Part shown: positions 1 through 64,000 of the stretch, one piece after another
Layout: each line of letters begins with the position of its first letter
Position numbering within the stretch: position 1 is the first letter of the stretch
Source of the DNA: Candidatus Binatus sp.
GTDB lineage: Bacteria; Desulfobacterota; Binatia; Binatales; Binataceae
Assembly: GCF_030646925.1 (NCBI RefSeq)
Contig: NZ_JAUSKL010000078.1
Location: 1-64,000, forward strand
Direction: 5' to 3'
DNA length: 64,000 nt
Translations under genes and position numbers: made by a program
Notes under the pieces: model-generated
What the model saw: only the letters and a program-made list of their open reading frames with translations
Database searches by the model: none
Told to the model about the DNA's origin: nothing

Positions 1-210
1 AGAGCAAGTCGCGCCGGCGTTCTCGGTTTTGAATTTACCACACCAATCGTTGCACAAGGTAAGATTGTCCTCGGTGTCGTAGAAGGCTTTGCATTGCTTC
101 ACGGTCGGTGTTTTCGCGTCAGTGAAGTCGGCATGACGATCGCGATCCGCGGCAAAAGCGATACCCGCGAGCGCGGCGGCGAACAGGCCTGATAAGATCA
201 ATTTGCGCAT
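1..210 (-). CDS. Small secreted Cys-containing protein, 3' end outside window
   Basis: The visible 70 codons begin with a classical signal peptide (MRKLILSGLFAAALAGIAFA, cleavage likely before ADRD). A short mature part follows with Cys residues in KQCKAF, TLCNDWC and near the window edge, so a small disulphide-stabilised periplasmic or exported protein is likely. The start is supported by AGGGGAC about 6 bases upstream of the ATG. The C-terminus runs off the window. I do not recognise the family. Confidence 0.7.
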   Translation of the reverse strand, partial: MRKLILSGLFAAALAGIAFAADRDRHADFTDAKTPTVKQCKAFYDTEDNLTLCNDWCGKFKTENAGATCS

Positions 211-522
211 TCGATATGTCCCCTAAGCTACGGCCCCACGCCGCGCACTTGAATCGCATGACGCTATCAGCACCTAATGCTTTTAACAAACCAAACTAAT
301 GCGCTTCGGGGCTTCGTATCGCGCAGCCAACGAGATTCAAACGGGAATCGGCAAGCTGTGACTCGAAAAAACGCCCTCGGCAATCATGCTACCGATGCAT
401 CCGCTCGGCATCGGGCAATACAAGGCAGTGATGGTTGAAGACTCGAAACGGTACGAGTGGAACTTCGCGATCGATGCGCCAAAGTCCAGCGAAGTGACTC
501 GCGGAAAGTAGTCGAGGCATCT
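211..522. other. Intergenic stretch with no convincing gene
   Basis: This region separates two minus-strand genes. The AT-richer part around 270-300 could hold the promoter of the secreted-protein gene. A short plus-strand reading frame near 386-511 is listed separately. I see no tRNA, strong hairpin or repeat. Confidence 0.5.
386..511 (+). CDS. Possible 41-residue small ORF or gene remnant
   Basis: From an ATG the frame encodes 41 residues, including QYKAVMVEDSKRYEWNFAID, a composition more protein-like than most chance frames in GC-rich DNA. An in-frame TGA lies just upstream at 359, so it cannot extend far. There is no clear Shine-Dalgarno sequence. It could be the C-terminal fragment of a decayed gene, a genuine small protein, or chance. 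Low confidence. Confidence 0.2.
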   Translation: MLPMHPLGIGQYKAVMVEDSKRYEWNFAIDAPKSSEVTRGK

Positions 523-1752
523 TCAGGCGGATTCGGGCGCGGGGTCGCGCGGCGAGTGGCGGCCGAGCGGGATCAATAGGGTGAATGCAGCGATCGCGAT
601 CGCGAATGCCACCCCGATCGCCACGCGATAGCTGCCCGTGCGATCGATGATCATGCCGGCCAGCGGCGGACCGATCATCGCGCCGAATCCACCGCTCGTG
701 TAGAGCGCACCCAGCATCATGCCGAGACGCTGCGGGCCAAACAGATGCGCGATCACGGCCGGAGACAGCGCCACGTAGCCGCCGTATCCCGCGCCCATCA
801 CGATCGCGAATAGCACCATCATCGGATATGAATTCGCTGCGAGCCAGATTCCATAGCTGAGCGTCAGCACCAGGATGCTCGCCTGGTAGAGCCGCACCAC
901 GCCAGCGCGATCGGCCAGCGTGCCGAGGCCCATGCGCCCCGCGACGCTCGCGCCGCCGATCACACTGACCAGCGCGGCGCTGGCGACTTCGGTGGCGCCG
1001 CGATCGTGCGCGAATGACGGCAGATAAACGAACGGCACAAAGAGTGCCATCGACATCATCACCGACGAGAGGTAAAGCAGCCGGAATGCGGGCGTGCGAA
1101 TCGCGTCGCCGAGGCGCAGCGGCGATACCGTGACGTGCACCGGCGGACGTTCCGCGACATAGGCGCATCCGAGCAGCACGGCGGTCGTGGCGATCGCGAA
1201 GACCACGTATGTCGTGCGCCAACCGAGATGGCCGATGAGCGCCGCCGCGATCGGCGCGCCGCACACCGTACCGAATCCGATCCCCGCGACTGAGATTCCG
1301 AGTGCGGTGTTGCGCCGCCGGATGAACCATCCGCCGACCACGGCGACCAGCGGCACGTAGGCGCATGCGATTCCTACTCCGACGCCGAGTCCGTAGGTCA
1401 GGTAACTGACCCAGAGGCGATCGATCATCGCGGTCAGCGCGAGGCCCAGCCCCATCACCACGCCGCCGGTGGCGACTACGATTCGCGGGCCGTATCGATC
1501 CGACAAATGTCCGCAGACCGGCCCGAGCAAACCCCAGATCAGCACCGTCACTGAGAACACGGCCGAGGTTGCGCTGCGCGCCGCGCCGAACTCGGCGGCC
1601 ATCGGTTTGAAGAACGCGCCGAAGCTGTATGCGACGCCATACACGGAGAACATCGCGACGAACGCCGCGGCGACCATCCGCCATCCGCGCGGTGAATCGA
1701 ATTGATCGAGGCGCGGGATTGCTTCTACTACTTTGGGAGCGGCGGTCGTCAC
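523..1752 (-). CDS. Major facilitator superfamily transporter
   Basis: A 409-residue protein with about 12 hydrophobic segments, the usual MFS size. The loop motif GHLSDRYGPR lies between helices 2 and 3, and GLGTLADRAG appears in the second half at the equivalent place. Overall it resembles the monocarboxylate / oxalate-formate antiporter branch; the substrate cannot be told. The start is taken as the GTG whose GTGA overlaps the stop of the upstream PPK2 gene by three bases, indicating translational coupling. A longer frame continues upstream inside the PPK2 gene and is not plausible protein. Confidence 0.85.
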   Translation of the reverse strand: MTTAAPKVVEAIPRLDQFDSPRGWRMVAAAFVAMFSVYGVAYSFGAFFKPMAAEFGAARSATSAVFSVTVLIWGLLGPVCGHLSDRYGPRIVVATGGVVMGLGLALTAMIDRLWVSYLTYGLGVGVGIACAYVPLVAVVGGWFIRRRNTALGISVAGIGFGTVCGAPIAAALIGHLGWRTTYVVFAIATTAVLLGCAYVAERPPVHVTVSPLRLGDAIRTPAFRLLYLSSVMMSMALFVPFVYLPSFAHDRGATEVASAALVSVIGGASVAGRMGLGTLADRAGVVRLYQASILVLTLSYGIWLAANSYPMMVLFAIVMGAGYGGYVALSPAVIAHLFGPQRLGMMLGALYTSGGFGAMIGPPLAGMIIDRTGSYRVAIGVAFAIAIAAFTLLIPLGRHSPRDPAPESA

Positions 1753-2642
1753 TTGATGCGCCGTCCCGTCTCGAGTGCAGCACGGGCCGCAGTCAGTTCC
1801 TTGAGTCTGGCGGGATCGACCTTGGGATAAGCTGGTTTCAGTTCTTCGATTGCACCGATAATTGCCTCCGCCACCACCAATCTGGTGAACCATTTGTTGT
1901 CGGCGGGAACGACATACCAGGGCGCGTGGGGAGTGGCGGTGTTTTCGATCATCTCCTGGTAGGCATGCATGTAATCGTTCCATCGTTCGCGCTCGGAGAG
2001 GTCGCCGATCGAGAATTTCCAGTACCGAGCGGGATCGTTGAGGCGTTTCAAAAATCGCTTTTTCTGCTCGGCTTTCGAGATGTTCAGAAAGAACTTCAGG
2101 ATCGCGACGCCGTTGCGGTTCAGATGGCGCTCAAAAGTATTGATATCCTCGAACCGCTCTTTCCAGATCGATTTGCTGACCAGCGACGGCGGCAGGTGCT
2201 CACGCCTGAGAAGTTCCGAATGAACGCGGACGATTAGCACCTCTTCGTAGTAGGAACGATTGAAAATCCCGATGCGGCCCTGCTCTGGAACATACTTGGC
2301 GGTGCGCCACAAAAAATCATGATCGAGTTCCTCCACGGACGGCTGCTTGAACGAATAGACCTGGCATCCCTGCGGATTCACCCCGGACATCACGTGCTTG
2401 ATCGCGCCGTCCTTGCCGGCTGCATCCATCGCCTGAAAAATCACCAGCACCGCCCATTGATTTTGCGCGTAGAGTTTTTCCTGCAACTCGACCAGGCGCT
2501 CGATGCCGCGCGTCAGCATCTCCTCGCCATGTTTCTCTGATTCGAAATGGGCAGTGTCTTTCGGGTCCCAGTCTTTCAGGCGAAACTTGCGCCCGTGATC
2601 TACCAGGTAGCGTTTTGCAAGATTCGGCAATTGGAAGCGCAC
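1749..2642 (-). CDS. ppk2: Polyphosphate kinase 2 family protein
   Basis: PPK2 enzymes move phosphate between polyphosphate and nucleotides (ADP/GDP or AMP) in the cytoplasm. The protein is 297 residues, normal for single-domain PPK2. The Walker A region is AMDAAGKDGA (residues 71-80), followed by HVMSGVNPQGCQVYSF, the lid/Walker B region FNRSYYEEVL and a C-terminal DLSERERWNDYMHAYQEM, all typical. GTG is the first start; AAAGGAG sits only one base upstream, so the TTG four codons later is an alternative. It overlaps the MFS gene. The Pho genes about 5 kb away make a phosphate-storage role attractive, but this is inference. Confidence 0.92.
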   Translation of the reverse strand: MRFQLPNLAKRYLVDHGRKFRLKDWDPKDTAHFESEKHGEEMLTRGIERLVELQEKLYAQNQWAVLVIFQAMDAAGKDGAIKHVMSGVNPQGCQVYSFKQPSVEELDHDFLWRTAKYVPEQGRIGIFNRSYYEEVLIVRVHSELLRREHLPPSLVSKSIWKERFEDINTFERHLNRNGVAILKFFLNISKAEQKKRFLKRLNDPARYWKFSIGDLSERERWNDYMHAYQEMIENTATPHAPWYVVPADNKWFTRLVVAEAIIGAIEELKPAYPKVDPARLKELTAARAALETGRRIK

Positions 2643-3117
2643 TCCTTTAACTCGGCCCGCGATAAATCGAGCATGCGAATCGCATCACGCGCACATGCGT
2701 AGTCGATGGTTACACTACGGCGCGCACGCTAGTCGAGCGTGACGACTCTGAATTGACGCGCGTCCGGCGCGATACTGCTCACGCGAGACACATCCCGCCA
2801 AGAGCGCAAAGAGCCCGCCAGAGCGCCAGGCATCGCGTGCGGCCAGCAATTCCCGGCCACTCCGCTCGGCAAAGCAACCTGTTCATCTGAGCGATTCGCC
2901 TGAGCTGTACAGATTACGTACATTCTGTTGTTTTTCTGCACGTAATTTCAAGTCTAGACGCCGTACGATTCCATCCTTCGCGAAATTGCACCTTCTTGAA
3001 GCCTCATATTTGCATTTTTATTGTTTGGCATGTTGTGTGCGTTTCTTTTGATTTTCAAGATGCTAATTGAATCATCACCAACCACAGTTTTGCACCACAA
3101 GGAGGTTGCAAACCGAG
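2643..3117. other. 475-base divergent intergenic region
   Basis: The region lies between divergent ppk2 and the TadE/G-like gene. Its right third is clearly AT-rich and contains a sigma-54-type promoter (listed separately). A 70-codon minus-strand frame at 2729-2941 has no recognisable features and was not called. No repeat or structured RNA was seen. Confidence 0.6.
3025..3040 (+). promoter_or_regulatory. Candidate sigma-54 (-24/-12) promoter
   Basis: TTGGCATGTTGTGTGC matches the sigma-54 consensus YTGGCACG-N4-TTGC well: GG and GC are separated by exactly ten bases, and only the -12 T and one -24 base differ. It lies about 78 bases before the ATG of the TadE/G-like gene and points at it. 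A sigma-54 activator gene lies immediately beyond that gene. Confidence 0.6.
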
Positions 3118-4167
3118 ATGAAAAGGCTGACGGGATTTTCTAAAGGTCAGATCTTCGTGTTGTATGCGGTCGCCATGACTGCTCTGCTCGGCGCCATCGC
3201 GCTCAGTACCGATGTCGGAGTCATGTACTACAACTGGGCGTCAATGCAGCGGGCGGTCGATGCGGCCGCGCTGGCGGGCGCAAACTATCTGCCGGAGGAC
3301 ACTTCAAACGCCACTGCTCAAGCTACCAACTATTCCACTATCAATGGTCTCGCGCCGGCTGAAATCGCTACCTCGTTCAACAGCCCGACCAACGACACCA
3401 TAACCGTTACAGCGAGTCGCACCGTGCCGTACTACCTGGGCAAGGTTGTCGGTCTAACCGATCAGGTGGTTCAGGTATCAGCCAGCGCGCAGATTTCGGG
3501 CGGAATAAGTTGCCTCAATTGCGTCTCACTGGGGCCGACGTCGCAGCCGCCCCTTGGCAGCGGCACCGTGATTACCCCCTGCGTTACCTGTGGCTGGGAC
3601 AGCACTGGAAGCGCACCCGCGAGCGCTCCATCGTCGCCAACCGAACACTGCCAGCTTATACCGATCGGTCTGGACAAGAGCGTGCTCTACCAAGGCCGCG
3701 GGACTTCGGTGGTGTTGCAGCAAGGTCGAATCTCACCGGGAAATTGGGATTTCCTTGAGTTGGGCGGCCCCGGCGGCAACGTCCTCAGAAACAATATCGC
3801 CTCCGGCTACCAGGGACCGATCGCTGCCGGGCAGTACATCTGGACCAAGACCGGGCAGAACGTCGGCCCTGCCAATCAAGGCTTCGATGATCGCATCGGC
3901 GCGACCTCGGGCGGCACGTGGCAGTCTCATGACGAGTCGGATCCCCGCGTGATCGTGATGCCGGTAGTCGATTGGACAACGGTGGGCAATGGCAGTTCGA
4001 CCGTTGAGGTGCTGGGCTTTGCTCACATGTATCTCGAATCAAGCCTGGGCCACGGACAATTCCAGGCCTATTACATCGATGACCTGGTGCCGGACAGCCT
4101 GGTGTCGGCGACGCCACCGCCGGCCGGGTTCCGCGGCGCACGCGGCAATCCGGTACTGACCAGGTAG
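3118..4167 (+). CDS. TadE/TadG-like pilus assembly protein
   Basis: A 349-residue protein. The N-terminus (residues 1-60) is a TadG-type signature: GQIFVLYAVAMTALLGAIAL membrane segment, then DVGVMYYNWASMQRAVDAAALAGA, as in Flp-pilus minor pilins and related von Willebrand-associated proteins. The rest is an exported Gly/Ser/Thr-rich domain with Cys pairs (CLNC, CVTC). The ATG is chosen because AAGGAGG lies 12 bases upstream; a TTG 17 codons earlier is less likely. No other tad/cpa genes are present, so it may work alone or with remote pilus genes. The sigma-54-type promoter upstream and activator next door suggest regulated expression. Confidence 0.75.
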   Translation: MKRLTGFSKGQIFVLYAVAMTALLGAIALSTDVGVMYYNWASMQRAVDAAALAGANYLPEDTSNATAQATNYSTINGLAPAEIATSFNSPTNDTITVTASRTVPYYLGKVVGLTDQVVQVSASAQISGGISCLNCVSLGPTSQPPLGSGTVITPCVTCGWDSTGSAPASAPSSPTEHCQLIPIGLDKSVLYQGRGTSVVLQQGRISPGNWDFLELGGPGGNVLRNNIASGYQGPIAAGQYIWTKTGQNVGPANQGFDDRIGATSGGTWQSHDESDPRVIVMPVVDWTTVGNGSSTVEVLGFAHMYLESSLGHGQFQAYYIDDLVPDSLVSATPPPAGFRGARGNPVLTR

Positions 4168-4182
4168 CGCACATCTGCCGGA

Positions 4183-4215
4183 GCAGGTTGCGTCCGTAAT
4201 GCGGGCGCAACCTGC
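4183..4215 (+). terminator. Hairpin between convergent genes
   Basis: GCAGGTTGCG (4183-4192) and CGCAACCTGC (4206-4215) form a perfect 10-bp stem with a 13-base loop, just after the TadE/G-like stop. There is no T-run, so it may be a Rho-type or bidirectional terminator for the converging transcripts. Confidence 0.55.
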
Positions 4216-4249
4216 CTCTCGGAATCAGGAGCACGCTTCAAGCAATCGA

Positions 4250-5782
4250 TCAAATACCCGATACTACAAATTTTCGCACCTGCGTCGGGGTATCTGCCAC
4301 TTTTTTCTCGCCGGCGCGCTTCAGGTAAGCATACAGCGTCGTCCGCGATACCCCCAGGATTTTTGCAGCTTGCACCTTGTTGCCGTTCGCGGCTTCGACG
4401 GCCTCGCGGACGGCGTCTTCGCGCAGTTCCGCCAGGATGCCGTTGCTTGAACCGGTGGCTGATCCGAGCTTCTCAGGATGGCCGGGCCGGGTGGCGGAAG
4501 GAGCTTGGCCGGAGGATATCTCCCTGGGCAAGTCCCTGACCCGAATCTGGCGATGTTTGCCAAAAACGATCGCTCCTTCGATCACGTTCGCGAGCTCGCG
4601 CACGTTTCCGGGCCACGGATAGGCGGTCAAAACCGCTAGCGCTCTCGGCGAGACTCCTTCGACCCGCATCGAGCGCCGGACCTGCTGCCCAAACAGCGCG
4701 ATGAAATGATCGACGAGGATCGGGATGTCTTCCGGCCGCGTCCGCAGCGGAGGTATCTCGAGCCGGCAGGCCTGCAGCCGGTAATACAGATCCTTCCGGA
4801 GCGCGCCCGCCGCGGCCGCTGCCTCCGGGTCAAGATTGGTCGAAGCAATCACGCTCGCATCGACTGGCATCTCACGGTTCCCACCCACCGGACGCGCGGC
4901 TTTTTCCTGCAGGACGCGAAGCAACTTGCTTTGTCCATCGACGCTCATTTCGGTTATTTCATCGAGGAACAAGGTGCCGCCGCTGGCTTCCTGGAAGAGG
5001 CCATGCTTGGCCGCGTTGGCGCCGCTGAACGCGCCTTTTACGTAGCCGAAGAGTTCGCTCTCGATGAGATCCTTCGGGATGGCGGCGCAATTCACTGCGA
5101 TAAATGGACTGCCCGCGGGCCGCGACACTTCGTGGATCGCATGCGCCACCCACTCTTTGCCCGTGCCCGTCTCGCCCACGATCAACACGATCGCGCCCGA
5201 CGCGGCGACCGATTCGATCCGGTCGTAGAGTTCGAACATGACCGCGCTTTTGCCGACCAAGCCGTGGAAGTTTCCGCCGGGCCTGCCCGGCGTGGCGGGC
5301 GCGTCGTCATCGAGCAAATGAATCCGTGGTTTCACCCGCACCGACCACCATTTGTGATACGACAGCTCGAGGCAGATTCCGGCGAAACGCACCAGTCGAT
5401 CGAACACGGCAGCGATAGCGGTCGGCATTTTTTCAGGCCGCTCCTCCAACACCATCTGCCGCACGATTCCCCAGAACGAATCGGTGAAGGCCAGCAACGA
5501 GCCGAGTGGCACGGCTCTTCTCGCGGAAATCCTGCCGACCGATTCCACCTCGGCCTGGTACCCGGCGATGTTCTTTTGCAGCAGGTATCGGAGCGCGGCC
5601 GCGGGCGTGCGCGTCAACACGTCGTCGGCTTCTGTCTTTGGGATCGTCCGCAAGATGTCTGGGTGCTGCGCGACCCACTCGATCCAGCGATGGGTGAGTT
5701 CGTCGGCGCGCGACACCACGATTTCCAACACGGGCCGCAGATCGTCGAGGTCGCGGTCCGAAATCATGAAGCGTTCGCGCAT
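4250..5782 (-). CDS. Sigma-54-dependent transcriptional activator
   Basis: About 510 residues. Residues 1-150 form an all-helical sensor-like domain resembling RsbR-type N-terminal domains (weak assignment). The AAA+ sigma-54 interaction domain follows, with Walker A GETGTGKE, the sigma-54 contact loop as GAFSGA (GAFTGA variant), Walker B GGTLFLDEI and the arginine-finger region. The C-terminus is a Fis-type helix-turn-helix (NKVQAAKILGVSRTTLYAYL). No receiver domain is present, so it is probably not a two-component regulator. It converges on the TadE/G-like gene, which carries a sigma-54-type promoter and is the obvious candidate target. Two ATGs 15 bases apart are possible starts; the first is used. 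Confidence 0.9.
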   Translation of the reverse strand: MRERFMISDRDLDDLRPVLEIVVSRADELTHRWIEWVAQHPDILRTIPKTEADDVLTRTPAAALRYLLQKNIAGYQAEVESVGRISARRAVPLGSLLAFTDSFWGIVRQMVLEERPEKMPTAIAAVFDRLVRFAGICLELSYHKWWSVRVKPRIHLLDDDAPATPGRPGGNFHGLVGKSAVMFELYDRIESVAASGAIVLIVGETGTGKEWVAHAIHEVSRPAGSPFIAVNCAAIPKDLIESELFGYVKGAFSGANAAKHGLFQEASGGTLFLDEITEMSVDGQSKLLRVLQEKAARPVGGNREMPVDASVIASTNLDPEAAAAAGALRKDLYYRLQACRLEIPPLRTRPEDIPILVDHFIALFGQQVRRSMRVEGVSPRALAVLTAYPWPGNVRELANVIEGAIVFGKHRQIRVRDLPREISSGQAPSATRPGHPEKLGSATGSSNGILAELREDAVREAVEAANGNKVQAAKILGVSRTTLYAYLKRAGEKKVADTPTQVRKFVVSGI

Positions 5783-5977
5783 GGTGAAAAATACTAGCAA
5801 CTATGACTTTTTGTAGTCAAGAATGAACAAAGCGTAGTTCTCTGAGGAACTGAATTCGATCAAGGACCGGGTTCCGATCCGGCCAAAGCATCTGGCAGGA
5901 AGCTGCCCGCACCGATTGCGAGGCGGCGGGCAAGCAGCGAGGACGCCTTAGGCGCCAGGAAAAGTCACAAAATCTGT

Positions 5978-6010
5978 TGGCGCGCCCGGAGGGATTTGAA
6001 CCCCCGTCCA
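5978..6010 (-). repeat. tRNA-Arg 3'-end fragment (direct repeat of tRNA-Arg)
   Basis: Read on the minus strand this is a complete T-arm (GGGGGTTCAAATCCCTC) plus the 3' acceptor strand ending GCGCCA. It matches the 3' end of the intact tRNA-Arg(ACG) at 29-30 of 33 bases, with a perfect 18-base core. No D-arm, anticodon arm or matching 5' acceptor strand lies where a full tRNA would need them. The remnant acceptor CGGGCGC with discriminator G resembles tRNA-Arg(CCG). The geometry (intact tRNA, then cargo, then 3' fragment) is that left by site-specific integration into a tRNA gene. Confidence 0.7.
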
Positions 6011-6013
6011 GTC

Positions 6014-6050
6014 AAAGGATCACACCGCCGATCCGGCGGCTTGATCCTTT
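6014..6050 (-). terminator. Hairpin after the prepilin-like gene
   Basis: A 9-bp stem (AAAGGATCA 6014-6022 with TGATCCTTT 6042-6050) encloses a second 5-bp stem (CCGCC with GGCGG). It begins directly after the prepilin-like stop codon and ends in TTT on the transcribed strand. It probably terminates or protects that transcript. Confidence 0.6.
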
Positions 6051-6572
6051 CTAATCTTCTCTACTTGGCGCGCAGGGGCCGACGGACCCGCCTTTACCGA
6101 GCAGTTTGCCGAGCTTCTGCACAGCCGGCAGTTCCTGGTTGAGCGCATCCTGTACGTCCATCAGCAGCCTTCTGCGGACCGCCGGAAGGTGCGGCATCGC
6201 GAGCAACGTATTGATCCGATCCTGGAAGCCCATAAGCTTGGTGTCGGCATCGCAGAAGCTTTTCAGCGGCGACATATCCAATGACGCGTTGTCCTCACTC
6301 CCCTGCTCCGCAGTGGTCGCGTCATCAGCGAGGCTGCCAAAAAAACTTCCGCCCGTCATGACCGATCCGTCGCCGAACGCGATGATTTCGTTAGCCAAGC
6401 CAGCCAGTTTCGGATCCTGCTTCATCCGCGCAGCCGCCTCTCGGACCTTTTGTACGGCGGGGAGGAGCATGCCGATCAGGATCGCGATGATCGCGATCAC
6501 CACCAGGAGTTCGATTAATGTGAACCCTGGAGTGAAGCCCGTCCTACCTCGAACTGCTCGCAATGCTTTCAT
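6051..6572 (-). CDS. Type IV prepilin-like protein with N-terminal methylation motif
   Basis: A 173-residue protein with a textbook class-III prepilin leader: after RGRTGFTPG comes [20 protein letters not shown], with Gly before Phe and Glu at +5, then [16 protein letters not shown] prepilin peptidase would cut after the Gly and the helix would enter a pilus or type II secretion pseudopilus. The wording is closest to planctomycete DUF1559-type proteins, though the C-terminal part is short and not recognised. ATG chosen with AAAGGAGG seven bases upstream. The gene stands alone between an intact tRNA-Arg and a tRNA 3' fragment, which suggests acquisition by integration. Confidence 0.85.
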
Positions 6573-6665
6573 GACACGCCTCCTTTCTTTTGCAGAATGC
6601 CGCTGCTCGAATGGTTGGTAGCATTCGAGGCCAGCCCGCTGCAATCGAAAATGGCGCTGAGTTAT

Positions 6666-6742
6666 TGGTGCGCCCTGAGGGATTTGAACCCCCGACCCTC
6701 AGATCCGTAGTCTGATGCTCTAATCCGCTGAGCTAAGGGCGC
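6666..6742 (-). tRNA. tRNA-Arg (anticodon ACG)
   Basis: A complete 77-base cloverleaf: acceptor GCGCCCT/AGGGCGC, D-arm TAGCTCAGCGGATTAGAGC, anticodon stem TCAGA/TCTGA around loop CTACGGA (anticodon ACG), T-arm GGGGGTTCAAATCCCTC, discriminator A and encoded CCA. Its 3' part is repeated 688 bases downstream. Confidence 0.96.
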
Positions 6743-6798
6743 ATCGGAGACTTAAGAAATTTTCACATCGCGCGCTCGCGAGCAAGCCGCCTCGCCGA

Positions 6799-8199
6799 TC
6801 ACTCCTGCGCGGTGGGAATCCACACCGTGACCGTGGTGCCCTCGCGCAGCTTGCTCTCGATCCGTAGCACGCCGTGATGCAACTGCACGATATGCTTCAC
6901 GATCGCGAGGCCGAGGCCGGTGCCGCCAAGCTCGCGCGAGCGCGCATGATCGACGCGGTAGAATCGCTCGGTGAGGCGCGGGATGTCCGCGGCGGGGATG
7001 CCCTCGCCGGTGTCCGCCACCGAAAGCGCGATACCGTGCTTCTCGCCAGTTCCGTCGGTGAGCGGCGACGTGCGCGCCTCGAGTGTGACGCGGCCTTCGC
7101 GCGGTGTGTATTTGACCGCGTTGTCAATCAGGTTGAGCATCACCTGATGCATCCGGTCGCGATCGCCAGAAAATTTCGGCAGCGCCGGCGAGCTTTTGAC
7201 GTCGAGCTTCACGCCGCGGCGCGCCGCCTGCTCCTGCATCAGCTCGGCCGCCTCGCTCAGCAACTGCGGCGCCTCGAGCGGCTCGAACTTGAGCGGCGTA
7301 AGTCCGCGCTCGAGGTCGGAGAGCGACACCAGATCGTCGATCAGCCGCGCGAGGCGGCGCGCCTGCCGCTCGATGATACCGAGGAAGCGGGTCGATGTTT
7401 CGGGGTCGTCCACCCCATGCACCAGCGTCTCGGCATAGCCGTAGAGAGCGCTTAGCGGCGTGCGCAGCTCGTGGGTTAGATTCGACATGAAATCGGCGCG
7501 CTGCGTTTCGTAAGACTTGAGCTGTGTGATGTCGTGGAAGACGAACACCCAGGCGGCGCCGCGCGAGATGCGGATCGGCGCGGCGCTGGCGCTGACGTAA
7601 AGCGGCGCCGGATTCTGGATCAGGATTTCGGCGTTGATGACGCGATTGTCCGCTAGCCGCATCGAGCGGCCGACGAATTCCTGCAAGCGCGGATCGCGGC
7701 ATAGCTCGACGAACGGCCGATCGCGATAGTCGGTTTCCGCGCCGAGCGCGAAAATCCGCCGCGACGCGCCGTTCAGCAGGATCACCTGGCCGCGCGCGCC
7801 GGTCACGACCACCGCTTCGGTCATGCTGCGGAGAATCGCCTCGAATTCGTCGCGCTGCTCGGCGAGCGAATCGTTTTCGCCGACGATCGAATCGGCGGCG
7901 TCGAGCAATCGGCGCTCGGCGCGGCCGGTGACTTCGCGCTCATCGGCGGGAAAATGCGGCGGCGGACGCCGTTCGTTCAATGCGGTGGCGACGGCTTCCA
8001 ATCGTTCCGCGCGCCGGGTGATCGCGCGCGAAAACGTGGTAGCCATAAATCCGCTAACTAGTATTCCAATGACTATTACTGTGACTACCCAGAACCGCGT
8101 AACTGCGCCAGTACTGGCTAGTACAGTTAGTAATATGGCCGCCGGCGCGAGCCCGGCCACGATCGCGGCGAAAAGACGAAGCGTGAATGATCTAGCCAA
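6799..8199 (-). CDS. phoR: PhoR-like phosphate sensor histidine kinase
   Basis: A membrane histidine kinase of about 466 residues: two N-terminal membrane helices with almost no periplasmic loop, as in PhoR; a short linker; a PAS domain (about 100-210); the dimerisation/phosphoacceptor motif FMSNLTHELRTPLSALYGYA; then the ATPase domain with N box (LIDNAVKYTP), DTGEGIP and GGTGLGLAIVKHIV. It phosphorylates PhoB under phosphate limitation in the usual system. The TTG at 8199 is chosen because GAGG lies six bases upstream and it overlaps the phoB stop; an in-frame TTG at 8226 would add nine residues. Last gene of the pst-pho operon. Confidence 0.9.
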   Translation of the reverse strand: MARSFTLRLFAAIVAGLAPAAILLTVLASTGAVTRFWVVTVIVIGILVSGFMATTFSRAITRRAERLEAVATALNERRPPPHFPADEREVTGRAERRLLDAADSIVGENDSLAEQRDEFEAILRSMTEAVVVTGARGQVILLNGASRRIFALGAETDYRDRPFVELCRDPRLQEFVGRSMRLADNRVINAEILIQNPAPLYVSASAAPIRISRGAAWVFVFHDITQLKSYETQRADFMSNLTHELRTPLSALYGYAETLVHGVDDPETSTRFLGIIERQARRLARLIDDLVSLSDLERGLTPLKFEPLEAPQLLSEAAELMQEQAARRGVKLDVKSSPALPKFSGDRDRMHQVMLNLIDNAVKYTPREGRVTLEARTSPLTDGTGEKHGIALSVADTGEGIPAADIPRLTERFYRVDHARSRELGGTGLGLAIVKHIVQLHHGVLRIESKLREGTTVTVWIPTAQE

Positions 8200-8950
8200 G
8201 CGCCTCGGGATTGAAGCGATAGCCAACGCTACGCACAGTGAGAATCAATTCGGGATTCGCGTCGTCGCGCTCGATATGCTGCCGCAGGCGGCGAACATGC
8301 ACGTCAACCGTGCGCGGCTCGACGAAGGTGTCGCGGCCCCAGACCATGTCGAGCAATTGCTCGCGGGTGTAAACGCGCAGCGGATGCTGCACGAAGAAAC
8401 GCAGCAATTCGAATTCGCGGAGCGCGAGTTCGCGCCGAACGCCATCGACGAACACCTGGTAAGTGTCAAAATCCATGCGCAGACGGCCGCGCTCGTAAGC
8501 GCCCGCCGATTCGGTGTTCGACGACGGATTCGCGCGGCGCAGCAAGGCTTTTACGCGCGCGATCAGTTCGCGCGGGCTGAACGGCTTGACGACGTAATCG
8601 TCGGCGCCCATCTCGAGCCCGATGACCTTGTCCACCTCGGCGCCCTTGGCGGTGACGATCAGAATCGGCAGGTTCGCGGTTTCCGATCCATTGCGCATCT
8701 GGCGGCAAATTTCCAGCCCCGGCATCCCGGGCAGCATCAGGTCGAGCACCATCAGATCGGGCGCACGGCGGCGGACACGCTCGAGCGCCTGCAGACCGTC
8801 GGCGGCTTCCTCGACGATGAAGCCCTCCTGCGCCAGGTTGTAGCGAATCAGTTCGCGGATGTCCGAATCGTCCTCGACGATCAGCACCCGGTAGCGGATT
8901 CCCCTTTGCGCATCGCTCACGGCATTAATCACTTGACTCGATTGATTCAT
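8192..8950 (-). CDS. phoB: PhoB-like response regulator
   Basis: A 252-residue OmpR/PhoB-class regulator. Receiver domain: acidic pocket EDD (residues 26-28), phosphoacceptor Asp70 in LMVLDLMLPG, conserved Lys122 in DDYVVKPF. The C-terminal winged helix has YTREQLLDMVWG and RTVDVHVRRLRQHIE. It would activate phosphate-starvation genes, including this operon. The start overlaps the phoU stop as ATGA. An N-terminal extension of about 18 residues precedes the receiver. Confidence 0.93.
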   Translation of the reverse strand: MNQSSQVINAVSDAQRGIRYRVLIVEDDSDIRELIRYNLAQEGFIVEEAADGLQALERVRRRAPDLMVLDLMLPGMPGLEICRQMRNGSETANLPILIVTAKGAEVDKVIGLEMGADDYVVKPFSPRELIARVKALLRRANPSSNTESAGAYERGRLRMDFDTYQVFVDGVRRELALREFELLRFFVQHPLRVYTREQLLDMVWGRDTFVEPRTVDVHVRRLRQHIERDDANPELILTVRSVGYRFNPEALG

Positions 8951-9669
8951 GGCAACTCCTCTCCACCACCCGATTCATGCCCGCGCTTCTTCGATTCCAT
9001 GTGGCGAATCATCTCGCCCTTGACCATGTAGGTAACCATCTCTGCGATGTTGGTAGCGTGATCGGCTATTCGCTCAAGGTACTTCGAAACGAACAGCAGG
9101 CGGGTCGCGGACGCGATCGTGTGCGGATCCTCGGCCATGTAGCTCAGCAGTTCGCGATAGACCTGATAGTTCAGCACATCTACTTCGTCATCGCGCGCGA
9201 TCACCTGGTCGGCGAGGTCGGTGTCGCCACGCATAAAGGCGTCGATACAGTCCTTGACCATCGTCTGCGCGATTGCCGCCATCCGCGGCAAATCGATGTA
9301 GGGCTTGAGTTGCGGAACTTCGTTAAGTTCGAGAGCCCGTTCGCAAATGTTGACCGCATTGTCGCCGATACGTTCGAGATCGGTCGTGATTTTGAGGCCG
9401 GTAGTGATAAAGCGCAGGTCGCTGGCGGTGGGTTGATGCAGCGCGAGCAGCCGGATGCATTGCTCGTCGTTGTCGGTGTCCATCAGGTTCACTTCGTCGT
9501 CGCGCAGGATCACTTCATGGGCGTGATCGCTATCGCGGCCGACCAGCGCTTCCATCGCTTCCGCGATTTGCCGTTCCACCAAGCCGCCCATTTTGAGCAG
9601 GCCGGCGCGCAAGCCGCGCAGATCTTCTTCGTACTGCCGGTTGGTATGCTGCGGCTGTGTGCTTTCCAT
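8947..9669 (-). CDS. phoU: Phosphate transport regulator PhoU
   Basis: A 240-residue, all-helical protein with two PhoU repeats, each carrying an acidic metal-binding stretch (RDDEVNLMD and RDDEVDVL). PhoU links the Pst transporter to PhoR and damps Pho signalling when phosphate is plentiful. The ATG has GGAGG upstream. It follows pstB by 17 bases and overlaps phoB by four, so it belongs to the operon. Confidence 0.95.
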   Translation of the reverse strand: MESTQPQHTNRQYEEDLRGLRAGLLKMGGLVERQIAEAMEALVGRDSDHAHEVILRDDEVNLMDTDNDEQCIRLLALHQPTASDLRFITTGLKITTDLERIGDNAVNICERALELNEVPQLKPYIDLPRMAAIAQTMVKDCIDAFMRGDTDLADQVIARDDEVDVLNYQVYRELLSYMAEDPHTIASATRLLFVSKYLERIADHATNIAEMVTYMVKGEMIRHMESKKRGHESGGGEELP

Positions 9670-9686
9670 ACTCGCCTCCGCGGAAA

Positions 9687-10448
9687 TCAGCCGAATCGAC
9701 CCGTGATGTAATCTTCCGTCTCGCGCTTGGTCGGATTGGTAAATATCTGCTTGGTCTCGCCGTATTCGACCAGACTTCCGGTGTACATAAATGCGGTTTT
9801 GTCGGACGTTCGTGCGGCTTGCTGCATGTTGTGCGTCACGATGATGATAGTGTACGCCGACTTTAATTCCAGCAATAGTTCTTCGATGCGCGCGGTCGAA
9901 ATCGGATCGAGCGCGGAGCACGGTTCATCCATCAGGATCACTTCGGGTTTAACCGCCAGAGCGCGCGCTACGCAGAGCCGCTGCTGCTGTCCTCCGGATA
10001 GGCTCGAGCCGGGCCGCCGCAAACGATCCTTTACTTCTTCCCACAGCGCGGCCTGGCGGAGGCTCCGCTCGACGACCGCGTCGCGCTCCGCGGTGCTGAT
10101 TCTCACGCCGTTGAGCGTCAAGCCGGCCGCGACGTTGTCTTCGATCGACATCGTTGGAAACGGCGTCGGCTTCTGAAAGACCATCCCGATGCGGCGGCGA
10201 ATCTGCACCGGATCGACGTCCTCGTCGTAGATGTTATTGCCGTCGAGCAGGACTTCGCCGGTGGCGCGCGCGCCGGGCACGACTTCGTGCATCCGATTGA
10301 GGCATCGCACAAGCGTCGATTTGCCGCATCCTGACGGCCCGATAATCGCGGCGATCCGATTCTCCTCGAACGTCAGACTCACGTTGCGCACGGCATGATT
10401 CTGACCGAAGTAGGCGTTGAGATTCTTGACGACCAGCTTGTCGGCCAT
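9687..10448 (-). CDS. pstB: Phosphate ABC transporter ATP-binding protein PstB
   Basis: 253 residues with Walker [10 protein letters not shown], the PstB-typical [20 protein letters not shown]-loop FQKPTPFP, signature LSGGQQQR, Walker [14 protein letters not shown] and a switch His in IIVTHNM. It powers high-affinity phosphate import with PstA/PstC. The start is two bases after the pstA stop. Confidence 0.97.
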
Positions 10449-10450
10449 GA

Positions 10451-11326
10451 CTACCTTGGCGTCTTCGTCCCGCCGCCGGTGACCCATCGCACGCCCAGTT
10501 CGAGCGTCAGGATTATCCCGGTCAGAACCACCGCGCCGGCCCACGCCTGCCGCTGCCAATCCTGAAACGGCGAGATAGCGTAGGTATAGACTTGCACCGT
10601 GAGCGTGTTGATCGGATGAAAGAGCGAAGTGGACCAGAAACGATTGCCGAAGGCGGTAAAGAGCAACGGCGCGGTCTCGCCGGCGACGCGCGCGATCGCG
10701 AGAATCACGCCGGTCGCGATGCCGGAGAGCGCGGTGCGCGCGACGACTGATAACGTCGTGCGCCAGTTCGGAACGCCCAGCGCGAGCGACGCCTCGCGCA
10801 GTTCCGGCGGCACCAGCAGGACCATTTCTTCGGTGGTGCGCGCGACCAATGGCACCATCATCGCTGCGAGCGCGACGCTGCCCGCCAGCGCGGAGAATCC
10901 GCCGAAGGGACGGACGACGATCGCATACGCGAAGATGCCAATCACGATCGACGGCACGCCCATCAGCACATCGGCCGAAAAGCGGACCCAGTTGGTGAAC
11001 TGCCTCGCGCGATTAGCGGCCAGATAGAGCCCCGCACCGACTCCGATCGGCACGCCCATCAGCGACGCGATCCCGACCACCTCGAGCGTGCCGACGATCG
11101 CGTTGGCCATCCCGCCGCCCTTCTCGCCGACCGGTGCGGGCATATGCGTGAAGAACGCCCAGTTCAAGCTGCTGAAGCCCTTGAAGAGCAGGTAGCCGAG
11201 CACCAGGAAGAGCGGAATCAGCGTAAGGATCGTCGCGCCGACCGTGATCGCCATCATGCTATCGCTTTTGAATTTGCGATAGCGGTAGCTGGTTTCACCG
11301 TGAAGAATACTGACGCCGGCCGCCAT
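10451..11326 (-). CDS. pstA: Phosphate ABC transporter permease PstA
   Basis: 291 residues with about six membrane segments. The permease (EAA) loop is [19 protein letters not shown], which contacts PstB. The ATG shares a base with the pstC stop (TAATG), so translation is coupled. Confidence 0.96.
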
Positions 11327-12396
11327 TATTTACCCGTCTCGTGGTAGCGGCGTTGCTGCACGCCGAGCACCAATGCGCGCGCGACGACATTGAGCGCGAT
11401 GCATAGAATCAGCAGCACCAGGCCCAGCTCGATCAGCGCCGCGACGTACATGTCGGAAGTCGCCTCGGCGAATTCGTTTGCAATCACGCTCGCGAGCGTG
11501 GCCGAAGGCTTGAACAGCGACGCGGAAATCTGCGCCGAGTTGCCGATCACCATCGCGACTGCGATCGTCTCGCCGAGCGCGCGCCCCAGGCCGACGATGA
11601 TCGCGCCGATCACTCCGGTCATGCCGTAGGGAATCACCGCGGTCCGCACCATCTCCCACTTGGTGGCGCCCAATGCGAGCGCGGCTTCGCGCTGCGATTG
11701 CGGGACGACTCGAAACACGTCGGTGCAGACTGACGAGATGTACGGGATAATCATGATCGCGAGGATCATTCCGGCTGAGAGCATCCCGACCGCGACTTTC
11801 GGCCCCTGGAAGAACGGCAGAAACCCGAGCCACGCCGCGAGCGGCGGCTCGACGTGATCGCGCAGCCACGGACCCATCACGAACACCGCCCACAGACCGT
11901 AAACGACGCTCGGTATCGCGGCGAGCAAATCGACCAGGAAGCCAAGGCGATGACCAAGCCATTCGGGCGCCATCTCGCTGAGGCATAGCGCGACGCCGAG
12001 GCTCAGCGGCACCGCGACGATCAGCGCGATGAACGACGAAACGAAGGTGCCGTAGATGAATGGCAGTGCGCCGTATTGTTCGTTGACCGGATCCCAATCG
12101 GTGCTGACCAGGAAGTGCAAGCCGAACTGGCGAATCGCGGGGTAGCTGTCGTAGATCAGCGCGATCGTGAGGCCGGCCAGCAGCAGCAGGATCGACAGCG
12201 CGAGCGAAAACGTCGTCAGATTGAAAATTCGATCGCCAATGAGCCGCGGGCCTTCGTGAGGCTTGGCGCGCTCGCGCCTGACGACGGCCACCGGCGATGC
12301 AACCGAACTTTCCAGCTCTGACAAGTTCTGTCGGTCCTTCCGAATTTGCGGATTCTCCCCTTCGGGGTCACCACCGTATCGCAGCGGCTGGTTCAT
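11326..12396 (-). CDS. pstC: Phosphate ABC transporter permease PstC
   Basis: 356 residues: a hydrophilic N-terminal tail of about 50, then six membrane segments with the EAA loop REAALALGATKWEMVRTAV. First gene of the pst-pho operon. The phosphate-binding lipoprotein gene pstS, normally just upstream, is absent: serS lies there instead, so PstS must be encoded elsewhere. The ATG is preferred over a TTG three codons earlier; neither has a strong ribosome binding site. Confidence 0.95.
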   Translation of the reverse strand: MNQPLRYGGDPEGENPQIRKDRQNLSELESSVASPVAVVRRERAKPHEGPRLIGDRIFNLTTFSLALSILLLLAGLTIALIYDSYPAIRQFGLHFLVSTDWDPVNEQYGALPFIYGTFVSSFIALIVAVPLSLGVALCLSEMAPEWLGHRLGFLVDLLAAIPSVVYGLWAVFVMGPWLRDHVEPPLAAWLGFLPFFQGPKVAVGMLSAGMILAIMIIPYISSVCTDVFRVVPQSQREAALALGATKWEMVRTAVIPYGMTGVIGAIIVGLGRALGETIAVAMVIGNSAQISASLFKPSATLASVIANEFAEATSDMYVAALIELGLVLLILCIALNVVARALVLGVQQRRYHETGK

Positions 12397-12423
12397 CCGT
12401 CGCAAAGAATTCTAACGATGAAT

Positions 12424-12452
12424 TGTTGCGGGAATGTTACGGCGACTGTAAT
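12424..12452. promoter_or_regulatory. Possible Pho box before pstC
   Basis: Three related half-sites, TGTTGC (12424), TGTTAC (12435) and TGTAAT (12447), are spaced by 11 and 12 bases, close to the 11-base repeat of PhoB sites. They read in the orientation opposite to pstC, which lowers confidence. Confidence 0.3.
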
Positions 12453-12527
12453 TCGTGGTGAAGCTGCGAATGTTCGGCGAAAACGCGCGACTGATTTAAC
12501 GGTTTTCTCAGCTAATCAACGCTCGAT

Positions 12528-13871
12528 TCACGCTTTCGTTATTCTTTCAACGCCGCCCATGTAAGGCCGCAATATCTCGGGAATCGTCACGCTGCCATCT
12601 TCGTTCTGATAGTTCTCGAGAATCGCGATGACCGTGCGCGGCAACGCCAATCCCGATCCGTTCAGCGTATGCACCAATTCCAGCTTGCCGCCCTTCGAGC
12701 TTCTATATCTGATGCGCGCGCGCCGCGCCTGAAAATCGGTGCAATTCGAGATCGAACTGACTTCGAGCCATTCGCCGCATCCCGGCGCCCACATCTCGAG
12801 GTCGTAAGTCACGGCGCTCGCAAAACTTAAGTCGGCGGTGCATAGCTCGACCACGCGGAACGGAATCTTGAGCCGCCGGCATATCTCGGCGGCGTTATCC
12901 ACCATCTTGTTGAATTCGTCGTCAGAAGTTTCGGGCTTCACCAGTTTGACCATCTCGACCTTGTCGAACTGATGACCCCGCTTGATTCCGCGCACGTCGC
13001 GGCCCGCCGACATCTTCTCGCGCCGGAAGCACGGCGTGTACGCGGTCAGATAGATCGGCAAGCGGCTCTCGTCGAGGACTTCATTCCGATGAAGGCTGGT
13101 CAGCGGAACCTCGGCGGTCGGGATAAACCAGAAATCATCCTCGGCGTCGTGGTACATCGTGTCGGCATTCTTCGGCAGATGGCCAGTGCTGGTCGCCGTT
13201 TCGGTGTTGACCATCAACGGTGGAATCACTTCGAGGTAGCCCTGCTCGATAGTCTTGAGATCGAGCATCCATGCGATCAGCGCGCGCTGGAGACGAGCGC
13301 CGAGCCCCATCAACACGTAGAAACGCGTGCCGGACAATTTCACGCCGCGATCGAAATCGATGATCCCGAGCTTTTCGCCAAGCTCCCAGTGTGGCAGCGG
13401 CTTGAACGAGGTGAACTCGGAGGGTGTCCCCTCGGTGCGGAGCACGCGATTGTCCGCCTCGCTCGCGCCGACCACTACGTACGGCCGCGGGATATTCGGC
13501 AACACCATCGCGAGCCGTTCGACCTCGCGCTCGGCCAGCGCGAGTTGCGCCGCTGCGAGCGTGATCGGATTGTTGCTGTTAATCGCAGCCGCCGCTTCGA
13601 CCGCGTTGGCCAGCACGCTCGCGCGATCCTCGTCGGCCTCCTCCTGGCGAATCTGCGCGATCGCTGCCGCCCGCTCCTCCGGTGGCAGCTTGCCAATCTC
13701 CCGCGACCGGCGTTTGCGATCCGCGCGCATCTCATCGACGTTTGCCTGCAGCTTGCGCCGCACCGCGTCGGCCTCGAGCACGCTATCGACTTCCGCCGGA
13801 TCGATACATCGCTTGGCGAGTTCAGCCTTGATGAAATCGGGTTTATCGCGAATCAGCTTTATGTCGAGCAT
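12528..13871 (-). CDS. serS: Seryl-tRNA synthetase
   Basis: 447 residues. N-terminal coiled-coil tRNA-binding arm (about 30-110, basic RADRKRRSREIGKLP), then the class II catalytic core with motif 2 FRREKMSAGRDVRGIKRGHQF and motif 3 NGSGLALPRTVIAILENYQ. It charges tRNA-Ser. The ATG directly abuts the yraN stop (TGAATG). Confidence 0.97.
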   Translation of the reverse strand: MLDIKLIRDKPDFIKAELAKRCIDPAEVDSVLEADAVRRKLQANVDEMRADRKRRSREIGKLPPEERAAAIAQIRQEEADEDRASVLANAVEAAAAINSNNPITLAAAQLALAEREVERLAMVLPNIPRPYVVVGASEADNRVLRTEGTPSEFTSFKPLPHWELGEKLGIIDFDRGVKLSGTRFYVLMGLGARLQRALIAWMLDLKTIEQGYLEVIPPLMVNTETATSTGHLPKNADTMYHDAEDDFWFIPTAEVPLTSLHRNEVLDESRLPIYLTAYTPCFRREKMSAGRDVRGIKRGHQFDKVEMVKLVKPETSDDEFNKMVDNAAEICRRLKIPFRVVELCTADLSFASAVTYDLEMWAPGCGEWLEVSSISNCTDFQARRARIRYRSSKGGKLELVHTLNGSGLALPRTVIAILENYQNEDGSVTIPEILRPYMGGVERITKA

Positions 13872-14288
13872 TCAGAAAGCGTTCCTCAAAATTTCGATTC
13901 CAAAGCGCGCACCGGACGCGTCCACCGCCACGATATCGAATCGCATCGCGCGTTCGCCGACGCGATATTGAATCGCGAACGCCTCGCCGGCGCGCCGCAA
14001 CCGAGACTGCTTGCGCTCATCGACCGCCTCTTCCGGCGCGCCCGCGCCGAAACTGCGCCTGGTTTTCACTTCGACAAAAACCAGCGTGTCACCGTCCATC
14101 GCGACGAGATCGATTTCTGCGCCGGCAGCGCGGAAATTTCGCGCAACAATTCGGTAGCCGTGTCGCTTGAGATGATTTTCCGCGGCCCGCTCGCCACGCG
14201 CACCGAGCGGCATGGGCCTCGTCAGCGACTGCGTCCAATCGAGCAATCGCGTCCACAGCGTGCGACGCGCCGCACGGCTCCGCTTCAT
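13872..14288 (-). CDS. YraN/UPF0102 family nuclease-like protein
   Basis: 138 residues with the YraN signature: LGARGERAAENHLKRHGYRI, NFRAAGAEIDLVAMDGDT and LVFVEVKTR. This is an Endonuclease-like (PD-(D/E)xK) fold of unclear cellular role, linked to DNA uptake or recombination in some bacteria. A longer frame extends 30 codons upstream but looks non-coding. Co-transcribed with serS at zero spacing; divergent from gatC. Confidence 0.88.
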   Translation of the reverse strand: MKRSRAARRTLWTRLLDWTQSLTRPMPLGARGERAAENHLKRHGYRIVARNFRAAGAEIDLVAMDGDTLVFVEVKTRRSFGAGAPEEAVDERKQSRLRRAGEAFAIQYRVGERAMRFDIVAVDASGARFGIEILRNAF

Positions 14289-14454
14289 CTTATTCGCGTC
14301 CCCCCGGTCGCGCGAGATAGCGATCGATTCCCCACTCACGAAGGTAGAAGGCGGCGCATCGGCGCGCAAGCGATTCATCGGCGGCCGGCGACTGACTTGA
14401 ACTTCGGAGAATGTTACGATTTCGGCGGATCAGGAAATCAAGGAATCCGCTCGA

Positions 14455-14754
14455 ATGGCTGAAAGCACCCGCATCACGCTCGAACAGGTAAGACACGTGG
14501 CGCGCCTCGCGCGGCTCGAATTGTCGAGCATCGAGGAGGAACGATTGCGCGCCGACATGGATGAGATGCTCGCTTACGTCGCCAAGCTGAACGAACTGGA
14601 TACCGCCGACGTGCCGCCGACCGCGCAGGTCGGCGAGGCCGGCACTCCGATGCGCGACGACGAAGTGACTAGCGCGCCGGCCGCCGAACAGATGCTCGCG
14701 AATGCGCCGTCGCGCGAGCGCGATTATTTCAAAGTGCCGAAAATAATTGAATAG
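14455..14754 (+). CDS. gatC: Asp/Glu-tRNA amidotransferase subunit C
   Basis: 99 residues, full family length, with [13 protein letters not shown] near the N-terminus and MRDDEVT in the belt region that wraps GatA. It stabilises the GatCAB complex, which converts misacylated Asp-tRNA(Asn) and/or Glu-tRNA(Gln). First gene of gatCAB. Confidence 0.95.
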
Positions 14755-14788
14755 GCGTTCGCGCGAGAGAGATGAGACTGTTTTGTCG

Positions 14789-16249
14789 ATGCATTCAGAA
14801 TTGAACAAACTAACGATCGCAGACGCGGCGGCGATGCTCCGCAAGGGCGAGGTCACCTCGCTCGAGTTGACGCGCGCTTGCCTCGATCGGATCAAGGCGA
14901 TTGAGCCCAGGCTCAACGCGTTCATCACGGTTTGCGAAAATGAAGCGATCGAGCAGGCGCATGCGGCCGACCAGCGCCTCAAATCTGGCGACGCGCCCGC
15001 GCTCTGCGGAATCCCGCTCGGCATCAAGGACATCTACGCGACGAAAGGAGTGCTGACTACTTGCGCGTCGCGAATCCTGGGCAATTTCGTGCCGCCGTTC
15101 GACGCGACCGTGATCGCGAAGTTGCGCGCCGAGGGCGCCGTGTTCGTCGGAAAAACGAACATGGACGAATTCGCGATGGGCTCCTCGACCGAAAATTCGG
15201 CCTTTGGCCCGACGCTCAATCCGCATGATCTCGAGCGCGTGGCCGGCGGCTCGTCGGGCGGGTCGGCGGCGGCGGTCGCGGCGCACGAATGCCTCGGCTC
15301 GCTCGGCACCGACACCGGCGGATCGATTCGCGAGCCCGCTTCGTTTTGCGGCGTGGTCGGAATCAAGCCGACGTACAGCCGCGTCAGCCGCTACGGCGTG
15401 ATCGCGTATGCGTCGTCGCTCGATCAGGTTGGTCCGTTCGCGAAATCGGTGCGCGACGCGGCGATAATCCTGCGCACGCTGGCCGGCAAGGATCCCAACG
15501 ATTCGACTTGCTCGGCGCGCGCCGTTCCGGATTACGAACAGGCGCTCACTGGCGACGTGAAGGGACTCAGAATCGGGGTGCCGAAGGAATATTTCGTCGA
15601 AGGGATGCAGCCGGAAGTCGAGAAATCGGTGCGCGCGGCGATCAAGAATTTCGAATCGCTCGGCGCGACGACGGTCGAAGTATCGCTGCCGCATAGCAGC
15701 TACGCGATCGCGGCGTATTACCTGGTCGCGACGGCCGAAGCGAGCGCGAATCTCGCGCGTTATGACGGCATCCGCTACGGCCTTCGCGTCAAGGCCGAGG
15801 ATCATATCGATTTGTACAATCAAACACGGGCGGAAGGATTTGGCGCGGAAGTGAAGCGTCGAATCATGCTCGGGACGTTCGCACTATCGGCGGGCTACTA
15901 CGACGCATACTATTTGAAGGGCCAGAAAGTCCGCACGCTTATTCGGCGCGATTTCGACCGCGCATTCGAGAAATGCGATCTGATCGTGACTCCGGTCGCG
16001 CCGACGACCGCATTCAAGCTCGGCGAAAAAATGAACGACCCGCTCACGATGTACCTGCCCGACATCTTCACCATCTCGGTGAACCTGGCCGGCTTGCCCG
16101 GGATGTCGATGCCGTGCGGCTACGATGAAAACAATCTGCCGATTGGCGTGCAGCTAATCGGGCCGCCATTCAGCGAGGAAGCGATTTTGCGCGCGGGTGA
16201 CGCGCTGGAACGAATGGGGACTTTTGCGCCGCGCGGAATCGCGGTTTGA
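14789..16249 (+). CDS. gatA: Asp/Glu-tRNA amidotransferase subunit A
   Basis: 486 residues, the normal length when started at this ATG (upstream TTG codons overlap gatC and are less likely). Amidase-signature triad is visible: Lys80 in GIKD, cis-Ser155 in GGSSGGS and Ser179 in TDTGGSI. It releases ammonia from glutamine for GatB. Confidence 0.97.
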
Positions 16250-16257
16250 CGATTGCC

Positions 16258-17697
16258 ATGAATATCGAAGCCTACGAAGCGATTATCGGACTCGAAGTCC
16301 ATACCCATCTGCTGACTCTGTCGAAGCTTTTCTGCGGATGCTCGACGCGGTTCGGCGCGGGTCCGAATGCCAACGTGTGTCCGCGTTGCATGGGGATGCC
16401 CGGGGTGTTGCCGGTACTCAATCGCCGCGTGGTGGAATTAGCTATTCGCACCGGACTGGCTACTCACTGCACAATCGCGCCCTACTCTATTTTCGATCGA
16501 AAGAGCTATTTCTACCCCGACCTGCCGAAAGGCTATCAGATTACTCAGTATGAAACTCCGATCTGCAAAGGTGGCTATATTGACTTGCCGTCCGACGGCG
16601 ACGGGCAGCCGCGGCGAATCAGGCTGACGCGAATCCATATCGAGGAAGACGCCGGCAAAAATATTCATGCGGCCGGCGCCAGCCTGATCGATTTCAATCG
16701 CTCTGGAGTGCCGCTGATCGAAATCGTGAGCGAGCCCGACCTGCGGTCGTCCGCCGACGCGGGCGCGTATCTGCGCCAACTGCGCGCGATCCTGCGCTAT
16801 GTCGATGCGTCCGACGGCAAGATGGAGGAAGGTAGCTTTCGCTGCGATTGCAACGTCTCGGTGCGGAAGCGTGGTGCAACTGAATTCGGCACGCGGACTG
16901 AAATCAAGAATCTCAACTCGTTCCGCTTCGTCGAAAATGCAATCGATCACGAAGTCGCGCGCCAAATTGAGATTCTCGAAGCGGGCGGCAGAGTACCGCA
17001 GGAAACTCTCTTGTGGGATCCGGCCCGCAACGAGACCCGCCTGATGCGATCGAAAGAGTATGCGAATGACTATCGCTATTTTCCCGAGCCAGACTTGCCG
17101 CCGCTGATCGTCGAGGATGCGATGGTCGAGCAGATTCGCGCCACGATGCCCGAATTGCCGGCCGATCGCCGCGCTCGCTACGTCCGCGAGCTGTCGCTCA
17201 CGGACTACGAGGCCGGCGTGCTCACCTCGGATCGCGACGTTGCTGATTATTTCGAGGCGACGTTGCCAGGACTTAAAAATCGCAAGGCCGCGGCGAACTG
17301 GGTAATGACCGAAGTACTCAGAGTGGTGCGCGAGTCGGGCAAATCGATCAATGACGCGGCGCCGCTCGCGGCCGAAATCGGCGCGCTGCTGCGCATGGTC
17401 GAAGATCAGAAAATCAGCTTCAACGCGGCCAAAACCGCGTTCGCCGCGATGGTGAAATCCGGCAAGAGCGCCGACACGACAGTCGCGGAACTCGGCCTTG
17501 CGCAGGTATCGGATGAAAGCGCGATCGCGGCGGCGTGCGAAAAAATAATCGCCGCGGAACCCGCCAAGCTCGCCGAGTATCGCGCCGGGCGCGACAAGTT
17601 ATTCGGATTCTTTGTCGGCCAGGTGATGAAAGCGATGGGCGGCAAGGCCAATCCCAAAGTGATCAACGATATCCTGAAACAGAAGCTCGCCGGCTGA
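16258..17697 (+). CDS. gatB: Asp/Glu-tRNA amidotransferase subunit B
   Basis: 479 residues. Starts with YEAIIGLEVHTHLL; zinc ligands are Cys26, Cys28, Cys41 and Cys44 (CGC and CPRC). Kinase-like transamidation core, then the helical YqeY-like tRNA-binding tail ending in GGKANPKVINDILKQKL. The ATG is eight bases after the gatA stop. With no glnS or asnS visible here, an indirect Gln or Asn route is likely but unproven. Confidence 0.97.
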   Translation: MNIEAYEAIIGLEVHTHLLTLSKLFCGCSTRFGAGPNANVCPRCMGMPGVLPVLNRRVVELAIRTGLATHCTIAPYSIFDRKSYFYPDLPKGYQITQYETPICKGGYIDLPSDGDGQPRRIRLTRIHIEEDAGKNIHAAGASLIDFNRSGVPLIEIVSEPDLRSSADAGAYLRQLRAILRYVDASDGKMEEGSFRCDCNVSVRKRGATEFGTRTEIKNLNSFRFVENAIDHEVARQIEILEAGGRVPQETLLWDPARNETRLMRSKEYANDYRYFPEPDLPPLIVEDAMVEQIRATMPELPADRRARYVRELSLTDYEAGVLTSDRDVADYFEATLPGLKNRKAAANWVMTEVLRVVRESGKSINDAAPLAAEIGALLRMVEDQKISFNAAKTAFAAMVKSGKSADTTVAELGLAQVSDESAIAAACEKIIAAEPAKLAEYRAGRDKLFGFFVGQVMKAMGGKANPKVINDILKQKLAG

Positions 17698-17702
17698 TTT
17701 CC

Positions 17703-18821
17703 TCAGTTCAGTCCGAAGGCGCGCGCCGGATTGTCCCACAAAATCTTGCGCTTGCTCGCGTCAGGGATCGGTTGCTTCAGTACCGCGTCGATACCCCACG
17801 GAAAAGTTCCATCCGGATGCGGATAGTCAGTATCCCACAGGAAGTTGTCATCGCCGACTATGTCTATTGCAGCTTTCATAGTCGGTTCGTCGCCGCGGAA
17901 CGCGACGAAGAAGTTGTTTTTGAAATACTCAGTTGGCCGTTTGGTCAAATACTCATGTTCGGCGTTGCCGCTAAAGTTCCAATGCTGTTCCATCCGCTGC
18001 AGCCAATATGGAACCCACCCTCCGTCGGCCTCAACCTGTACTACTTTCAGCTTGGGATATTTTTCGATGACGCCATACCAAATGAGGCCCACCATCGCGG
18101 CCATCGCTTCGAAGGGATGCGACAGGATGTGGCCGGAGACGTGGGTATCCATGCGGTCGCCGAAAGATTCGACCGAAGCCGATGCGGAGTCGTGAGTCGA
18201 AATCGGACGGCCGAGCTTTTCGACCTCGGCCCAGAGCGGCAGATAGTCGTCATGAAAAAGCGCGCGCCCTCGCACCGGATTGGGACGAACATAAAAGCTG
18301 ACCGCGCCGTTTTTTGCAGTCCGATGCGCTTCCTTGATGGCTTCCTCGACGTCCTGCATCGGTAGAATCGAGGCAAATTTGACGCGCCCGTTGGTCTTCG
18401 AGCAGAAATCCGCGCTCCAATCGTTGTAGGCGGCGCAGCAAGCGGCGAGCAGTTTGGGATCGCGGAATTCGCGGCCCATCATCTGGCCGGCGGCGGTAGG
18501 ATAGACGATCTGCACGTCCACACCCTGCTCGTCCATGTCCATCAAGCGGCTTTCAGGACTGAACCCGGTTTTGGCGGCGCGCTCGAAGCGTTTCATCGCG
18601 CGGCGGACCGACTCGAGGAAAGCCGGCGCCGCCATCGGGTACTTCCCCTTTTCGCGGGTGAACGGTTCGCCTTCGACCAGGAAAGTGCGGCGTCCCGATT
18701 CCGCGGCGATACCCAATCGCGGGGCCTGAGATTTGTATTTTTCATCGATATACTTCTCGAATACGTACTCAGGTTCCATCAAGTGAGTATCCGCATCGAC
18801 GATCCTGTATCCGTCTTTCAT
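17703..18821 (-). CDS. Amidohydrolase 2 family metal-dependent hydrolase
   Basis: 372 residues of the amidohydrolase-2 (ACMSD-like decarboxylase/hydrolase) family. Metal-site motifs seen: VDADTHLMEP near the N-terminus, SHPFEAMAAM in the middle and FLWDTDYPHPDGTFPW near the C-terminus. Substrate unknown; such proteins often act on aromatic or cyclic acids. It follows the alcohol dehydrogenase with the same orientation, so may share a transcript with it and the citrate-synthase fusion. Confidence 0.85.
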   Translation of the reverse strand: MKDGYRIVDADTHLMEPEYVFEKYIDEKYKSQAPRLGIAAESGRRTFLVEGEPFTREKGKYPMAAPAFLESVRRAMKRFERAAKTGFSPESRLMDMDEQGVDVQIVYPTAAGQMMGREFRDPKLLAACCAAYNDWSADFCSKTNGRVKFASILPMQDVEEAIKEAHRTAKNGAVSFYVRPNPVRGRALFHDDYLPLWAEVEKLGRPISTHDSASASVESFGDRMDTHVSGHILSHPFEAMAAMVGLIWYGVIEKYPKLKVVQVEADGGWVPYWLQRMEQHWNFSGNAEHEYLTKRPTEYFKNNFFVAFRGDEPTMKAAIDIVGDDNFLWDTDYPHPDGTFPWGIDAVLKQPIPDASKRKILWDNPARAFGLN

Positions 18822-18866
18822 GTATTTGCTCCGTACTAGTTTAGAATCCTACTGACTATCAAGTTG

Positions 18867-19883
18867 CTAATCGGGAATTATCAATGCCTTGACGCCGCGA
18901 CGCTCGCGAAGCAGCGAAAAAGCTTCTAATCCGCGCGAGATGCCGTAGCGATGCGTGATCATCGGGCGAAGATCGATCGCGCCCGACGACACCATCGCAA
19001 TCGCGCGGCGCCAGGTCTCGGGCGTGCGGATGCGCGAGTTGATGATCGTCACGCCGTGAAAGAACAGCGCGCGCAGTTCGGCCGAGCTGACGTCGCGCGC
19101 GGGCCATCCGACTTCGATCAACTGGCCGCCGCGGCGCAACAATTCGCGCGGCGAATCGATCATGCCGCATGCGTCGAAGACCACGTCGGCGCCGTCGGCA
19201 GGCATCATCGCGCGCACCTGCTCGATCCAGTCGGCCGCGCCGGTAGCGACCGTCTTGAAACCCATCTCGCGCGCCAGGTCCAGCCGCGTGCGATCTTCGG
19301 CGAGACCCGTGATCACGATCGACGTGACGCCGAGCGCGCGCGCGGAGAGCGCGATACTGAGTCCGATCGGCCCGGGACCTTCGATCACCGCGCTATCTCC
19401 GGGCATCAGGCAGGATTGCTCGACGGCGTGCAGCCCGGTGCCGAACATCTCGAGCAGCGCGGCCTGCTCCATGTCCATCGTTTTAGGAACGAGATGCGCG
19501 TTGCCGGTCGGCGCGATCGTGAATTCAGCGAATGCACCCGAAAGCGTGGTCGGCGACGCGCACAAGTGGAAGCGGCCGGCGCGGCACGGACCGCATCGCC
19601 CGCAATGCCCGAACGGATCGAGCGCGACGCGGTCGCCGACCTTGAAGCCGCTCACGCCGATGCCAAGTTCGACAACTTCGCCGGCGGGCTCGTGCCCCAG
19701 CACGAACGGAATGCGCGCGACCATCCGGTTCGCGCCGAGTTCCCAATCGACGATGTGCAGGTCGGAGCCGCAAACGCCGCACGCGCCGACGCGGACGAGG
19801 AGTTCGCCCTCGCCGACTTCAGGAATTGGAGTATCGATCACTTCGACGCCGGGCGCGGGACTGGTCTTCGCGATTGCTTTCAT
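18867..19883 (-). CDS. Zinc-dependent alcohol dehydrogenase (MDR family)
   Basis: 338 residues. Catalytic zinc: Cys in GACGVCGSD and His in VLGHEPAGEV. Structural zinc: four Cys in HCGRCGPCRAGRFHLC. The nucleotide fold has the less usual EGPGPIGLS in place of GxGxxG with Ala. Closest in pattern to threonine/sorbitol dehydrogenase-like enzymes; substrate unknown. Lies between the HTH-citrate synthase gene (75 bases upstream) and the amidohydrolase. Confidence 0.88.
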   Translation of the reverse strand: MKAIAKTSPAPGVEVIDTPIPEVGEGELLVRVGACGVCGSDLHIVDWELGANRMVARIPFVLGHEPAGEVVELGIGVSGFKVGDRVALDPFGHCGRCGPCRAGRFHLCASPTTLSGAFAEFTIAPTGNAHLVPKTMDMEQAALLEMFGTGLHAVEQSCLMPGDSAVIEGPGPIGLSIALSARALGVTSIVITGLAEDRTRLDLAREMGFKTVATGAADWIEQVRAMMPADGADVVFDACGMIDSPRELLRRGGQLIEVGWPARDVSSAELRALFFHGVTIINSRIRTPETWRRAIAMVSSGAIDLRPMITHRYGISRGLEAFSLLRERRGVKALIIPD

Positions 19884-19957
19884 TTGATGGTTCTCTCGGT
19901 CTTCAATACGACTTGGAAGCGTTCGGCGTCAACGCGAGAGACCCGGACGCCGGCGAG

Positions 19958-21244
19958 CTACTGCCAATGCCGCGTCGACGCGCCGCGATAACGCATGCGC
20001 GGACGAATCAATCGGTTGTCGGAGTATTGTTCGAGCGCGTGCGCGATCCATCCCGACGCGCGGCCGATCGCGAAGATCGCGGCGGGCAGTGATTGCTGGA
20101 ACCCGAGCATCCGCGCGCATACGGTCAGATAAAAATCGAGATTGGGCCGGAGCTGATCGCGCTTCCACACGGCGGCCTCGACCTTGAGTGCAGTTTCGAA
20201 CAGGCGGCGTCCGCGCTGTCGAGCGATCGAGCGCGCGACTTCGCGCAACAGTACGGCGCGCGGATCGCCGTCGGGATAGATCGCGTGACCGAAGCCGGGC
20301 GCCAGGCGATGCTCGCGCGTGAACCCGGCGAGGCATTCGTCGACGCGCGCGCCCGACTCGAGTTCGGTGAACATCGCTTCGATCCGATCGCAGGCGCCGC
20401 CATGGATCGGCCCCGAGAGCGAGCACAAAGCGGCGAGCACGGAAGCAAACAAATCCGCGCCGGTGCTCGCGACCACGCGCGCGGCGAAGGTCGAAGCGTT
20501 GAGTTCGTGCTCGGCGCAGGCGATCAGCACGCGATCGAGCGCCGCGACTTCCCATTCCATGCCAGTAGATGAGGACACCAGCCCCAGCAGGCGTCCGGCC
20601 ATCCCGGTTCCGCGCGGCGTGCTTCCCGTTGGCGGATTGCCGAGCGCGAGCGGCAACTGGCTGATGATCAATTTCGCGCGATCGATTCGAGTGCGCGGCG
20701 GCTGCCGGCGATCCCACGCCGCGAGACTCGGCATCACCGCGGCGATTCGCAAGAGCGGCGGCGCGTCCTCGCCGGTGGCGCTGAGTGCGGCGGCAACCGA
20801 GGGCGGCATCTGCGCTCCTTCGATTTCAGCGCGCAGCGCGGCGATCTCCTCGGCCACGGGACGCTCGCCGCTCCACAGCAGCAGGCATACTTCCTCGAAC
20901 GACCCACGCTCGACGACCTCTTCGATCGGATAGCCGCGATAACTCAGCTTGTCGTCGATAATCGAACTGACGGCGGATTCGGCGACGATTACGCCGGGCG
21001 CGCCGTCCTCGACGTTGCGCGGCTGGGCGACGGTGACCCAGCTCGACGCGGCGGGCAGGCTGCGGCCGCGGCGGCCGCGCTCGGTCGAGACGACGCCGCG
21101 CAGCGCTTCGATATCGGCGCGGCGATAGAGCGCCTGGCGGCCGACTTTGCGGCGATAGCTTTTCAGCCAGCCGCGGCTGACGTAGGCGTAGAGCGTGCCG
21201 AGCTTGACGCCGAGGTGTTTCGCGGCTTCGGTGGCAGTCAGCAT
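19958..21244 (-). CDS. Citrate synthase-like protein with N-terminal helix-turn-helix
   Basis: 428 residues. Residues 1-50 form an excisionase/MerR-like DNA-binding helix-turn-helix (TATEAAKHLGVKLGTLYAYV). From about residue 75 the protein is a citrate synthase: SYRGYPIEEV, catalytic His in AEHELNAST, second His in SGPIHGGA, GFGHAIYPDGDPRA, Asp in PNLDFYL and C-terminal RPRMRYRG. The Arg usual after GFGH is Ala here, so substrate or activity may differ (2-methylcitrate or related). The ATG is chosen as the HTH start; upstream GTG/TTG codons exist. Probably heads a transcript with the alcohol dehydrogenase. Confidence 0.85.
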   Translation of the reverse strand: MLTATEAAKHLGVKLGTLYAYVSRGWLKSYRRKVGRQALYRRADIEALRGVVSTERGRRGRSLPAASSWVTVAQPRNVEDGAPGVIVAESAVSSIIDDKLSYRGYPIEEVVERGSFEEVCLLLWSGERPVAEEIAALRAEIEGAQMPPSVAAALSATGEDAPPLLRIAAVMPSLAAWDRRQPPRTRIDRAKLIISQLPLALGNPPTGSTPRGTGMAGRLLGLVSSSTGMEWEVAALDRVLIACAEHELNASTFAARVVASTGADLFASVLAALCSLSGPIHGGACDRIEAMFTELESGARVDECLAGFTREHRLAPGFGHAIYPDGDPRAVLLREVARSIARQRGRRLFETALKVEAAVWKRDQLRPNLDFYLTVCARMLGFQQSLPAAIFAIGRASGWIAHALEQYSDNRLIRPRMRYRGASTRHWQ

Positions 21245-21385
21245 CGGGGCGCGGTCGGTTTTGCGAATCGCCACGTCGAAATCACGCCATGCGCGACGGG
21301 CAGTCGTCAAGGCATCGTCAACATATCAACTTGCGTCAAGATACGAGCAGTTATATACAGTCAAGTTCAAGGCAGGCGCATCCGG

Positions 21386-22180
21386 ATGGGTTCGGCTGAA
21401 GTTCGATTCAAGGAGCTGCGCGCCGATTTCGGCAAAACGGCTGAGGACTACGGACGGCATCGCGCCGGATTTCCCGACGAATTCTTCGAGCGGCTCGCCT
21501 CGATGGGGATCGTGCGAGCCGGGATGCGCGCGCTGGATCTCGGCACCGGGACCGGCACTATCGCGCGCGGACTAGCGCTTCGCGGATGCGAAGTGACCGC
21601 GCTCGATCGATCGGAACCGCTGATGGAGCAGGCGCGCGAGCTCGATCGCGAGGCTGGCGTCGTCGTAAATTACGTCGTCGCGGCGGCCGAAGAAACTGGT
21701 CTCCCTGCCGCGAGCTTCGATGTGGTCACAGCGGGGCAATGCTGGCATTGGTTCGATCGTCCGCGCGCGGCCGCCGAAGCGCGGCGTCTGCTGAAACCGG
21801 GCGGAAGATTGGTGATCGGGCATTTCGACTGGATTCCAATTCCGGGCAACATGGTCGATGCGACCGAAAAACTGATCGAGAAGCACAATCCAAAGTGGAA
21901 GCTCGGCGGCGGAGTCGGGATTTATCCGCAATGGATGGCGGGCCTCGCGCAGGCGGGATTCAAAAATCTCGAGACATTCTCGTTCGATATCGATGCGATT
22001 TACACGCACGAGGCGTGGCGCGGCAGGATTCGCGCGAGCGCGGGCGTGGGCGCGAGCCTGACGCCGGAGGCGGTCGCGGCGTTCGACGACGAGTTGCGCG
22101 CGATGCTGAACGATCGATTTGCGGAAGACCCGATGCGCGTGCCGCATCGAGTGTTCGCGGCGATCGGCACCGCGCCCTGA
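21386..22180 (+). CDS. Class I SAM-dependent methyltransferase
   Basis: 264 residues. SAM-binding motif I ALDLGTGTGTIARGLA, acidic motif II ALDRSE, and motif post-I/IV VTAGQCWHWFD; LKPGGRLVIGHFDW follows. Pattern of methyltransferase domain 11/25 proteins acting on small molecules; substrate unknown. Divergent from the citrate synthase fusion, with about 140 bases between starts containing short CTTG/CAAG inverted repeats. Confidence 0.85.
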   Translation: MGSAEVRFKELRADFGKTAEDYGRHRAGFPDEFFERLASMGIVRAGMRALDLGTGTGTIARGLALRGCEVTALDRSEPLMEQARELDREAGVVVNYVVAAAEETGLPAASFDVVTAGQCWHWFDRPRAAAEARRLLKPGGRLVIGHFDWIPIPGNMVDATEKLIEKHNPKWKLGGGVGIYPQWMAGLAQAGFKNLETFSFDIDAIYTHEAWRGRIRASAGVGASLTPEAVAAFDDELRAMLNDRFAEDPMRVPHRVFAAIGTAP

Positions 22181-22191
22181 AAATTAAGAGG

Positions 22192-23187
22192 TTAAACGCG
22201 CGCGGGCTTGATCACGTCGCGCATCGCCTCGGAATAACTGTGCTCGACCAGCGCGCGCTCGAAAAGCGGATCGCTTTTTAGCGCGTCGTGCAGGCGCGGC
22301 AAGTTGTAATGCGGCACCGCAGGATAAAGGTGATGCTCGAGATGATAACTGACGTGATGCGGATTCAACATGAAGCGCAGCACGGGATTGCGCGAGACGA
22401 TCGTGCGCGCGTTGCGAAGACCGTCATGAGCGTCGGGCACTGCGGCATGCTCGAGCACTCCGCGGATGCGCAGAATCACCTGATAGACCACGAGTAACGG
22501 CACGATCCAAAGCGCGATGAAGGCGAACCCGTAGCCGAGGTAAAAGAGCGCGGCGACGAAGGCGGCGACTGCGATGCGCCGCGCGAGGACATCGATGGTG
22601 ACACGGCGGTAGAGGTTTCTGAGCGTGAGGCGTTTGCGTCCGTCCTGCACGTCGAGGTAGCCGCGCATCACGAGCGACGACTCTCCGGTAGCGTCGCGAA
22701 TCAATTTGCGGCGGAAACTTTCCCAGGTGACGGGATAGCCGCGCGAGAGCGAAAGATCGGGATCGCGATCAGTCAGCAGATAGCGATGATGGCGCAGGTG
22801 GACCTTGCGATACGCGTAGAGATTGCTGGCGATCGGAAAGGCGCATAGCCACTGGCCGACGAAATCGTTGAGCGCGCGATTTTCGAGCATCCTGAAGTGA
22901 GCGGCGTCGTGCATCAGGACGGCGAGCGCGTGCTGGGAGCGGCCGACGACGATCGCCGCGGCAATCCATACGATGAAGCTGTGACTCCAGAGCGCGGCGG
23001 CGATCGAGGCTGCGATCAAGGTCCAGGTAGCGGCAACAGACGCGAGCGCGCGTACCGCGTCGAGCGCGTAAAGCTCCTTGAGCGCGCCCGGCTTGATGCG
23101 CATCGCGTGGCTTTCGCGCTCGGAGCTTTCGTCGCGCTGCTCTTCTTCGTCGGTCCAGAGTTCGGGGTCGGCACCCTTGGAGATCAT
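22192..23187 (-). CDS. Membrane fatty acid desaturase-like protein
   Basis: 331 residues with four to five membrane helices and all three di-iron His boxes: HDAAH, HLRHHRY and HVSYHLEHH. This is the fatty acid desaturase/hydroxylase superfamily; it introduces a double bond or hydroxyl group into a lipid or carotenoid. The acidic N-terminal 30 residues are variable. Converges with the methyltransferase gene. Confidence 0.9.
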   Translation of the reverse strand: MISKGADPELWTDEEEQRDESSERESHAMRIKPGALKELYALDAVRALASVAATWTLIAASIAAALWSHSFIVWIAAAIVVGRSQHALAVLMHDAAHFRMLENRALNDFVGQWLCAFPIASNLYAYRKVHLRHHRYLLTDRDPDLSLSRGYPVTWESFRRKLIRDATGESSLVMRGYLDVQDGRKRLTLRNLYRRVTIDVLARRIAVAAFVAALFYLGYGFAFIALWIVPLLVVYQVILRIRGVLEHAAVPDAHDGLRNARTIVSRNPVLRFMLNPHHVSYHLEHHLYPAVPHYNLPRLHDALKSDPLFERALVEHSYSEAMRDVIKPARV

Positions 23188-23325
23188 TTGAACTGATCCT
23201 GAATGAAACGATCCCGATGGTCAAATGTTGCGAACGCCGCGCGGCTTTTGACAGGACGCATACAGCTTTGGCTATAGTCGCGAACAGCGATCTGCTGATG
23301 CGATATCGATGAGAGAGGTATTTCG

Positions 23326-24396
23326 ATGGATTTTGGCACCCTGATTTTCACCAAGCCGGAGCGCGCGATCACCGAGGTCAAGTTCGCCGAGGAACGCGGC
23401 TTCACGCACGCCTGGATACCCGATTCGCACATGATCTGGGGCGATACCTACGCGTGCATGGCGCTGGCGGCGGTCAATACGAAATCGATCAAGCTCGGAA
23501 CCGGCGTCGCGATCGCATCGAATCGCATCGCACCGGTGACGGCGCATTCGATCGCGACGATCAATCAGCTCGCGCCGGGGCGCACGATCCTGGGTTTCGG
23601 CACGGGGCATACGGGGCGCCGCGTGATGGGACTGCCGCCGGTCAAGCAAAGCGATTTTCGCGAGCAGGTGCGCGTGATCCACGATCTCCTGCACGAGGGC
23701 GAGGCGACCTACAACACCGAGGGGCTGAGCCGCAAGATTCGTTTTTTGAATCGCGATCGCCGCTTCATCAACATTGACGATCGCATTCCATTCTACATCG
23801 CGGCGAATGGGCCGAAGACGCTCGCGCTCGCGGGTGAGTTTGGCGACGGCGTGATCACCACTGGCATCACCGACACGCAGCGAATCGCGAACGTGCGGCG
23901 GCACGTGGAAGCCGGCGCCTCGAAGGTCGGACGCAAGGCGGACAAGATGCCGATCGTATCGCTGACCCACGTATGCGTGCTGCGGCCGGGCGAGAAGCTC
24001 GATTCGCCGCGCGTGAAGGCGATGACCGGTCATTGGGTGATGGCGAGTTTTCATGCGATCGCCGCGGGCTACGCGGGACGCGACTATCTGCCGGCGACGG
24101 TGAAGGCGGTTTACGACGAGTACGAGAAATACGTCGCAAACATGAAGACGCCGGCATCCGAGCGATACCTGGAATTGCACGTGGGGCATTGCGCATTCGT
24201 GGCGCCGGAAGAGATGCGCTTCGTCACGCCGGAGACGATCGCGGCGAGCACGATAATCGGGCCACGCGAGGAGGTCGTCGAGCGGCTGCGAGAGTTGGAG
24301 CGCGCGGGACTGACGCAGGTGTTCGTCAATCCGCCGATGGACGGCTTCAACGACAGCATCGACGAGATCTCTCGCGACGTAATCGCAAGGATGTAG
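23326..24396 (+). CDS. LLM-class (luciferase-like) oxidoreductase
   Basis: 356 residues of the bacterial luciferase-like, flavin/F420-dependent family: MDFGTLIFTKPE strand, KLGTGVAIASNR, APGRTILGFGTGHTG and IPFYIAANGPKTLALAGEFGDG. Similar to methylene-H4MPT reductase-like and F420-dependent enzymes; cofactor and substrate cannot be told. AGAGGT lies before the ATG. The stop is followed at about 20 bases by composite repeat copy A. Confidence 0.88.
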   Translation: MDFGTLIFTKPERAITEVKFAEERGFTHAWIPDSHMIWGDTYACMALAAVNTKSIKLGTGVAIASNRIAPVTAHSIATINQLAPGRTILGFGTGHTGRRVMGLPPVKQSDFREQVRVIHDLLHEGEATYNTEGLSRKIRFLNRDRRFINIDDRIPFYIAANGPKTLALAGEFGDGVITTGITDTQRIANVRRHVEAGASKVGRKADKMPIVSLTHVCVLRPGEKLDSPRVKAMTGHWVMASFHAIAAGYAGRDYLPATVKAVYDEYEKYVANMKTPASERYLELHVGHCAFVAPEEMRFVTPETIAASTIIGPREEVVERLRELERAGLTQVFVNPPMDGFNDSIDEISRDVIARM

Positions 24397-24415
24397 GAGG
24401 GAGCAGAAAAAAGGG

Positions 24416-24656
24416 TAGGAGTTCGAAACCCCTCACGGGTTTCGCGCTTCCTGGGGTGACGCGAAGCCGACTTCGGGGCCGCAGGGCCGAATCGCGATAA
24501 GATTAAGATGCGCGCTACGCGCTGTCAGTAACAGACAATAGAGAGGGAGCGCAGATTCGTGGGCGGAGAGCGATCGTGTCATTCCGAGCGAGCGAAGCGA
24601 CGAGGGAACCCGGATCCGGGATTCTTCGCCTGCGCAGCCGTCGGCTCAGAATGACA
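24416..24656 (+). repeat. Composite intergenic repeat, copy A
   Basis: Module 1: hairpin CGAAACCC-CTCAC-GGGTTTCG, then GAAGCCGACTTC and GGCCGCAGGGCC, then GCGCGCTACGCGC followed by TGTCAGTAA. Module 2: TCATTCCGAG ... CCCGGATCCGGG ... CTCAGAATGACA, a REP-like palindrome. Copies B and C share both modules; D has module 1 only. It fills nearly the whole gap between the LLM gene and the converging antiporter gene. Confidence 0.9.
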
Positions 24657-24670
24657 AAAGTGTTGGGGTG

Positions 24671-27214
24671 TTACTTGGCGGCGGCGGCGCGGCGATTCAT
24701 ATCGAAGCGCGCATCGGAAGCTTGATCGATGAGCGCTTTGATCGCGGGATTATTTTTGCAAAGGCGTTTGAAATCGTCGTCTTCGAGCACGAGCAGTTGG
24801 CAGTAGCTGATAGCGGTGCAGTCGGCTTGGCGACGCTTGCCGCTGACCAGCGCCATCTCGCCGAAGAAATCGCCGCGGCCGAGCTTGATTATCCTGCCCG
24901 CGGCGAACACCTCGACTTCGCCGGATGAAATAAAGTACATCGCATCGGCGCGGTCGCCTTCCTTGATGAGGGTTTCCTTGGGCAGCGCGATACGGGGGCG
25001 GAGCAGGCGCGCGACTTTGTCGAGTTGCTCGGCGGTGAAGCTCGCGAACATCGGCACCTTGGCGATCAGGTCGCGAGTCTCGAGTCCGAGGTCGAGGCGC
25101 GGGCGCAAATCGACCAGTTCGCGCGCGGCTTCCAGTTCGCGGCGGAGCGAATTGTAGAGCTCGGGGCCGATAACGCCCTCTTCGAACAGCGAGCGATATT
25201 CGCGATCTTCGCGGCGCAGAACCACGCGATTCAGGAAGCGGCGCTCGAGCAGCAGCGCATACGACGGATACTGCTCGCGCAGCGCCTCGAGCGCGACGCC
25301 GGTCAGTTCCTGGCGCTGGCGGATTATTTCGTGCAGCAGCGGCGTCACGCGCTCGCCGAGCAGCGGCGCCAATTTTTCATCGACGTAGGGAGCGAGTTCG
25401 ACCAGCACGATACCGTTGACCAGCAGCGATTCGAAACGATCGGCGAGAGAATCGACCAGCGGCCCGTCGATACCAAAGCGTCGGTGCAAAAAATGCGCGA
25501 AGCGGAATCGCTTCGAAAAATCAATCATGCGCTGAGCCGCGCGCATGTACTCCGCCTGCCCGCCAGCGCGCGTGCGATCAACTATACGGCCGACGTTCGC
25601 CAGCATCTGCTCGACGATGCTGCCCGAGATCGAGCGCTCGGCGAAATGCCGGCGCACGAGATCGCGTTCGTGATTCGCGAGCGCGACCAATCCGAGCAGT
25701 AGCTGGGCCTGCTCGCCGTACGCCTCGATCGCGGTCTCGGCAGCCTCGGAAGCGGAACGCGCAGACATGCTCGCGGCGTACGATTTGGTGACGTCGGTGA
25801 CGAGATTGTCCGGGAAGTTGTAGCTGACGCCGATTTTCTGCGCCGCGTCGGCGACCTTGCCACGCGACAGCGCGAGCACCTGATCGCGCAGCGCACGATC
25901 GAGCGGCGACAAACGATCGAGCCGCAGCAAGCGGATAAGCAAACGGAGCGTCGTGCCATTGATCAACAACGTGAAGAGCACGAAGCCTGTCGCGAGCACC
26001 GCTACGAAGCGCTGTATCTCGGGTTTGATCGCGGGGTTCTCGGTCACTGACAGCGCGAGCGCGAGCGTGACCGCGCCACGCAACCCGCCCCACACGATCA
26101 CGGTCTTGAAACGGTTATCGACGTTCTGACTGAGCCGCAGCCAGGTGAGCAAGGGCAACAATCCAAACAGCACCAGCGCGCGCGCCGCCAGCGCCGCCGT
26201 GACCAGTACGCCGAGCAGCAGCAAATCGTGCCATCCGACGTTCATCAGCATCCGCGGCGCCAGCAGCGAGGCGAGAATAAAGATCAGCGAACTCGCCCAG
26301 AACGCAAGTTGCTCCCAGACATCTTGCATGAAATGCCAATCGTCCGGCGCGAAGCGCGGCTGCCCGATCGCGGTCATCACGAGACCGGCGGTAACCGCCG
26401 CGACGACGCCCGACACGTGGAACATCCGCTCGCCGAGGATATAAACGAGGTAGGGCAGCGCGAGCGTCAGCGTGACCTGGGCGAGGCGCAAGTCCGCCAG
26501 CCACGGCAGCAGGCTGACGATCAGTCGCGCGCCGATATAGCCGGCGACGATGCCGCCAATAAAATTGCGCACGAAAGCGAGCGCCGCGGCGCCGGCGTGA
26601 ATCTGATGCCCGCCGACCAGAAGATCGAGCAGCAGGACGAACAGCGTGATCGCGGCGGCGTCGTTCAGCAGGCTCTCGCCCTCGACGAGTCGGCTGAGTC
26701 GCGCTGGTGCGCCGACGTCGCGAAAAATGCCGATCACGGCGACCGGGTCGGTGGTGGCAACGATCGAACCGAGCATCAGGCAGGCGACGAGGGGCACGCC
26801 GGCTATCGGCGCCAGCGCAGCGCCAATCACAACGGTCGCAACCAGCACGGCGACGACGGCGAGGAGCAGAATCGGCGCCGCATCCTCGACGATCCGCTGC
26901 ACTTCGATCGTCAGCGCGGTCTGAAACAGAAGCAGCGGGAGGAAGATGTAGAGGAACGCTTCGGAGTGAATCGGAAAATCGACGATCGCTTTCGCCAACT
27001 CGTCGAAGCGATTGGTCAAGGTTGTATTCAGCAGAAAGGTCGAGGACGCACCGATCGCGATACCGACCGCCGCTAGCAGCACCGACGACGACAAGCGTAG
27101 CCGCGTCGCAAGCGGCTGGATCAGGCTGACGACGATCAGCAATCCAGCGAGCAGCAGCAGAGTAGTGTGAAGGTCCACGTCAACGACGCCGGTCAAAAAT
27201 GAGCGCTCGCGCAA
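24671..27214 (-). CDS. CPA1-type Na+(K+)/H+ antiporter with C-terminal cyclic-nucleotide domain
   Basis: 847 residues from the first TTG (GTG at 27178 is an alternative). About 12 membrane helices to residue 410, with the CPA1 motifs TTDPVAVIGIF and GESLLNDAAAITLF. A long helical cytoplasmic region follows, then a cyclic-nucleotide-binding fold near 715-820 (PKETLIKEGDRADAMYFISS, GRGDFFGEMALVSGKRRQAD). The GEMAL and RRQAD core match phosphate-binding-cassette residues. This is the NhaP/SOS1-like architecture and suggests gating by a nucleotide or other ligand. Confidence 0.9.
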   Translation of the reverse strand: MRERSFLTGVVDVDLHTTLLLLAGLLIVVSLIQPLATRLRLSSSVLLAAVGIAIGASSTFLLNTTLTNRFDELAKAIVDFPIHSEAFLYIFLPLLLFQTALTIEVQRIVEDAAPILLLAVVAVLVATVVIGAALAPIAGVPLVACLMLGSIVATTDPVAVIGIFRDVGAPARLSRLVEGESLLNDAAAITLFVLLLDLLVGGHQIHAGAAALAFVRNFIGGIVAGYIGARLIVSLLPWLADLRLAQVTLTLALPYLVYILGERMFHVSGVVAAVTAGLVMTAIGQPRFAPDDWHFMQDVWEQLAFWASSLIFILASLLAPRMLMNVGWHDLLLLGVLVTAALAARALVLFGLLPLLTWLRLSQNVDNRFKTVIVWGGLRGAVTLALALSVTENPAIKPEIQRFVAVLATGFVLFTLLINGTTLRLLIRLLRLDRLSPLDRALRDQVLALSRGKVADAAQKIGVSYNFPDNLVTDVTKSYAASMSARSASEAAETAIEAYGEQAQLLLGLVALANHERDLVRRHFAERSISGSIVEQMLANVGRIVDRTRAGGQAEYMRAAQRMIDFSKRFRFAHFLHRRFGIDGPLVDSLADRFESLLVNGIVLVELAPYVDEKLAPLLGERVTPLLHEIIRQRQELTGVALEALREQYPSYALLLERRFLNRVVLRREDREYRSLFEEGVIGPELYNSLRRELEAARELVDLRPRLDLGLETRDLIAKVPMFASFTAEQLDKVARLLRPRIALPKETLIKEGDRADAMYFISSGEVEVFAAGRIIKLGRGDFFGEMALVSGKRRQADCTAISYCQLLVLEDDDFKRLCKNNPAIKALIDQASDARFDMNRRAAAAK

Positions 27215-27304
27215 GGCTATCGAAATATAGCCAAACTATCGAGCACGGGAAATAAAATCCCAAAATTCGGCGCGTGACCAGTTACGCAATCAGAGCGTGC
27301 GCGA

Positions 27305-28315
27305 CTATCGGCGGCGTAATTTCGGCAACACGTCGGATGCGAACCGCTCGAGCGAGCGCATCGCCTTGGCAGGGTCGAGCCCGGGCAATTGCATGTTGAG
27401 GATCAGCTCGGTCATCGGTGTCGCGTCGATGATTTCGCTGAGCCGCTCTGCGACGAAATCCGGCGGGCCGAGCACCGCGGCGCGTTTGATTTTTTCGGGA
27501 TCGGGAAGAATCCAATCCTGATTCGCCGCGAGATTCGCCGACAGCCATTTGCCATACAGCTCAGCTTGATACATCGCGGCATCGCGGATGTCATCCCACG
27601 CCTCGTCGGCGCTGTCTGCAATATAAAGCAGGCGGCTATTGACGATGCTGAAGCCGTCGGGATCCTTGCCGAGGTTGCGCAACGCTTCGCGATAGAGCTG
27701 GACCTCGCGCGCGCCGAGATTGCACGCGAACGAAAGTCCGAGTCCCGCGCCGCGCTGGATCGCCTTGTCGGTCATCCCGCCCCACAAAAGTTCAGGATGC
27801 GGCCGGCTCACCGGGCGCGGAAGCACGCGCGCGTCGCGGAACTTGAAATGCTTGCCCTCGAAGCTGAACGTTTCGCCGGTCCACGCGCGCTTCATGATTT
27901 CGATCGTTTCGAGCGTGCGGCTGAGGCGGGTTTTTTGCGATACCTGGAAGCCGTCGAATTCCTCGGCGCGATAGCCCATCCCGATTCCGAGGCGGAGGCG
28001 GCCATGCGAGATCACGTCGATAACTGCGGCGTCTTCGGCGAGGCGGAGCGGATGGTAGAACGGCGCAAGCAGGACGTAGGTGCCGAGCGTGACGCGCTTG
28101 GTGCGCGCGGCGATCGCGGCGAGGGTGGGCATCACGGCGGAGAGGTAGCCGTCGTCGGTAAAGTGATGCTCGGTGAGCCAGATCGAGTCGAGGCCGGCGC
28201 TTTCGGCGAAGTCGATTTGCCGGAACATCGCGTCGTAGAAATCCTGGAAGCTGATGCGCGATTCGTGCGGATTGCGGAAATCGAGCATGTAGCCGAACTT
28301 GATTGGCTTCGTCAT
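27305..28315 (-). CDS. LLM-class (luciferase-like) oxidoreductase
   Basis: 336 residues: KFGYMLDFRNP, SIWLTEHHFTDDGYL, VTLGTYVLLAPFYHPLRLAED, GRLRLGIGMGYRAEEFDGF and PELLWGGMTDKAI, all typical of flavin-dependent LLM monooxygenases. It differs clearly from the other two LLM proteins here, so these are not recent duplicates. Substrate unknown. Confidence 0.88.
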   Translation of the reverse strand: MTKPIKFGYMLDFRNPHESRISFQDFYDAMFRQIDFAESAGLDSIWLTEHHFTDDGYLSAVMPTLAAIAARTKRVTLGTYVLLAPFYHPLRLAEDAAVIDVISHGRLRLGIGMGYRAEEFDGFQVSQKTRLSRTLETIEIMKRAWTGETFSFEGKHFKFRDARVLPRPVSRPHPELLWGGMTDKAIQRGAGLGLSFACNLGAREVQLYREALRNLGKDPDGFSIVNSRLLYIADSADEAWDDIRDAAMYQAELYGKWLSANLAANQDWILPDPEKIKRAAVLGPPDFVAERLSEIIDATPMTELILNMQLPGLDPAKAMRSLERFASDVLPKLRRR

Positions 28316-28400
28316 TGGGACTGCCTCGCCGCGATTTTTTTCGGTCGCGAATTTGTTTAGACGTTACTGCGGCCCGCTCGCCGCTTTCAAGCGCGAGTCG

Positions 28401-28419
28401 CCTGATTGCTTTAATCAGG
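28401..28419 (-). terminator. Hairpin between the pqi operon and the LLM gene
   Basis: CCTGATT-GCTTT-AATCAGG, a perfect 7-bp stem with a five-base loop, about 70 bases after the pqiC stop. No T-run follows on the transcribed strand, so termination is only possible, not certain. Confidence 0.35.
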
Positions 28420-28488
28420 GCGCCGAATTGGTTTCCCGCAACGCATGAAAGATGCTCTCACCGCGCCTGGCGGGTATTCAGATTGATT

Positions 28489-29085
28489 TTAAGGTTTTTC
28501 CTCCGCCTCGGTGCGAATCACCGCGGCGATGTCGCCGCTCATCCGGGCCAGCGCGCGGCTGTGCGCGGCTGCGAGCACCTCGAATCCATCGCCTTGCACG
28601 GCCTCGCGCGCGACCGTGCGGCCAGAGTGCGAGTCGCCGCCGGCGGTCTTGCGCACGCTCCACACCGCCTCGAGGAGCGCTTCCTTGCCGCGAATCGAGT
28701 CGAAGCGCTGGACGTCGATCGTGACCCGGTAATCCGGATTGAAGTTCGCAAGCTGCGTCGTCGCGACGTCCGGCGTCCCGAGCAAGGTGGCCAGATCGCC
28801 GGCGACCGTCCGCGCGATACTGTCGTTCAACGGCGCCACCCATCGATTGAACTCTTCGACCTCGACCCGGTTAGGCGCGACCTGGACCACGATCTGCGGC
28901 TGATCGACCGAGGCCGGCACGGACACCGGACCGACCATGACCGCGGCACGCGACGCCGGGCGCCCGTCCGGGATCGCGGTCGAGTCGAGCGAGTAGTACT
29001 GCGACTTGGCTGAAGTGCCGCACCCAGCCAATTCAGCGGTGATTATCACGATCGAAATCAGATGCGCGACACGGCCTGCCATCAC
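28489..29085 (-). CDS. pqiC: PqiC-like / ABC-type transport auxiliary lipoprotein
   Basis: 198 residues. Lipoprotein signal with lipobox ELAGC (Cys22), then SQYYSLDS and a middle VGPVSVPASVDQPQIVVQV with PNRVEVEEFNRWVAPLNDSI, the pattern of PqiC/auxiliary transport lipoproteins (DUF330). It would sit on the inner leaflet of the outer membrane and work with PqiB. Overlaps pqiB by four bases. Confidence 0.88.
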   Translation of the reverse strand: MMAGRVAHLISIVIITAELAGCGTSAKSQYYSLDSTAIPDGRPASRAAVMVGPVSVPASVDQPQIVVQVAPNRVEVEEFNRWVAPLNDSIARTVAGDLATLLGTPDVATTQLANFNPDYRVTIDVQRFDSIRGKEALLEAVWSVRKTAGGDSHSGRTVAREAVQGDGFEVLAAAHSRALARMSGDIAAVIRTEAEEKP

Positions 29086-30671
29086 TTTGCCTCTCCCTTC
29101 TTGCCGCGAAGGAGCGCCTCGGGATGGCGCTCGAGAAAGTCTGCGAGCACGCGCAAGGATTGGGCGGCGCGGCTCACCTCATCCAGAGTCTGGTCCAGCT
29201 TTTCGAGTTGCAGGGAATTCGGCGCGACCAGCGTGTTGGCGTTGTCGAGAGTGCTGTGTGCGCTATCGAGCGCGCCCCGTGCGCTGGTGAGAGTAAGGTC
29301 AAGATCGGCGATCGCTTTGCGGAGTTCGTCGCCGATCTCTTTCAACGGCATCTTGTCGATCTTCGCGATGATGTTCTCGACGGTCTCCTCGGTCGCCTCG
29401 AGCGTGCCCCGAATAGTCGGCAGTTGGACTGGCTGCTGCGACCAATCAACCGTCGCCGGCGGCGCGCCGGGAAAAAAATCGAGCGATACGAATGCGGACC
29501 CCGTCAGCAGATTGCCCGTGCGGAGCTGCGCGCGGACTCCGTGCGATACCAGCGAGTCGATTAACTTCCGGCGCATCGACTCGAGGTTCAGCGTCGGACC
29601 CAGCTCGAAGATCTTGACGCCGAGCCTCTGCGGGTCCAGCCGGATCGTCACCGGCACCGAAAATTTGAAGGTCTTCAGATCGATTTGCGCGGTGATATCC
29701 GCGACTTCGCCGACTCGAATGCCGCGGAACTCGACCGGCGCTCCCGCCACGAGCCCGCGGACCGAGTCCGTGAAGATGAGCTGGTAGGTCTGCGGATTGC
29801 GCGGTGGCGGATTGAAGGCCTCAGCCCGGTTGCCGTACAGGGTGAAGGCCGTGTGCTCCTCGGCTGGCGGCTGGACCATCACACTCGGCGCGGTCTCGAA
29901 CGCGATGCCGCCGATCAGGATCGACAACGCCGACTGGGTCTGCACGCTCAGGCCGCTGGCAGTGAGCGAGAGGTCGATGCCGCTCGCGTGCCAGAAGCGC
30001 GTGTCCCCGTTGACGTATTGGTCGTAGGGCGCCCGCACGAACGCCTTGACGGTCAGAGCTTTCCCGTTCTGATCCATGTTGTAAGAAGCGACCTGGCCGA
30101 CCTGCAATCGGCGAAAGTAGATTGGCGTACCGGTGTCAATCGACCCAAGGTCGGGGGTCTTCAGGACGAAGAAACGGCCGGGAACTTCGCCTGTGATCAC
30201 CGGTTGCGTTTCGAGCGCCACGAAGTCGCGCCTGTCCTCTTTCGAGGCGCCGATTTCCATCCCGATGTAAGCGCCCGAGATGAGGGTGCCCAAACCCGTC
30301 ACGTTGGCGCCTGATATCCGCGGCTTCACCACCCAGAACTTCGTGTCGTTAACCAGAAATCCTTCCGTCTTGGGCGCCATCTGCGCGGTGGTTATCACGT
30401 GCTTATGATCGTCGGAGAGCTGGATCGCGGTCAGCGTACCGACGTCGACTCCGTTGTAGTGAATCTTGGTTTTGCCAGCCTCGAGTCCCTCGGCCGTGCG
30501 GAACACGATCGTAATCTTCGGACCCTCGCTGAGAATCCTCGTCACCGCGACCCAGGCGCCTACAATCGCCGCCAGGACCGGGATGACCCAGACCAGTGAG
30601 AATCGGGTTCGCTTCTTGGGCACGGCCCTCGAGTCGGAGACCGGAGGGAGCGGTGGATCGCGATCAGGCAT
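29082..30671 (-). CDS. pqiB: PqiB-like MCE-domain lipid transport protein
   Basis: 529 residues: one N-terminal membrane helix (about 22-45), then three MCE/MlaD domains (about 50-140, 165-230, 290-390, each beginning with an I/V-x-F/L pattern such as ITIVFRTAEGLEAGKTKIHY) and a long C-terminal helical needle (about 420-529). PqiB forms a tunnel spanning the periplasm for lipid movement. Overlaps both neighbours in the operon. Confidence 0.93.
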   Translation of the reverse strand: MPDRDPPLPPVSDSRAVPKKRTRFSLVWVIPVLAAIVGAWVAVTRILSEGPKITIVFRTAEGLEAGKTKIHYNGVDVGTLTAIQLSDDHKHVITTAQMAPKTEGFLVNDTKFWVVKPRISGANVTGLGTLISGAYIGMEIGASKEDRRDFVALETQPVITGEVPGRFFVLKTPDLGSIDTGTPIYFRRLQVGQVASYNMDQNGKALTVKAFVRAPYDQYVNGDTRFWHASGIDLSLTASGLSVQTQSALSILIGGIAFETAPSVMVQPPAEEHTAFTLYGNRAEAFNPPPRNPQTYQLIFTDSVRGLVAGAPVEFRGIRVGEVADITAQIDLKTFKFSVPVTIRLDPQRLGVKIFELGPTLNLESMRRKLIDSLVSHGVRAQLRTGNLLTGSAFVSLDFFPGAPPATVDWSQQPVQLPTIRGTLEATEETVENIIAKIDKMPLKEIGDELRKAIADLDLTLTSARGALDSAHSTLDNANTLVAPNSLQLEKLDQTLDEVSRAAQSLRVLADFLERHPEALLRGKKGEAK

Positions 30672-31380
30672 AACTGACCTCGTTTGGATTTGCCTCGTTT
30701 GGATTTGCCTCGTTTGAATTTGCCTCGCCCGGATTTGCCTCGTCCGAACTTGGCTCTTTCGAGCTGATGGAATCCCAGATCAGCCGCGGATCGAAGGCCT
30801 CAACCGCAAGCATCGTAAACACTACTACCGCGGCGAAAAAGAAGAGGCCCGGTCCCGGCTCTACCGACATCAACGGTTGTAGCTGGATCAGGGCCGCGGT
30901 GAAGGTATCGACGAACACATCGACCATCGACCAGCGCCCGATAAACTCGACCATCCGGTACATGCGGATGCGCTGCGCATTGTTGTGGACCGAGCCCCGC
31001 TGCACCGTGATCAGCAAGTACATCAGCGCCAGGATTTTCGCGCTCGGTATCATGATGCTGGCGATGAGCACGATCAGCGACAGCGGCCATCCGGTCGGCG
31101 ACCATAGCAGCACCACGCCTTGCATGATGGTGTCCGATTCGGCGCCGGCCGCGGTGGTAGTCGTCAACACCGGAAGGACGTTAGCCGGGATGTAACAGAT
31201 CGCCGCGGCAATCAGGTAGGCCCAGGTGCGCTGGAGGCTGTCGTGCTTTCGGAACGATAGCTCCTCGGCGCAGCGTGGGCATCGTCCTTCCACCTCTCCA
31301 GCCGCTGGACGCGATAGCAGGCCGCAGGTTTCGCAGCTTTGCAGACCGTGCTGCATCGCAGTCGGGGCGGCCCCGCTCAC
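30664..31380 (-). CDS. PqiA-like membrane protein, second half
   Basis: 238 residues: zinc-ribbon Cys pairs (CETCG and CPRC), then four membrane helices, equal to one half of the usual two-module PqiA. E. coli PqiA carries both halves in one chain; here they are two genes. The C-terminal 35 residues are a repeat rich in NEANP units, encoded by a 15-base tandem repeat. Overlaps pqiB by eight bases and the other half by four. Confidence 0.9.
   Translation of the reverse strand: MSGAAPTAMQHGLQSCETCGLLSRPAAGEVEGRCPRCAEELSFRKHDSLQRTWAYLIAAAICYIPANVLPVLTTTTAAGAESDTIMQGVVLLWSPTGWPLSLIVLIASIMIPSAKILALMYLLITVQRGSVHNNAQRIRMYRMVEFIGRWSMVDVFVDTFTAALIQLQPLMSVEPGPGLFFFAAVVVFTMLAVEAFDPRLIWDSISSKEPSSDEANPGEANSNEANPNEANPNEVSYA
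30678..30752 (-). repeat. 15-base tandem repeat, five units, inside the pqiA-like gene
   Basis: Five in-frame units, top-strand form CCTCGTTTGGATTTG; the first two are identical and the rest differ by one to four bases. On the coding strand each unit gives roughly Asn-Glu-Ala-Asn-Pro, forming a flexible acidic tail. In-frame repeat length changes would lengthen or shorten the tail without frameshift. Confidence 0.92.
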
Positions 31381-32051
31381 GACGCTTCTCCGGCGATTCG
31401 ATCAAGGGCGGCGTCGCGTCGAGCGTCCTCATCCGCCCACTGGATCCGGTCCCACACCTCTTTTGGATCGAAGCTGGCCTGGATTCCAGCCAGCAGAAAA
31501 ACCAGCACGCCGAGCGTAAACAGCGCCACGCCCGGGATGACAGTCGCGTAGTCCGCGATTTTGATCAGGGCAACCAGCACGCCGAGCAGCATGACTTCGA
31601 TCATACTCCAGGTGCGGGTAGTCGGATGATGACGGAGCAGAGTCCCGATCCACCGCGGCGGCCGTTCTCGACGTGCCTCGAGCACGATCGCCAGCATGAA
31701 GGCTATCTGCAGCGCAGGCGCGATGACCGCGGTGATGAGCACCAGCACCCCAACGATGCGCGGCCCTTCGCGCCAGAGATGCATCGCGCCTTCCAGCACC
31801 GTGGTCGATGCGCCGCGTCCGACGGCGCTGATGCCGAGCATCGGAACCGAGTTCGCGACCACGTACAGCATCGCGGCCGCAAGCGTTAGCGCAAACGTCC
31901 GGTTGAGCGAATCCTCACGACGACGCCATAGCTCCTTATGGCAGCGCGGGCATCGTGCCGATGCGCCCGGCTCAAGATCCGGCAAGCGCTGCAGAAGGTC
32001 GCAGTGCAGGCACGCTATTACCGCCGGGTCGTTAAGGGGCTGATTGTACAT
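31377..32051 (-). CDS. PqiA-like membrane protein, first half
   Basis: 224 residues: CLHCD and CPRC zinc-ribbon pairs at the N-terminus and four membrane helices (GVLVLITAVIAPALQIAFML and others). First gene of the pqi operon; ATGA overlap with the second half. Together the two halves probably form the inner-membrane part of the PqiAB lipid transporter. Confidence 0.9.
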   Translation of the reverse strand: MYNQPLNDPAVIACLHCDLLQRLPDLEPGASARCPRCHKELWRRREDSLNRTFALTLAAAMLYVVANSVPMLGISAVGRGASTTVLEGAMHLWREGPRIVGVLVLITAVIAPALQIAFMLAIVLEARRERPPRWIGTLLRHHPTTRTWSMIEVMLLGVLVALIKIADYATVIPGVALFTLGVLVFLLAGIQASFDPKEVWDRIQWADEDARRDAALDRIAGEAS

Positions 32052-32223
32052 TGGCTATTCGATATCGATGTAAGGCTTATGGTTCGCGCTGATATCTCGC
32101 CGAACGTGTCGGTGCAGGTTGCCTGTCATCGGCGCGGATGTTCAGGCTTCTGCGGCTTATCGGTCCGCGTAAGTGGATCTTCCACATCTTAACCAAGCAT
32201 CCGCGGTTCGTAGGACTGGCAAG

Positions 32224-32988
32224 TCATTTGGAAACCAGAACTTTGCCGGTGGTGCTGTCGATGTTGAACAACCAGAAGGCCGTCACGTCTTCCTGCAGCA
32301 CCATCGCGACCATGCCGACCCCGGGTGAAAAAAAGTTGTAGCCGGTGTTCTGCGTATGAGCCGGACCGACTTTGCCCTCGCAATAAACTCGAAACAGGAC
32401 CGCAGGAAAAGTACCGGCGGGCACTGTGACCTGGTAGGTGCCTATGTAAGTGTAAGTGCCATTTACCGACCCCGAGTACTTCTGGTCTGATGGATCGTCG
32501 AGATAGTTGACCGAGATTTGCTGCGAGTAGGTCCTGGTCTCTCCCGGTTGCATGCCCTTGGGCACGAACGGATTGGCTGGTGTGGTCACGACCACGACGC
32601 CCTCGCCCGCATCGGTCAGCGCAGGCATCACGATGTCGCCCCCCGCCGTCTGGCGCAGAAAGCCCGCGAGCGACGGCGACAGCTGAAACCGCCATGCCGA
32701 TCTCCCACCCGGGCGGCGCGATTTCACTAGTCCCAGCGATTGCGTTTTGCCGGTGTTCGGACCGGCGGTCACCTGGTAAGTCGGCGCACTGTTCTGCAGC
32801 GGAAAATAAATCGAGGGATTATCGATCGGCACACTGGGCAACGCATTACCCACGACGCCTGGACCCAGTTGGGCCGTTATCTTCTGTTGATCATCGGGCG
32901 GTAGCGGCAGGACGACGCCCTGCGCACGCGCCATTCCCGCGGCCAACAAGACAACGCCTATCGTTAAGGCTGCAAGCGACTTTACCAT
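32224..32988 (-). CDS. Secreted protein of unknown function
   Basis: 254 residues with a clean signal peptide (cleavage likely after ARA-Q at about 22). The mature part is beta-rich: TPANPFVPKGMQPGETRTYS, then GTYTYIGTYQVTVPAGTFPA and YNFFSPGVGMVAMV. The last two blocks resemble DUF3108-like periplasmic beta proteins, but this is weak. Excellent start: GGAGGAG seven bases before ATG. Located between the pqi operon and an outer-membrane protein gene, so an envelope role is plausible. Confidence 0.75.
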   Translation of the reverse strand: MVKSLAALTIGVVLLAAGMARAQGVVLPLPPDDQQKITAQLGPGVVGNALPSVPIDNPSIYFPLQNSAPTYQVTAGPNTGKTQSLGLVKSRRPGGRSAWRFQLSPSLAGFLRQTAGGDIVMPALTDAGEGVVVVTTPANPFVPKGMQPGETRTYSQQISVNYLDDPSDQKYSGSVNGTYTYIGTYQVTVPAGTFPAVLFRVYCEGKVGPAHTQNTGYNFFSPGVGMVAMVLQEDVTAFWLFNIDSTTGKVLVSK

Positions 32989-33182
32989 CGATCTCCTCCA
33001 TGCTCGGTCATGCCTGTTTCCGTTTTCGATTTCAACTAAGCCACAGGAAGAACGGTTTGCAATTCCTTCTGCTTGCCGATCTTGTCCAGCGCGGCAACTC
33101 AGGGCATTACCTGATCGAACTTAGGGCGCTAACGGCAAAGTAGGTCAGTATCCCTGGCGCGGTGAACTAGCAAGCAATCCAT

Positions 33183-33298
33183 CACTCTCACCTATCTCGT
33201 CGCTAGCAGCAGATCGCGCGGCATACTCCGATACCTCTCCCGTTACTTTACGGAAGAGGATGCCCGCCGGCCCTGCGGCGGGTAGGTGAGGGTGCGGG
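33183..33298. repeat. 112-base REP-like branched palindrome
   Basis: Outer arms CACTCTCACCTA (33183-33194) and TAGGTGAGGGTG (33283-33294) pair with one G-T wobble. Inside are two hairpins: CCTCT-C-CCGT-TACTTT-ACGG-A-AGAGG and CCCGCCG-GCCCTG-CGGCGGG. The inner part resembles the CTCTCCC...GGGAGAGGATGCC...GGTGAGGGTG palindromes scattered in many GC-rich genomes. It occupies the 383-base gap after the outer-membrane protein gene; the rest of that gap shows nothing. Confidence 0.75.
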
Positions 33299-33371
33299 AT
33301 CGCTTGCTGACGCACCTTCGCTCGATTGCTTTCGATTTCAGCCGGCACCGAGATAAGAATGGACACGGACC

Positions 33372-34652
33372 TCAGAACGGATAATTGATGCCCGAGAAAA
33401 CTGCGGCGCCCTCGCCGCCCCATCCGACGTCGACGTATCCCACCACGAATGGCTCCGCGATTCCGCGGATGCCGATACCGCCAACCGGATGCAAATCATT
33501 GAACGGGTTGTAGCTCATGTCGTGACCGACGCGGCCGGCTTCGGCGAACGGCGCCAGTTCGAGGATGCCGTGCGTGCCGAATACTTTTCGGTCCCAGACC
33601 CGGGTGCGCATCTCGAGATTCATCACGAACAGATTGTTGTCGATGAATCGTCCCGTGCCGTAGCCGCGCAGAGTTTCCTGATCGGTGAGCAAACTTTCGT
33701 CGCCGCCGAGACGCGCGGCCGACCAGAAGGGCATCTCGTTGCCGGCGGGTTGCCATTCGGTAAAGACGTGCCCGGCGAAAGTGATGCGATTGCCGACGGT
33801 TAGATAGCGCCGCATTTCGCCGCCGAAGCGATTGTAGGAAATCGAGCTCATGAAGCGCCGATCCGCGATTCCATAATAGACGCGCGCGAGTCCGCCCGAG
33901 CGCGGGATATCCACCGAATCGCGCGTGTCGTACTGAATCATCGCCTGGGTCAGTACTTCGGTGCCGCCGTTGATGCCTTTTTGATGCGGGAAGATTTGCG
34001 TGATGTCGGGGACGCTGTTGAAGCCGCCTTCCTGGATCCGCAAATATTTTGGCCGTTCCATCACCGAGATTTGCAACTGCTCGCTTAGGTTGAGGCCGAC
34101 GGTAGCCATCCCGAAAACCTGCTCGGTGGTGTAGTTGGTCTGATTGCCTTCGGCTGAATGGTTGCCCAAGCCGTAAAAGCGCTCGGTCGGGTCGCGCTCG
34201 AAATAGAACCGCCCCTCGAACGACCACCAGTGCTTGTGCTCGCGACCGGTCTGATAATCAAGATCGACTTTGCGCGCGATCTTCACTTGCGCGCCGGCGA
34301 CGACATACCACTGCGTATCCGCCGACGGATACGACAGATAACGAAAGCTGCCACCCGGTCCGAGCGTACTGTTGGCATTGATGTCGGGCGCAAAGATGCT
34401 GGTGATCTCGTCGTGATTGTCGGTGTTGAGCCACACCGGGAGGATGCCGTAGGTCACGCCGCCGTTAGGATCAGTGGTGACTTCGGGGACCGGAATGAAG
34501 GGCCACGAGCCGGGGTCTTTCGCCTTGAAGGAATGGTAATCGTACTGTGGCCAGCTCCACGTGCTGGGATCCATCAGTTGGAACGCATTCGCGCTCGCGC
34601 AAGCGAGTAACAGGAGAGCGATCAGCGAAATCGAACCGACAATCCGGCGCAT
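33372..34652 (-). CDS. Outer-membrane surface antigen (Omp85/BamA-type barrel)
   Basis: 426 residues: signal peptide (cleavage likely after ASANA), then a barrel with no clear POTRA repeats. Barrel marks: NGGVTYGILPVW, RFYGLGNHSAEG, YDTRDSVDIPRSGG, ETLRGYGTGRF (the RGY/lid motif) and GGIGIRG. The chain ends in Phe, a typical BAM signal. It fits the short Bac_surface_Ag/patatin-type barrel family; cargo unknown. Confidence 0.87.
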   Translation of the reverse strand: MRRIVGSISLIALLLLACASANAFQLMDPSTWSWPQYDYHSFKAKDPGSWPFIPVPEVTTDPNGGVTYGILPVWLNTDNHDEITSIFAPDINANSTLGPGGSFRYLSYPSADTQWYVVAGAQVKIARKVDLDYQTGREHKHWWSFEGRFYFERDPTERFYGLGNHSAEGNQTNYTTEQVFGMATVGLNLSEQLQISVMERPKYLRIQEGGFNSVPDITQIFPHQKGINGGTEVLTQAMIQYDTRDSVDIPRSGGLARVYYGIADRRFMSSISYNRFGGEMRRYLTVGNRITFAGHVFTEWQPAGNEMPFWSAARLGGDESLLTDQETLRGYGTGRFIDNNLFVMNLEMRTRVWDRKVFGTHGILELAPFAEAGRVGHDMSYNPFNDLHPVGGIGIRGIAEPFVVGYVDVGWGGEGAAVFSGINYPF

Positions 34653-35032
34653 CGTGAATTTTTTCCGCGAATCCTTCGCTACCGTTCAACCGTCGAAAAT
34701 ACCATCATCCCCACTCCAGGTAACGAGGGGAAGCGATCGAAGATAAGCAAAGCTGACAGGCTTAATCGACGCGATCAACCCCGTGCGCCTGGCGCAAGAT
34801 CGAGCGGTTCTTTGGGCGCTGTTTGGAGTCGATCGGCGGACGGTTCAGTCGTTTCAATTTGACAAGTCTGCAATGGGTTCGTGCGGTCCGCTTTTCGGCA
34901 GCGCCGCAAATGTGCAAGGATTCGGCTGAACCTGCCCAACTGAGCGTTGCGCGGTGAGCCGAGATCGCGGGCTCGCATGATTTGGCGCGCAACGAAGCGG
35001 GCATATTTCATTTCCACGGAGGACTTAAGCCA
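34653..35032. other. 380-base divergent intergenic region
   Basis: Between the divergent outer-membrane protein gene and the ThDP enzyme gene. TTGACA occurs at 34859-34864, but no good -10 lies 17 bases on. GGAGG before the ThDP enzyme start is clear. Frames in it look like chance. No repeat or RNA structure seen. Confidence 0.5.
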
Positions 35033-36727
35033 ATGGCAAAAGCTGACGGCGGCGAATTGATCGCGCGCGTGATGCGGGAGAATGGCGTTAAATATTGTTT
35101 CGCGATCAACGGCGGGCATCTATTCCCGATCCTCGGCCAGTTGCGCAATCACGACATCAAGCTGATCCACATGCGCCACGAGCAGGCGACCGCATACGCC
35201 GCCGACGCCTACGCGCGCACCTCGGGCAACGTGGGAGTATGCATGGTGACCGCCGGATGCGGGCTGACCAACGCGGTGACGGGACTCTGCGTCGCGGGTC
35301 TGACCGGCAGTGCCGTGGTGTGCATCTCGGGACAGCATCCGAACACCGAGGACCATCTTGGATCGTTCCAGGAGGCATACGGTTCGGAGGTGGTCGATAG
35401 CTTTTCGAAATTCACCAAGCGCGTGACGGACTGGTCCACGATCCAGTTCGACCTCCGCTCGGCGTTCCGCGAGGCGATCTCGCCGCCGCAGGGCGTTGCG
35501 CTGTTCGAGATTCCGCAAAACATCCTCTATCACGGCGACGAAGACGGCCGTCAGCGCAAGGGCGCGCGCGGCTTCACGGTCGATGACGTGCGATCGGCGG
35601 GCGACCCGGCGAAGATCGATCGCGCGATCGAGATGCTGGTCGCGGCGGAACGTCCGCTGATTGCGGGCGGCGACGGACTCTTCTGGTCGCAGGCGGGCGA
35701 CGAGATGCGCGAGTTCGTCGAACTGACGAATATCCCGGTGTACGCGCGCCGCGCGGGACAAGGCGTCGTCTCGGAAGAGCATCGGCTGGCGATTCGCGGC
35801 GCATTCAAGAAGCCGTTCACCGGCAACGCCGACGTGATACTCGCGATCGGATTCCGCTACTGGAGCGGCGAGCATTTCGGACAGCCGCCGACCTGGACCG
35901 ATAAAGCCAAGTATATCCAGGTCGATCCGACGCCTACGCGGATCGGATGGCAAGTCAACGCGGATTTGCCGATGGTCGGCGATCCGAAGATCGTGCTGCG
36001 CCAGATGATCAACCGCATCAAGGAGCTGAAGCTCGATTTCTCGAAGAACAAGACTTCGCCGTGGGTGAAGGAAGTTTGGGAAACACGCCAGCGCTTCGAC
36101 AATCAGATCAAGGACCAGAATCAAAAGGTCGCGAAGAATACGCCGATTCATCCGGCGCGCCTCTGCGAGGATCTGATCACGGTGCTCGACAAGGACGCGA
36201 CCACGATTATCGACAGCTTCACGCTGTCGGGATGGATGAGCCGCGCGTTCACCTGCCGCTTCATGGGACAGGTGGTCGATGCGGGCCCGCTCGCGCCGGT
36301 GGGACACGGCGTCGGGATGGGAATCGGCGCGCAACTCGCGCGGCCGGGAAAACAGGTCGTCGTGATCAGCGGCGACGGCGGCCTCGGCATCGGCGGCTTC
36401 GACATGGAAACGGCGGCGCGCTACAAGCTGCCGGTGCTTACCGTGCTGTGGAACAACAGTTCGTGGGGCCCGAACTTCGATCAGATGCCGGGGCTCAAGG
36501 GGCGGACCGATCCATTCAACATGATCCCGAATATCCGCTACGACAAAATGTTCGCCGAGATGGGATGCCATGGCGAGCATATCGAGACGCCGGAGCAGAT
36601 CATTCCGGCGCTCGAGCGCGCGTTCAAATCTGGCAAGCCGGCGATGATCAACGTCGTCGGCGACGTGAGTATCGGCAACGCGACGCTCGGCGGCAATCTG
36701 CTGGGCTCGACGGGGGCCAAGGGCTAG
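35033..36727 (+). CDS. Thiamine diphosphate-dependent enzyme, acetolactate synthase-like
   Basis: 564 residues with the three-domain ThDP decarboxylase/lyase layout. Catalytic Glu in MRHEQATAYAADAYAR (about residue 50). The ThDP/Mg motif is GDGGLGIGGFDMETAARYKL and ends in NNSSWG. Resembles the large subunit of acetolactate synthase, oxalyl-CoA decarboxylase or 2-hydroxyacyl-CoA lyase; no small subunit is present, so a lyase role is more likely than valine synthesis (inference). Start set by GGAGG 11 bases upstream. Confidence 0.87.
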   Translation: MAKADGGELIARVMRENGVKYCFAINGGHLFPILGQLRNHDIKLIHMRHEQATAYAADAYARTSGNVGVCMVTAGCGLTNAVTGLCVAGLTGSAVVCISGQHPNTEDHLGSFQEAYGSEVVDSFSKFTKRVTDWSTIQFDLRSAFREAISPPQGVALFEIPQNILYHGDEDGRQRKGARGFTVDDVRSAGDPAKIDRAIEMLVAAERPLIAGGDGLFWSQAGDEMREFVELTNIPVYARRAGQGVVSEEHRLAIRGAFKKPFTGNADVILAIGFRYWSGEHFGQPPTWTDKAKYIQVDPTPTRIGWQVNADLPMVGDPKIVLRQMINRIKELKLDFSKNKTSPWVKEVWETRQRFDNQIKDQNQKVAKNTPIHPARLCEDLITVLDKDATTIIDSFTLSGWMSRAFTCRFMGQVVDAGPLAPVGHGVGMGIGAQLARPGKQVVVISGDGGLGIGGFDMETAARYKLPVLTVLWNNSSWGPNFDQMPGLKGRTDPFNMIPNIRYDKMFAEMGCHGEHIETPEQIIPALERAFKSGKPAMINVVGDVSIGNATLGGNLLGSTGAKG

Positions 36728-36752
36728 GCGCGATTCAGTAATCCGTCCGATG

Positions 36753-36793
36753 AGGCGGGATGCGCGAGCGATCGCGCGTCCCGCCTTTGTTTT
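36753..36793 (+). terminator. Strong intrinsic terminator
   Basis: AGGCGGGA (36753-36760) pairs perfectly with TCCCGCCT (36779-36786), extended inside by a T-G wobble and GCGCG/CGCGC, followed by TTGTTTT. It ends the ThDP enzyme transcript. Confidence 0.92.
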
Positions 36794-36831
36794 GAGGCGA
36801 TGCAAAAGTGATCGCGAGAGTGCGCGCGCGA

Positions 36832-37146
36832 TCACTCGTTCAGTTGGCGGAGTATCACGCGCGCTTTGAGCAGGTTCTGTTCGGCGGACTTGTAATCGCC
36901 GGCCTTGATCGAGTCCTCGGCCTGCTGATCGAGATTGCGCGCGTCGAAGAGCATCTTGCGCTTGGCGGGCTCGGTCGGTCCCGCATCGCGGACGTGAGCG
37001 AGTTCGAGGGAAACGAGTTTTTCGAGCTTGACGAGATCGGGCGGCATCGGCGACGCGACCAGGTAGTCCGTGGCGCCGCGCAGGAGCAATCCAAGCATCG
37101 CGAACGCGAGCATGAGCGCGAGTGGCGGCGGGTTCCGTGAGCGCAT
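36832..37146 (-). CDS. Small membrane-anchored helical protein of unknown function
   Basis: 104 residues: an N-terminal hydrophobic segment (LALMLAFAMLGLLL), then a hydrophilic helical region with KLEKLVSLELAHVRD and QQAEDSIKAGDYKSAEQNLLKA, which looks like one TPR-type helical hairpin. Probably anchored in the inner membrane, soluble part outside. No family recognised and no operon partner. Confidence 0.6.
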   Translation of the reverse strand: MRSRNPPPLALMLAFAMLGLLLRGATDYLVASPMPPDLVKLEKLVSLELAHVRDAGPTEPAKRKMLFDARNLDQQAEDSIKAGDYKSAEQNLLKARVILRQLNE

Positions 37147-37201
37147 CGAGAAGGTATTTTATCGACGCGCGCATCGTGTTGCCTAGCGTCATTGGGGTCG
37201 A

Positions 37202-37217
37202 TGTTTCACGTGAAACG
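37202..37217. promoter_or_regulatory. parS: parS site (ParB/Spo0J binding)
   Basis: TGTTTCACGTGAAACG matches the bacterial parS consensus TGTTTCACGTGAAACA at 15 of 16 bases, with the 14-base palindrome GTTTCACGTGAAAC perfect. It lies in a non-coding gap between divergent small genes. parS sites nucleate ParB spreading for chromosome segregation and normally lie near the replication origin, so this window may be in the origin-proximal part of the chromosome (inference). The rest of the 37147-37487 gap shows no gene. Confidence 0.88.
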
Positions 37218-37487
37218 TCGTCGAGTTCAGGAGAAGGAAGGGCGAACGGAGACCAAGCTGAAATAGTTATGCTGACTTAAACGATCCTCCGGCCCTAACG
37301 GCTCTCCCATAAAAATTGAGCAGGACGGCAGAGCCAGCGGCAGTGAACTGGCGGGCTAAGCACTGATGAGCGCGTCAGGCAGGATGGCGGGGAAAGGACG
37401 AAATGGTTCCTTAGAGATCGAGTCGTCGGGCGGTGATAGCTAACAGTTCGCTTGACATGACTTTCTGTTTATAAGTATGGAAAGTGA

Positions 37488-37775
37488 ATGGAGGCGTACG
37501 GACAAAGCATCTTGATATTCGTCGCGCCCCTGGTCGTGGTCTATGTCGCGTTGCTCGGTATCGGCTATCTGATTGCCGATGAAAAGGAATGGCGGGAGCG
37601 CAATCGCGCGCCGCAGGTCCGATCGTTGCCGGTTTCAAAGGCAGCGCGGCTGGCGGAGACGGAGCGACCGCCGCTTCTACTGCCATCCGGGCCGATTTAC
37701 AGGGACAAGCGGCTGACGCAGAGACTGATATCGAAACCATTGCCGCGCCGTCCCGGTCCGACGAGCCATCGATAG
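37488..37775 (+). CDS. Small single-pass membrane protein of unknown function
   Basis: 95 residues: SILIFVAPLVVVYVALLGIGYLI membrane helix (about 7-29), then a basic, Arg/Pro-rich cytoplasmic tail. GGAAAG lies before the ATG. TTGACA at 37452 could be a -35 element with AAGTAT or TATAAG after it at short spacing. No family recognised; alone between the parS gap and a hydrolase gene. Confidence 0.55.
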   Translation: MEAYGQSILIFVAPLVVVYVALLGIGYLIADEKEWRERNRAPQVRSLPVSKAARLAETERPPLLLPSGPIYRDKRLTQRLISKPLPRRPGPTSHR

Positions 37776-37797
37776 GCTCGCGAAACGTTGCTTTCGT

Positions 37798-38433
37798 TCA
37801 GCGCAAAGCTGTCATGATCTTTTCGGCCAGCTTCTTTTCATAGCCGCCGAAAAAGTGATCGGCGCCCGCGACGACTTCGAGCGTGGCCGCCGCTCCGATT
37901 TTGGCGGCGACCGCCTTCAACGAATCGAGCGGCGAGTGTGAATCGCGATCGCCGGAGATCAGCAGCATCGGCTTGATTGCATCGGCCGGCACGCGCGCGT
38001 CGGCCATCGCGGTCGGCAGCGCGACCGTGACGATCCTCGCGACGTCGCCGGATTCGTAGCCCGCGGTCATCGCGACCATCGCGCCGAACGAGTAGCCGGC
38101 AAGGGTCGCGCCTTCGCGGCTGACGCCGGGCTGAGCGAGCAGGAATTCCATCGCGGCTTTCGCGTCGTCCACTTCGCCCGGGCCGCCGTCGTACTCGCCC
38201 TCGCTGCCGCCGACGCCGCGAAAATTGAAGCGCAAGGTCGCGTACCCCAACTCTCGAAGCGCGGCGAGAATCGCGTCCACCACGTTGTTATGCATCGAGC
38301 CGCCGTACATCGGATGCGGATGGCATACGACGGCTGCGGGCGCGCCTCCGCCGGGATTTGCGAGTCCGCCTTCAAGCAGGAGGTCGCCGGATTTGAACGT
38401 GACGTGCTGCTCTTCGATTTGATGCTCTGCCAT
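37798..38433 (-). CDS. Alpha/beta hydrolase
   Basis: 211 residues, the short COG2945-type hydrolase: oxyanion region CHPHPMYGGSMHN, then LRFNFRGVGGSEG, nucleophile Ser in AGYSFGA, acid Asp in SGDRDSHSP and His in GADHFFGG. Cytoplasmic esterase-like enzyme, substrate unknown. Confidence 0.88.
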   Translation of the reverse strand: MAEHQIEEQHVTFKSGDLLLEGGLANPGGGAPAAVVCHPHPMYGGSMHNNVVDAILAALRELGYATLRFNFRGVGGSEGEYDGGPGEVDDAKAAMEFLLAQPGVSREGATLAGYSFGAMVAMTAGYESGDVARIVTVALPTAMADARVPADAIKPMLLISGDRDSHSPLDSLKAVAAKIGAAATLEVVAGADHFFGGYEKKLAEKIMTALR

Positions 38434-38538
38434 CTGATGCGATTCTCCGTCCGTCGGGAGAGTTTTTTACGACCTAAAGCGTTACTTTAAATAATTATCG
38501 CAGCGTGACGAGGCTGGCTTGCGCGTATAATACAGCTA

Positions 38539-39021
38539 ATGGCGAGCGATGAAACGCCGCGCTTCGCCGCGGATCGGATGCTGATGCGGCTCGCCCGATG
38601 GCTGCGACTCGCGGGCGCCGACGTGATCGCGGACGACTCGATCGATGGCGCCGGACTGCTCCGGCGCGCGCGCATCGAGAATCGGATCCTGCTGACGCGG
38701 GACAAGCGGCTGCGCACCGCTTCGGACGTGTTCTTTGTCGAGAGCAACGATCTGCGCGAGCAACTGCGCGGCGTGCTGGGGCATTTCGCGATCGATCCGA
38801 CGGCCCACGCATTCACCCGATGCTCGCGCTGCAACGCCGTGCTGGCGCCGGTCGAGCGCGAACTGGTGTCGCGGCGGGTGCCGCCGTACGTCTTCGCGAG
38901 CCACGATCGATTTGCGGAATGCTTAAGCTGCGGCCGAATCTACTGGCCCGAGACTCATCAGAATCGAATTGCCGTCATACTGGAATCAATGAAACCACTA
39001 AGTCACGGAGGCACGAAGTAG
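38539..39021 (+). CDS. Mut7-C RNAse domain protein
   Basis: 160 residues with FAADRMLMRLARWLRLAGAD, RILLTRDKRL (PIN-like acidic core) and a C-terminal zinc ribbon with CSRCN and CLSCGRIYWPE. This is the Mut7-C/DUF82 family, PIN-fold putative RNases conserved in archaea and some bacteria. It is close to a full-length stand-alone protein. Confidence 0.87.
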   Translation: MASDETPRFAADRMLMRLARWLRLAGADVIADDSIDGAGLLRRARIENRILLTRDKRLRTASDVFFVESNDLREQLRGVLGHFAIDPTAHAFTRCSRCNAVLAPVERELVSRRVPPYVFASHDRFAECLSCGRIYWPETHQNRIAVILESMKPLSHGGTK

Positions 39022-39162
39022 GATAGATATTTTAATGGACATTGGTGCCTTTGTGCCTTGGTGGTGAAACCCGCAAAAATCCCGCGTTGCGCTGTACGCG
39101 GCATCGCGCCTATAAGGATCGACGGAGACGTGGAATCATTTCCAATCGCGTCTGGGGGAAGC

Positions 39163-40446
39163 ATGACCAAGTTCAAAGTTTTGGTTCCCGCAATCGCCCT
39201 GCTATTCGCCACCGCAATCGAAGCGCACGCGGTGTCATTGACATTGAGTGGAACCTCGGGCGCGTCGCTGGAGATGGACGGCGCGCAAGCGGTGTATGCC
39301 AGCGACAGTATCGGCGTATCGCAACTGATCACGGCGGTGTCGATGCCGTCACCGGACGGCGGCACGATCACGGAAGTGGGAGTGCCGTCGATGATGCCGG
39401 ACGGGCGGGTGATATTCGGCGCGGAAGTGCAGCCGAAGGACACCAATATCAAGGCGCGCTGGACGATCTTTATCGGCAATGCGGACGCCAAGCCGGCGTA
39501 TCGCCTGACCGCGCCGCTGAATCCCAAGGCGATCGTCGGCGACTGCGTGCCGGCGTTCAAGGGCGACCCGTATCCGGTGGCCGACGCCGATGGCACTATC
39601 GCGTTCATGTCGCTGGTGCCGCACGGGCGCGACGCACTGTTCGTCTATTCGCACGGCGCGCTCACGTGCCTCGCGAAGGCGGGGATCAAGACCAACGAGG
39701 GCCACGAGATCGGAGTGCTGGGCTTTGGCAGCCCGCAGATTGGCGACGACGGACAAATCGTCTTCAACGCGTTCCTGATCGACAAGAGCGAGAAAGCCGC
39801 CGGAGCTCATCGGCAAGCGCTGCTGATGGCGTCGAAGAAGATGGGAGTTACGGAACTCGCGGTCGAGGGCGAATACGGACCCAATCACACGGAATACATG
39901 CGGCCGTTCGGCTTGCCGTCGGCATTGTCGTCGCCGCTCGGGATGACGATCGCGTTCACGGCCAAGACGCCGGCGGGCGGCGCGCTGTTTCTCTACTCGG
40001 GCGGGACGATGTCGCGCGTGCTGACGACGGGGACGCTGACGGCGCTGGGGCCGGTGTCGTACCTGTCGCCGGGGCGTCCGGGGCTCGCGATTGACGGCAC
40101 GGTCGCGGTGCTCGCGGGATGCGCGCGGACGCCGGCGATTTTCCGGCTGTCGCGGCAGCGGCTGGATCTCAGAATCCAGCGCGGGCAGCTCACGCCATTC
40201 GGCACCGAGCTCGATTCGCTGGGCGATCCGGTGCTGACGGCGTCGGGCGCGATGTTCGTCGGCGCGACGGATACCGATAATCGCGAGAAGCTGTACGTAC
40301 TATCGCGCGACGATGCGTTCTTCGAAGTCGGCGAGACGGAACTGATCTATCGAATCGCGATGGCCGAAAGTAAGCGTCATTCGATATTTACCGGCACGCT
40401 GACGGTGAATCAGCACGGCGATTTCGGCTATCTCGGCGGCCGGTGA
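39163..40446 (+). CDS. Secreted repeat protein of unknown function
   Basis: 427 residues with a signal peptide (cleavage likely after EAHA-V). The mature chain is beta-rich with recurring blocks of the type G-x-I-x-F: MPDGRVIFGAEVQ, ADGTIAFMSLVPHG, DDGQIVFNAFL, TIAFTAKTPAGGALFLYSGG, similar to DUF7453/choice-of-anchor beta-propeller-like proteins. GGGGAAG lies before the ATG; a longer frame starts in non-coding sequence. The stop is followed ten bases later by repeat copy B. Confidence 0.72.
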   Translation: MTKFKVLVPAIALLFATAIEAHAVSLTLSGTSGASLEMDGAQAVYASDSIGVSQLITAVSMPSPDGGTITEVGVPSMMPDGRVIFGAEVQPKDTNIKARWTIFIGNADAKPAYRLTAPLNPKAIVGDCVPAFKGDPYPVADADGTIAFMSLVPHGRDALFVYSHGALTCLAKAGIKTNEGHEIGVLGFGSPQIGDDGQIVFNAFLIDKSEKAAGAHRQALLMASKKMGVTELAVEGEYGPNHTEYMRPFGLPSALSSPLGMTIAFTAKTPAGGALFLYSGGTMSRVLTTGTLTALGPVSYLSPGRPGLAIDGTVAVLAGCARTPAIFRLSRQRLDLRIQRGQLTPFGTELDSLGDPVLTASGAMFVGATDTDNREKLYVLSRDDAFFEVGETELIYRIAMAESKRHSIFTGTLTVNQHGDFGYLGGR

Positions 40447-40455
40447 GGAGAGGAA

Positions 40456-40696
40456 GAAGAGTTCGAAACCCCCACCGGTTTCGAACTTCCGGGGGCGCCG
40501 CGAAGCCGACTTCGGGCCGCAGGGCCGAATCGCAATAAGATTAGGATGCGCGCTAAGCGCTGTTAGTAAAGACGGGAAAAGAGGGAGTACAGGTTCGGCG
40601 TCATCATCGCGCCCCTGTGTCATCCCGACAGAGCCTTGCGACGAGGGAACCCGGATCCGGGATTCCTCGCTCTGAAGACCCCGCTCGGAATGACAC
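40456..40696 (+). repeat. Composite intergenic repeat, copy B
   Basis: Both modules are present. The first hairpin is GTTCGAAACC (40461-40470) with GGTTTCGAAC (40477-40486), a perfect 10-bp stem whose outer pairs differ from copies C and D in a compensatory way. Module 2 runs GTCATCCCGACAG ... CCCGGATCCGGG ... CTCGGAATGACAC. Confidence 0.9.
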
Positions 40697-40753
40697 GGAG
40701 CCGCGCATAGGTCGCGGCTTTTCTGAGATCGAGCTAACTGCCATCTTGAGTGC

Positions 40754-41416
40754 ATGGCGGAAAATCCGAAGTACCTGACCCTCACACCAAAACTTTACGA
40801 ATACGCGGTCGCGCACGGCCACAACGGCGATCCGATCCGCGCCGAACTGGCGGCCGAAACGTCCAAGCTCGGCATGATCAGCGTGATGCAAATCGCGCCC
40901 GAGCAGGGAACCTTCATGGCGATCCTGGCGGCGGCGATCGGCGCGCGGAGCGCGGTCGAAGTCGGCACCTTCACCGGCTACAGCGCACTCTGCGTTGCGC
41001 GCGCGTTGCCGGGCGACGGGCGGCTGCTCTGCTGCGACGTGAACGAGGAGTGGACCTCGATCGGGCGGCGCTACTGGGAGCGCGCGGGAATCGCGAACAA
41101 GATCACGCTCAAACTGGGGCCCGCGGTCGAGACGCTGCGCGCGCTGCCGGAGCATCATACCTTCGACTTCGCGTTTATCGACGCCGACAAAACCAGCTAC
41201 GCGGTTTATTACGAGGAAATTCTGAAACGCATGCGCCCGAGCGGTTTGATCCTGATCGACAACGTGCTGTGGAACGGTGCGATTATCGACGCGAGCGTCA
41301 AGGACGAGAACACGGTGGCGCTGCGCGCGCTCAACGACAAGATCGCGGAGGATACACGCGTCGAAGCAGTGATGCTCGGAATCGCGGACGGGCTTACGAT
41401 CGCGCGGAAGAAGTAA
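40754..41416 (+). CDS. O-methyltransferase, caffeoyl-CoA type
   Basis: 220 residues of the class I, metal-dependent O-methyltransferase family 3: AVEVGTFTGYSALCVARALP SAM motif, CCDVNEEW, and FAFIDADKTSYAVYYEEIL with metal-binding Asp; IDNVLWNGAI follows. Acts on a phenolic or catechol-like substrate, unknown here. Flanked on both sides by composite repeats B and C. Confidence 0.9.
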   Translation: MAENPKYLTLTPKLYEYAVAHGHNGDPIRAELAAETSKLGMISVMQIAPEQGTFMAILAAAIGARSAVEVGTFTGYSALCVARALPGDGRLLCCDVNEEWTSIGRRYWERAGIANKITLKLGPAVETLRALPEHHTFDFAFIDADKTSYAVYYEEILKRMRPSGLILIDNVLWNGAIIDASVKDENTVALRALNDKIAEDTRVEAVMLGIADGLTIARKK

Positions 41417-41431
41417 TCGGGGAAGGAGAAG

Positions 41432-41684
41432 AGAAGAGTGCGAAACCCCTCACGGGTTTCGCGCTTCCTGGGGCGACGCGAAGCCGACTTCGGGCCGCAG
41501 GGCCGAAGCGCATTAAGATTGAAGATGCGGCTACGCGCTGTCAGTAAAGGTCGAAAAGAGCGGAGTGCGAATTTGAACTTGCCGCGTGTTGGCCGGAGCT
41601 TTCCCGGGTCACCCCGAGTGAGCGAAGCGACGGGGGAACCCGGATCCGGGATTCCTCGCCGTGAAGACGCCGCTCGGAATAACA
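41432..41684 (+). repeat. Composite intergenic repeat, copy C
   Basis: The first hairpin is GTGCGAAACCC (41438-41448) with GGGTTTCGCGC (41454-41464). Modules in the same order as A and B, with module 2 drifting (GGTCACCCCGAGTGAGCG ... CCGCTCGGAATAACA). It begins about 15 bases after the O-methyltransferase stop. The rest of the gap to 41816 shows nothing. Confidence 0.9.
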
Positions 41685-41816
41685 CGCACGTGCGTAATCG
41701 CGATTAACCTGCGCGCGGTTGTAGGAATCAATTGCGGGATCGGAGAATCGGCGCGACGACGCTGGCGGCACGCTCTATGCGCTAGAGTCGCAGAGGTTCA
41801 CGGCGAGATTGCGCGA

Positions 41817-42524
41817 CTAGTTCGGCTTTGTTCCCGCGGCGAAAATTCTCGAGCCGCGGACGACTTGCGCGCTTACGAGATTGCGGCAGTTGAGTATCTG
41901 CCACGGACTATCGCGCTCGACGGGATACTCGATGCGCGCATCCTTGCAGATCGCGGCGGAAACGATCTTCATGTCCGGCTTGGTGATCAATAGCTCGATG
42001 GCGCCGTCGTCGCGCGTCACGATCGCGTCGACGTGATCGTAGGCGAGGCGGCTTGGCTCGATCGTTTGCAGCGTCGGCATCGTGAGTTCGAGCAGCGGTC
42101 CGTGCGCGTCGCTGATAAGTGCGTGGGCACTCGCGACGCCCGCTTCGAAATCAATCTTGCCGAGCATCGAAGGAAAGCCGCGCTCGAGCAGGCCTGCCGC
42201 GAGCGCGTCCTGATTGTCGGTGATCGAGGCGGCGACAAATGCGGCCGGCGCCATCGTGAGGCGGCATCCGAGCGCGAGAAACGCGTCGCGAAACGGGCCA
42301 ATCGGCGACTCGCGATGGTCGGTAATCACGAGGCGGCAATAGGCAGGCGTTGAACGATTGTACTCGGGCGGGAGGCGATCGAGCAGGACGTCTTTGCGGA
42401 CTTCGAAGTACACGTTGAGCATCGTGACAGTGTCGCAATTCCACGGGAGCGCGGCGAATTGCGGGCGTGGCGTCGGGAGCGTCACGCGATATTTTTCGTG
42501 CGGTGCTCGTCCTGGATCGGGCAT
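41817..42524 (-). CDS. Acetoacetate decarboxylase family protein
   Basis: 235 residues. LDRLPPEYNRSTPAYCRLVI and MLGKIDFEAGV fit the ADC family, with the Lys of MLGK at the place of the Schiff-base lysine. Function may be decarboxylase or aldolase-dehydratase-like; several subfamilies exist. Follows the LLM gene by about 30 bases in the same direction, so likely co-transcribed. Confidence 0.75.
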   Translation of the reverse strand: MPDPGRAPHEKYRVTLPTPRPQFAALPWNCDTVTMLNVYFEVRKDVLLDRLPPEYNRSTPAYCRLVITDHRESPIGPFRDAFLALGCRLTMAPAAFVAASITDNQDALAAGLLERGFPSMLGKIDFEAGVASAHALISDAHGPLLELTMPTLQTIEPSRLAYDHVDAIVTRDDGAIELLITKPDMKIVSAAICKDARIEYPVERDSPWQILNCRNLVSAQVVRGSRIFAAGTKPN

Positions 42525-42553
42525 TGGTGAACTCCTGAGCTACGGCCTCCGCG

Positions 42554-43681
42554 TTAGGCCATCGGCGGCGCTTCGGGACCACAGCGCGAAGTGTCGGAAG
42601 GAGCGCTGGGTTTGGCGTCGTCGGCAAACGCGGGCATCACGTATTTGGCGAAGCGCTCGAGGCTCGCGAGCACTTTCTTTTGCGGAATCACCTGATCGAA
42701 GTTGATCATGCAGCAGACACGCTCGACGCCAACCTCGTCCCAATAGCGGAGATTCTCGATAATCTGATCGGGAGTGCCGACCGGGAATCCTTCACGAATC
42801 GAGAAAATCTCGGCCTGGCTGAGCAGCGCGGTCGCGTTGGCCAGCGCGGTGTACGCATGCGACGGACAAATCCCGCCGAGACCCACCAGATGCGCCGCGG
42901 TGTTGAAGAAGTGATAGGCGGCCATCCCGCCGACTTCGCGCGCTTCGTTTTCATCCTCGCCGCAGTAGAGCCAGCTTGCGGCGTTGACCTGGTTGTTGAC
43001 GAATAGGCCTACCGGATCGCAGTGCTTGATGATGCGCCGATAATCGGAAACCAAGCGCTTGTAGTCGGCGGGCGTGCCGAGCGTGACGCCGAGCATCCCG
43101 ATGCCGCGTTCGGCGGCCTGCACCGCGGTCTCGGGCGATGACACGGCGACCCACATCGGGGGATGCGGGTCCTGGATCGGCTTGGGCAGGATGTTGCGCG
43201 GCGGCATCTTGAAATACTTGCCGTTCCACTCGAACTCCTCTTCGGTCCACATTTTGGGAATCGCGCGGATGACTTCGTCCCACATTTCCTTGGTGTAGTC
43301 GGGATCGATGCCGAAGCCGCCGACTTCAGCCCACGTCGCGGAGCGGCCGGTGCCGAATTCAAGGCGTCCATTCGAAATCAAATCGAGCGCCGCGGCCCGT
43401 TCGGCGATTCGCGCGGGATGATTCATCGGCGGGAGGCATACCGAGATGCCCTGGCCGATACGAATCCGCTTGGTGCGCGCCGCGGCGGCCGCCAGAAAAA
43501 CTTCGGGCGCCGACGAATGCGAATACTCCTCGAGAAAATGATGCTCGACTTCCCACACCTGGTCGAAGCCAAGTTCGTCGGCCAGCTCGATTTGCTCGAG
43601 CGCCTGATGATAGGCGCGCAATTCGGACTGTCGGGTCCAGGGTTTCTGCACCGAGTGTTCGTAGAAGATTCCGAATTTCAT
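42554..43681 (-). CDS. LLM-class (luciferase-like) oxidoreductase
   Basis: 375 residues: MKFGIFYEHSVQKPW, QVWEVEHHFLEEYSHSSAPE, RIRIGQGISVCLPPMNHPAR, GRLEFGTGRSATWAEVGGF and PPMWVAVSSPETA, a typical luciferase-like monooxygenase pattern. GAGGT lies before the ATG; an upstream extension is not coding. The gene sits between degV and the acetoacetate decarboxylase-like gene, all on the same strand. Confidence 0.9.
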   Translation of the reverse strand: MKFGIFYEHSVQKPWTRQSELRAYHQALEQIELADELGFDQVWEVEHHFLEEYSHSSAPEVFLAAAAARTKRIRIGQGISVCLPPMNHPARIAERAAALDLISNGRLEFGTGRSATWAEVGGFGIDPDYTKEMWDEVIRAIPKMWTEEEFEWNGKYFKMPPRNILPKPIQDPHPPMWVAVSSPETAVQAAERGIGMLGVTLGTPADYKRLVSDYRRIIKHCDPVGLFVNNQVNAASWLYCGEDENEAREVGGMAAYHFFNTAAHLVGLGGICPSHAYTALANATALLSQAEIFSIREGFPVGTPDQIIENLRYWDEVGVERVCCMINFDQVIPQKKVLASLERFAKYVMPAFADDAKPSAPSDTSRCGPEAPPMA

Positions 43682-43692
43682 GGCGCACCTCT

Positions 43693-44556
43693 TCAGTTCA
43701 GCTTGACCAGGCTTGGACAATAGCCGAGGCCGACGGTACCGGCGCCACAATACGCGCCAGCCGAAGGACCGAGTTCAGTGATGATCAGATTAGTGCATCG
43801 GAGACGTTTTTTCACCATCGCGGCGAGATCGTTCGCGCCGCCCGGATTGTCGGCGTGCGTCACAATGACGGTGGCGTCGCTGCCGTCGAGCTCGGCCTCG
43901 GCGCGGGAGAGCATCTTCGCGATGTTCTCGGCTTGTGTTTTGGCTTTATCGACAACGGCGACGCGACCCCATACGCGAATCAGCGGGAGCATCCCTTTGA
44001 GACTGCCGACCTGCATTTCGTAGATCGAGATGCGGCCGTCGCGCTCGAAATATTCGGTGGTAGGCGGCGCGTAGTAGGTGTCGATTTTCGGCGTCGCTTC
44101 CTCGATCGCGGCGACGACTTCGGCGAGCGTCGCGCCTTTGGCCGCCATCCCCGCGGCTTCGACGCATACGGCGCCGAGGCCGGTCAGTGCGCGGCCCGTG
44201 TTGAGGACATCGACGATGATCTGGTTGTCGCGCTTCGCGACCACCGCAGCGGAGTAGGCGGCGGTGTACGTCGAGCACGATTCGAACGGATTGATCAGGC
44301 AGAGCACGCTCGCACCGCGCTCGTGCGCTTTGCGGTATGCGCTGAGGAAATCCGCGGGCATCGCGGCGGCGATAATCGGGAGGCGCGGCTCGCCCTTCAA
44401 TCGCGCGTAGAACTCGGGGCGCTTCAAGTTGTCGTCGCGAAAAAATTCCGTCGAGAAGGCGACCTGGAGCGGAGCGATTTCGATTCCAAGACGGCTGATT
44501 TCCGCCGCGGGTAGATCGACGCTGCTATCGCATACGATTGAGAGTGTCTGCGTCAT
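43693..44556 (-). CDS. DegV family fatty-acid-binding protein
   Basis: 287 residues: starts IVCDSSVDLPAAEI as DegV proteins do, with the fatty-acid-binding Ser/Thr region SCSTYTAAYSAA and C-terminal LGPSAGAYCGAGTVGLGY. DegV/FakB proteins hold fatty acids for kinase phosphorylation or related lipid roles. First gene of a run with the LLM and acetoacetate decarboxylase-like genes. Confidence 0.88.
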   Translation of the reverse strand: MTQTLSIVCDSSVDLPAAEISRLGIEIAPLQVAFSTEFFRDDNLKRPEFYARLKGEPRLPIIAAAMPADFLSAYRKAHERGASVLCLINPFESCSTYTAAYSAAVVAKRDNQIIVDVLNTGRALTGLGAVCVEAAGMAAKGATLAEVVAAIEEATPKIDTYYAPPTTEYFERDGRISIYEMQVGSLKGMLPLIRVWGRVAVVDKAKTQAENIAKMLSRAEAELDGSDATVIVTHADNPGGANDLAAMVKKRLRCTNLIITELGPSAGAYCGAGTVGLGYCPSLVKLN

Positions 44557-44684
44557 TTGCCTACCAGTTGTTCGGGCGATGGCATTCGAGTGAAATAGCG
44601 TGAGCAGTCGCGCCGGTCAAGGAATCTCGATGCAGAGTGTGCCGCAGCTAAGCTTGATCGAGCTTTCGACAAGGGGGCAACCCG

Positions 44685-45536
44685 ATGAAAAAGAACGATC
44701 GCGTCAGACACGAAGCCGTGCCCGAGTGGGGCCTTGGCAGAGTGCTTGAGGATCCGGTGGGCGGAAGAGTTCGAATTTTCTTCATCAATGTCGGGATCAA
44801 AAAGATCTCGTTGCCGACGAGTATCGTAGTTGTGACTGGCGCAGAAGCGGCAAATGCCATTCTGGACAACCTGAAAGACATCGATCCGGATCTAGAACGT
44901 TCGTACAGGACATTGGCTGTGTTGAAGAAGCAATTTCTCGAGCAGTTTCCCGGCGGTTTTCATGGTGAGAAATATCTGATGACCGAGAGAAACTACAAGG
45001 TTGGAGCGCACGAGTTAGCGGAAAAACTACTTAGTCGCAAAACCATTGAAAAGGCTCTTGAATCGAAGGACTTTGCCGGTGTTTGCGAGAATGCGAGAAA
45101 AGTAATTCAGGCGACCAACTTGGTGTTTCCCAACGAAAAGATGAATTTTTCGGACGGAGTGAGAACTCCGGCTTTTCAGGAAAGGTTCTCCTCAACTCTT
45201 TTCGAACTGCTCTTCGGCGACGGAGCCCTTCAACGGCGCTTCACGTCCTTCTGCGGAATGCTTGATGAAATTGGAGCGGCGAAATGGACCGTTGCCACAT
45301 ATTTCCAGTTTATTATGTACCCAGACGAATACATGTTCATGAAGCCAGTCGTTACTTCGAAGGCCGCGGCTATTTGTGCCTTTGAATTGAACTACAAACC
45401 ACAGCTGAATTGGCTGACGTACGAGAAACTCCTGGTATTTTCACGACATCTGAAGAACGAGCTCATCGATCTGAAACCTCGCGACATGATCGATGTTCAA
45501 TCGTTCATTTGGTGCACGGGCGAAGGCCAGGCGTGA
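44685..45536 (+). CDS. DUF3553-like protein, function unknown, AT-richer than neighbours
   Basis: 283 residues. Residues 1-45 (VRHEAVPEWGLGRVLEDPVG ... VRIFFINVGIKKI) match a DUF3553-type SH3-like fold. The remainder is helical, with FQFIMYPDEYMFMKP and DMIDVQSFIWC, of no family I can name. The base composition is visibly less GC-rich and codon use differs from nearby genes, pointing to horizontal acquisition. It stands alone between degV and leuS. GGGGGC lies before the ATG. Confidence 0.75.
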   Translation: MKKNDRVRHEAVPEWGLGRVLEDPVGGRVRIFFINVGIKKISLPTSIVVVTGAEAANAILDNLKDIDPDLERSYRTLAVLKKQFLEQFPGGFHGEKYLMTERNYKVGAHELAEKLLSRKTIEKALESKDFAGVCENARKVIQATNLVFPNEKMNFSDGVRTPAFQERFSSTLFELLFGDGALQRRFTSFCGMLDEIGAAKWTVATYFQFIMYPDEYMFMKPVVTSKAAAICAFELNYKPQLNWLTYEKLLVFSRHLKNELIDLKPRDMIDVQSFIWCTGEGQA

Positions 45537-45561
45537 CCTATAGACGGACACCTGACGATGG

Positions 45562-45600
45562 GTCCAACCGCACCGGAATTGCTGAGTCGATTGGTTGGAC
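45562..45600 (+). terminator. Long-loop inverted repeat after the DUF3553-like gene
   Basis: GTCCAACC (45562-45569) and GGTTGGAC (45593-45600) form a perfect 8-bp stem around 23 bases. It may end the preceding transcript before leuS; no T-run is present. Confidence 0.35.
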
Positions 45601-45655
45601 GATTTAGGGCGGCAGGATAGACTCGGCGGACTGAGGGCATTGGCGTATCGCGATC

Positions 45656-48094
45656 ATGGAAGAACGTTACGATCCAGAGAAAATCGAAGCCGAATGGCAG
45701 GCCGAATGGGAGCGCACCGATCTGTATCGCGCCGGTGCCGATCCGGCGCGGCCCAAGTACTACATCCTCGAGATGTTTCCGTATCCGTCGGGCGCGGGAC
45801 TCAGCGTCGGTCATCTGCACAACTACGTTCCGTGCGACGTGATCGGCCGCTACAAGCGGATGAAGGGTTTCAACGTGCTGCATCCGATGGGATGGGACGC
45901 GTTCGGCTTGCCGGCCGAGAACGAAGCGATTCTCAAGGGATCGCATCCGACGGAAACGGTGCCGCGCTACGCCGCGAACTTCAAGCGGCAACTTACGATC
46001 TCGGGATGCGCGTACGATTGGTCGCGCGAAATCAATTCGTCGGCGCCGGAGTATTACAAGTGGACGCAGTGGTTCTTTCTGCTGCTGTACAAGCGTGGAC
46101 TCGCGTATCGCGCGACGGGTGCGCAGTGGTGGTGCGATAAGTGCCGCACGATTCTCGCCAACGAGCAGGTAGTCAACGGCTGCTGCTGGCGGCATCCGGA
46201 CAACCCGGTCAGCAAGAAAGATCTCGAGCAGTGGTACATCAAGATTACGGACTACGCGGATCGATTGCTGGCCGACCTCGACAAGATCGACTGGCCGGAA
46301 CCGATCAAGCTGATGCAGCGCAACTGGATCGGGCGGAGCGAAGGCGCCGAGCTGGGCTTTCCGATCACAGGCAATCCCGGCAAGGAAGTTCGCTTCTTCA
46401 CGACGCGGCCCGACACGGTGTTCGGCGTGTCGTTGATGGTGCTCGCGCCGGAGCATCCGCTGGTCGCGGAGATCACGACGCCCGCTCAGCGCGCGGCGGT
46501 CGAAGCGTATGCGTCGGACGCGCGGCGGCAGAGCGAAATCGAGCGGATGTCCACCGCGAAGGAAAAGACCGGCGTGTTCACCGGCGCATACGCGCACAAC
46601 GTGTTTACCGATAAAGACATCCCGATCTGGATCGCGGATTACGTGCTGATGGGATACGGGACCGGCGCGATCATGGGCGCGCCCGGAGAGGACCAGCGCG
46701 ACTTTGAGTTCGCGACGAAGTACGGAATCGAGATTCCGCGCGTGACCGCGCCCGTGGACGGCAGCGAGGCGCCCGGCGATCGAGCGTTCATCGAGCAGGG
46801 AGTCGCGATCAACTCCGGATTTCTCGACGGGATGCCGACGGCCGACGCGATCAAGACGGTCGCGCGGTATGCCGAGGATCACGAGATCGGGCGCGCGACG
46901 GTCACCTACCGGATGCGCGATTGGCTGATCTCGCGGCAGCGCTATTGGGGATGTCCGATCCCGATGATGTACTGCAAAAACGATTGCGGCGTCGTGCCTG
47001 TGCCGGAGGATCAATTGCCCGTGATGCTGCCGGCGATGACCGATTATCTGCCGTCGGGCACCGCGCGCTCGCCGCTCGCCAACGTCGCCGAGTTCGTCCA
47101 CACCACGTGCCCCAGGTGCGGCGGTCCCGCCGAGCGCGAGACCGACACGCTGGACGGCTTCGCATGTTCCTCGTGGTACTTCATGCGGTTTGCCGATCCG
47201 CACGACGATCGCGAGCCGTTTGCGCGCGCGGCCGTCGATTACTGGCTGCCGGTCGATTTGTATGTCGGCGGCGCGGAGCACGCCGTGATGCATCTGCTGT
47301 ATGCGCGGATGTGGACCAAGGTGATGTTCGACGCGGGGATGATCAATTTCGACGAACCGTTCCCGATGCTGCGCAACCAGGGGATGGTGTGGGCGACCGA
47401 CGGCTCGAAGATGTCGAAGAGCAAGGGCAACGTCGTCACGCCTGATTCGATGATCGAAAAGTATGGCGCCGACGCGCTCCGGCTGTGGGAACTTTTCATG
47501 AGCCCGTACGACGAGGCGACCAACTGGAACGAGAGCGGAGTGTCGGGCACGCTCAGGTTTATCACGCGGGTGTGGTCGATGATGCGGCGCTACGTCGAAG
47601 CGGGGTGCCCGGACGGGCGGCCGAGCGAGGGGACGCTGAAGCAGACGCATAAGGCGATCGAGAAAGTCACCGATCATATCGAGCGATTGCGCTTCAACAC
47701 GGCGCTCGCGACGTTGATGGATCATCTGAATTACGTCGCGAAGCTGACGCCCGAGGAGATGGGCCGCTTCGTCGCGGAGTCGTTCGTGGTGATGCTCGCG
47801 CCAATGGCGCCGCACGTCAGCGAGGAATTGTGGCGCGAGTTGGGGCATCGTACGTCGGTGCATCTGGAGCGCTGGCCGGAGTTCGACGCGAATCTTGTGC
47901 GCGATGAGATGGCGACGGTGGTCGTGCAAATCAACGGCAAGGTGCGCGATCGATTGCAGGTGGCGGTCGGCGCGGAGGAATCGCAGGTGCGCGATCTGGC
48001 GCTCCGAAGCGAGGCGGTGATTCGCAACCTCGCGGGCAAGACGCCGCGGAAGTTCATTTTCGTCAAAGACAAGATGCTCAGCATCGTCGCGTAG
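45656..48094 (+). CDS. leuS: Leucyl-tRNA synthetase
   Basis: 812 residues, class Ia. Opens RYDPEKIEAEWQAEW; HIGH-like region GAGLSVGHLHNY; editing domain (about 220-410) with TTRPDTVFGVSLMVLAPEHP; zinc-type Cys in CPRCGG; KMSKS motif GSKMSKSKGN. Charges tRNA-Leu. Followed 12 bases after the stop by repeat copy D. Confidence 0.97.
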   Translation: MEERYDPEKIEAEWQAEWERTDLYRAGADPARPKYYILEMFPYPSGAGLSVGHLHNYVPCDVIGRYKRMKGFNVLHPMGWDAFGLPAENEAILKGSHPTETVPRYAANFKRQLTISGCAYDWSREINSSAPEYYKWTQWFFLLLYKRGLAYRATGAQWWCDKCRTILANEQVVNGCCWRHPDNPVSKKDLEQWYIKITDYADRLLADLDKIDWPEPIKLMQRNWIGRSEGAELGFPITGNPGKEVRFFTTRPDTVFGVSLMVLAPEHPLVAEITTPAQRAAVEAYASDARRQSEIERMSTAKEKTGVFTGAYAHNVFTDKDIPIWIADYVLMGYGTGAIMGAPGEDQRDFEFATKYGIEIPRVTAPVDGSEAPGDRAFIEQGVAINSGFLDGMPTADAIKTVARYAEDHEIGRATVTYRMRDWLISRQRYWGCPIPMMYCKNDCGVVPVPEDQLPVMLPAMTDYLPSGTARSPLANVAEFVHTTCPRCGGPAERETDTLDGFACSSWYFMRFADPHDDREPFARAAVDYWLPVDLYVGGAEHAVMHLLYARMWTKVMFDAGMINFDEPFPMLRNQGMVWATDGSKMSKSKGNVVTPDSMIEKYGADALRLWELFMSPYDEATNWNESGVSGTLRFITRVWSMMRRYVEAGCPDGRPSEGTLKQTHKAIEKVTDHIERLRFNTALATLMDHLNYVAKLTPEEMGRFVAESFVVMLAPMAPHVSEELWRELGHRTSVHLERWPEFDANLVRDEMATVVVQINGKVRDRLQVAVGAEESQVRDLALRSEAVIRNLAGKTPRKFIFVKDKMLSIVA

Positions 48095-48106
48095 AGAGCG
48101 AAGAAT

Positions 48107-48180
48107 AAGAGGTCGAAACCCCTTACGGGTTTCGACCTTCCCGTAGCAAGAAGATGCGCGCTACGCGCTGTTAGTAAAAA
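48107..48180 (+). repeat. Composite intergenic repeat, copy D (short)
   Basis: Module 1 only, with the middle GAAGCCGACTTC part deleted. First hairpin GGTCGAAACCC (48111-48121) with GGGTTTCGACC (48127-48137), a perfect 11-bp stem; then GATGCGCGCTACGCGCTGTTAGTAAA as in the others. No module 2. Confidence 0.85.
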
Positions 48181-48326
48181 TAGGGGGGCCAAAAGCAGCG
48201 GGGACCCCAACCGGCTCCGCAGCTAACGCGCGCATGCTTGAAGGAATCCGGCGCGGCGTGCGATGCTCGCGGCGGATTATAATCGAAGTAAGCGACATCT
48301 CTTACCATCCATTAGGAGCGACTCAC

Positions 48327-49097
48327 ATGGCCGACGAAGTGCTTAAAATCGCGCGTCATCAGAACTACGCGACGCTGACGCTGAACCGACCCGAGAAACG
48401 CAACGCGCTCAACCAACCGTTGATCGACGCGCTCAACAGCGCGCTTGCGCAATTCGAGAACGACAAAACGATCCGAGCGCTGCTGCTGCGCGGCGAGGGC
48501 GGCAGTTTCTGCGCGGGAATCGATCTCAAGGAAGTGGACGAAGCGGCCTCGGGGCACAATCCCAATTCGCTCGAATATGTGTTCGGGCGCCTCGAGCGCT
48601 TTCCGGTGCCGACGATCGCGGCGATACAAGGCGCGGCGCTGGCGGGCGGACTAGAACTGGCGTTGCATTGCGATCTTCGAATCGCGGCCGACAACGCACG
48701 ACTGGGCATGACGCTCGGCAAGGTCGGCCTGATGGTGCCGTACGATTTCACGCGCAAGCTGATCGAGGTTTGCGGCTCGGCCAACACCGCATGGATTCTT
48801 TACACCGCCGATTTGATCGACGCGGAGCGTAGCCGCCACATGAACATGGTTCACGACGTGGTGCCGGCTGCGAAGCTCGACGAAGTCGCGAGCGCGCTAG
48901 CCGAGAAAGTCGCGGGCAACGCGCCGCTCTCGCTCCGCGCGATGAAGGCGACGGTGCGGCGGTGCATGAGTGAATCGTTCAACGCGTGGCACGACGACAT
49001 GCTGAAGATGGCGACGTCGGTGCGTCAGAGCATAGACGCGAAAGAAGGCGTGCGCGCGTTTCTCGAGAAGCGCAAGCCGGCCTGGAAGGCCGAGTAG
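48327..49097 (+). CDS. Enoyl-CoA hydratase/isomerase (crotonase) family protein
   Basis: 256 residues: LTLNRPEKRNALNQPLIDAL, SFCAGIDLKEVDE, IAAIQGAALAGGLELALHCD (oxyanion-hole regions) and the C-terminal helix. Acts on an acyl-CoA; the usual catalytic Glu region has changed to LGMTLGKVGLMV, so the exact reaction is open. AGGAG before the ATG sets the start. Confidence 0.9.
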   Translation: MADEVLKIARHQNYATLTLNRPEKRNALNQPLIDALNSALAQFENDKTIRALLLRGEGGSFCAGIDLKEVDEAASGHNPNSLEYVFGRLERFPVPTIAAIQGAALAGGLELALHCDLRIAADNARLGMTLGKVGLMVPYDFTRKLIEVCGSANTAWILYTADLIDAERSRHMNMVHDVVPAAKLDEVASALAEKVAGNAPLSLRAMKATVRRCMSESFNAWHDDMLKMATSVRQSIDAKEGVRAFLEKRKPAWKAE

Positions 49098-49105
49098 AGG
49101 ACTCG

Positions 49106-50143
49106 CTATTCGCGGTGGCGCGCGAGCGCGCTCCGAATCGCGGCGGCGCTTTGCAGCAGCGTACTCGGCAGATTCAGCGTTCCGGCGACATTTGAATAGG
49201 GATAAAGGCGGGCGTTCAGATGCGCATGCAGCGGCAAGCCTTCGCCCTGATGGATTTCGTAGTCGAGCGGCAACGGCCCGAGCGTCGAGAGCACGCGATA
49301 GATCGCGTTGCCGAATTCGACCATCTGGTCCTTCGAGAGCTCGCACAGAAGCCCGCGAAAATTCGGCATCAGGACGTCGTAGCTGCGCGGGAACGCGCCG
49401 ATCGGACTCGCGTAGCTGACGATATTGCTGGTGCGATCGATGACGAGGCCGAGGCGATCCATCAGCGCGATGATCTCCTGCCATAGATGCGGATGATCGC
49501 GTTCGGCGCGCGCTTCCGCGACCACGGCCGGGAAGGGCTCGGGCGAGCCCAAGATCTGCTGATGAAGATGGGGCTGCGAGGCGCCGGATTCGCGGCCCTG
49601 GTTTTTCCTTATCACGACGGAGCAGATGTTGGGATTTTCGAGCGCACGGCGCATCACGAATGCGTCGGTCTGCAACAGGTGAATGAAATGGCGGCTGCCG
49701 AGCGTGCCGGTGAACATCAAATCGGCGGCGGTGCGCGGCGAATCGATAAAATGGCGCGGGTCCTCGACCACGATATACGACTCGTTGCGATCGCCGGTGA
49801 GTTCGGACGGGATGCGCGGAAATAGATTGTTGAACACGCGCATCACCCATCGCGAATGCGGCGCGGCCTTCAAGCCGGACCATTCGGGCACGTCCTCGAG
49901 CGAGAGGCGGAAGAGTTCGGGCGGTGCGGAATCCTCATTGCCGGGACAGAATGGGCAAGCCTCGGTCGCGTGGCGAATCGCTTCGGGGCTCAAGTGCTGC
50001 GACGCGTCAACGTTGGGATCGCGGCCGCCGAGGGTGAAGGCGAAGCTTTTGCCGCTGACGTCAACGACGTATGAAATGACGCCGCTGACCGGATTTTTGA
50101 TCCAGACCAGCGCGCCGTCACGGATTTCGCATTCAATCGGCAT
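49106..50143 (-). CDS. galT: Galactose-1-phosphate uridylyltransferase-like protein
   Basis: 345 residues, the usual GalT length from this ATG. CPFCPGNED zinc site, NLFPRI, ASQPHLHQQI with the catalytic His, and PLHAHLNARLYPYSNVAGTLN. It moves UMP between sugar phosphates or acts as a related nucleotidyltransferase of the HIT superfamily; the exact sugar is not clear as no galK/galE neighbours exist. Converges with the crotonase gene. Confidence 0.82.
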   Translation of the reverse strand: MPIECEIRDGALVWIKNPVSGVISYVVDVSGKSFAFTLGGRDPNVDASQHLSPEAIRHATEACPFCPGNEDSAPPELFRLSLEDVPEWSGLKAAPHSRWVMRVFNNLFPRIPSELTGDRNESYIVVEDPRHFIDSPRTAADLMFTGTLGSRHFIHLLQTDAFVMRRALENPNICSVVIRKNQGRESGASQPHLHQQILGSPEPFPAVVAEARAERDHPHLWQEIIALMDRLGLVIDRTSNIVSYASPIGAFPRSYDVLMPNFRGLLCELSKDQMVEFGNAIYRVLSTLGPLPLDYEIHQGEGLPLHAHLNARLYPYSNVAGTLNLPSTLLQSAAAIRSALARHRE

Positions 50144-50220
50144 CGAGCAACTCGCAAACACTTAACAAGTGCCCCCGCATCATTACAATGCGAACTGTGG
50201 CCGCGTCGTCGCGGATCACC

Positions 50221-50249
50221 TTGACTCTCCCTGACCGCTCCGTTATCCC
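50221..50249 (+). promoter_or_regulatory. Candidate sigma-70 promoter for the serine genes
   Basis: TTGACT (50221-50226) and TATCCC (50244-50249) are separated by 17 bases, a good spacing. Transcription would start near 50256, giving a leader of about 140 bases before the aminotransferase ATG. Confidence 0.5.
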
Positions 50250-50267
50250 AAAGGTGGGGACGGGGAC

Positions 50268-50350
50268 CCGGTGCAGCCGGGACGAATCGGGGTCTGGCGA
50301 CCTGCATGCGCGGGCACCAGGCTTTTTTTTGGCTGCGCGCGAAGGTCGCC
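50268..50350 (+). promoter_or_regulatory. Possible transcription attenuator before the serine biosynthesis genes
   Basis: CCGGTGC (50268-50274) can pair with GCACCAGG (50314-50321, one bulged A), directly followed by C and T8 (50323-50330), which looks like an intrinsic terminator. Overlapping it, GGCGACCT (50296-50303) can pair with AGGTCGCC (50343-50350), which would exclude part of the terminator. A mutually exclusive switch is plausible but unproven. Confidence 0.4.
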
Positions 50351-50396
50351 GGCCTCCTCATTGATCTAACTTGCAATTGGTTCAAACACGCCACCC

Positions 50397-51539
50397 ATGA
50401 AGAAATATTTGTTCACGCCGGGGCCTGCGCCAGTGCCGCCGGAAGTTTTGCTCGAGATGTCGCGGCCGATCATTCATCATCGGACGCCGGAATTCAGCGC
50501 GGTGCTCGACCAGGCTCGCGCGCGGATGCGTCCGCTGTACGGCACCAAATCGGAAGTGATCCTGCTCTCCTCGACCGGCACTGGCGCGATGGAAGCGGCG
50601 GTGATCAATCTGTTGCGGCCGGGCGAGCACGCGATTTTCGTCAATGGCGGAAAATTCGGCGAGCGATGGGGCAAACTGCTCGCGGCATTCGGCATGATCG
50701 GGCATGAGGTGCGCGTCGAGTGGGGCCGCGCGGCGCATCCGGAGCAAATCGAGGAAGCATTCAAGGCGTATCCCGAATCGCGCGCGGTGCTGGTGCAAGC
50801 GAGCGAGACCTCGACCTGCGCGGTTCATCCGATAGCGCCGATCGGCGAAGTCACGCGCAGGCACGATCGGATGCTGATCGTCGATGGGATCACGTCGGTC
50901 GGAGTGTTCGAGCAGAAGATGGATGAATGGGGCGTCGATGCGTTCGTCACCGGCAGCCAGAAGGCGTTGATGCTGCCGCCGGGGCTCGGCATGGTCGCAC
51001 TGTCGGCGCGCGCACTCGATGTCGCGAAATCGAACAAGACGCCGCGGTTTTATTTCGATCTGCTGAAGGAACTGAAAGCGCAGCGCGACGAGCATACGAC
51101 GGCGTGGACGGCGGCGGTGTCGCTGATTTTCGGGCTGCACAAATCGCTCGAGATGATCCACGACGAAGGCCTGGCGAATGTTTACGCGCGGCACGCGTTG
51201 ATGGCGGAAGCGACGCGCGACGCGGCGGCGGCGCTGGGACTCAAGCTGTTGTCGCCGGACAATCCAGCGCCGGGAGTCACTGGAATCCTGATTCCGGAAG
51301 GTCTCGACGGCGGCAAGCTGGTGAAATATCTGCGCGACAACCTCGGCGTGTCGATCCAGGGCGGGCAGGATCAGATGAAGGGCAAACTCGCGCGCATCGG
51401 GCACATGGGGCATCTCAGCCCATTCGATATGTTGATCGCGATCGCGGCGTTCGAGATGGGACTCAAGCAGATCGGCGCGAAGATCAATCTGGGCGCCGGC
51501 GTGGCCGCCGTTCAAGCACGAATCGCACGGAGCATTTAA
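50397..51539 (+). CDS. Class V aminotransferase (serine/phosphoserine-glyoxylate type)
   Basis: 380 residues: TPGPAPVPPEVLL start, SSTGTGAMEAAVINLL (PLP phosphate site), VDGITSVGVFEQ with the PLP Asp and the Schiff-base Lys in TGSQKALM. Related to alanine-glyoxylate/serine-pyruvate aminotransferases. Six bases before serA, so it most likely provides phosphoserine aminotransferase activity in place of classical SerC. Confidence 0.9.
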   Translation: MKKYLFTPGPAPVPPEVLLEMSRPIIHHRTPEFSAVLDQARARMRPLYGTKSEVILLSSTGTGAMEAAVINLLRPGEHAIFVNGGKFGERWGKLLAAFGMIGHEVRVEWGRAAHPEQIEEAFKAYPESRAVLVQASETSTCAVHPIAPIGEVTRRHDRMLIVDGITSVGVFEQKMDEWGVDAFVTGSQKALMLPPGLGMVALSARALDVAKSNKTPRFYFDLLKELKAQRDEHTTAWTAAVSLIFGLHKSLEMIHDEGLANVYARHALMAEATRDAAAALGLKLLSPDNPAPGVTGILIPEGLDGGKLVKYLRDNLGVSIQGGQDQMKGKLARIGHMGHLSPFDMLIAIAAFEMGLKQIGAKINLGAGVAAVQARIARSI

Positions 51540-51545
51540 GAATAC

Positions 51546-53141
51546 ATGGCCGAGACTTTCCGCGTACTGATGAGCGACTCGCTCGCGCCGCAAGGAATCG
51601 AGGTTCTGAAGCGGTTTCCGCAACTGCAAATCGACATCAAGACCGGGCTCAAGCCGGCGGAGCTGGCGGCAATCATCGCGCCGTACGAAGCGCTCCTGAT
51701 TCGGAGCGGCACGCGCGTCACGCGCGAAGTGATCGACGCGGCGACGTCGCTCAAGGTGATCGGGCGCGCGGGCGTCGGCGTCGATAACGTCGATCTGGAA
51801 GCGGCGACGCGGCGCGGGATCGTCGTGATGAACAGCCCGACCGGCAACAGCATCACGACCGCCGAGCATGCAATCTCGATGATGATGGCGCTCGCGCGGC
51901 ATATCCCGGCGGCGAACGCGGCGTTGCGCGCGGGCAAATGGGAGCGCGGGAAATTCACCGGCGCGGAGGTTTGCAACAAAACGCTCGGCGTGGTTGGCCT
52001 CGGCAATATCGGGCGAATCGTCGCGGATCGCGCGCTGGGGCTCAAGATGAAAGTGATCGGATACGATCCGATCCTGACGTCAGAAGCGGCGGCGCGCGCC
52101 GGCATCGAACTGGTCTCGCTCGACGAATTGTTTCAACGCGCGGATTTCATCACGGTGCACACGCCGCTCACGCACGATACGACCGGACTGGTCGGCGCGG
52201 CGGCGTTCGCGAAGATGAAGAAGGGCGTGCGCATCATCAATTGCGCACGCGGCGGGATCGTCGATGAGGCCGCGCTCGCAGACGCGCTCGCGTCGGGCAA
52301 GGTCGCGGGCGCCGCGCTCGACGTATTCGTCGAGGAGCCGCCGCCAGTCGATCATCCACTGCTGAAATTCGACAACGTGATCGCGACGCCGCATCTCGGC
52401 GCTGCCACCGACGAAGCGCAGGTGCAGGTGTCGGTGGATATCGCGCAGCAAGTGGCGGAGTTCCTGATCGATGGAACGATCCGCAGCGCGGTAAATATTC
52501 CGGCGCTCTCGCCGAAGGAACTCGAGGTGCTGGGCCCTCATCTCAGGCTCGGCGAAAAGCTCGGCCGGCTCGCCGCGCAATTGATCACGGATTCGCCGAC
52601 GGAACTGACGCTCGCGTTCGGCGGCGAAGCGGCGAATCTCAAGCCCGACGCGATCACGGCCGCGGTGCTCAAAGGCCTGATGAGTGGATTTCTCGACGAA
52701 GATCTGAACTACGTCAACGCGCCGTTTATTGCGCGTGAACGCGGAATCAACGTGACGGAAACGCGCTCGCGCGAAATCACCGACTATTTGAACACGCTGA
52801 CGCTGACGGTGCGCACGCGCGCGGGCGATCATGAAGTTGCGGGCGCAGTGCTCGGCAATCGCGCGCTCAGGCTCACGCGAATCGACGGCTATCACGTTGA
52901 GGCGGTGCCGGAAGGCTATTTCCTGATGCTGCACAATCGCGACGTGCCAGGTGTGGTGGGCGCCGTCGGCACGATGCTCGGGCAGGCGGGAATCAACATC
53001 GGCGGGCTCGAGCTGGGGCGCGATCGCGTCGGCGGCACCGCGCTCAGCATCTTCGAAGTGGACGAGCCGGTGCCGCAGACGGTCCTCGACAAGCTGAAAA
53101 CCCTGCCTGCGATAACGGCGGCGACGCTGCTGAAGCTCTGA
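51546..53141 (+). CDS. serA: D-3-phosphoglycerate dehydrogenase
   Basis: 531 residues, long form. NAD-binding GVVGLGNIGR, catalytic Arg in NCARGGIVDE, Glu in FVEEPP and His in ATPHLGAATDEAQ; then an intervening domain and a C-terminal ACT domain (about 455-531, MLHNRDVPGVVGAVGTMLG). First step of serine synthesis, likely feedback controlled by serine through ACT. Confidence 0.96.
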   Translation: MAETFRVLMSDSLAPQGIEVLKRFPQLQIDIKTGLKPAELAAIIAPYEALLIRSGTRVTREVIDAATSLKVIGRAGVGVDNVDLEAATRRGIVVMNSPTGNSITTAEHAISMMMALARHIPAANAALRAGKWERGKFTGAEVCNKTLGVVGLGNIGRIVADRALGLKMKVIGYDPILTSEAAARAGIELVSLDELFQRADFITVHTPLTHDTTGLVGAAAFAKMKKGVRIINCARGGIVDEAALADALASGKVAGAALDVFVEEPPPVDHPLLKFDNVIATPHLGAATDEAQVQVSVDIAQQVAEFLIDGTIRSAVNIPALSPKELEVLGPHLRLGEKLGRLAAQLITDSPTELTLAFGGEAANLKPDAITAAVLKGLMSGFLDEDLNYVNAPFIARERGINVTETRSREITDYLNTLTLTVRTRAGDHEVAGAVLGNRALRLTRIDGYHVEAVPEGYFLMLHNRDVPGVVGAVGTMLGQAGINIGGLELGRDRVGGTALSIFEVDEPVPQTVLDKLKTLPAITAATLLKL

Positions 53142-53223
53142 ACATTTTTTGCGCGCGCTGATCGTCGATTCGGTCAGGTGCGCGCGCGGGGTGGCGCCAC
53201 GGGCGCCAGCCGGGGGGAACGAG

Positions 53224-54519
53224 ATGAAGACAGTTGCCGTGATCGGCACGCAGTGGGGCGACGAAGGCAAGGGCAAGATCGTCGATATGCTGGCGGCGGA
53301 TGCCGACGTCGTCGTGCGCTACCAGGGCGGCAACAATGCCGCGCACACGCTGGTCGTGGACGGCAAGAAATTCGTGCTGCGGCTGGTCCCTGCGGGCGCG
53401 CTGCATCCGGGCAAGGCGTGCGTGATCGGCAACGGGCTGGTGGTAAATCCGATCGCGCTGCTCGAGGAAATTTCAGATCTGAAACGCAGCGGGCATCTCG
53501 CCGATGACGCGCTATTCAAGATCAGTTACGACGCGCACATGGTGATGCCGTATCACATCGCGATCGATCGCGCGCGCGAACAGCGCCTCGGCAAGCGCGC
53601 GATCGGGACGACCGGCTTCGGTATCGGTCCGACCTATGAAGACAAGATGGCGCGCGTCGGGCTTCGATTCGAAGACCTGCTCGATTTCAAATTTTTCAGC
53701 GAGAAGCTCAGGCGCAACGTCGCGGAGAAGAACGCATATCTTAAGGCGATCCTGAAAGCGAAACCGGTCAAGGCCGACGAGATTCTCGATGCGATGAAGA
53801 AAGCGCGGCGGCGTCTGATGCCGTATCTGTGCGACACGGGCGCATACGTCAGCGACGCGATCGACGCGGGCCGCAAGGTGCTGTTCGAAGGCGCGCACGG
53901 CACGATGCTCGATATCGATCACGGTACTTATCCGTACGTGACTTCGTCGAACTGCGTGGCCAGCGCGGTGTTCGGCGGTACCGGAATCGGGCCGGGCAAT
54001 CTAGACGCGGTGCTCGGCATCAGCAAGGGCTACACGACGCGCGTCGGCGCGGGCCCGTTTCCGAGCGAGTTCACCGGCTATCTCGCGGATTCGCTGCGCG
54101 AAGAGGGCGACGAATTCGGCAGCGCAACCGGGCGTCCGCGGCGGATCGGATGGTTCGACGCTGTGCTCGCGCGCTACGTCGCGCGCGTCAACGGGATGTG
54201 GGCGCTGGCGCTGACCAAGCTCGACGTGCTGACGGGGATCGATCCGCTGAAGATCGTCGTCGGCTATCAGATCAAGGGCAAGCATTACGATCGGATTCCG
54301 CCGTCGCATCGGATGCTGATCAACGCGAAGCCGATCTTCGAAGAGATGCCTGGATGGCACGAGAGTCCGGCGTCGGCGCGGAGCCTCGCCGAATTGCCGG
54401 CGAAAGTGCGCAACTACGTGGACCGCATCGCGGAACTGGTCGGCGTGCCGATCGCGATGATCGGCGTCGGCAAGGAGCGCGAAGCAACGATCGTCGTGCG
54501 CAATCCGTTCGCGGACTAG
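53224..54519 (+). CDS. purA: Adenylosuccinate synthetase
   Basis: 431 residues starting KTVAVIGTQWGDEGKGK with GTP-binding P-loop, catalytic His in GGNNAAHT, IGTTGFGIGPTYEDK, TKLDVLTG guanine recognition. First committed step from IMP to AMP. An in-frame start upstream exists, but GGGGGAA before this ATG and the family N-terminus favour it. Follows serA by about 80 bases. Confidence 0.97.
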   Translation: MKTVAVIGTQWGDEGKGKIVDMLAADADVVVRYQGGNNAAHTLVVDGKKFVLRLVPAGALHPGKACVIGNGLVVNPIALLEEISDLKRSGHLADDALFKISYDAHMVMPYHIAIDRAREQRLGKRAIGTTGFGIGPTYEDKMARVGLRFEDLLDFKFFSEKLRRNVAEKNAYLKAILKAKPVKADEILDAMKKARRRLMPYLCDTGAYVSDAIDAGRKVLFEGAHGTMLDIDHGTYPYVTSSNCVASAVFGGTGIGPGNLDAVLGISKGYTTRVGAGPFPSEFTGYLADSLREEGDEFGSATGRPRRIGWFDAVLARYVARVNGMWALALTKLDVLTGIDPLKIVVGYQIKGKHYDRIPPSHRMLINAKPIFEEMPGWHESPASARSLAELPAKVRNYVDRIAELVGVPIAMIGVGKEREATIVVRNPFAD

Positions 54520-54548
54520 TGCGACTACTGGATTGTTAGGGAACCCGC

Positions 54549-54743
54549 CTAAACTTCGACGATTTCAATTTGCGACGCCATCTCTTCGACGCCACGCGTC
54601 TCGAGGCTTAGTTCTATTGCCTCGCGAATGTTTGCCAACGCCTCTTCCTTGGTCCTGCCTTGCGAGACGCAGCCGGTAAGCGCTGGACATTCCGCAACGA
54701 CCCATCCGTCTTTGCCATGCTTGAGCGTCACGAAAACTTTCAT
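54549..54743 (-). CDS. HicB-like antitoxin family protein, no HicA beside it
   Basis: 64 residues: VTLKHGKDGWVVAECPALTG and SQGRTKEEALANIREAIEL are the HicB/UPF0150 core. The usual DNA-binding C-terminus of longer HicB proteins is missing. Neither flank contains a HicA-sized toxin, so this is an orphan. Confidence 0.85.
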   Translation of the reverse strand: MKVFVTLKHGKDGWVVAECPALTGCVSQGRTKEEALANIREAIELSLETRGVEEMASQIEIVEV

Positions 54744-54788
54744 GCATCCAAGGTATCAAATGCAGCATGAGCGTCCGACGGCGCAGTG

Positions 54789-55979
54789 CTACGCTTCGCA
54801 GACGGCGGCGAGGCTCGAGAGCGCGACGCCGCGCCGTCCCTGCCGGACGTCGTTGCGATCGAAGCCGTTGGTGCAATAGCCGAGCGAAATTCCGGTCGCG
54901 GGATCGGCCCATCCGATTTGACCGCCGGCGCCGCCGTGCCCGAACGCATACGGGGAGTTGGTTTTGCCGAAGCCGCGATAGTTCGCGAGACCGTCACCGC
55001 CCGCGACGACCACGCCGAGCGCGCGATTCACCTTGACGCCGAAAATCGGATCCTTGTAATCGCCCGAACGCACGCGCAGCGCTTCCTGCAAAGTTTCCGG
55101 CTTGATCAGCGGCGCGCCATCGACGGTGCGATTGTGCAACAGCCCCTGGTAGAACAGCGCGAGGTCGCCCGCGGTCGTGATTCCGCCGCCGCCGGGAACC
55201 CCGGCCTCTTTCACGATTGCTTGATTGAAGCCGAGGATCGCTTCTTCGGTTACTTCCGTTTCAGGCAGTTCCGGGAAGCCCATTTTTTTGCGCTCTTCGT
55301 TGGTGAGCGGATCGCCGACGTAGCACAGTTCGGCTACCCGGCCATGATATTCCTTCGGTAGGCCGACGCGCAGTTCAGGCAATCCGAGCGGCGTCGAAAT
55401 TCGATCGTAAACGAACTGGCGAAAATCCTTGCCGGTGCGCCGCTCGATTATTTCCGCGATCGCCCAGAATCCCGACGTCGCATGGTATTCGTACTTGCTC
55501 CCGACTGGCCATTCGAGCCGCCACTTCGAAAAACGCTCGAGCCGCTTCGACTTGTCGAGCCATTCGCTCTGCGGATACGGCGCGTTGGGAAATCCGCCGA
55601 TGTGCAGCAACACTTGCTCGACGGTGATACCGTCTTTGCCGTTGGTGCCGAACTCGGGAACGATGTCGGCGACTTTTTCGCTCGCGCTTAGCTTGCCCTC
55701 GCCCATCAGGATCCACGAGGCGGCCGACATGATCGCCTTGGTGCACGAGAAAATCGTGTAGAGGGTCTCGTTGGTGGCAGGCTTTTCAGCGCCGCCCTGC
55801 ACCGCGTTGCCGACGGTGCGCATCGCGCCGATTTTTCCGTTGCGCGCAATCGCGATCTGCGTGGAAGGCAGCAGTCCTTCTTTCACTTCGCGCTCGGCGC
55901 GATTGAAAAGCGCCTCGACCTTTTGCGGATCGAGACCGATTTCACGCGGATTTTCGGCAAAATGCTTCTGCTCGGGCAT
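54789..55979 (-). CDS. Serine hydrolase, beta-lactamase/esterase family
   Basis: 396 residues of the class C beta-lactamase/EstB fold. Nucleophile motif SCTK (SxxK); Tyr in YEYHATSG; third motif HGGAGG. No signal peptide, so it is likely a cytoplasmic esterase rather than a true beta-lactamase. AGGGAGA lies before the ATG; a longer frame upstream is not coding. Confidence 0.88.
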   Translation of the reverse strand: MPEQKHFAENPREIGLDPQKVEALFNRAEREVKEGLLPSTQIAIARNGKIGAMRTVGNAVQGGAEKPATNETLYTIFSCTKAIMSAASWILMGEGKLSASEKVADIVPEFGTNGKDGITVEQVLLHIGGFPNAPYPQSEWLDKSKRLERFSKWRLEWPVGSKYEYHATSGFWAIAEIIERRTGKDFRQFVYDRISTPLGLPELRVGLPKEYHGRVAELCYVGDPLTNEERKKMGFPELPETEVTEEAILGFNQAIVKEAGVPGGGGITTAGDLALFYQGLLHNRTVDGAPLIKPETLQEALRVRSGDYKDPIFGVKVNRALGVVVAGGDGLANYRGFGKTNSPYAFGHGGAGGQIGWADPATGISLGYCTNGFDRNDVRQGRRGVALSSLAAVCEA

Positions 55980-56128
55980 CGCAGGATTCTCCCTCGGACC
56001 GTTTGACGTTTTCGGGATATAACACAGAATCGGCAACCCGTCAGCGCTTACCGCCAAGGCGCCAAGACACCAAGTTTTTGTAAACGTCCCTTTTCCTCCG
56101 ACTTGGCGCCTTAGTGGTTGAAATGGAT

Positions 56129-57040
56129 TCAGGCGAGCGCGAGCGGCGGGCCCTGCGCCGAGATCCAGCCGGCGCGGCCGGGCAGCGTCGTGCGGATGAT
56201 TTCGCATACTGGCAACTCTGCGCGATTCAAGCGCGATGCGATCTCGCGAAGTTGCACGAAAAGCGCGCCGCGATCCTTCAGTGCACGAATCAGCGCCGTG
56301 AAATTTCCAAGCTGGCTCATCCCCTCGGTTTCAGCATGGATCGTATGCACATTGAGCGCGTCGGCGCGGCATTGGCCGAGGTAGAAATCGCGAACCGCAG
56401 CGACGTCGCGCAGATCGCTGCGGCCCATCACTTCATCCAGCGTCGGTAAGGTAGTCGGAATTTCGGGCGTCGTGAGGACCTGGCCGTTGACGACGCATCG
56501 GTACGGCACGATGCCGCGCGTGTCGCTGCGGTAATCGAGATGCATCGTATCGAGCGCGACCGAGGCCGCGTCGTTGGTGCGCCAGCCCGGCGCCGCGAAA
56601 CTCTTCGACGGCTCGCCCAGAATCGCGCGGTACACCTCGAACGCGTCGGCCAGTTCGTCGCGCACGCCGCGCTCGCCGATATCGTCGAGATGATCCTGCC
56701 ATCGCACGTGATCGTAGCCGTGCACGCCGACTTCGAAGCCGCGCGCCTTCAGTTCGCGCAGCGTGGACGGAAATGACAGCGCGATCGGGCGCGAGGGGAG
56801 CAGCGTGCCCGAAAGAATCGTGCGCATCCCGTACATCGCGACCGCCTTGGTGCGAAACATCTTGCCGACGAAACCGCGATTGCGGAACACGCGCAAAATC
56901 GCGCGGCCGGAATTGTCGGGGCCCATCGCGATGTAGAAACTCGCCGCGACAGTCTCGCGCTCGAGCATTTCCGCGAGGCGCGGGACGCCTTGCTCGAGAC
57001 CCTGATGGGTGTCGACGTCTATCTTAAGAGCTATTTCCAC
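56129..57040 (-). CDS. arnD: ArnD-like polysaccharide deacetylase/deformylase
   Basis: 303 residues. ALKIDVDTHQG metal-Asp motif, MGPDNSGRAILRVFR, HGYDHVRWQD His motif; matches ArnD, which removes the formyl group from undecaprenyl-phosphate-Ara4FN. The GTG start is inferred from family alignment; a near-copy of the first six codons lies 20 bases upstream. Last gene of the arn run. Confidence 0.88.
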   Translation of the reverse strand: MEIALKIDVDTHQGLEQGVPRLAEMLERETVAASFYIAMGPDNSGRAILRVFRNRGFVGKMFRTKAVAMYGMRTILSGTLLPSRPIALSFPSTLRELKARGFEVGVHGYDHVRWQDHLDDIGERGVRDELADAFEVYRAILGEPSKSFAAPGWRTNDAASVALDTMHLDYRSDTRGIVPYRCVVNGQVLTTPEIPTTLPTLDEVMGRSDLRDVAAVRDFYLGQCRADALNVHTIHAETEGMSQLGNFTALIRALKDRGALFVQLREIASRLNRAELPVCEIIRTTLPGRAGWISAQGPPLALA

Positions 57041-57060
57041 CGCTTGAGTGCGATTTCCAC
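57031..57060 (-). repeat. Duplicated arnD start region, out-of-frame mini-ORF
   Basis: GTGGAAATCGCACTCAAG (from 57060) is repeated as GTGGAAATAGCTCTTAAG from 57040, differing at three synonymous-looking positions. Both code VEIALK but in different frames; the upstream copy reads VEIALKRWK then stops inside the second copy. Confidence 0.75.
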
Positions 57061-57077
57061 CGGTGATCGATTTGCGA

Positions 57078-58043
57078 TCACTTCGCCATCTCGGCACGGA
57101 ACCAGTCCATCGAGATTTTCACGCCCTCGCGCAGATTCACCTTGGGCGTGACGCCGAGCAGCGTGCGCATTTTCGTGTTGTCGGGCACGCGCCGCGGGAT
57201 GTCCTCGTAGCTGCTGCCGTACACTTCTTCCTGCGTGACGAAAGTTATTTTCGATTTCGAGGGCCCGAACAACTCGAGCATCAGCTCGGCGAATTCGAGC
57301 ACGCTGGTTTCGACATCGATGCCGATATTGATCGCTTCGCCATTGGCCGCGGGATTGATGCCCGCCTGCACGGTCGCGTCGATCGCGTCGGTAACATAGG
57401 TGAAGCATCGCGTCTGTTTGCCGTCGCCGACCACGGTAAGATCGGCGCCGCGCAACAATTGCCCCATAAAGATCGTGAACAGCCGCCCGACATCGACCTT
57501 ATCGAGCCGCGGGCCGTACGCGTTGAAGTAGCGCACCACCGTCACCGGCATCCCGAGCTTGTGATAGGCAAAACAAAAATGCTCGCCGACCGCCTTCGAC
57601 GTCGAGTAGCACCATCGATCGATACTGGTCGCGCCGAGCACGCGATCGTCATCCTCGCGCCACGGCACCTTGGGATTTCTGCCGTACACCTCGGAGGTCG
57701 AACTGAACACGACGCGCTTGTTGTACTTGTAGGCGGCCTTCAGCACATTCTGCGTGCCGTTCACGTTGACGTTGAGCGTTTGATACGGATCCGCGACGTA
57801 GTGCTCGACGCCGACGACCGCTGCGAGATGGTAGATCAGATCGGTCTTGGCGATCAGGCCGTCGAGCAATTCCAGATTGAACACCGAGTCGTGCACATAC
57901 TGAAAGCGCGGATTGTTCAGCAGGTGGCGGACCTTGCCGATCGAGCCGGTATCGAGCACGGAGACCTCGTCGCCGCGCGCGATGAACGCGTCGGAAAGAT
58001 GAGAACCGAGAAATCCCGCGCCGCCAGTAATAAAAATGCGCAT
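57078..58043 (-). CDS. NAD-dependent UDP-glucuronate decarboxylase-like epimerase (ArnA C-terminal half)
   Basis: 321 residues of the extended SDR family: GGAGFLGSHLS nucleotide site, SSTSEVYGRNP, catalytic YSTSK. Best fit is the dehydrogenase half of ArnA, which oxidises and decarboxylates UDP-glucuronic acid to UDP-Ara4O; GalE or Uxs relatives are alternatives. GGAGG before the ATG. Thirteen bases after the formyltransferase gene. Confidence 0.85.
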   Translation of the reverse strand: MRIFITGGAGFLGSHLSDAFIARGDEVSVLDTGSIGKVRHLLNNPRFQYVHDSVFNLELLDGLIAKTDLIYHLAAVVGVEHYVADPYQTLNVNVNGTQNVLKAAYKYNKRVVFSSTSEVYGRNPKVPWREDDDRVLGATSIDRWCYSTSKAVGEHFCFAYHKLGMPVTVVRYFNAYGPRLDKVDVGRLFTIFMGQLLRGADLTVVGDGKQTRCFTYVTDAIDATVQAGINPAANGEAINIGIDVETSVLEFAELMLELFGPSKSKITFVTQEEVYGSSYEDIPRRVPDNTKMRTLLGVTPKVNLREGVKISMDWFRAEMAK

Positions 58044-58056
58044 GTGATCCTCCGCG

Positions 58057-59031
58057 CTATTCAAGCCTGAGATTGCGATCGCCAGTTGCGCCGCTTAGCG
58101 CCGCGCGCGCAGCTTCCTCGACGCCATCCTCGAACTGCACGACGCTGACGGCGACGCTGCCCTCGCCCGCCGCGACTTCGATCGAGCCGTCGGGATTATG
58201 TCGCACGATTTGTCCCGGCGCGCCGCAATTTCCGGCTTCGGCCGCAATCCTTGCGCTCCATACCAGCAGCTTTTTTCCGCCCGCGAAACAGAATGCGCCC
58301 GGATACGGATGCGTCACGGCGCGCACGAGGTTGAAAATTCGCCGCGCGGGCCATCGCCAATCGATTCGTCCATCCTCCGGCCGCCGGCGACCGAAGTAAC
58401 TACCCTGCGAGATATCCTGTTTGCGGCGCGGCGCAGTGCCGGTGACTATTCGCGGATGCATCTCGGCGATCAATTCGACGCCGAGCGGGATCAGCTTGCG
58501 ATAGAGCGAAAGCGCGTTGTCATCATCGTCGATTGCGACTGCGCGCTGTCCGACGATATCGCCCGCATCGGCGCGCGCAACCATATGATGCAGCGTGACG
58601 CCGGCTTCGCGCTCGCCGTTCACGAGCATCCAGTTCACCGGCGCGCGTCCGCGATACGCGGGCAGCAGCGACGGATGCAGATTGAACGCGCCGATGCTCG
58701 CGAGTCGCAGCACGCTGTCTTTAATCAAGTATCGATAGGAGAAGGAGTACAGCACCGACGGCTCGATCGCGGCGACAGCGGCCTCCACCGAAGCATCGAC
58801 ACGATCGGGCGCGTGGACGGGAATGCCATGCGACTCCGCAAGTTGCGCGCACGAGTTCCACCAGATTTCTTCGTGAGGATCGTCGCGATGCGTAAACAGC
58901 GCGGCAATCGGCGCGCCAATCTCGAGCAGCGCCTTGATGCATCGAAAACCCATCTCGTGATACGCGAACAGCACGCAGCGCGACGATCGAATCGATTCGG
59001 CGGTGTCGGCATTCGAGCGATCTGTTGCCAC
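58057..59031 (-). CDS. ArnA N-terminal-half-like formyltransferase
   Basis: 324 residues of the methionyl-tRNA formyltransferase-like family: FNLHPSLLPAYRGRAPVNW holds the Asn-x-His, ADAGDIVGQ the catalytic Asp, and QGSYFGRRRPEDGRIDW is the ArnA wording. It formylates UDP-Ara4N. In E. coli this is fused to the dehydrogenase; here they are separate genes. Confidence 0.87.
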   Translation of the reverse strand: MATDRSNADTAESIRSSRCVLFAYHEMGFRCIKALLEIGAPIAALFTHRDDPHEEIWWNSCAQLAESHGIPVHAPDRVDASVEAAVAAIEPSVLYSFSYRYLIKDSVLRLASIGAFNLHPSLLPAYRGRAPVNWMLVNGEREAGVTLHHMVARADAGDIVGQRAVAIDDDDNALSLYRKLIPLGVELIAEMHPRIVTGTAPRRKQDISQGSYFGRRRPEDGRIDWRWPARRIFNLVRAVTHPYPGAFCFAGGKKLLVWSARIAAEAGNCGAPGQIVRHNPDGSIEVAAGEGSVAVSVVQFEDGVEEAARAALSGATGDRNLRLE

Positions 59032-59069
59032 GATAGATGGTGGGCGAGCCGCGTGCGCAAGCCGAGCGG

Positions 59070-60083
59070 CTAGTGCTTGTCGATGGCGTCGTCAGCGGCG
59101 CCATGCACCGCGCGCACGATATAAGTCGGACGCCGCCGCACCTCGATGTAAATTCGCCCCACGTACTCGCCGATCAATCCAAGCGCCAGAAAAATCACGC
59201 CGACGAAAAAGAACAGCACCGCGAACAGCGTCCACAGCGCGCCTTCCTGCTGCGGCCCGTAGATCAATCGATGCGCCAGCAGGATCGTCGCGAACAACGC
59301 GTCGAGCACGAAGATGCCGACGCCGGTCAGGCTCAGCGCCTGGATCGGGATCAGCGAAAATCCGGTGATGAGATTCAGGCTGAGTTTCGCGAGCCCGAAC
59401 AGATTGTACTTGGACTCGCCGCCGGCGCGGGCGTCGTGGCCGACGGGAATTTCCGCGACGCGCTTGGCGAACGTGTTGGCGAGCGCCGGCACGAATGACG
59501 CCTTCTCGTCGCAATCCACGACCGTGTCCACGATATGCCGGCGATACGCGCGCAGCATGCATCCGTAATCATGCATCGGCACGCCGACGATCATCGAGGT
59601 GAGGCGATTGTGCAGGCGCGACGCGTATCTGCGATACGCCCGATCGTGCCGCTCTTCGCGCCATCCGCCGACGACGTCGTTGCCATCGTCGATCGCGGCG
59701 AGCAAGCGCGGGATTTCCTCGGGCGGATTCTGCAGATCGGCGTCGAGCGTGACGACCACGTCGCCGCGCGATTGCCGAAAGCCGGCGAGAATCGCTGAAT
59801 GCTGTCCGAAGTTGCGCGCCAACTCAACGACGCGCACGCGCTCGTGCTCCGCGGCGGAAATCTCGCGCAGCATTCTGAGCGAATCATCGTGCGAGCCGTC
59901 GTCGATAAATACGACTTCCCACGGACGGTCGAGAGTGTCGAGCACCGGCTTCAATCGCGACCACAGCCGCTCGAGATTCGCCGATTCGTTGTAGACCGGC
60001 ACCACGATCGATACGAGTTGCGGATGCGTCGCCGACGCAAACGACGTCGTTCGAATTGGCGATATTTTGCCTGGGGAACTCAA
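59070..60083 (-). CDS. arnC: ArnC-like glycosyltransferase family 2
   Basis: 337 residues: SIVVPVYNESANLERLWSRL, DDGSHDDS, VTLDADLQNPPEE (DxD), then two C-terminal membrane helices (ALFATILLAHRLIYG and FAVLFFFVGVIFLALGLIGE). Matches ArnC/DPM1-type enzymes that load a sugar onto undecaprenyl phosphate. A TTG start with no better alternative; divergent from the ArnT-like gene. Confidence 0.9.
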   Translation of the reverse strand: MSSPGKISPIRTTSFASATHPQLVSIVVPVYNESANLERLWSRLKPVLDTLDRPWEVVFIDDGSHDDSLRMLREISAAEHERVRVVELARNFGQHSAILAGFRQSRGDVVVTLDADLQNPPEEIPRLLAAIDDGNDVVGGWREERHDRAYRRYASRLHNRLTSMIVGVPMHDYGCMLRAYRRHIVDTVVDCDEKASFVPALANTFAKRVAEIPVGHDARAGGESKYNLFGLAKLSLNLITGFSLIPIQALSLTGVGIFVLDALFATILLAHRLIYGPQQEGALWTLFAVLFFFVGVIFLALGLIGEYVGRIYIEVRRRPTYIVRAVHGAADDAIDKH

Positions 60084-60208
60084 TCTCGTCGCGCGGCGCC
60101 TGCCGATTTCGGCTCGTTGCCGCGCCTTTACATTCTTGCAGACGCATTCATCAATTTAAAGACGACCCTGTTGACCGCCACGACCGGCCTCGCGAGACTG
60201 CATCGACC

Positions 60209-61945
60209 ATGCTCGCGAACAGCCGCCGCAATCGTTTGATCCTGTGCGCTCTGGTGGCGGCTGCGCTCTACCTTCCGGGTCTCGGCGCACCCGCGCTGTG
60301 GGAGCCGGACGAGGGGCGCTACGCGGAAATCGCGCGCGAGATGGTCGCCTCGCGCGACTACGTCACCCCGCGCAACAATTTCGAGCTCTACTTCGAGAAG
60401 CCGCCGCTGGTGTATTGGTGCGACGCGGCGATGATCGATCTGTTCGGGCCGACAGAATTCGCCGTGCGATTGCCGTCGGCACTTTTCAGCATCGGGCAAG
60501 TCGTCGTCACCGCCGCGCTCGCCGACGCGATGCTCGGTGCGAGCGCTGGCTTGCTCTCCGCGCTCGCACTGATGCTCATGCCATTGTTTTTTGCCTTCGC
60601 GCGATTCGCGACGCTCGATCCGGCGCTGGCTTTTTTTCTCACTGCGGCGCTCGCTTCCTTCTATCGAGCCTCGCGCGGCGGCTCGTTCGGCAATCGCACC
60701 AGCCGCTTCTGGATGATCGTATCCGCCGCGATGCTCGCATTGGGCACGCTCGCCAAAGGTCCAGTTGCGCCAATCCTCGGCGTGGCGATCATTTTGCTTT
60801 GGCTTGCGGCGGCGCATCGCCTCCGCGAAATCGCGGCGATGCCGCTAATCTGGTGCGCTGCGCTCTACCTTGCGATCGCGATGCCGTGGTTCGTCATCGC
60901 GGAGGCGCGGAATCCCGGCTTCCTGCGCTTTTTTTTCATCCACGAGCATCTGCAGCGCTACGTCTCGTCGCGCGAGCATGGATGGGGACCGTGGTTTTTC
61001 ATCCCGATCGTGCTTGCCGGATGCTGGCCGTGGATTTTCTTCGCGCCGCTCGGATGGTCCGCGATGCGCACTCCGCGCGCCGCTTCCGACCAAGGCTCCG
61101 CCACTCTGCTGCGTTCGGATGCTCGCTTCCTTTTGATTTGGTTCATCGTAATATTCGTTTTCTTTTCGATTCCGCGCTCCAAACTCGGCACTTACATTCT
61201 GCCTGCGCTACCGCCCCTCGCGATCTTCGCCGGATGTGGCCTCGCTCGATTGAGTTCGCTGGCGGATGAGCATCGCATCCGCGTGCTCAAGTACTGCGCG
61301 ATCGCCAACGCCGCGATCGCAACGATCGCCGCCGTCGCGCTCGCCGTGGCGCTTCATCCGACGCATCCGGCACTCGCGCAAACCGGTATTCTCGTCGCAG
61401 TTGCGATCGCGCTCGGCGCCGCCTCGATGTATGCGCTTGGCCGCGCTGGCAACCGGATCAATTTCGGTATCGGCGCTCTCGCGATCGCGATGGCCCTCAC
61501 GATCGCACTGGCGGAGAAGGCGCGTGACGATGCAGCATCGCTCTCGACGTATCGAAACCTCGCGCACGCGGTCGAACCGTATCTCGGCGCCGCGGGCAGC
61601 GAATGCGCGCTCGCGTCGTATCGGCATTACGTGCAGTCGCTGCCTTTCTACACTCATCGGCGCGAAACGCGCGTCGTGTATTGGGGCGAATTGTCCGAAG
61701 TGAATCTCGGCTCGCGCGTCAAATCCCCCTTCCTGATTGGCTCCGATGCTCGCCTTGGTCAAGTCTGGGGCTCCGGCAGTTGCATGGTGCTGATCGCGAA
61801 CGCCCGCGATCTCCCCGCGCTGCGCGGAGTGCTCAAGCCCGCGCCCGTCGTGCTCGGATGCGAGGGCAAGAAGTATGCGCTGTACAATGGAAGCCTCGCG
61901 CCGCCTCCAGCCGCGTCCGCCTGCGTGGCGCAATCGGGTCGCTAA
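60209..61945 (+). CDS. ArnT/PMT-like glycosyltransferase family 39
   Basis: 578 residues, about 11-12 membrane helices with the catalytic acidic motif ALWEPDEGRYAEIAREM in the first loop and YFEKPPLVYW. Fits ArnT, which moves Ara4N from undecaprenyl phosphate to lipid A at the outer face of the inner membrane; other dolichol-mannose-type transferases are alternatives. Divergent from arnC. Confidence 0.87.
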   Translation: MLANSRRNRLILCALVAAALYLPGLGAPALWEPDEGRYAEIAREMVASRDYVTPRNNFELYFEKPPLVYWCDAAMIDLFGPTEFAVRLPSALFSIGQVVVTAALADAMLGASAGLLSALALMLMPLFFAFARFATLDPALAFFLTAALASFYRASRGGSFGNRTSRFWMIVSAAMLALGTLAKGPVAPILGVAIILLWLAAAHRLREIAAMPLIWCAALYLAIAMPWFVIAEARNPGFLRFFFIHEHLQRYVSSREHGWGPWFFIPIVLAGCWPWIFFAPLGWSAMRTPRAASDQGSATLLRSDARFLLIWFIVIFVFFSIPRSKLGTYILPALPPLAIFAGCGLARLSSLADEHRIRVLKYCAIANAAIATIAAVALAVALHPTHPALAQTGILVAVAIALGAASMYALGRAGNRINFGIGALAIAMALTIALAEKARDDAASLSTYRNLAHAVEPYLGAAGSECALASYRHYVQSLPFYTHRRETRVVYWGELSEVNLGSRVKSPFLIGSDARLGQVWGSGSCMVLIANARDLPALRGVLKPAPVVLGCEGKKYALYNGSLAPPPAASACVAQSGR

Positions 61946-62097
61946 ATGCGTCGCATCGCTTCGAGGGTACTTGGAATCGGTTCGGTCCGACTGTAGCTTT
62001 CTGGCATGCGAAGTTCTGAGTTGCGGCGAACGCGAGAATTCGGCGCATCGATGTCGTTTTTTCAACGCCAATTTAACTGGCAAGAGATTGCATAACG

Positions 62098-62745
62098 GTG
62101 GCTGATAAGAAATCCGATACCACGCCCGAAAATCCGGAGGCGATCGCCGCCGCGCCGGATCGCGATCAGCCGCTGAGCCAAATCCTCACCCAGGCGCGCG
62201 AGCGCCGCGGCCTAACACGCGATCAGGTCGTCGCCGACGCGCATGTGCCGTTGCTCTATCTCAAGATGATCGAGACCGACGACTACGGCCTGATTTCCGA
62301 TCGCCTCTACCTGATTCCCTTCCTGCGCAAATATGCGGCCTTCCTCGGTCTCGAACCGGAGGAAATTGCCTCGCGCTTCGTCCGCGACATGCAACACGCC
62401 GAAAGCAACGTAGTGCGGATGTCGGAACCGATCACGATGGTGACGAAACGCCGCGGAGTTTTGCGGTCAATTACGTTTGTCGTTCTCGCGCTGCTGGTTT
62501 TGATTTTGATCGGCGATTTTGTCTGGCGCCGATTCACGGTCGTGCGCGAGACGATCGAGCCCGCCGCGAGCGCGCCGATCGCCGCGACGCCCGCCCCGCT
62601 CACGATCCTGCCGACGGTCATTCCCGCGGCGCCTGCGGCGATTCCGACGCTTGCGCCGCCGACGCCCCGTCCGACCGCGACGTTCTCCAGGCCTGCCGGA
62701 CGCGCCATCGCGCCATCCCGCAAGGTCCCGGCATTCGACGACTAA
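62098..62745 (+). CDS. RodZ-like membrane HTH protein
   Basis: 215 residues: N-terminal RodZ-type helix-turn-helix (about 25-95; ILTQARERRGLTRDQVVADA and YLIPFLRKYAAFL), one membrane helix (about 120-142), and a Pro/Ala-rich periplasmic tail, shorter than usual RodZ and without the C-terminal domain. May tie cell-shape machinery to the membrane; GTG start. Confidence 0.8.
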   Translation: MADKKSDTTPENPEAIAAAPDRDQPLSQILTQARERRGLTRDQVVADAHVPLLYLKMIETDDYGLISDRLYLIPFLRKYAAFLGLEPEEIASRFVRDMQHAESNVVRMSEPITMVTKRRGVLRSITFVVLALLVLILIGDFVWRRFTVVRETIEPAASAPIAATPAPLTILPTVIPAAPAAIPTLAPPTPRPTATFSRPAGRAIAPSRKVPAFDD

Positions 62746-62751
62746 AACCGC

Positions 62752-63426
62752 CTAATGCAACACCGCGTTCGCGATCTCTTCCGCGACCAGGATTTTCGCC
62801 TTGCGCGGATCGTCGCCCGAATGCACCACGGCCACCACTTTCAACTGATCGAGTGAGCCCTCGATCGATGCGCGCGCGACGATCACCGTGTCGTAGAGTT
62901 CATTCTTCGGGATGCTGTCGTACGGAGTCGGCGCGTTCGCGCCGCTCATCTGATTGCGCATCGCCTGGTAGTTCTTGTAATTCTCCGTCATCGGATCGAG
63001 CGGATTCAGCGCATGCGCGCGCGCCTGCGTTTCGAACGGATCGGCTGACGGAGCGTTGCCCGTGTCGCCCAACGGAGGCGGCTCGGCGCCGGCCGCCTTC
63101 AGCAATTCGACCATCGACGGATCGCCCGGAAACAATTGGTTCAACGAGACGCCGGGCGCCAGCAGTTGCTGATTGATGGTCACCGTCAGCGTCACCGATT
63201 CGGTTGGCTCCGCTGGCGGCGAGTGCCGCGCGACCCGCAACGCGTCGCCGAGCACGTTCTGCACGACCGGATCGGTGCAGATCGCTACCACGCTGGCATT
63301 CGCGGGAATCTCGAGCTTGCCGGCTTTCTGGATGTCGGCGGCGCGCACCCGTACCGACGTCCCCGCGATCGCGAGACACAGCGCGCCCACAGCGACTAAT
63401 CTCATCACGCTGCTCTTCGGCCACAT
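62752..63426 (-). CDS. Secreted protein of unknown function next to purE
   Basis: 224 residues with a signal peptide (VMRLVAVGALCLAIAGTSV, cleavage near VRA-A). The mature part has PANASVVAICTDPVVQNVLG, a low-complexity middle and a C-terminal VVHSGDDPRKAKILVAEEIA. No family recognised. Starts five bases after the purE stop, so co-transcribed; an inner Met (VMRL) is an alternative start. Confidence 0.7.
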   Translation of the reverse strand: MWPKSSVMRLVAVGALCLAIAGTSVRVRAADIQKAGKLEIPANASVVAICTDPVVQNVLGDALRVARHSPPAEPTESVTLTVTINQQLLAPGVSLNQLFPGDPSMVELLKAAGAEPPPLGDTGNAPSADPFETQARAHALNPLDPMTENYKNYQAMRNQMSGANAPTPYDSIPKNELYDTVIVARASIEGSLDQLKVVAVVHSGDDPRKAKILVAEEIANAVLH

Positions 63427-63431
63427 CGCGA

Positions 63432-63926
63432 TCACGGAATCTTCTGCTGCAGCAGTTCCTGCGCTCTTGCGGCGCGCCATTCGATCAGCCGCGTCGCCAG
63501 CTCGCGATCTCCAAGCGCGATTATCTGCGCGGCAAACAGTCCCGCGTTGGCGGCGCCGGGCTTGCCGATCGCCATCGTCGCGACCGGCACGCCCTTCGGC
63601 ATCTGCACGATCGACAGCAACGAATCGATTCCGTTGAGCCAAGTCGTCGGCATCGGCACTCCGATCACCGGCAGGATCGTTTTCGCCGCGACCACACCCG
63701 GCAGATGCGCCGCGCCGCCCGCGCCCGCGATTATCGTCATCAATCCTCGCGCCGCCGCGCTCGCCGAATACTCCAGCACAACCTCAGGCGTGCGATGCGC
63801 CGACATGATGCGCACTTCATGCGATACCTTCAGCTCCGTCATCACCTCGGACGCCGCCGACATGTATTCCCAGTCGCTCTCGCTGCCCATGATTACGCCC
63901 ACGATCGGTGCGTTGGTATCGGCCAT
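63432..63926 (-). CDS. purE: N5-carboxyaminoimidazole ribonucleotide mutase
   Basis: 164 residues, complete class I PurE: VIMGSESDWEYM, MSAHRTPE (catalytic His), AGAGGAAHLPG and GVPVATMAIGKPGAANAG. Converts N5-CAIR to CAIR in purine synthesis. The end of an upstream gene may lie in the last 70 bases of the window but cannot be identified. Confidence 0.97.
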   Translation of the reverse strand: MADTNAPIVGVIMGSESDWEYMSAASEVMTELKVSHEVRIMSAHRTPEVVLEYSASAAARGLMTIIAGAGGAAHLPGVVAAKTILPVIGVPMPTTWLNGIDSLLSIVQMPKGVPVATMAIGKPGAANAGLFAAQIIALGDRELATRLIEWRAARAQELLQQKIP

Positions 63927-64000
63927 CGGCTCGCTCTCCGTTCACGCTTTGAAAAATTCGTCACTCCGAGCTTGAAGGCTGATTCGAGCTTGAGTCCAAG

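Follow-up and report, generated by a model that had tools for sequence, protein, structure and literature searches.

A helix-turn-helix–citrate synthase fusion from Candidatus Binatus and its clade of putative enzyme-derived regulators with a conserved upstream DNA site

Gene locus and domain organization

The window (the whole stretch of 64,000 nucleotides that was analysed, from Candidatus Binatus sp.) carries on its minus strand a gene for a helix-turn-helix–citrate synthase fusion (HTH-CS; positions 19958–21274, stop codon TAG). The open reading frame 19958–21244 encodes 428 residues counted from ATG 21244. An in-frame GTG or ATG lies 10–17 codons 5′ of this ATG in 22 of 22 close relatives, including the window itself, where it is GTG 21274; the full product therefore probably has 438 residues. 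We refer to this branch as Binatota, since NCBI taxonomy places Candidatus Binataceae within Candidatus Binatota.

Pfam finds both HTH_17 (E = 1.8e-9, residues 1–47) and Citrate_synt (E = 3.4e-86, residues 83–416) above their cut-offs, which bears out the initial annotation of an HTH of about 50 residues ahead of a full citrate synthase chain. The AlphaFold2 model (built on 51 aligned sequences, of which four lack the HTH) has a mean pLDDT of 86, with a confidently predicted citrate synthase body. The head is predicted to be a winged helix-turn-helix domain of helix–helix–wing–helix order (residues 1–52, 21089–21244, minus strand; HTH_17, PF12728), with helices at 4–11, 15–23 and 42–52, a strand at 38–40 and pLDDT of about 72–91. 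The putative recognition helix TLYAYVSRG (residues 17–25, 21170–21196, minus strand) is identical in all 22 Binatota relatives. A linker (residues 53–85, 20990–21088, minus strand), probably flexible given a pLDDT below 50 over residues 54–85, leads to the citrate synthase domain (residues 86–428, 19961–20989, minus strand; PF00285, E = 3.4e-86). When the HTH was folded alone from its single sequence it gave one helix; this run was discarded as uninformative beside the head of the full-length model. A chance or mis-called fusion is ruled out by the same architecture in 22 of 41 genomes of the window's order, the window's included, at 66–100% identity.

The neighbours are as first annotated, with Pfam matches for each. 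A SAM-dependent methyltransferase gene is divergent to the fusion (21386–22180, plus strand; PF08241, 1.5e-24), and downstream on the same strand as the fusion lie a zinc alcohol dehydrogenase (18867–19883, minus strand; PF08240, 2e-28) and an amidohydrolase of the Amidohydro_2 type (17703–18821, minus strand; PF04909, 1.6e-35). The order HTH-CS, alcohol dehydrogenase, amidohydrolase, all on one strand, recurs in 15 of 20 Binatota stretches; one of the remaining five ends within the gene. A divergent methyltransferase is present in eight of the 20 and also at L103. In five, the closest match on the divergent side is a luciferase-like monooxygenase gene. No second citrate synthase was found adjoining HTH-CS in the five full-length Binatota loci among the best 80 matches (see below). 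The window itself has a luciferase-like monooxygenase-type gene at 23326–24396 (PF00296 match, F420-dependent models below their cut-offs), of a kind found near HTH-CS in many Binatota stretches, and a second one, named from its translation, at 27305–28315. Genes resembling gatC, gatA and gatB, again read from translations, run in one direction at 14455–17697 and are kept in several Binatota stretches.

The 111 bp between the divergent HTH-CS and methyltransferase genes (21275–21385) are a candidate control region. An alignment of 23 upstream regions reveals a −35-like TTGACG box (21305–21310, minus strand), which is followed by a ATGGCGTGAT block (21281–21290, minus strand), six bases before GTG 21274, that is kept in many Binatota relatives. 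In strict form, TTGAC followed at 10–16 bases by ATGGCGT(G/C)AT occurs in 15 of 22 Binatota loci. Together the two elements could form a promoter for the gene itself, whose leader would then be very short or lacking; alternatively, ATGGCGTGAT may be a tiny upstream reading frame (ATG GCG TGA). The kept upstream start and this block together suggest that translation probably begins at GTG 21274 on an almost leaderless transcript. By eye, we also noted a 14-base element TTGACGCAAGTTGA (complement TCAACTTGCGTCAA; 21326–21339), with similar forms in methyltransferase-linked Binatota, that may be a diverged operator or equally the −35 region of the methyltransferase promoter, and TATATA at 21352–21357, a possible −10 region of the same promoter.

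Citrate synthase domain

The body of the window protein belongs to the citrate synthase superfamily by its match to PF00285 (289.9 bits against a cut-off of 27, model positions 3–357 of 357) and by its residues. His246, His281, His320, Arg329, Asp370, Arg395 and Arg414 are all present and comprise the catalytic His, His and Asp and the oxaloacetate-binding His and Arg residues, with roles assigned by the residue numbering used for the pig and E. coli enzymes. In an alignment of 79 rows, among the best 80 matches, all of these are invariant except His320, which is kept in 77 rows. With the active-site residues invariant or nearly so, the pocket looks able to bind citrate synthase ligands.

As initially annotated, the key His and Asp motifs (His246, His281, His320 and Asp370) are retained and GFGH is followed by Ala rather than Arg, in the active-site segment GFGHAIYPDGDPR (His320, Ala321, Arg329; 20258–20296, minus strand). 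Conservation of this Ala holds within the Binatota branch, where 19 of 21 readable sequences have it (one of the 22 is truncated by its contig), and does not extend to the 79-row alignment among the best 80 matches, where the position is Pro in 40 rows, Gln in 20, Ala in 6, Arg in 6, His in 3, Thr in 2 and another residue in two. Solved PrpC proteins have Ala or Pro at the same place (GFGHAIY in 6s6f and GFGHPVY in 3o8j). Since the Ala is kept in the branch and is found in the 2-methylcitrate synthase 6s6f, it is not a lesion; equating it with loss of catalysis is rejected on the solved structures. The earlier argument from Arg-to-Ala to an altered substrate is not supported in that form either, given the same structures and the retention of the catalytic residues checked.

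A 2-methylcitrate-like substrate for the window protein is nevertheless possible. The best solved match found by Foldseek is PrpC 6s6f of Pseudomonas aeruginosa (E = 2.6e-18, TM score 0.83 on the target). The score against TIGR01800 (2-methylcitrate synthase/citrate synthase II) was 259.2 bits, below the cut-off of 421.3, and none of the NCBIfam citrate synthase models that the window protein matched was over its cut-off. A second citrate synthase, of the GltA type, is encoded on another contig of the window's genome.

Relatives and phylogeny

Relatives were collected as 79 loci from named genomes, among the best 80 matches to exact peptide patterns. Selection by such patterns, with the best 80 kept, biases the conservation figures of this sample upward, and class-wide genome draws (190 alphaproteobacterial genomes and 274 of the Ralstonia class) served as a check on it. 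Six of the loci (L003–L008) are close to the window, one of them (L007) a contig-edge fragment titled Terriglobia, and four (L013, L015, L019 and L040) are synthases without an HTH. The remainder are HTH-citrate synthases of about 35% identity, mostly from Alpha- and Betaproteobacteria, and they include one Chloroflexi MAG (L011), one Planctomycetota MAG (L034) and two Myxococcota loci (L050 and L053). A further genome of the window's order (G026) encodes, at locus L104, a protein of about 40% identity that is placed in the other branch. Among 297 genomes of the phylum, matches that include the head were found only in the window's family (three in the draw, E up to 1e-48); eight other matches start after residue 70, and the seven of these that could be extracted in frame keep GFGHR.

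In trees of the synthase domain alone, 26 rows of the non-Binatota branch (the operator branch, named for the DNA site described below) and 12 of the 22 Binatota sequences grouped together, apart from the HTH-less synthases, with 100/100 support, on chosen rows, with the root assumed among ordinary synthases and the wrong-frame row L157 ignored. The HTH-citrate synthases, the window protein included, thus form one clade, which extends across five phyla and is compatible with a single origin of the fusion. Two irregular copies were noted: the Rhodospirillales HTH-CS frame of L022, from a MAG, has an in-frame stop at position 5390 that is either an assembly error or a broken copy, and a 289-residue open frame in Ralstonia pickettii (G044:C1:39364-40086) gives a split citrate synthase match.

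The helix-turn-helix head

The head is HTH_17 or excisionase-like, with 38.1 bits against a cut-off of 27 for HTH_17 and the predicted winged fold. It falls just below the cut-off of the NCBIfam excisionase model TIGR01764 (26.9 against 28.8 bits) and, taken alone, exceeds that of MerR_1 (24.9 against 21.6). The protein as a whole is not of the MerR family, which combines an HTH with a coiled-coil dimerization helix and an effector domain; its body is a citrate synthase.

Binatota sequences agree best in the HTH, with a mean pairwise identity of 0.87, against 0.71 in the linker and 0.69 in the citrate synthase domain. In five Binatota pairs, dN/dS is 0.03–0.13 for the HTH and 0.11–0.25 for the synthase domain; the closest pair has the higher value in its head (0.129 against 0.107). 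By these estimates selection on the head is strong, yet not always stronger than on the synthase domain. The columns of the recognition helix are 95–100% conserved over 75 rows of the pattern-picked sample among the best 80 matches, and TLYAYVSRG is the commonest form in the operator branch. Among the held-out alphaproteobacterial sequences, LY-YVSR is kept in all 19 readable heads (of 20) and the exact TLYAYVSRG in 13 of the 19. HTH domains whose targets differ are not usually this uniform. The initial annotation had named beforehand an HTH too degenerate in relatives as grounds for abandoning the regulator idea. With the helix identical in every Binatota relative and its core in every readable alphaproteobacterial head, this objection fails, and sequence comparison indicates that the head is not decaying.

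A conserved DNA site upstream of the relatives

In the operator branch a site of the form TCAANNTTGA-N7..10-TCAA lies directly 5′ of the HTH-CS gene. It was found within 120 bases upstream in 63 of the 68 non-Binatota loci among the best 80 matches (N9 in 60 and N8 in three), a figure that does not count independent events, as the loci are related. These 68 and five Binatota loci make up the 73 that were counted; of the 79, L007 and L058 were excluded for want of upstream DNA and the four HTH-less loci for want of a head. Dinucleotide shuffles of the 68 upstream regions gave a mean of 0.02 and a maximum of one region of 68 with the site, and there are just four further plus-strand matches across 702,598 bases of the same loci. 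The five loci that lack the full site are L009, L022, L049 and the two from Myxococcota, L050 and L053. A fuller consensus reads about aTATtGTCAATCTTGATTaaAtTgATCAATAT, and the conserved operator candidate is some 30 bp long. The full site is seen in Pseudomonadota, in the Chloroflexi and Planctomycetota MAGs and in one genome of the window's own family, that of L104, whose protein belongs to the other branch.

The held-out draws agree. HTH-CS is present in 20 of the 190 alphaproteobacterial genomes, and after removal of the seed and of one locus without upstream DNA, 14 of 18 loci carry the full site (one with N8 and one with N10), three have TCAANNTTGA alone and one has a near match by eye. 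In the Ralstonia class, three of 274 genomes have HTH-CS, and both that were not seeds carry the site, which brings the held-out total to 16 of 20 genomes. No CoA-transferase was found beside these two new Ralstonia-class loci.

A scan of 12 whole genomes gave 21 matches to the N9 form, nine of them at the known HTH-CS locus (one on the other strand), and in six of the 12 genomes its sole match is at the HTH-CS gene; the reversed pattern gave one match over all 12. Three genomes have no N9 match at the locus: those of L034 (an N8 site), of L050 and of the window. Six of the 12 off-locus matches were inspected, picked mostly for their likeness to the consensus. One lies nine bases 5′ of a second HTH-CS gene in Acidovorax soli (L186; G048:C2:767300-773300, gene at 1763–2926, minus strand), whose divergent neighbour reads, from its translation, like a D-2-hydroxyacid dehydrogenase. 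Another (L185; G048:C16:148300-154300, at about 3000) has a family III CoA-transferase gene on one side and a LysR gene on the other, with no HTH-CS found within those 6 kb, and is possibly a target in trans or a LysR site. The other four lie inside long open reading frames and look like chance; the matches at L186 and L185 also fell in mechanically called frames, which were set aside as overlapping real genes. In fourteen HTH-less synthase loci (76,648 bases, L157 and L013 left out), neither the full nor the half pattern was found.

The facing gene

At 98 loci the gene divergent to HTH-CS was classified: 69 have a citrate synthase there and 16 a CoA-transferase (PF02515), together 85 of 98. 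The remaining 13, which include five Binatota loci, have a gene of another kind or gave no clear call; one alphaproteobacterial locus is counted twice in these figures (as L024 and L132). The site goes with HTH-CS while the divergent gene varies. Divergent-type synthases (E up to 1e-60, at least 51% identity) occur in 15 of the 190 alphaproteobacterial genomes, all 15 of which have HTH-CS; three weaker matches (39%) are in genomes without a listed HTH-CS, and no site is present there.

These observations bear on the alternative that the protein works as an ordinary enzyme, its HTH-like head being vestigial or structural, and that the conserved site serves another regulator. The intact active site is what such an enzyme would have, and the window's own branch lacks a site of the operator type. 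We nonetheless find this explanation improbable, because within Binatota conservation is higher in the HTH than in the enzyme body, because HTH-CS genes of Pseudomonadota, of one Chloroflexi MAG, of one Planctomycetota MAG and of one genome of the window's family have the full site before them while the divergent gene varies, because a whole-genome match to the site led to a second HTH-CS gene, and because the fourteen loci of HTH-less synthases are without it.

The divergent synthase of L081 (3777–4937, minus strand) has as its best PDB match 2c6x (‘citrate synthase 1’, E = 8e-74), which we take to be Bacillus subtilis CitA. In both, the catalytic Asp is replaced by Glu, and this holds for 18 of 18 partner synthases in the tree set. 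The same 18 partners keep Arg after GFGH, and the HTH-CS rows keep the Asp and are mostly without the Arg; this complementary pattern might hint at mixed dimers.

Upstream region in the Binatota branch

Full and half patterns, as well as alignment, found the operator-branch site upstream in none of five Binatota loci. The full site occurs neither in the window nor in its whole genome, and the half pattern has a single match in the window, at 23768, which is outside the HTH-CS locus. The window protein is accordingly placed by sequence in a sister branch and is not an operator-type member. TTGA/TCAA tetramers are enriched in Binatota upstream DNA, with 33 against 9.5 in shuffles for nine methyltransferase-linked loci and 18 against 7.4 for thirteen other Binatota loci. 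None of 200 shuffles matched either count, although the sequences are related and the TTGACG box contributes part. We take the enrichment as a hint of a possible diverged operator.

Since the operator is absent from the Binatota branch and the recognition helix is identical there, regulation in this branch is something that we infer, and for the window protein we base this on the recognition helix, the clade and the genomic position. It could instead be that only the non-Binatota branch regulates, and that the Binatota head has another target or role, the protein being an enzyme of the alcohol dehydrogenase–amidohydrolase cluster. The surroundings do differ, with those two genes downstream in most Binatota stretches and no adjoining second citrate synthase in the five full-length loci, and the branch combines the missing site with a better-kept active site. 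Set against this, the commonest helix form of the operator branch is present in every Binatota sequence and the tetramers are enriched upstream, so that we think this division of the family unlikely.

Proposed mechanism

We favour as rather probable that HTH-CS is an enzyme-derived one-component transcription regulator, in which the HTH head is joined to a citrate synthase domain that acts as sensor and dimerizer in local self-control. The N-terminal winged helix-turn-helix would read half-sites of the TTGA/TCAA type, and the citrate synthase domain, attached by the flexible linker, would supply a dimer that carries two HTH heads. The preserved pocket may sense a ligand, either oxaloacetate with acyl-CoA or the product citrate or 2-methylcitrate, and the ligand-driven closing or opening of the synthase domain would then shift how the two heads sit on the DNA. 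In the relatives the protein would act just before its own gene, on itself and on the divergent gene, which in most cases encodes a second citrate synthase or a CoA-transferase. For the window's branch the predicted place of action is 21275–21385, and the targets would be the protein's own operon (HTH-CS, alcohol dehydrogenase and amidohydrolase) and the divergent methyltransferase. Predicted from sequence and models are DNA binding, what the dimer does, which ligand is sensed and in which direction control runs, as well as any regulation in Binatota.

The suggestion in the initial annotation of a metabolic sensor-regulator is thus well supported for the family, by the conserved site and recognition helix, and indirectly for the window's own branch. 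The observations on the window lead, by a route other than the Ala, to an enzyme-derived protein family that looks like regulators with a conserved operator. It is likely, in our estimate, that this is a transcription factor family of five phyla in which the citrate synthase fold senses oxaloacetate, acyl-CoA or (methyl)citrate, reads its own operator of about 30 bp and controls itself and a divergent acyl-CoA enzyme, with the window protein as the earliest-branching form, which retains an enzyme-like pocket.

Against a regulator stand the intact catalytic residues, which would be expected of a working enzyme. HTH-CS might therefore be a bifunctional trigger enzyme, with citrate or 2-methylcitrate synthase activity in addition to DNA binding, and with repression in the absence of its substrate. 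PutA is an enzyme that represses when its substrate is missing, and PutA and BirA are both trigger enzymes, metabolic enzymes with their own DNA-binding domain and established catalysis; their folds differ from that of HTH-CS, which is known here from sequence and models. In this direction point the nearest solved folds, which are 2-methylcitrate synthases, and the Binatota rows, which keep the catalytic and oxaloacetate-binding residues in 12 of 12 cases and likewise GFGH, Gly283 and Asn368, the latter three retained in fewer rows of the operator branch. In that branch the active site has drifted (Gly319 of GFGH is present in 18 of 26 rows), and a likely relative, Caulobacter CitC, showed no citrate synthase activity in an E. 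coli test (PMC7083601). We regard bifunctionality as doubtful on balance and retain the ligand-controlled regulator as our preferred reading.

Comparison with known systems

Citrate synthase is the entry enzyme of the Krebs cycle, and a family of this kind, if confirmed, would mean that genomes contain sensors so far overlooked, able perhaps to give a direct readout of oxaloacetate and acyl-CoA levels. PrpC and type II citrate synthases (PF00285) share with the window protein the fold, the active-site residues and Ala or Pro after GFGH (6s6f and 3o8j); the window protein differs in its additional N-terminal winged HTH and linker and in its tree position outside the HTH-less rows. The HTH domain is held in common with the MerR and excisionase families (PF13411, PF12728 and TIGR01764), but HTH-CS, unlike MerR, has a citrate synthase body in place of a coiled coil and effector domain. 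The closest parallel in design is MocR/GabR, in which a GntR HTH is fused to an aminotransferase domain to give ligand-controlled regulators (PMC5320631, PMC5734734). The order of HTH head, linker and enzyme body as sensory domain is shared; the MocR/GabR head and body are of families unrelated to those of HTH-CS and the proteins are PLP-dependent. Regulators made from enzymes are thus known (MocR, PutA), and in the open-licence PMC literature, judged mostly from listings, we found none made from citrate synthase and no description of the HTH-citrate synthase family as regulators.

Caulobacter crescentus is reported to have three citrate synthase genes, of which citB and citC (CCNA_03757 and CCNA_03758) adjoin by locus tag; CitB restores an E. 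coli gltA mutant and CitC, inactive as a citrate synthase in that host, does not (PMC7083601). A strain of Caulobacter NA1000 with both citB and citC deleted is available (PMC7083601). The same article uses the term ‘trigger enzyme’, and ‘helix-turn-helix’ and ‘HTH’ are absent from its main text. CitC, citrate-synthase-like as is the window protein, is probably the HTH-CS of a divergent pair, to judge from adjacency and non-complementation rather than from its sequence. A regulatory role, if true, could explain why citC failed as a citrate synthase in E. coli (PMC7083601). Plasmid records mostly label the fusion ‘citrate synthase family protein’, as for ATU_RS25370 of Agrobacterium fabrum C58, which is divergent to ATU_RS25365; in three other plasmid records the opposite gene is labelled ‘CoA transferase’.
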